Below are positions 1 through 20,658 of a stretch of 20,658 bases of DNA, piece by piece. This stretch comes from Spirogloea muscicola. Its lineage: Eukaryota; Streptophyta; Zygnematophyceae; Spirogloeales; Spirogloeaceae. Both the position numbers and the translations under genes were made by a program. Position 1 is the first letter of the stretch; the number at the start of each line of letters is the position of its first letter. Below the pieces are notes generated by a model, which made no database searches, had not been told where the DNA came from, and worked only from the letters and a program-made list of their open reading frames with translations. The DNA is taken from positions 346,606 through 367,263 of the forward strand of contig WELB01000036.1 in NCBI GenBank assembly GCA_009602725.1, read 5' to 3'.

Positions 1-81
1 GGCGCGCCGGCGCCGGGGAGGCGCGCCGCCGGACATCGCGGCGCAAGGCCCGGCGCCAAGGCCGCGGCGGCGGCTCCCTGG

Positions 82-107
82 GATAGGGGTTTACGAAAAC
101 CCCTATC
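82..107. repeat. Perfect 11-bp inverted repeat with 4-nt loop
   Basis: The arms at 82-92 (GATAGGGGTTT) and 97-107 (AAACCCCTATC) are exactly complementary and are separated by ACGA. The arm is A/T-containing inside an otherwise very GC-rich stretch. It lies about 500 bases upstream of the zinc-finger start. It could be a factor-binding palindrome, a hairpin in a transcript entering from the left, or the end of a small mobile element. The sequence does not decide between these. Confidence 0.8.
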
Positions 108-540
108 AATTGGTTTTGGGGGAGAGGCCCGATGATGGACTTCAGTTAATGCATTCAGTTAAGTCATTAGAATCCGTGGACGAATCGGGCCCCCAGGATG
201 ACCAGTCCAGGGCCCACACGACCAGTGTAAGTGGGCCAATTTATGCGGCGCTTAGGCCCTTAACTCCCAGCAGATAGACAAGCTCGGTAATGCGCCCGGC
301 AAGCCCTTCCCAAAACCCCAACCCCGACCCTGAGCCCGTGTCGCCCGCCGCCGCCCGCGCAAGGCGCCGCGAGTCGCGCCGCAGCTCGCGGAGCCAGCCC
401 TTCTTCTTGGCGCCCCACTCGGCCGAGCCGGGCAGCCAGCCAGCTCCCGTCTCCGCTGCCGGGGCGGCGTGAGCCGCACGTCCAGCGGGGCTGCGGAAAG
501 GATCGCTACCACAGGCGCCGTGGACGAGGTGGCAGTACTG

Positions 541-561
541 GCGGCGGCGGCGGCGGCGGCG
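541..561 (+). repeat. (GCG)7 trinucleotide repeat
   Basis: Seven uninterrupted GCG units lie about 50 bases upstream of the zinc-finger start codon, probably in its 5' UTR or core promoter. Such runs are common in GC-rich algal leader regions and are prone to length change. Confidence 0.9.
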
Positions 562-612
562 GGGGGTCGACGGCCATGTACCGTGAGCCGACGTGCTGAG
601 AGGTTCTGAGCC

Positions 613-1806
613 ATGGGGCGGTGCCCGAACAACCGAGCAGGCGGCCAGAAACGCAAGTTCTCGCACAAGAGCGCTCGCCGCACGAAGTTCCTGCGCAAAG
701 ATATCCTCCCCAGTCAGGGCTTTTTCTCCTCGGATCTCAGGGCCCGCTTTAGTACATCAGATTTACCAATGGCTTTGACCTAGCTTCTTGCTAGCGAGGG
801 GCCAGCGACGGCCCAGGCAGCAGCACTCTAGTGCCTCTAGAGGGATGCAGGCTGCCTTGCTTGGCAGCCCAGCATCTCACTGAAGGTGGACTGAAGCTGC
901 GGCGCTGGGCCCTCCTTGACTTGCGCTGCCGCTTACGTGAGGACGTCATCTATGACGAGCTCAAGGCTGCCGCAAAGAGCGGCGGTGCTGTGGAGGAGAA
1001 GCTTTTCGATGAGGACCTGCCGGGCCTGGGCCGGTTCTATTGCCTCCACTGCGAGTGAGCTCCCGTCCTCGCTGGCCCTCCTTCTTGCGATAACGCACCT
1101 GAAGGGTCATCAGATAGTTTCAGAAGCAGCCTCTTGCATTTATGTCTTACAAGCATGGAATGAGACCATGCTTTTGCTGCAGTAATGGCACACCGGCTGG
1201 CACTTGCTACAAGCTGCAAATGCAATTACCATGTCTAGAGATTTAAAGCCAGTTAGGCTCCCACTCAGATCCTTCTTCTCTGAAGCAGCAAAAGCAGCCA
1301 GTATTGGACTGTGCTGTATCACCTGGGCTCCTACTTGCAGTCCTATATGTAGACTTTGATACAGTCATGGCCTGTGCAGCCGGCACTTTGACAAGGAAAC
1401 GACTCTGCAAGAACACGTCAAGACGAAGCTGCACAAGAAAAAGTTAGTCCATTTCACTAACCTGCTTCTCTTCAAGTTGATCAATATGCTATATTTGGCA
1501 ATTGATCCTGCTCTCCCTTGATGGTCAGCATTGTAGGCTGCAAACATAGAACGTGTTCATCATCAAATGTAGAGGACAAGGGCGGCTGCAGAGTGGCCAC
1601 CTGGACGTACTGACCACTTGAAGACAGTACTTGCTCAGATTCTGCCATGCTCAGCAGCAACCTGCTTCATTTGTGGCAGGGTGAAGGTGATGAAGGGGCC
1701 CAAGCCACACTCGCAACTTGATGCAGATGCGGCAGGTGGTATGGGCCCCCCAGATAATGGACCAAGGTTGCGAGCCGAGGCAATCCCTGTCACAATGGCC
1801 TCCTGA
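613..1806 (+). CDS. ZNF593/BUD20-like: Bud20/ZNF593-like C2H2 zinc-finger protein (pre-60S ribosome factor)
   Basis: Four exons: 613-700, 937-1054, 1380-1442, 1680-1806 (131 residues, stop TGA). The start codon sits in GAGCCATGG, a good eukaryotic context. The N-terminus is strongly basic (MGRCP, then QKRKFSHKSARRTKF). Next comes an acidic stretch ending in FDEDLPGLGRFY, then one zinc finger of the form C-x2-C-x12-H-x5-H (CLHCD...EHVKTKLH). The tail contains KPHSQLDADAAGGMG-PPDNGP. This order and length match the plant and animal ZNF593/Bud20 family (JAZ-type finger), whose yeast member travels with the pre-60S ribosomal subunit and helps its nuclear export. Phases at the three introns fit exactly (1, 2, 2). 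Introns 2 and 3 are ordinary GT-AG (GTGAGC...GCAG; GTTAGT...GCAG). Intron 1 is AT-AC and is described separately. The gene converges on the minus-strand gene that ends at 2470. Identity rests on motif recognition, not a search. Confidence 0.9.
701..936 (+). other. Candidate U12-type AT-AC intron in the zinc-finger gene
   Basis: The 236-base intron starts ATATCCTCCC right after AAAG and ends GCTTAC. The U12 5' consensus is ATATCCTT, so seven of the first eight bases match. CTCCTTGAC at 912-920 closely resembles the U12 branch-site consensus TTCCTTRAC, and its presumed branch A (919) is 17 bases from the AC end, within the usual short distance. No GT donor is usable near 700. Joining 700 to 937 gives K-G-E-D-V-I-Y-D-E-L, as in plant homologues (KGDDAVYDEL-like). 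The nearest AG (940-941) as acceptor would break the frame. Confidence 0.85.
912..920 (+). promoter_or_regulatory. Putative U12 branch-point element
   Basis: CTCCTTGAC close to the AC splice acceptor matches the branch-site motif recognised by U12 snRNA. U2-type branch sites are far more degenerate, so this match supports minor-spliceosome removal of the intron. Confidence 0.75.
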
Positions 1807-2469
1807 CGATCAGTTGCTTTGCACCCATAGCTAGCTGTGTGTTGAGTCCCGCTGGCCATTGTAGTCACTAATACTGCAAGGCTGTGTGTTGAAGTCGTAC
1901 ACCTGTACAGTGACATTTATGCACAAAGGGTCCACACGGTCTTGCACTGGTCACAGACATTGCCTTAGATTGTCAGGCAGTCCATTGCATTCTGCATCCA
2001 CAGGGCTTCAAGCTTTCTTATGTGTAATAGGTGTCCAGTTTCAGGCCCAGCTATTGCACCCTCTGCGAGCCTTTTGCATCTCATGCTGCTACGAGTCATT
2101 GTGTAGTGACCACGTCAACGGTCATCGTGACTGCATTGCCGACTAGGCAATAACGTGCTACAGTCTTTGATGATTGCACCACTGCAAAGACTGCAGGGCG
2201 CCTTAATGGGAGCCTTCAGAGGGAATACTGCTGCTAAAGGACATCTTGACATTTGACTGATTGAGATTCCTACCAAGAATGAATCCTGCTAATGCCATCC
2301 CAAAGAATGAATTGAATAAATACATCTACAATCTACTACTCCTAGCCAGACCTAGAAGGTGGCGAGACATTGTGACACCTCGGAGTACTGACAGAGGAAA
2401 TTAAGCCCCTACCAGAGATGTGACCTTCAGTGTGCATAAAAGAGGAGCCAGCCACAGTCATGGATGATG
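1807..2469. other. Intergenic region between convergent genes
   Basis: This holds the 3' regions of the zinc-finger gene (+) and the GT23-like gene (-). An AATAAA lies at 2315-2320 on + and a TGTAA (the common chlorophyte polyadenylation signal) near 2022. No coding sequence, RNA gene or mobile element is recognised. Confidence 0.5.
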
Positions 2470-5400
2470 TCAAAAGACAGGTCGTTCGAGCAAAGGTGGG
2501 GGCAGTAACGTGGAGATCACCCAGTGCCTATCTCCATTCACGCTGAGATACCCATTAAGCATCTTGCCACCTGTGCACCTCAGGCCATCAATAAGATAAC
2601 ACCAGCCAGAGCCAAGAGCACCCGCGAAGTAGTCGGCCTCGGCGGCCATGAAAAGATTGACAAAGGCATTTTCGCTGCTCTTGCGCGTCCCCAGGCTTCG
2701 TTCGTATGATGGCATGCTCTCGTTGCCCACTTGACGCTGTACATTTGTGTACATCCAATTCCAACCTGGGTAGCGTTGCGCCTGATCGATAACCTGCAAA
2801 TATGTAGTGTATTTGGCTTGTTACGAGCAATGTCCTCCTGACCTATCTGCTCAAGTCCCCCATCTTCGCAGCCCCCATCTTCGCAGCACAACAACACCCC
2901 CCTGATAAATACCCGTATAGCCTGCTCACCTCTTGCATCTCGCTGCTTAACCAAACGCGATAGGCAGAAGGGGCATGACGGCGGACGCGCTCCGCAAGGT
3001 TCATATACTCGTTGAAGCCAGCCATGCGCATCTCCTGAGCCTTGTCCCCCATTCTGACATGTAAGCTCAGCAATGGGCGCGGCACCCATGGACTCCCATA
3101 TCTCTCCCAGACTTCTGTTTCCAGTTCGCCTGCAGATGACATAGCTGACTACAAATGTGAAGGGCAACATCACTGCTGATGACCATTATCGATTGCAGCA
3201 CTCTACACTGTAATAAACTTCCTCCCAGCATGGCAGAGAAGGACAAGTATAGAGGGGTGAACTAGCTGACATAGCCTGGTGACCCACAAGTACGAGTATT
3301 GAAGAGCAGCTCTTACCTTTAAATGGTAACCCCAACAGTTGTTTATTGTCAGAGAGGATGGTCTTCTTACGATGCTCCTCTGCAAGCTGTGCAACTACAG
3401 TCTGCTCAGCGGCCAGCTGTCCAAATGCTTCATGTCTGGCACCATTCAAGAGGCGGCAGACATACTCCGTCTTGTACCGCAGAAGATACCGCCACGCCTG
3501 AGCTCTCCACCATCGATATTTGTCGCGCCTGTACTCAGGGGAGGTCATAAGATTTCTGCAGGTAACAAAATAAGGACCAGACTGCACAAAGAGGATGTAA
3601 CTGGTGAGGGTCTTCAAAATAGGCATGCTGCTGCTTCTTAGGCAGACATTCTTGGAATAAGTTTGAAGATCAGGTATCTGGCATACCCTCCCGTCTGTCG
3701 AACAAGCTTTGTATCAGCTTCCACCATTGGAGTATGCTGCATCCGTTCCCACGGCTCCCCCCAAATGGATGGAATCTCTGGATACCAAAACTCCATGGCA
3801 CCATGATTTTCACGTCGGTCGATAAGTCTTGTCCTGATATTGCGGATGTCCTTTATAAGCTCGGCCATCCGACTGCAACCACAACAATGTATGCTCAGAT
3901 ATGACAGGTATCACTGGCTAGTTGGCAAACATCCTCTGATTCATCACCTTCAGATGCACACCTACATGCCAGTGGCCGTGATGGGTAACTGTCCCACAAA
4001 ATACTTGCCTTCTACACTCCTGAGAAGTCTCTGGTGCAGCATAGCATGACCACTTGCCCCGATGACCTCCCTGGCAACCATCATGGTCTGCACGATCGAA
4101 GTTCTCGATCACCAAAATGCGCCCTGAAGTCATTGCTATGGCCAGTGCTCCTGCCATGGTTGCCAACTGAGCTCCGAGGCCGTGCTTTCCACTTGGCGTG
4201 AATTTGACGTACAAGAACCTGAAAGGACGGCCCAGGTCATGCATTGCTGAGCAGATTAAGTGAAGAAAATCTTCAAGTCGCCTGCTCATCAGAGACGGGT
4301 GAAACCCCTCGCCACGAAAAGCATCTGAGTGACAAACAGGCACAGGTACAGGCGCAGGCACGAAACAGCTGTATTAACAGGCTGGTGCATTGATGTCTTG
4401 TGTCAGCCATACGTGGAGGTCCTCACTTAATGTCGGGTGCAAAACAGTCACGTGGGTGCTGGTGAAGCCAGATGTCACGCTGTACACGGCGTGTCAGGTA
4501 ATAGTTTTCATTGTCTGCACCTTTCACCCAAGGAGGATATGGCCCCTCCACTAATGGTTCATAGATTGAATTCTCCGGATCGACTGTGCTTCGGCTGCAT
4601 GATCAACATCATAGTAGTCAAGGGCGATACAGAGCTGCAGGTCAACGAGCTACAGGGAAAAGTCACCCGTCCTTCCCGCAAGAGATGTCAGTGAGCAGTT
4701 GCAGGAATGTCAGACTTTGAGGGGAGCTTGAAAGCACAACCAAGTGAGTTGCTGAGGGCAGTGTTTACAGTGCTGTCTCGTTCAGAGATGCCAGGATGGC
4801 TATCCTCGACCAAGGCGGATCAGAGCCATCCTCCATGCGGGAGTCGCCATATGCTGCAACCTTGGTCAACGTGGCAGCTGCGCACTCCTCGAGGTGGGGA
4901 GGGCGAGGGACGCTGCCGGGCACTCGTCGCCTAGTCGCCTTCTTCTGCTCGTCCTGCGAGGGGGACTCGGCTCCTCCGAAGCTCTCCGAGACCTCGACAA
5001 CGTCATCATCCTGCACCTCAGAAGAGCTGGCGACGATATCCTCGTGGTGCACAAGCGGCTTCCACTGCGTCCAGAGGGCGAGCACGCGAGTTGGATGGCC
5101 TCTGCGCTCTGTGCTCTGCCACCGGCTGCCGTCGTCAGCTTCTCCAAGCCGAGCTTCGTCCACAGCAGTGACAGCGGCCGCGCCTTCACGGAGCAGCTCG
5201 GGGCCATCAGGCTGGACAGGACGTGCGGCCTCGGGCCGCCAGCGACGGGCCCGCCGTCAGCAGCCTGGTTCGCGAGCAGGCTCTCGTGGAGGCCCGCCCC
5301 GGGCGCCAGCCGCGCGCCGAGGTCGAAGGCGACGAGGAGCGCCAGCGCCAGGGCGACGCAGGCGGCGGCCACCGCGCAGAGGCGGGCCCCGGAGTGCAGC

Positions 5401-5483
5401 GCGAGCTTGGCGAAGGGCGCCATGCCGTCCGCCGCCGCGCCGAAGAGCGGCGAGCTGCTCCGCGGCGACGTCTGGACGACCAT
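2470..5483 (-). CDS. Type II membrane glycosyltransferase, GT23 (alpha-1,6-fucosyltransferase)-like
   Basis: Supported exons on minus, 5' to 3': first exon from ATG 5483 to about 5165; one or more exons within about 5100-4780 whose borders I cannot fix; then 4594-4427, 4218-4009, 3872-3687, 3555-3317, 3129-2930, 2793-2470 (stop TGA). From 4594 on all phases agree. The N-terminus has a short cytosolic part, then a hydrophobic anchor at residues 35-53 (CAVAAACVALALALLVAF), as in Golgi type II enzymes. Later come EGPYPPWVKG, VQRDIWLHQHP, GLGAQLATMAGALAIA and RILVIENF (nucleotide-sugar side), RWWRAQAWRYLLR, LSLHVRMGDKAQEM and ENAFVNLFMAAEADYFAG. The HVRMGDK segment resembles the HVRRTDK motif of FUT8/NodZ enzymes, which bind GDP-fucose. 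Likely role: fucose transfer to glycans in the Golgi; acceptor unknown. The intron 4008-3873 has a GC donor (AAG/GCAAGT). The 5' end lies opposite that of the dusA-like gene. Family placement is by motif and could instead be another O-fucosyltransferase-fold family. Confidence 0.7.
2857..2886. repeat. 15-bp tandem duplication in an intron
   Basis: CCCCCATCTTCGCAG occurs twice head to tail (2857-2871 and 2872-2886), identical. It sits in the last intron of the GT23-like gene. Read on minus each unit begins CTGCGAAG, so it is not an extra acceptor. Probably a recent slippage event. Confidence 0.9.
4337..4360. repeat. Four-unit CAGGYR hexanucleotide repeat
   Basis: Four consecutive 6-base units (CAGGCA, CAGGTA, CAGGCG, CAGGCA) lie in the intron of the GT23-like gene between 4426 and 4219. 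On minus it reads as (TGCCTG)-like pyrimidine-rich sequence. Confidence 0.8.
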
Positions 5484-5606
5484 GTCACCTCGCGCCGCCG
5501 CCGGACTCCCTGCTAGCCAAGGAGCAGGCGCCGGCAGAAGGGGGGCGGCAGTTGTACCTTGCGGTGCAACGAAAGCTTCTCCACTGCGAAAGCGGCTGGT
5601 GGTATT

Positions 5607-5642
5607 TAACGGGCTCTTCCAAAAGCTAACGGGCTCTTCCAA
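5607..5642. repeat. Direct repeat TAACGGGCTCTTCCAA x2
   Basis: Two identical 16-base copies (5607-5622 and 5627-5642) repeat every 20 bases, about 125 bases upstream of the minus-strand start codon. Read on minus the core is TTGGAAGAGCCCGTTA. It could be a duplicated factor-binding site or a chance duplication. Confidence 0.85.
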
Positions 5643-5923
5643 GGCCGTGACAAGAGTGAAGTAGGATGATCGTGTCCCCCTTAGCCAGCTCACTACCCAG
5701 TTAACAACACATTTGTAAGGCTGGAATTGGCCTCCTTTTCAATTTCATGCGCACTGCGCGCCTTCTCACTCTAAGTAGGAAGGTCCAGCTCAAAGCACGT
5801 AGGGATGCCAAAGAGAGAGTGCCGTTGGGCCACCCCCCCCCCGAGAGCGGAGTTCAGGCGTCGGGGCAACGGCGGACGGCACGTCGCGGGAGCCAGCGCT
5901 CTGGTACCACTATTGGCGCTTAC

Positions 5924-5962
5924 CACCATCAAGGAAGCGCTCCCCACCGTTAAGGAAGCCCT
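5924..5962. repeat. Imperfect 18-base direct repeat
   Basis: Copies at 5924-5941 and 5945-5962 agree at 15 of 18 positions with a 21-base period (CACCATCAAGGAAGCGCT and CACCGTTAAGGAAGCCCT). The second copy ends next to the N at 5964, where the assembly is uncertain. Confidence 0.7.
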
Positions 5963-6115
5963 GNGCCGGCGCCGCCGCCGCGCCGCCGTCGGACGCGGCG
6001 CCGCTCCGTCGCGCTGCCTGCACTGCGGCGTCCAAGGCAGGGCGCCAGCGCCTGGCCGGCCATTCCCTCGCCTCTGCCAGCCGCAGCGGCGGCCATGTGA
6101 AGGCCCTCGAGGACC

Positions 6116-9100
6116 ATGCCGGCGTCACAGGGAGGCGCCGCGTTGACGTCCGCCGTTTGGATCCGGCCGCACGGCGACGCTGGCGACTCCCGCGGCCGAG
6201 CCCGCACCTTAGCCATCGGCCGCCGACGAGCTTCTCGTGACCGCCGCCTGACCTGTGGCTCGGTCATGCCACCGCGCCTGCCGCTTGCTGGCGTTATCGC
6301 GGCTCCCGGATGCTGGACTGAGCTTGGAAGGAGCTTTCGGTCAGCGGCCCTCGGCTTCCTGCGAGGCGCAAGGCGGGCCGCCACGATTGCCAGCAGTCAA
6401 TCCATTGCACTGCCGACTGGCCAGAACTCGTTGCCAAGCGCAGCCTTTGCTGCTCCTGGGAGTTGTGAGGCAGAGCCAAAGGCCGGCTCGCGCAGCAGCC
6501 TGCGGGTCCACCTCCCGCCTCGCTTGAGGTACGCAACCCTAACTAGCCGCGGATAACCTTGCAGGATTTAGGCTTAGGTTTTAGATTTAATGCCCCGGAG
6601 AGTGGAGCTCAGGGTTCACAGTAGCAGCTGAGATCAGACCATGAATCCTGAGCAACACAGGTCACGGTGTTCGTGGGCGCACGGCTGATGAAGAGCTTGC
6701 GAGTATTGTCCGTACCATCTGTGGTGCCGGCAGTACTGCCGGTGCACTGCTGACAGATGCACAACAGAAGCCTTGCAGGCATTTGCCCAAAATAATCACG
6801 CTTGCAGTTTGCCTACAGTCTCCTTGTCATCTAGCTTGTACGGCAGGGACGTCCTTGTGCTCTGTAGGCACTCCCGAATCGCGTAGTTGACAATGCAGGT
6901 CACAGAGATAGTGGAGAAGTTTTGTGAGTGACGCCTAGAGAAAGGATGCCATATGTAAATATGACCTCAAGTGATATGGCTACAGCCTCTCAGATAAAGG
7001 TCGGCTTTAGCTTTACAAACCATAAGCTGTGGTCTGGCAGCTCAGTGCCTGTGTCTCATGTCACGAGTGACTGCATCCGGACATGATAGCCCCGTAGGTT
7101 TTTGGTTAGACATGCACTGACTTGTCGTCCCGCCACTGGTGGCAGTGTGGCTCCAATGATGGACTGGACAGACGTTCATTACCGGCAACTGGCTCGCTTG
7201 ATCTCAAAACAGACATGGCTGTACACCGAGATGGTTGTGGACAACACCCTGACACACATTGAGGAGCAAAAGCGTCTAGTAAGTCTACCACCTGCATGGC
7301 TACTGCCCGCAGTTGAGATTCCTGATATTGGGTCAAAGGCCCTAGTTTCTACTTCACCCTAGCTAGCTTCACACGCCACTCCCAAAGGCATGAGAAACAT
7401 TTGGCTTTTGTTGCATCCAAAGAATGCAAGAGATTTCCAGATGGAACACATCTTCAATCTCTCTAATTGCTGTAATGAAGCCCTGTCAATTGGATACAGG
7501 ATAAGTTTCTGGCGTTTCCGGCTATGCAAAGACCAATTGTTTTGCAGCTGGGAGGCAGCAATCCAGCAACTCTAGCCAAGGCTACAAAGATTGCAGACGC
7601 TTATGACTACAATGAAATCAACCTCAAGTGAGACATACGTCAGACCTATACTACCTGCACTGCTTCTGTGAGTCCCCTGGCTTTTGCTGCAAATAGACAT
7701 GTGACCAGTGCAGCTGTGATTATCAATCTGTAGTGGGGACGTGTACAGTAGGCATCACCATCATTTGTGATGTCAAGCAGCCTATAGGAGATTCAATCAT
7801 GAGTTGCATAACATGTTCAATTACATGGACCTCCACACTTTCAGACCTAGTCGCATGTTCACATGTTTGAGGTAGCTCCTATATTGAACAAAATTGACCT
7901 CAATGCCTGTTCCTATGCATGTGCGTGTGCCAGTTGCGGATGCCCCAGTGACAAGGTGGCTGGGAAGGGCTGCTTTGGTGCAAGACTCATGCTCCAACCT
8001 GAGGTGTGCTGGCTGACCTCTGTAGTTGCTGTTGCCAACACAAAATTGGAGGAGAGTATGTTGTTGTATCTGAAACACGAGGTATGTTCTAGCCTGCAAG
8101 CAGGTGTAGGTGCTAAAGCAGCTGGCTGCACGTGTCATGATATGAATGGCAGAGGAATGTCTGCTTTGGGAAGTTTCATTCCTCTCTTATGTTGCAGGTT
8201 GTTGCTGAAGCTGTGTCAAGCATAGCTAGCTCATGCAGAGCACCTGTGACAGTGAAGTGTCGAATTGGTGTGGACGATCATGACTCGTACGAGGACTTGT
8301 GTGAGTGGCAATGTGTCCTCATGTCACAGCAAGTGGACGGACGCCTTTCCTTGCACCTCTCTTTGTAGTATTTGACTCTCCCCTGCAATTGCAATCTTGC
8401 AGCATGCAAACCTTCTATGTGTCACTGCCTCCGTGGTTTACTTGAGCAAACCCATTTGGCAGTTCAGCAACTGGCAAACCGAGCGACAGAAGAGAGAGCG
8501 CATGTCCAGACAACACCTGCCAGCTTCGTGCATAACACGTCTTTCCAGAAAGTTTTAAAGCTTTGCTTATCAAGATGTTATTTGTCTATACAGGCCAATT
8601 TGTGCACACAGTTTCCTGCCAATCGCCTGTGCATCATTTCATCATTCATGCACGAAAAGCACATCTGAAAGGCTTGAGTCCAGCAGAGAATCGCACTATA
8701 CCACCTTTGAAGTGAGATCTGCGGGCAATCTTCTCTTCCTGCTCAGTTTCTTCTTGTGTTCATATGCTTAGCCAGCAATTGATTAGATGAGTATCATGTT
8801 AGCTGTTAGCACTGTTGTGTTGATACTGCCCACTAGGGTGTTGCTACGCAGAGGTGATTACATATAAGTCAGGCTTCGTGTAACTCCTTACTGTGATCTG
8901 TTCTTGGTAGGCACGAGTATGTCTTTGCTTTGCTTCGCGATTTTTCTCATCTAAAATTTAGTCTAAATGGTGGGATCACCAGTTTGCAGCAGGCAAGTAG
9001 TTTACTTCTTCTGATTGTGGTCACCATACTTCTCAACTGAAACGATACGCATGATCACAACATGTTCTCTGCTGGCGGCTCTTTTCGCAACTCCGGTAGC

Positions 9101-10527
9101 CCAAAGATACTGTGACTTGAAGCAGTAGGTGTCAAGCCTGTAAACAGCATTAGAGGGCTCACAGCATGGTTGTCATCACAGGCTCAAACTGTACTGGAGA
9201 AAGGGGTTCATGGTGTCATGATAGGACGTGCTGCTTACCACAGGTCTGATATGAGATCTGATGCCTGTAAGCTAGCTGCAGAGGGCATTGACACGTCAAG
9301 GTAGATAGTCCATTGTGTGGTGGCAGTCCATGTTGATTGGCTTAAGCATGTGTACCACTCCCTGCAAAATCTGTTGTCCAGTAATGAAGGTCAATTTGTC
9401 AAATCCCCCAAGTACTGTTACCTCAATCTCTTAAGCAAGTATCGCATGCAGCTTGAAAGTTGTTGATTTGTGCTTACTTGTGTTCACTATGTCTTTTTAC
9501 AGCTCCTTTCATGTGCTAGGGGACGCTGATCGAGCCATTTACGGAGTGCCAAACCGTGCCTCCTCGAGACGCCAGGTTGACATACTCTCGCTTATCAGTC
9601 TCCGTAGCAATCTTGTTGTCCTTCCAGTACACCGACTTGTTGTCTTTGCAGTAGACGAATGCTTATCTCTGCCGCCGCCCTTGTCTTTCGCCCTTACACC
9701 AGCTGATTTGGTGGTGGAAATATCACTAATGACTGGCTTGTCCAGCTAAGAGAGATCAAACTGGCCTTGTAGATTCTCGAGGATTACTGTGCATATGCTG
9801 ATTGCGCCCTGCACACCTTAGGTCCAAATAATCCAAGCCTGCACACTTTGATCAAGGTGCATATCTGTGGCCCATTATGCACGTTCAACTTTCGAGATTT
9901 TCTGCCTTGCCCAGTTGTCCAGTTGTCCCGACCAGAATTGTTGACGTCCAGTCTTGTTCAGCTCAGAGACGCTAGCAAGCACGGTCAGTCCGTGAACTGA
10001 GACTTCCAGATGCTGTGTCGACGATCGGCTCGATGGCACTTGTGTAGCCCTTGCTAGGCCTCTTCCATGGTGAGCGGGGCGCTCGTCAGTGGCGAAGAGC
10101 TGTAGATTCGGCTCTACGCTATGCGAAAGTATGTTCCTTTCACAGTAACACTTCTGCCGGATACATTCGATTGCGCAGTGTTATGCTTGCAGTAACATAT
10201 AGGAGTGCAAGTCAGGACTTCGCAGTCCTGCCTTGGGATGCTATGCATTGTCCTCTCGGTGTTCCACCTGAAGCTCATTGTGAAGCCTCAAGCTGATCTA
10301 TCTTGCGGCTCCTTGCTGTGCTGCAGACCATCAGTGAGCTATTGAAGGAGACCCTCAGGGTTCTGCCAGACGATGTTCTGGATGCTCCACCTGGCATAGT
10401 ATTAAGTGAAAGCGTCCCACTAGAACAGGCAGAGTTACCACCTCCCCCTACAAAAGTGCAAGCACGCCACTTAGACTGGATACTGCAGGAGGATTTATCA
10501 TCGAGACATAGCACTATAGTTGCTTAA
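6116..10527 (+). CDS. DUSA-like: tRNA-dihydrouridine synthase, DusA type
   Basis: Twelve exons: 6116-6528, 7146-7278, 7500-7627, 7934-8003, 8198-8300, 8594-8711, 8911-8992, 9182-9243, 9503-9575, 9773-9856, 10048-10128, 10327-10527 (515 residues, stop TAA). All phases agree. The FMN enzyme reduces specific uridines in the tRNA D-loop to dihydrouridine. Visible family motifs in order: SVAPMMDWTD (from residue 138), LISKQTWLYTEM, PIVLQLGGSNP, EINLNCGCPSDKVAGKGCFG (catalytic Cys in GCP, residue 228), VKCRIGVDDHDSYEDLC, FIIHARKA, GLSPAENRTIPPLK, LNGGI, GVMIGRAAY, LGLFHGERGARQWRR. Order and motifs match bacterial DusA and its plant homologues. A TGA at 6098 in this frame bounds the start, which is 6116 or Met 6266. 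The leader is rich in Arg, Ser and Ala with few acids, suggesting plastid or mitochondrial import. A C-terminal Pro-rich tail exceeds bacterial length. The intron 8993-9181 has a GC donor (CAG/GCAAGT). Intron 1 (617 bases) holds nothing recognisable. Confidence 0.93.
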
Positions 10528-12335
10528 ACATTGTCAATGCTCCACTAGAAACTCGGCACTGTAGCTTACAGCGTATATGTGAACCATACAGCATGGCAGC
10601 GTGCAATTGTGTAGATGTGCATTGACGTGGCACAGAGTTAAGCAGGTGTCACATTGCTCTTCCAGATGTTAGACATTATCGTCTTTGCAAGACCTGAATG
10701 AGCGGTTTGCACTTCACCCGCTTGGGTCGGTGGGCAGGCCCTGGTGCTCGCCACGATGCGGGCCACACTCAGGCCACAGACAGTCAGGCCGTGCCAATGA
10801 GCCCGCGCAATTTCCTCAGTAATTTGGACAGCAGTGGTCGCTGACTAATTATTACAAAGATTCAAGATAAGGGGTGCTCTTACTTTTATGAGCCCCGCTT
10901 GCTAGCTGGTATGCAGCAACCTGTGTGTATCTCTTGGAAGCTGACTTCCTTCAGCCACTTACCCCTTTGTTACAAAATAACTTCCTCTTCAGCTTGGCCT
11001 CTTGGGCTCCTAGCGCGAAGAAAGGTGAGTTGAAATTAAGGTGGGCGACCCTGGTGTTGGGGCTTCATGATAGGCAGGAAGGGAGGGGTGGACCCCGAGG
11101 GTTCTTCCGAAGAGCATGTATTAGCAACAACTATAGGCCAAATGGCCAAGTACACAGGCAAGCACATCTAAAGATCTACATAACCTACAGCAGATTGACC
11201 CGCTCAATAACCACGGGTCAAAACCACGGGAAGAGGAGAGTGAAGTGGAGCCTCCTTCCTCTTTGTCCACACTTCTTGGCGTGCGCACATTGGCAGGTCA
11301 CAATGTCTTGCTTTGGTCGTGGCCGGGTCATGTTAAATAGCTGCTGTTGTTCTCGTCGAGTTCTGCAGCAAGCTTGCAACCCTGTCAGCAGTAAGGGGCT
11401 CCAAGGGAGCACCTGGTCTTTGAGGACCAGACGTCCATAAGATCGTGTTGAGGCACGTCTACCAGTAGAGGGGCTAGGAGGGAGCCACTTCACAAACGAG
11501 GAAGCGAGTGGCATGACTGTAGCACATACAATCAGAGCCCGGCTGCTTGGACAAAGTGAGTAGCTCATCACTTGCATGCATCGTCGGGCAAGCAATCTGC
11601 TATGTTGGGTGTATAGCAATGCCACAGCCGGCTCCAGCTGCTCATTTAGGGTCATCACTCCCATACCTCACAGCTGCTTGTCGTGAAGTAAAGCTTGACG
11701 AAGATGCTGGCAACTTGTGAGCTTCTTCAGACGGGACCAACTGCTATCCCGCTTCTTTGCCTCTGGTACTATGACCTGTAATCGGCAGCGACCTGTAATC
11801 GGCAGATGGAAAAGGAAACAGCAGTTTCCGGCAGTGAGAGGCCAGCCCACAAGGAGGGGACACATGGGAGCTGAGTGGTGGGTGGTGACGAGTTCAGGTG
11901 ACGAAGACCACTTGCTGCAGTAGGAAGCCACTGCCCGGACCGCAACTACGGACATGGCAGGAGACTTTGTGGGCCTCCAGCAGGTAGTCTTTGCCAAGAG
12001 CAGGAACAATGCAAGCTGCTGCAAGGTAAGGTCTTTCGTTGACCCGCGTTGTGTGCTATGCCGGAAAGAAGTGCAATGCCGGAGGTGAGCTCAGAACCTG
12101 ACCTTTAGTGGTAAGGAGTTGCACGGATTGCTCTGGATGCAAGGCGAAAAGACTGCTCTCCCACAGAAGGTAGGGGCTGGGAAAGGCCAGCCCAAAATGG
12201 ATGAATGGACAACTGCAACCTGGGTGCAACAACTCCAGCACGCAGCGCCGTCAAGTGGCTCCCGTCACGCTAGTCCACTTGCCGTTCGCAAGCCAGCCTG
12301 GTCGCTGCAGCCCCGCCCCGGGGGAGGCCGCCGCC
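10528..12335. other. 1.8-kb region without a recognised gene
   Basis: This separates the dusA-like gene from the FAS1-GT29-like gene, both on +. Open frames of 100-170 codons exist on both strands (for example 10925-11440 on + and 11218-11664 on -), but none shows a known motif or gives a believable splice pattern. A 17-base tandem duplication lies at 11773-11806. The last 100 or so bases are the GC-rich leader of the next gene. A diverged mobile element or a lineage-specific gene cannot be excluded. Confidence 0.5.
11773..11806. repeat. 17-bp tandem duplication
   Basis: GACCTGTAATCGGCAGC (11773-11789) is followed directly by a copy differing only in its last base (11790-11806). It lies in non-coding sequence and has no evident function. 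Confidence 0.9.
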
Positions 12336-15300
12336 ATGCGGCCGCGCCGGCGGCGGCGCGGCGGNGCGGCGCCGGCGGGCCCTTCGCGCGGCCGCTGCAG
12401 CTCGCCTGCCTCTGGCTCCTCATCGCGCTCGTCGGTCTCGTCGCCTACCTCGGGTTCCTCGGTCAGCCACCACCTTCCCGCAGCTCGGGCCAACATCTTC
12501 GCCCCCCGGAGCCACTGCCTCCTGCATCAAGGAGAAGAATGCGCCTGCTGATACCAAAAGAAACGAGCGGCTGTACATCCATCGTCGCGCTGTCAATTTG
12601 CGCCAGTGCGGTGGCTTGCACCGGAGCTTGTCATGCAGCACTCTGTCTTTCTGCTGCTGCTGCTGATTTCTTGCTCGCTTAGGAGCTGCCATCAGCTCTA
12701 TCGCCGTACTCGCGACTGAGTCCAAGTATTGAGAGCTTTACCGCCTGAGTCCTCTCGGCAGTGCCCAGCCCAGGTCGAGGGGCGGCTCCTCAGCGACAGC
12801 CGAGAGTTGCTGACGATGGGTCCAAGCACTTCTACGCAGGTCGGCGGCACTTATCTGAGGCTTGCCCTGTTCATGCACTGATCTTCCAACTTCGTCGACT
12901 GCAGTGAATTCTCGCTGTCACTGCACATTTGACTTACAGCTGACTACGTGTTACGTTGCAATGTTCAAAGACCAAAGGCTCACCTCTTGCTGCCCGGCCA
13001 GCAGATACGATGCTGCAGCTGCTCGACGCCAATGCACCCTTCACGGTCTTCGCCCCGCTGGACGATGCGTTGCGCCGAGTCTCCACAGCCTTCCAGGGCA
13101 ACTCAACTGCGGAGAGGACGCAGGCTATCTTGTCAAGACTCCTTGGCTACTGCACCGTTCCTATGCGGCTGCTCTCAGAGGATGTACTTGATGCAGGCGG
13201 TACCAGGCTCGAGTCAATAGAAGGCTTCTCCCTTCATATCTTCCATGACAGCCATCACAGGCTGGTGATCAATGGCCAAGCCTGCAGCACAGTAAGACCC
13301 TTGCCTCTAAGCTGGACACGCAAGTGAAGTGGCTGCCAAGCTGCTGTCAGGCTTCGCTTGAAGGGGTATCAGTCAGTGACGATCATTGAGGACACTGACC
13401 TGGCTATGTCATATTCAGGTGGACCTGCAAGAGGAAAAGCTTGTAGTCCACCTGCTGGACAGTGTCCTTGCGCCACCAGCATTTCTGCAGTCCATTCAGG
13501 ACATATTTCCTCCAGGAGAGGTTATTGAAGATAACAGCACAGGAGCCGGACTGATCGAGGAGACGGAAACCACGAAGGGGCAGCAGGGAAAGGAGGGTGA
13601 TGAAGCAGGAGAGGAGCTCGAGGAGAGCTCATTGGATCAGGACAGACGTAAGCGAAGCATGGAGGACGCTGCCAGTGAGCGAGCAAGGAAGCAGCCTCTG
13701 CAGTATCACGAGAAGGCCAGATGGTTTGCTAAGGACGACTCTGCATTGGACACAGATGACTATGGCTATGAACAGGAGGTAGTGGAGGAGGAGGCAAGGG
13801 CAGGGGCAAATGGACAGGTGGAAATTGAGAATGACATCCTGGAGGACTTCAACGCCAGCCTTGGCGAAGTACAGGAGCTGCCAGCTGGGAATAAGGGGTC
13901 TCTTCGGCAGGTCAATCTCTCACTGATTGATGGCGGCTTCTTCAATGATGGGTTTCAACACCTGGTCAAGGAGCCCTCGGCACGAGGCGGTCATGCTGGA
14001 CAGGGTGATGATGAAGACGCAATGGACTTAACTGGAGGTCTACAGGATGGCGCAGGGTTGGGGCGCACATATCTTGCTGGCCAAAACGGAAGTGTTGGAG
14101 AGGCTGGTCGTCTCGATCAAGGTAGCAGAATATCAGACGAGCAGGCAAGAGAGACTGCTCTTGCTGTACTATTTGGTGAGCTCCTTCAACCGCTTCAACA
14201 GAATGCAGGCCTCAACCTTTCTCCTTGTTGAGCTTCATATTGTAGTGCTTGTTTGGAACAGACACGGTTTTGATCTGAAGCTCATGCATGGTGCCTTTGT
14301 CAACATGAAAGCTGGTCATTGACTCCACATCTCAAATTTTGATGGCGCAGATCAACCTCTAAGTGACAGGAGTGCTCAATGCTCTGGCCACGGTCTCATG
14401 GATGCCAGCGGTGCTTGTATTTGCAACCTCCTGTTCTCAGGAGACGATTGCCAGGTCTTTCTGAATTGCTGAATGGTCTTGAGTCCTTGTTCTTGGGAGC
14501 AGATTGCGTCATCCATATTCAAGCGATTGTGTGTCTGGCAAGTGGGTGTTCCAGGTCGATGCTAGAGGGACAAGGGGGGAAAATTAGTTGCTACACTGGA
14601 AGTAATACCACAGCCACTGTTTACTTCCTGCCTGCTACCTGTTGACTAGGTCATAGCTTTTCTTTTCTTTGATTGATCCTTTGTTTCTTCTTGATCTCAG
14701 GAACCCAAAACATTTGCAGACCTGACCCTGAGACCATATCAAGGATCCCTGCTCTTCACACGCGGTGCACTGACGTCTGCAGTGGCAAACGTGGAAGCTC
14801 AGAGACCTCCGAGCACAGGGGACTCGCCATCACAACCAGATCACCTCACTGAGATGGTCAAACAGCTCACAAAGTCTCAGCAATTAGAGCTGACAACCCT
14901 TTTACCCCCCCAAGATCCTCTGGAGGGCCTCTCACACAGAAGTTGTGCTGTTGTGGGAAGCTCCGGATCGCTTCTGCTGGGGGACTATGGTGCCGAGATC
15001 GACGAACACGATGTTGTCATTCGTTTCAATGGAGCTCCTACCCAAGGATATCAACAACAGGTGTACCTTTCCTTTGACTTGGCCCCTAAGCTTCACCTAC
15101 GGTATGCTATACATGTCATGAGCAGAAACTTCTCATCTACTCCTTGTGTGAGTGCAAAGTGGTCATCCTTAAGGACTAAGTGCCTTTTGGATGGATGTTG
15201 CAGGTGGGTTTCAAGACAACGTACAGACTGAACAATGTCGAATTTGCTGGTTTCCTAGAGAACAATGAAACTGTCATACACCATGTGTGGCTCAGGAATG

Positions 15301-16782
15301 CAAAGGCTGAGATTCGAACATTACTGCTCTTCAAAAGAGCATTCCCTTCTACTTACTTGATTACTTTCGATCTTTCTTTCCTCTCCCACATCGTAAGGTC
15401 ACTGGCCTTAGTACCATCAGTCGGCTGGGTTGGTATTATGTTTGCTCTGCAGGTACCTAATCTACTGTAAGTCCCTCCTGAGAGCAGATTCGCAATTCTG
15501 CTTGACTGTACGAACGGTCGTATGGGCAAAAATTCGAAAGTCAAAGTCTAATCAGCTCTTGTAGGATGTGGAATCAGTTTATTGTACATATCAGCACTTT
15601 AAGCGAAGAGGCCTACTGGCATGACTTGCAGTATTCCTCATATTTCAAGTACAGATTGTTGCTTGCCCTCATATTGTGTGAATGTTACCAAGATGCTTGG
15701 TATATATTAAGTGCTGTTCTTGTTGTGTCAGTTGTGCCAGAGGGTGGACATATATGGCTTCTTTCTTCTGCCAAAGCATGGGTTTAGATACCACTATTAC
15801 AATGACATAGGCCCCACCAAGGGAGTTGATGAAACTCTTCTCAAGGAGGAATACTTGACGGCAATCGACCTAGCAAATGATGAGCTGCTATCTTTTGGAG
15901 AGCCATGTACTTTGGTAAATTGCCTGGATCCCTGGTCTTCCCCTAAGACGAGATCTCAATTGTCAATTGGAACGCGTTCATTCCAATCGGAGATTCATGT
16001 CCTGAAAGTGTCCAATGTCATGGATCACGAAGGATGCTTATGCACCGTCTCTGATCGCCATTTCTTGGCTTGCAGATTGCCTGCTCTCGGTGAGTAACTG
16101 CACAAGTTGTCTCAACCTCACCCCCGAGTCAATCTCAGCTAAAAGTGGTAAGAGCAGTTTCTTGACAGAGCAGCACTTTAAAGTAACTTCGAAATAGATA
16201 CAAGCATTGCTGAGTTTTGGAAGCATCACTTACCTGTAGATCTTGTTGTGAAAGCCATTCTCAAGACTTTTTGATAAGTTGTTTTTGTGTTGTAGTTGTA
16301 TAACTGCAGACAGCCTGACTGAAATCAATTGAGAGCACCTGCAGAGTGGACTGAGCAGCAGCGCCTGGCGAACTCCATCAGAGAGAAACTGTGGTAAAAT
16401 CACAAGGATTGGGAAGCTCAGCAAAGAGAGAAGAATTACATGATTTACGCAGCCTGGCGGCGACAGCATGGCCAGGCTGATTATCCTTCTCTGCAGGCGA
16501 GCAGCCTCGCTGACCTTATGTCCAAGTATGGGCCAAGAGTCAGCTGGGATAGTGTGGTCGAGGCCAACCAGTTGGAGGAGCTATCAACTGGCCAGCTTGT
16601 ACTCTATTTCAGGTAAGGTATTGCCCGCTGCCGCAAATGCTTTGACGTGCAACAGGGAAGCCAGAAGCATAGTGTCCCATCCTGAGTGTACTCCGTTTGA
16701 CTCCTTCGTTCACCACAATGTATGCTTCACTGAAGACTTTATGGAAATTCTTGGACGAATTTGTGCAGAGACAATCACTTAA
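12336..16782 (+). CDS. Membrane-anchored FAS1 / half-EGF / GT29 sialyltransferase-like fusion protein
   Basis: Proposed exons: 12336-12461, 12769-12819, 13005-13291, 13419-14175, 14351-14454, 14701-15060, 15204-15452, 15732-15914, 16076-16089, 16334-16612, 16656-16782. The ATG sits in GCCGCCATGC. An N at 12365 must stand for two bases (modulo 3) for the Arg-rich start to read into the anchor ([19 protein letters not shown]). Next is a FAS1 domain: [51 protein letters not shown], then [14 protein letters not shown] long acidic linker (about residues 190-400) follows, then a four-Cys half-EGF motif (CSGHG...GACICN...GDDC), then GT29 sialylmotif L ([31 protein letters not shown]), motif S ([13 protein letters not shown] / [10 protein letters not shown]) and motif III (HYYND). 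The core from 13005 to 15914 is well supported by phases. The first two junctions and the EGF exon use weak donors (GTCAGC, GTCCAA, GTCTTT). The three exons after 15914 are less sure, and the tenth contains TAA at 16395-16397. Likely a Golgi or cell-surface protein; the sugar donor is unknown. Confidence 0.72.
12365..12365. other. Ambiguous base in the first exon
   Basis: The single N lies in a GC-only stretch. Read as one base it throws the start codon out of frame with the transmembrane segment. Read as two bases (or five) it restores it. This points to a collapsed or missing base in the assembly rather than a broken gene. Confidence 0.7.
13419..14175 (+). other. Long exon: FAS1 C-terminal strand plus acidic low-complexity linker
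   Basis: The exon opens with the last conserved FAS1 segment ([20 protein letters not shown]), then runs for about 230 residues rich in Glu, Asp, Gly, Gln and Ser, with little hydrophobic content and an RKRS dibasic site. It begins at phase 0 after GTAAGA...TTCAG and ends at phase 1 before GTGAGC, which fits the EGF-like exon at 14351. The linker probably acts as a flexible spacer between the FAS1 and catalytic domains. Confidence 0.8.
14351..14454 (+). other. Exon encoding a half-EGF-like motif
   Basis: Acceptor GGCGCAG at 14350; the two leading bases (AT) complete the codon begun by the last G of the previous exon. The exon then reads a serine-rich lead followed by C-S-G-H-G, seven residues, C-I-C, eight residues, C. 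This is the HG / CxC / GxxC pattern of EGF modules, but the cysteine normally two residues after HG is absent. The end at CAG fits phase 0 with the GT29 exon at 14701, although its donor (GTCTTT) is weak. Confidence 0.65.
16334..16612 (+). other. Exon with protein-like sequence interrupted by one TAA
   Basis: One frame is open and protein-like on both sides of a TAA at 16395-16397: [17 protein letters not shown], stop, then [20 protein letters not shown] and [20 protein letters not shown], up to a strong donor (TTCAG/GTAAGG). No domain is recognised. The TAA overlaps a possible donor (G/GTAAAA), which could make an alternative intron 16394-16496 ending at the strong acceptor CTTCTCTGCAG. That option removes 34 codons that look coding and then reads a less protein-like frame. 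Sequence error, a null allele, or regulated splicing remain possible. Confidence 0.55.
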
Positions 16783-17633
16783 CAGTACCACCGACGCGCA
16801 CGGAGATGCTAAAAGCCATCATGGCTCACTATTGTTTCATACATCGGCACCTACATCGACACCACCAACACAAATTGTACTATCCAACGGATTAGACCTC
16901 GATACATAGTCACGCTGCTAGGAAATTATTTCATTCTAGTGACTTGTTCCCGCCACCCTGCGGGCCTTGCACACAAGTACTGTCATGCTCGCAGAGAGGC
17001 CTGACAACGTGGATAAAAACGCTACTGCTTTAAGAACCGGGAGCACTAGAGAAAGCTTAGGGACAGCATGATCACACATTACTAGGACACTTATCCGTAG
17101 AATAAAAGCGCCCTGTATCACTTGACCAATGCAGTAAGGTGCTGCATCTGGCACAAGTATGAAGAGAGATTCAAGTCATCACCAGCAGAGGATGTGCAGT
17201 GTGGTTGTTTGTTGCTACGGTCAGCGAGTGAGCCTGGCTTCCATTTGGAGCAAGAGGTGGCCAAATATTGTGATGATCCTGGCGGCTCCTACTAGCGATT
17301 GAAGGCTTAGACGACGCCCAAGACAGCAGCAGACTTAGCTTAGCAACTTGTCACCACGAGCCAGGGTCTACAAAAAGTACACAACGGCAGGAACATGGGT
17401 GCTGCGGCTGAAGCCGCGGATCGAATGAATGATGACTGCCGATGTGCTTGGCACGTGCTCCACTGAGCTCAAAATTATGTCACCAGATGTCCTAAGCGCA
17501 CAGCTCGTTGAGTATGTTGTTTGACTGTCAATTGCATGGAAAAGGAGGGCTCCTGTGGTTGGTAGCCCTAGCCCCATGTCTGTGTGAGCCGTATGTCCAG
17601 CATGAAGTAGCAGCTGAGACAAGGGAAGAAGGC
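16783..17633. other. Intergenic region between convergent genes
   Basis: This holds the presumed 3' UTRs of the FAS1-GT29-like gene (+) and the DUF7705-like gene (-). A 70-codon frame on + (16697-16909) overlaps the proposed last exon in another frame and shows no motif. AATAAA occurs near 17101 on +. Nothing else is recognised. Confidence 0.5.
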
Positions 17634-20600
17634 TCAGTGGCTGGCAATAAGGGAATCTGGGGGTACCAGGACATCAAAGTCGCTCAAAGTCCACTCCACC
17701 GTCTGAGCACTTGGGCTGATGAAAATTTCAGTACCAACGTCCAACGAGGGCCACACCCTCTTGGCAGGCGGGCTGCCCGGGTCCTGCACATGTGACTGGC
17801 TCACACGATGAGAAGGCAAACCACCTCACCAACAGTGTACAGCTCTGGGAGCAGCAAACACAGTTGCCTTAGCTAAAGTCTAAGTTGGAGAGTAGCCTGA
17901 CCCACAAGACCACCCAATAAAGAGTAAGCAAGCCAGTAGCATTACATACTACTGGTTTGCAAAGACACGCATCAGACACTCGGGGTTCGAGCCACCAGCC
18001 TGATAGTAGTTGAGCCTTGCTGACAAAGCCCCTGCGTCTAGCTCCCAAGTCCTTGGATCGCCGATCCAGCCCTCACCAGCTGTCGAAGGGAAACCATGAG
18101 GAGCCCACTCAGGGTGGGGCACCAGCTGCATGAGCTCCTGCACGCTTGCAGGGCCAATGTGGTCAACTTGTGAAGGAGAAGTTGGTCTGCAATGTTGAAT
18201 GCTCGCGAGACGACTTAGCAAGGACACAGGGCACGACACGCTTTGAACATGTCAAGGCTGACAACCTGAGACCGGCATGGCAAGACCAGGCAAGCACTAA
18301 ACAGGAGCCGGGTGCTCAATCAGGCTATCCAGTGAACTCCTTAAGTGTCAAATGTTAGGACCATAGACCAAGACCATCCAGAAAATTGAGGCTCCAATTT
18401 TGTCAATCTGCTATTAAAAAAGGCCTAGCTTATGCTTCATGACACTCACTTATTGTACCTGTGGTTGAGGGTTGCTGAAAGGATCACAGCCTCCAAACGG
18501 TTGCTCTGCATGTCGAGCATTAGAAGGTCCACAATAGTAGTGATATGCTGAATAGGGGTACCGCTCAATATCAGACCTGTGGACCTGAGTACCATTCACA
18601 AAAGTGTGGTATGGAGGGCACATGTGCAGTGTCCACCTCGAGCACCAAGCGCTCACTTCCGGGTTGATGATCATCTCCGCATACCGAGTCACATCTGTGG
18701 TCACATTCCCGTCACAGGCCCTTCCGTCGTTCTTCCAGCAGCCGCCCAGGTCGATGAGATAGAATTGACTCTTGGGGCCTCCTCCCCGTGTCACATTGAG
18801 CGCGAGCCGCACCCGGAAATCCGGACTGACTGGCACCTGCAGAGAGAGAGTGAAAGCACGTAATCGGCATGACCTCCAAGGAGCACTCTGTGCGCTGCAT
18901 CATCGCCAGTCGGCGAGGGCACTTGACATTGGGACCCATTATCAGGCACAAGCTAAGTCCTTGTCTGTGTGGGCTTGTGGCACACCACCAGTACCTTGCG
19001 CATGAGGCCCCTGGAGTCCCAAGGCTTGCCTCCCGAGACCCCAGAAGTCGCATCAGCACGGAGGTACAACATCAGCCAGGGGTACTTGGTCGAGACATCC
19101 AGCTGGTGCCGGAACGTCCAGCTGCCGCTGTCGGGATCCTTCTCCCACTCCACGGAGAAGAACGACATATCGTCACCGCCTGAGCCTGCTCTGAGTGAGT
19201 CTGGGTGTGTGATGTCATACGTGCCGCTGAAGCCGCCCTTGATGCCAATGACCGAGCTGTCCGTCGACCCATTGGGATGACGGCCATGCTGTGGCTCCGA
19301 CCACTGGTGCTTGACAATGGGCTGGTTCATGCAGCCGGGCCCGAAGCAGGGGAACTCGTTCGGCGCCCATGGCCCGGGCGCGCAGCCTCCGGAGGCGCTC
19401 GAGCAGGACGCTCGGCGGCTCCTGAAGGAGCGTGCAGGCATGACGTACGACAGCCTTTCAGCACTTCCGCTCGCTGTGCTGAGCCTGGCCTTCGTGTAGT
19501 CACCCCGGAAGCGCGTACTTTGGTGCTCACGTCCATAGCCATACCTCCCCTGCCCGTCCGCAGCCTGCGCTGTGTGTGGACAGAACCCCCATCCCGGATT
19601 GAAGTTGCCGTTCTTCAGCATGATCATCCAGAAGTGCCAGGGGAGCTGCTGCTCGTCATCCTCCTCTGTCACCTCGCACAGCGAGGCGAGGTAGTGCTCC
19701 TGCGGCCTCGTGCACAGCATTGTTCAGCTTCTGGCAGGCTCCTCACTGCCAGGCTGATAGCATCAATGACATATTGCGCAAGCCCTACCCAACGTGGCAC
19801 ATGTCTAAGACAGCCGCCAAGCTACAGAGCAGAGAGCCTCAGTATCAAAGTTTTTGGATGGTATGTGTTGTTGTTGTTGATCACGGGGCCAGAGCCCTGA
19901 CAGCAATCTGCTCATCATCGGCAGGCCCTGCTAAACCATCAGGCTGTACTAATGTCATCCTAAGGCTCATGTTTAATGGTAAGGGCTCTCACACCTTCTG
20001 CATTGCATAGTCATCCGGATTGCTGGCATTCCCGTAGGCTGCCGCCGATGCCGCCGGGAAGTGGTCGCCGAATCTCAGCCAGTTGTCCTCATCGGTCACG
20101 AGGTTGCCCACCGTGCAACCTGAGGTCCTTTCGAGCCAGAAGCCGCGCGTTCACAGGACATTGCCATCACCTGAGAATTTCGTTGAGCTGCAACGAAGCG
20201 CAAGCCTTGTGCTATGCACCGTTCGATACGAGGCCAAGGCGTGCATGCCATCAACAGGCTCAGTGGCTGCTTGGCTGCACCAGGCCGCTAAAGGCAGGTC
20301 CTTCCAGGAGCACCGTGGAAGGACTCAATGGCTTGACGTCAAGGCTAGCTGAGCGCAGCAAGCGGCGGCCCTCCAGCTCGACTCCCAGCGGCAGCCGCAA
20401 GTACCTGTCGTGTTGGCGGCGGCCGCGCCGTCGGGGCACTGGAGGTCGGCGCAGTCGGCCCAGCGCGGGCTGTCGAGCTGTGTCTCTGCGGGCGTCTGCT
20501 GCGGGCCGGCCTTGTTGCAGAAGTTCCAGCCCTCCATGGCCACCCGGAGCCGGCGGCTGCGCATCCCCGCGTCGCCGAGCGCGCTGACGTACTTGCCGCC

Positions 20601-20658
20601 CCCGGCGGCCACGGCGAGGCGCCCGGGCACGCGCCCGACTGGCAGTCCCGCCGCCGCC
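17634..20658 (-). CDS. Plant DUF7705-like secreted protein, 5' end outside the window
   Basis: Seven exons on minus: >20658-20405, 20119-19995, 19699-19545, 19421-18995, 18836-18459, 18137-18000, 17783-17634 (stop TGA). All phases agree. Segments recognised from land-plant homologues, in order: AMEGWNFCN, DSPRWADCADL, DNWLRFGDHFP, YLASLCEV, HFWMIMLKNGNF, FPCFGPGCMNQP, KYPWLMLYLRADATSG, GGGPKSQFYLIDLGGCWKN, VTTDVTRYAEMIINPE, YSAYHYYC, GWIGDPRTWELD, LDVGTEIFIS and EWTLSDFDV. The plant family is, from memory, catalogued as DUF7705; its members carry signal peptides and many cysteines but have no assigned activity. The signal peptide would be encoded to the right of this window. A serine/cysteine-rich piece around 19421-19360, just before FPCFG, looks longer than in plants. 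The last intron (17999-17784) requires a GC donor (CAG/GCTGGT), since no GT donor fits the phase. Convergent with the FAS1-GT29-like gene. Confidence 0.92.

Follow-up and report, generated by a model that had tools for sequence, protein, structure and literature searches.

A gene at positions 613-1806 (+) of the window (the whole stretch of 20,658 nucleotides that was analysed) raises two questions: whether its first intron has AT-AC borders and belongs to the U12-type, and in what kind of organism such an intron would be found. The initial annotation had answered the first question positively and had found the answer surprising, on the premise that the genome could be that of a chlorophyte. 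Since the surprise rested on a chlorophyte host, the interest of the case is decided by the host lineage.

The window covers positions 346606-367263 of contig C36, and the gene has four exons and encodes a ribosome-assembly protein of the Bud20/ZNF593 type. Joining 613-700, 937-1054, 1380-1442 and 1680-1806 gives one open protein of 131 aa. By phmmer, its residues 19-111 match yeast Bud20 (E 7e-14) and its residues 11-115 match human ZNF593 (E 6e-13), and both alignments cross the junction between exons 1 and 2. This match over most of the length is accompanied by a C2H2 zinc finger in the spliced protein (Pfam zf-C2H2_jaz, E 1.5e-9), which places the protein in the family. Exon 1 (613-700) is an open frame encoding MGRCPNNRAGGQKRKFSHKSARRTKFLRK plus the first base of a Gly codon, and is followed by intron 1 (701-936, 236 nt, phase 1). 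Exon 2 (937-1054, EDVIYDEL...FYCLHC) falls within the Bud20/ZNF593 match, and splicing of the junction 700/937 yields ...ARRTKFLRK-G-EDVIYDEL..., with a single Gly between the two conserved blocks. Intron 2 (1055-1379, GTGAGC...GCAG) and intron 3 (1443-1679) are GT-AG introns, ordinary U2-type by their borders. They surround exon 3 (1380-1442), an open frame that holds the remainder of the zinc finger, and exon 4 (1680-1806) ends with the stop codon TGA at 1804-1806.

Other genes can be recognised in the window. Exons of a tRNA-dihydrouridine synthase (Dus, PF01207) lie at 7090-8365 (+), one scoring over the cut-off and another marginally under it. A GT29 sialyltransferase-like stretch (14695-15228, +, E 5e-17) lies downstream of a stretch with a fasciclin domain (12944-13324, +, E 3.5e-8), and a DUF7705 stretch (PF24804) occupies 18956-19723 (-, E 2e-49). 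Open stretches at 2470-4373 (-) resemble by eye a fucosyltransferase-type glycosyltransferase; a Pfam scan of 2846-3148 and 3921-4373 on this strand gave no match.

The splice signals that had been claimed for intron 1 are present. The intron opens with the donor ATATCCTC (701-708), carries the branch element CTCCTTGAC (912-920) and ends in TTAC at 936. The likely branch A, at 919, lies 17 nt before the last base of the intron, and the 3' splice site AC (935-936) is the first AC or AG past the branch element. The donor agrees with an (A/G)TATCCTT-like sequence in both copies of the gene (see below) with one departure, a C at +8 instead of the usual T, to which the window adds a C at +9. The branch element agrees with TCCTTRAC near the 3' end, and the AC end is likewise as expected of this class. 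The C at +8 shortens the pairing of the donor with U11 and U6atac, and the C at +9 weakens it as well; that splicing might be slowed by the former is speculation.

The chance occurrence of such signals was assessed by scanning for ATATCCTY, TYCTTRAY and AC, in this order and within a span of about 600 nt, on both strands of 124,191 bases (the window and 41 of 49 loci, with six Bud20 loci and two overlapping loci excluded). This returned a single pair, namely intron 1, and only 4 of 300 first-order Markov resamples of the window contained any such pair. When the scan was widened to spans of up to 1,500 nt, to AG as well as AC ends and to the donor RTATCCTY, it gave 12 rows: seven are Bud20 copies, two are in locus L016 (AG ends, 1,264 and 1,270 nt), and three are on the minus strand of the window, with a donor near 15051 (two with AG ends, one with an AC end and 1,100 nt). 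We set aside the L016 pairs and those of the minus strand, whose donor is antisense within the GT29-like coding stretch. Judging from its sequence, intron 1 is very probably real and of the U12-type AT-AC class, and it would be spliced at these borders by the minor spliceosome.

Searched against the whole genome, the protein matched eight exons, divided equally between C36 and a second contig, C61. The gene on C61 likewise consists of four exons, and splicing it at the same junction gives a frame that is open throughout; the lone TAG in its exon 3 match falls within the following intron. The two copies are identical at 83 of the 88 bases of exon 1 and at 107 of 118 aligned bases of exon 2. Their first introns have diverged more: the C61 counterpart has 245 nt and shows 82.1% identity over 234 aligned positions, with five gaps (2, 3, 6, 1 and 1 bases). 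Despite this diverged body, C61 retains ATATCCTC, CCTCCTTGAC and the terminal AC; the whole branch element is identical, and the intron ends in ATAC in C61. The second copy supports the 701/936 borders.

It had also been claimed that only the 701/936 pair keeps the reading frame, which is too strong for the window taken alone. We enumerated 241 in-frame, stop-free border pairs, 77 of which keep both conserved blocks, defined as exact strings chosen by the analyst. Among these 77 pairs, 11 are GT-AG and separate the blocks by 22 aa or more. For C61, the enumeration yields 21 pairs with both blocks intact, all of them AT-AG or AT-AC and none with a GT or GC donor. A linker of one residue in both copies is obtained only with 701/936 and its C61 homologue. 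When the pairs were scored with a profile of two sequences (fragments of yeast Bud20 and human ZNF593), 701/936 shared the top score of the window, 72.0 bits, with the AT-AC pair 769/944, and the best GT-AG pair came at rank 46 of 241 (67.6 bits). In C61 the homologue of 701/936 was second (73.3 bits) and the best GT-AG pair was at rank 49 of 197 (68.7 bits); the top score (77.6 bits) went to an AT-AG pair that has neither a U12 nor a U2 donor signal and has no counterpart in the window. The pairs 703/944 and 703/941, whose donor is two bases off, are open in both copies and within 1 bit, lack a U12 donor, and break the conserved-block rule by one or two residues. A profile built from two distant homologues discriminates poorly between near-neighbour pairs, and the argument for the borders therefore rests on the agreement of the two copies together with the splice signals.

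An intron of this class was expected to be accompanied by a minor spliceosome, and the initial annotation had named the components to be sought. The genome searched has 153 Mb in 471 contigs and is possibly incomplete; a missing match in it does not show absence. U12 was found at three loci (81.1, 80.1 and 80.1 bits; Rfam cut-off 53), U6atac at three (85.5, 85.5 and 83.2 bits; cut-off 33) and U11 at four (59.6, 57.2, 52.4 and 45.8 bits; cut-off 39). The branch-binding stretch and the Sm site of U12 agree with the consensus, as does the GUUAGCA element of U6atac, which pairs with U4atac. Copies of U12 and of U6atac are nearly identical inside with divergent flanks, and a TATATAA precedes each of the three U12 copies by about 30 bases. 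The four U11 copies include a more divergent one. Three U11 copies have AUAAAGGGU at the 5' end; the remaining copy, with AUAGAGGGU, has the lowest score, lies on the short contig C439 and may be a pseudogene. A fourth U6atac match at C7:1396455-1396570 (-) has 21.4 bits, under the cut-off, and its sequence resembles an ordinary U6 gene.

Among the proteins, CENATAC/CCDC84 (PF14968) has two loci, on C7 and C4 (99.2 and 97.9 bits), in a genome with many GRAS loci in threes. CENATAC is described as a U4atac/U6atac component that promotes the splicing of A-type minor introns (PMC8280824, excerpt). No U4atac was found in the contigs at E<=1 with RF00618, a result that does not show its absence. 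Two patterns derived from the genome's own U6atac hit 1 and 11 places; the reversed controls had 7 and 12 hits, and none of the twelve forward hits was recognised as U4atac by cmscan. Similarly, the U11-48K zinc finger (PF05253, a model of 25 positions) had no match in the genome, which does not show absence either; the U11-48K proteins of plants are reported to be very variable (PMC4892727, excerpt). Taken together, U11, U12, U6atac, CENATAC and the conserved AT-AC intron support the earlier suggestion that this genome has retained a minor spliceosome.

The lineage of the host was judged from bit scores and gene content, not from a tree, and the organisms of the PDB chains are presumed ones. 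An Lhca3-like protein has its best scores, 357 and 355 bits, with 8htu and 7xqp, which we take to be chains of Physcomitrium patens (best 60 of 181 rows, here and for the other Lhca3 scores). The scores of the top 21 chains go down to 304 bits and then drop to 288 or less. The chains that we take to be full-length and embryophyte are among these 21 (304-357 bits), and those that we assign to chlorophytes have 288 bits or less: 7d0j (288) and 6ijj (286), which we assume to be from Chlamydomonas, 6igz (261, presumably Bryopsis), 6zzx (257, presumably Chlorella) and 6sl5 (257, presumably Dunaliella). Two chains that we believe to be from pea, 3lw5_3 (172 residues, 270 bits) and 2o01_3 (165 residues, 264 bits), score under Chlamydomonas, which we ascribe to their short length.

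Another LHC gene occurs as a trio on C30, C76 and C28, of which the C30 member was tested. Its three best single-chain PDB matches have 393.5, 392.3 and 391.9 bits, the last one being named protein 3, and we take these chains to be land-plant Lhcb3 of pea, spinach and Arabidopsis. The best chain of presumed Chlamydomonas origin has 359 bits, equal to many other land-plant chains. Lhcb3 is known as a land-plant type, and these scores suggest that a probable alga has an Lhcb3-like protein. A single LHCII exon did not decide the matter: among the best 60 of 633 matches, it scored 341 bits with a chain that we assign to Physcomitrium, 331 with one assigned to spruce, up to 318 with presumed Chlamydomonas chains and about 308-324 with presumed angiosperm Lhcb1/2. 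The top row for both this exon and the C30 gene, 9vfj_2, was set aside as its score is a sum over several domains, the best single domain having 232.5 and 277.6 bits, respectively.

GRAS domains gave 92 matches, many of which group by three across contigs; for one GRAS exon, DELLA proteins rank first among the PDB matches. The origin of the family has been placed in an ancestor shared by Zygnematophyceae and Embryophyta (PMC11096116, excerpt), and the genome of Spirogloea has been described as triplicated (PMC7994812, excerpt). A search for rbcL had no match in the assembly, which hence offers no plastid marker. Long homopolymer runs adjoin runs of N beside some LHC genes and are probably assembly gaps. 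The premise of a chlorophyte host is not borne out by these results: the Lhca3 scores, the second LHC gene and the GRAS content are all streptophyte-like. We take the host to be a streptophyte, most likely a zygnematophyte; the GRAS and LHC markers do not separate a zygnematophyte from a land plant, and a small land plant is the less likely host. Minor splicing is to be expected in either.

Other accounts of the locus can be weighed against these data. The least credible is that the AT-AC borders are spurious, a product of by-eye annotation, and hide a GT-AG intron or another start codon. The eleven GT-AG pairs of the window do keep both blocks in frame, but only with the long linkers mentioned above, and none works in the C61 copy. 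A start further downstream is unlikely because exon 1 is so well kept in C61 and because the exon 2 frame (795-1058) has no ATG. We give hardly more credit to the possibility that the AT-AC intron is removed by the major (U2-type) spliceosome. Rare U2-type introns with AT-AC borders do exist (PMC8280824, excerpt). However, this one combines the U12-type donor ATATCCTC with a U12 branch element 17 nt from the end, both kept in C61, and the genome has minor snRNAs and CENATAC.

Equally improbable, in our opinion, is that a chlorophyte carries this U12-type AT-AC intron, so that a minor spliceosome would survive in a lineage supposed to lack it. This account would accommodate the chlorophyll a/b-protein genes and the presence of U11, U12 and U6atac. 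It also gains something from the LHCII exon, for which the score of 318 of the presumed Chlamydomonas chain falls inside the range of the presumed angiosperm Lhcb1/2 (about 308-324, best 60 of 633), and from the C30 gene, for which the presumed Chlamydomonas chain equals many land-plant chains below the top ones. Against it stand the gap in Lhca3 scores between full-length chains presumed to be embryophyte (304-357) and those presumed to be chlorophyte (288 or less, best 60 of 181), the fit of the C30 gene to presumed land-plant Lhcb3 at 392-394 bits, and the 92 GRAS matches with DELLA as best PDB match, given the origin proposed for this family (PMC11096116, excerpt). According to an earlier publication, U12 introns are missing from green algae, Chlamydomonas being the case examined (PMC2846911, excerpt).

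We are thus left with a reading that we hold with high confidence: intron 1 is a U12-type AT-AC intron, an ordinary retained minor intron of a streptophyte host, most likely Spirogloea muscicola (Zygnematophyceae). Its donor would be recognised by U11 and its branch element by U12, U6atac would then take over the donor, and CENATAC would help with this A-type donor. The minor spliceosome itself would have been inherited from the common ancestor of streptophytes. A more elaborate version, which we regard as unlikely, supposes a zygnematophyte minor spliceosome whose U4atac has diverged beyond the reach of the Rfam model and whose U11 pairs over a shortened stretch of the donor, and an A-type intron in both copies of the ribosome-assembly gene that survived the triplication. 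If this were true, minor splicing through CENATAC could limit ribosome production.

Three known systems come closest. Land plants such as Arabidopsis and rice have U12-type AT-AC introns that are alike in the RTATCCT donor, the TCCTTRAY branch element and the AC end, which form the land-plant consensus of this class. The differences are that the present host is most likely an alga and that the donor has a C at +8. Streptophyte algae are covered by a survey of minor introns whose first author is, we believe, Larue. In this survey (PMC10639083, 2023), the minor introns verified by comparison number 166 in Chara braunii and 110 in Klebsormidium nitens, and the main text has no occurrence of Spirogloea. 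The phase of intron 1, other than 0, and its 5'-proximal place correspond to biases of minor introns reported there (PMC10639083, excerpt). AT-AC introns account for 26% of the U12 introns of Arabidopsis (PMC7367187, excerpt). The CENATAC/CCDC84 pathway for A-type minor introns shares its factor with this genome; the function of the factor was shown in human cells (PMC8280824, excerpt).

A partial literature search on the minor spliceosome in Zygnematophyceae found no paper on the subject and one unrelated paper, on U2AF65B. A search for minor introns in charophytes or streptophytes by those terms had a sole match, which mentions "streptophyte" only in the title of a reference. The same partial search found no literature tying ZNF593 to minor introns, and At2g36930, which we take to be the Arabidopsis homologue of this gene, is absent from the 25 papers listed of 275 literature matches.

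The intron is a well-supported example of a known phenomenon, and its surprise rested on the chlorophyte premise. Nothing here is evidence of minor splicing in chlorophytes; that result would have been the surprising one. What the genome offers is a seemingly functional minor-splicing set (three snRNA families, CENATAC and an AT-AC intron that both gene copies keep), most likely belonging to the algae that are sister to land plants. The case falls between Chara and Klebsormidium on one side and embryophytes on the other, and extends the record of streptophyte algae to what is most likely a zygnematophyte.
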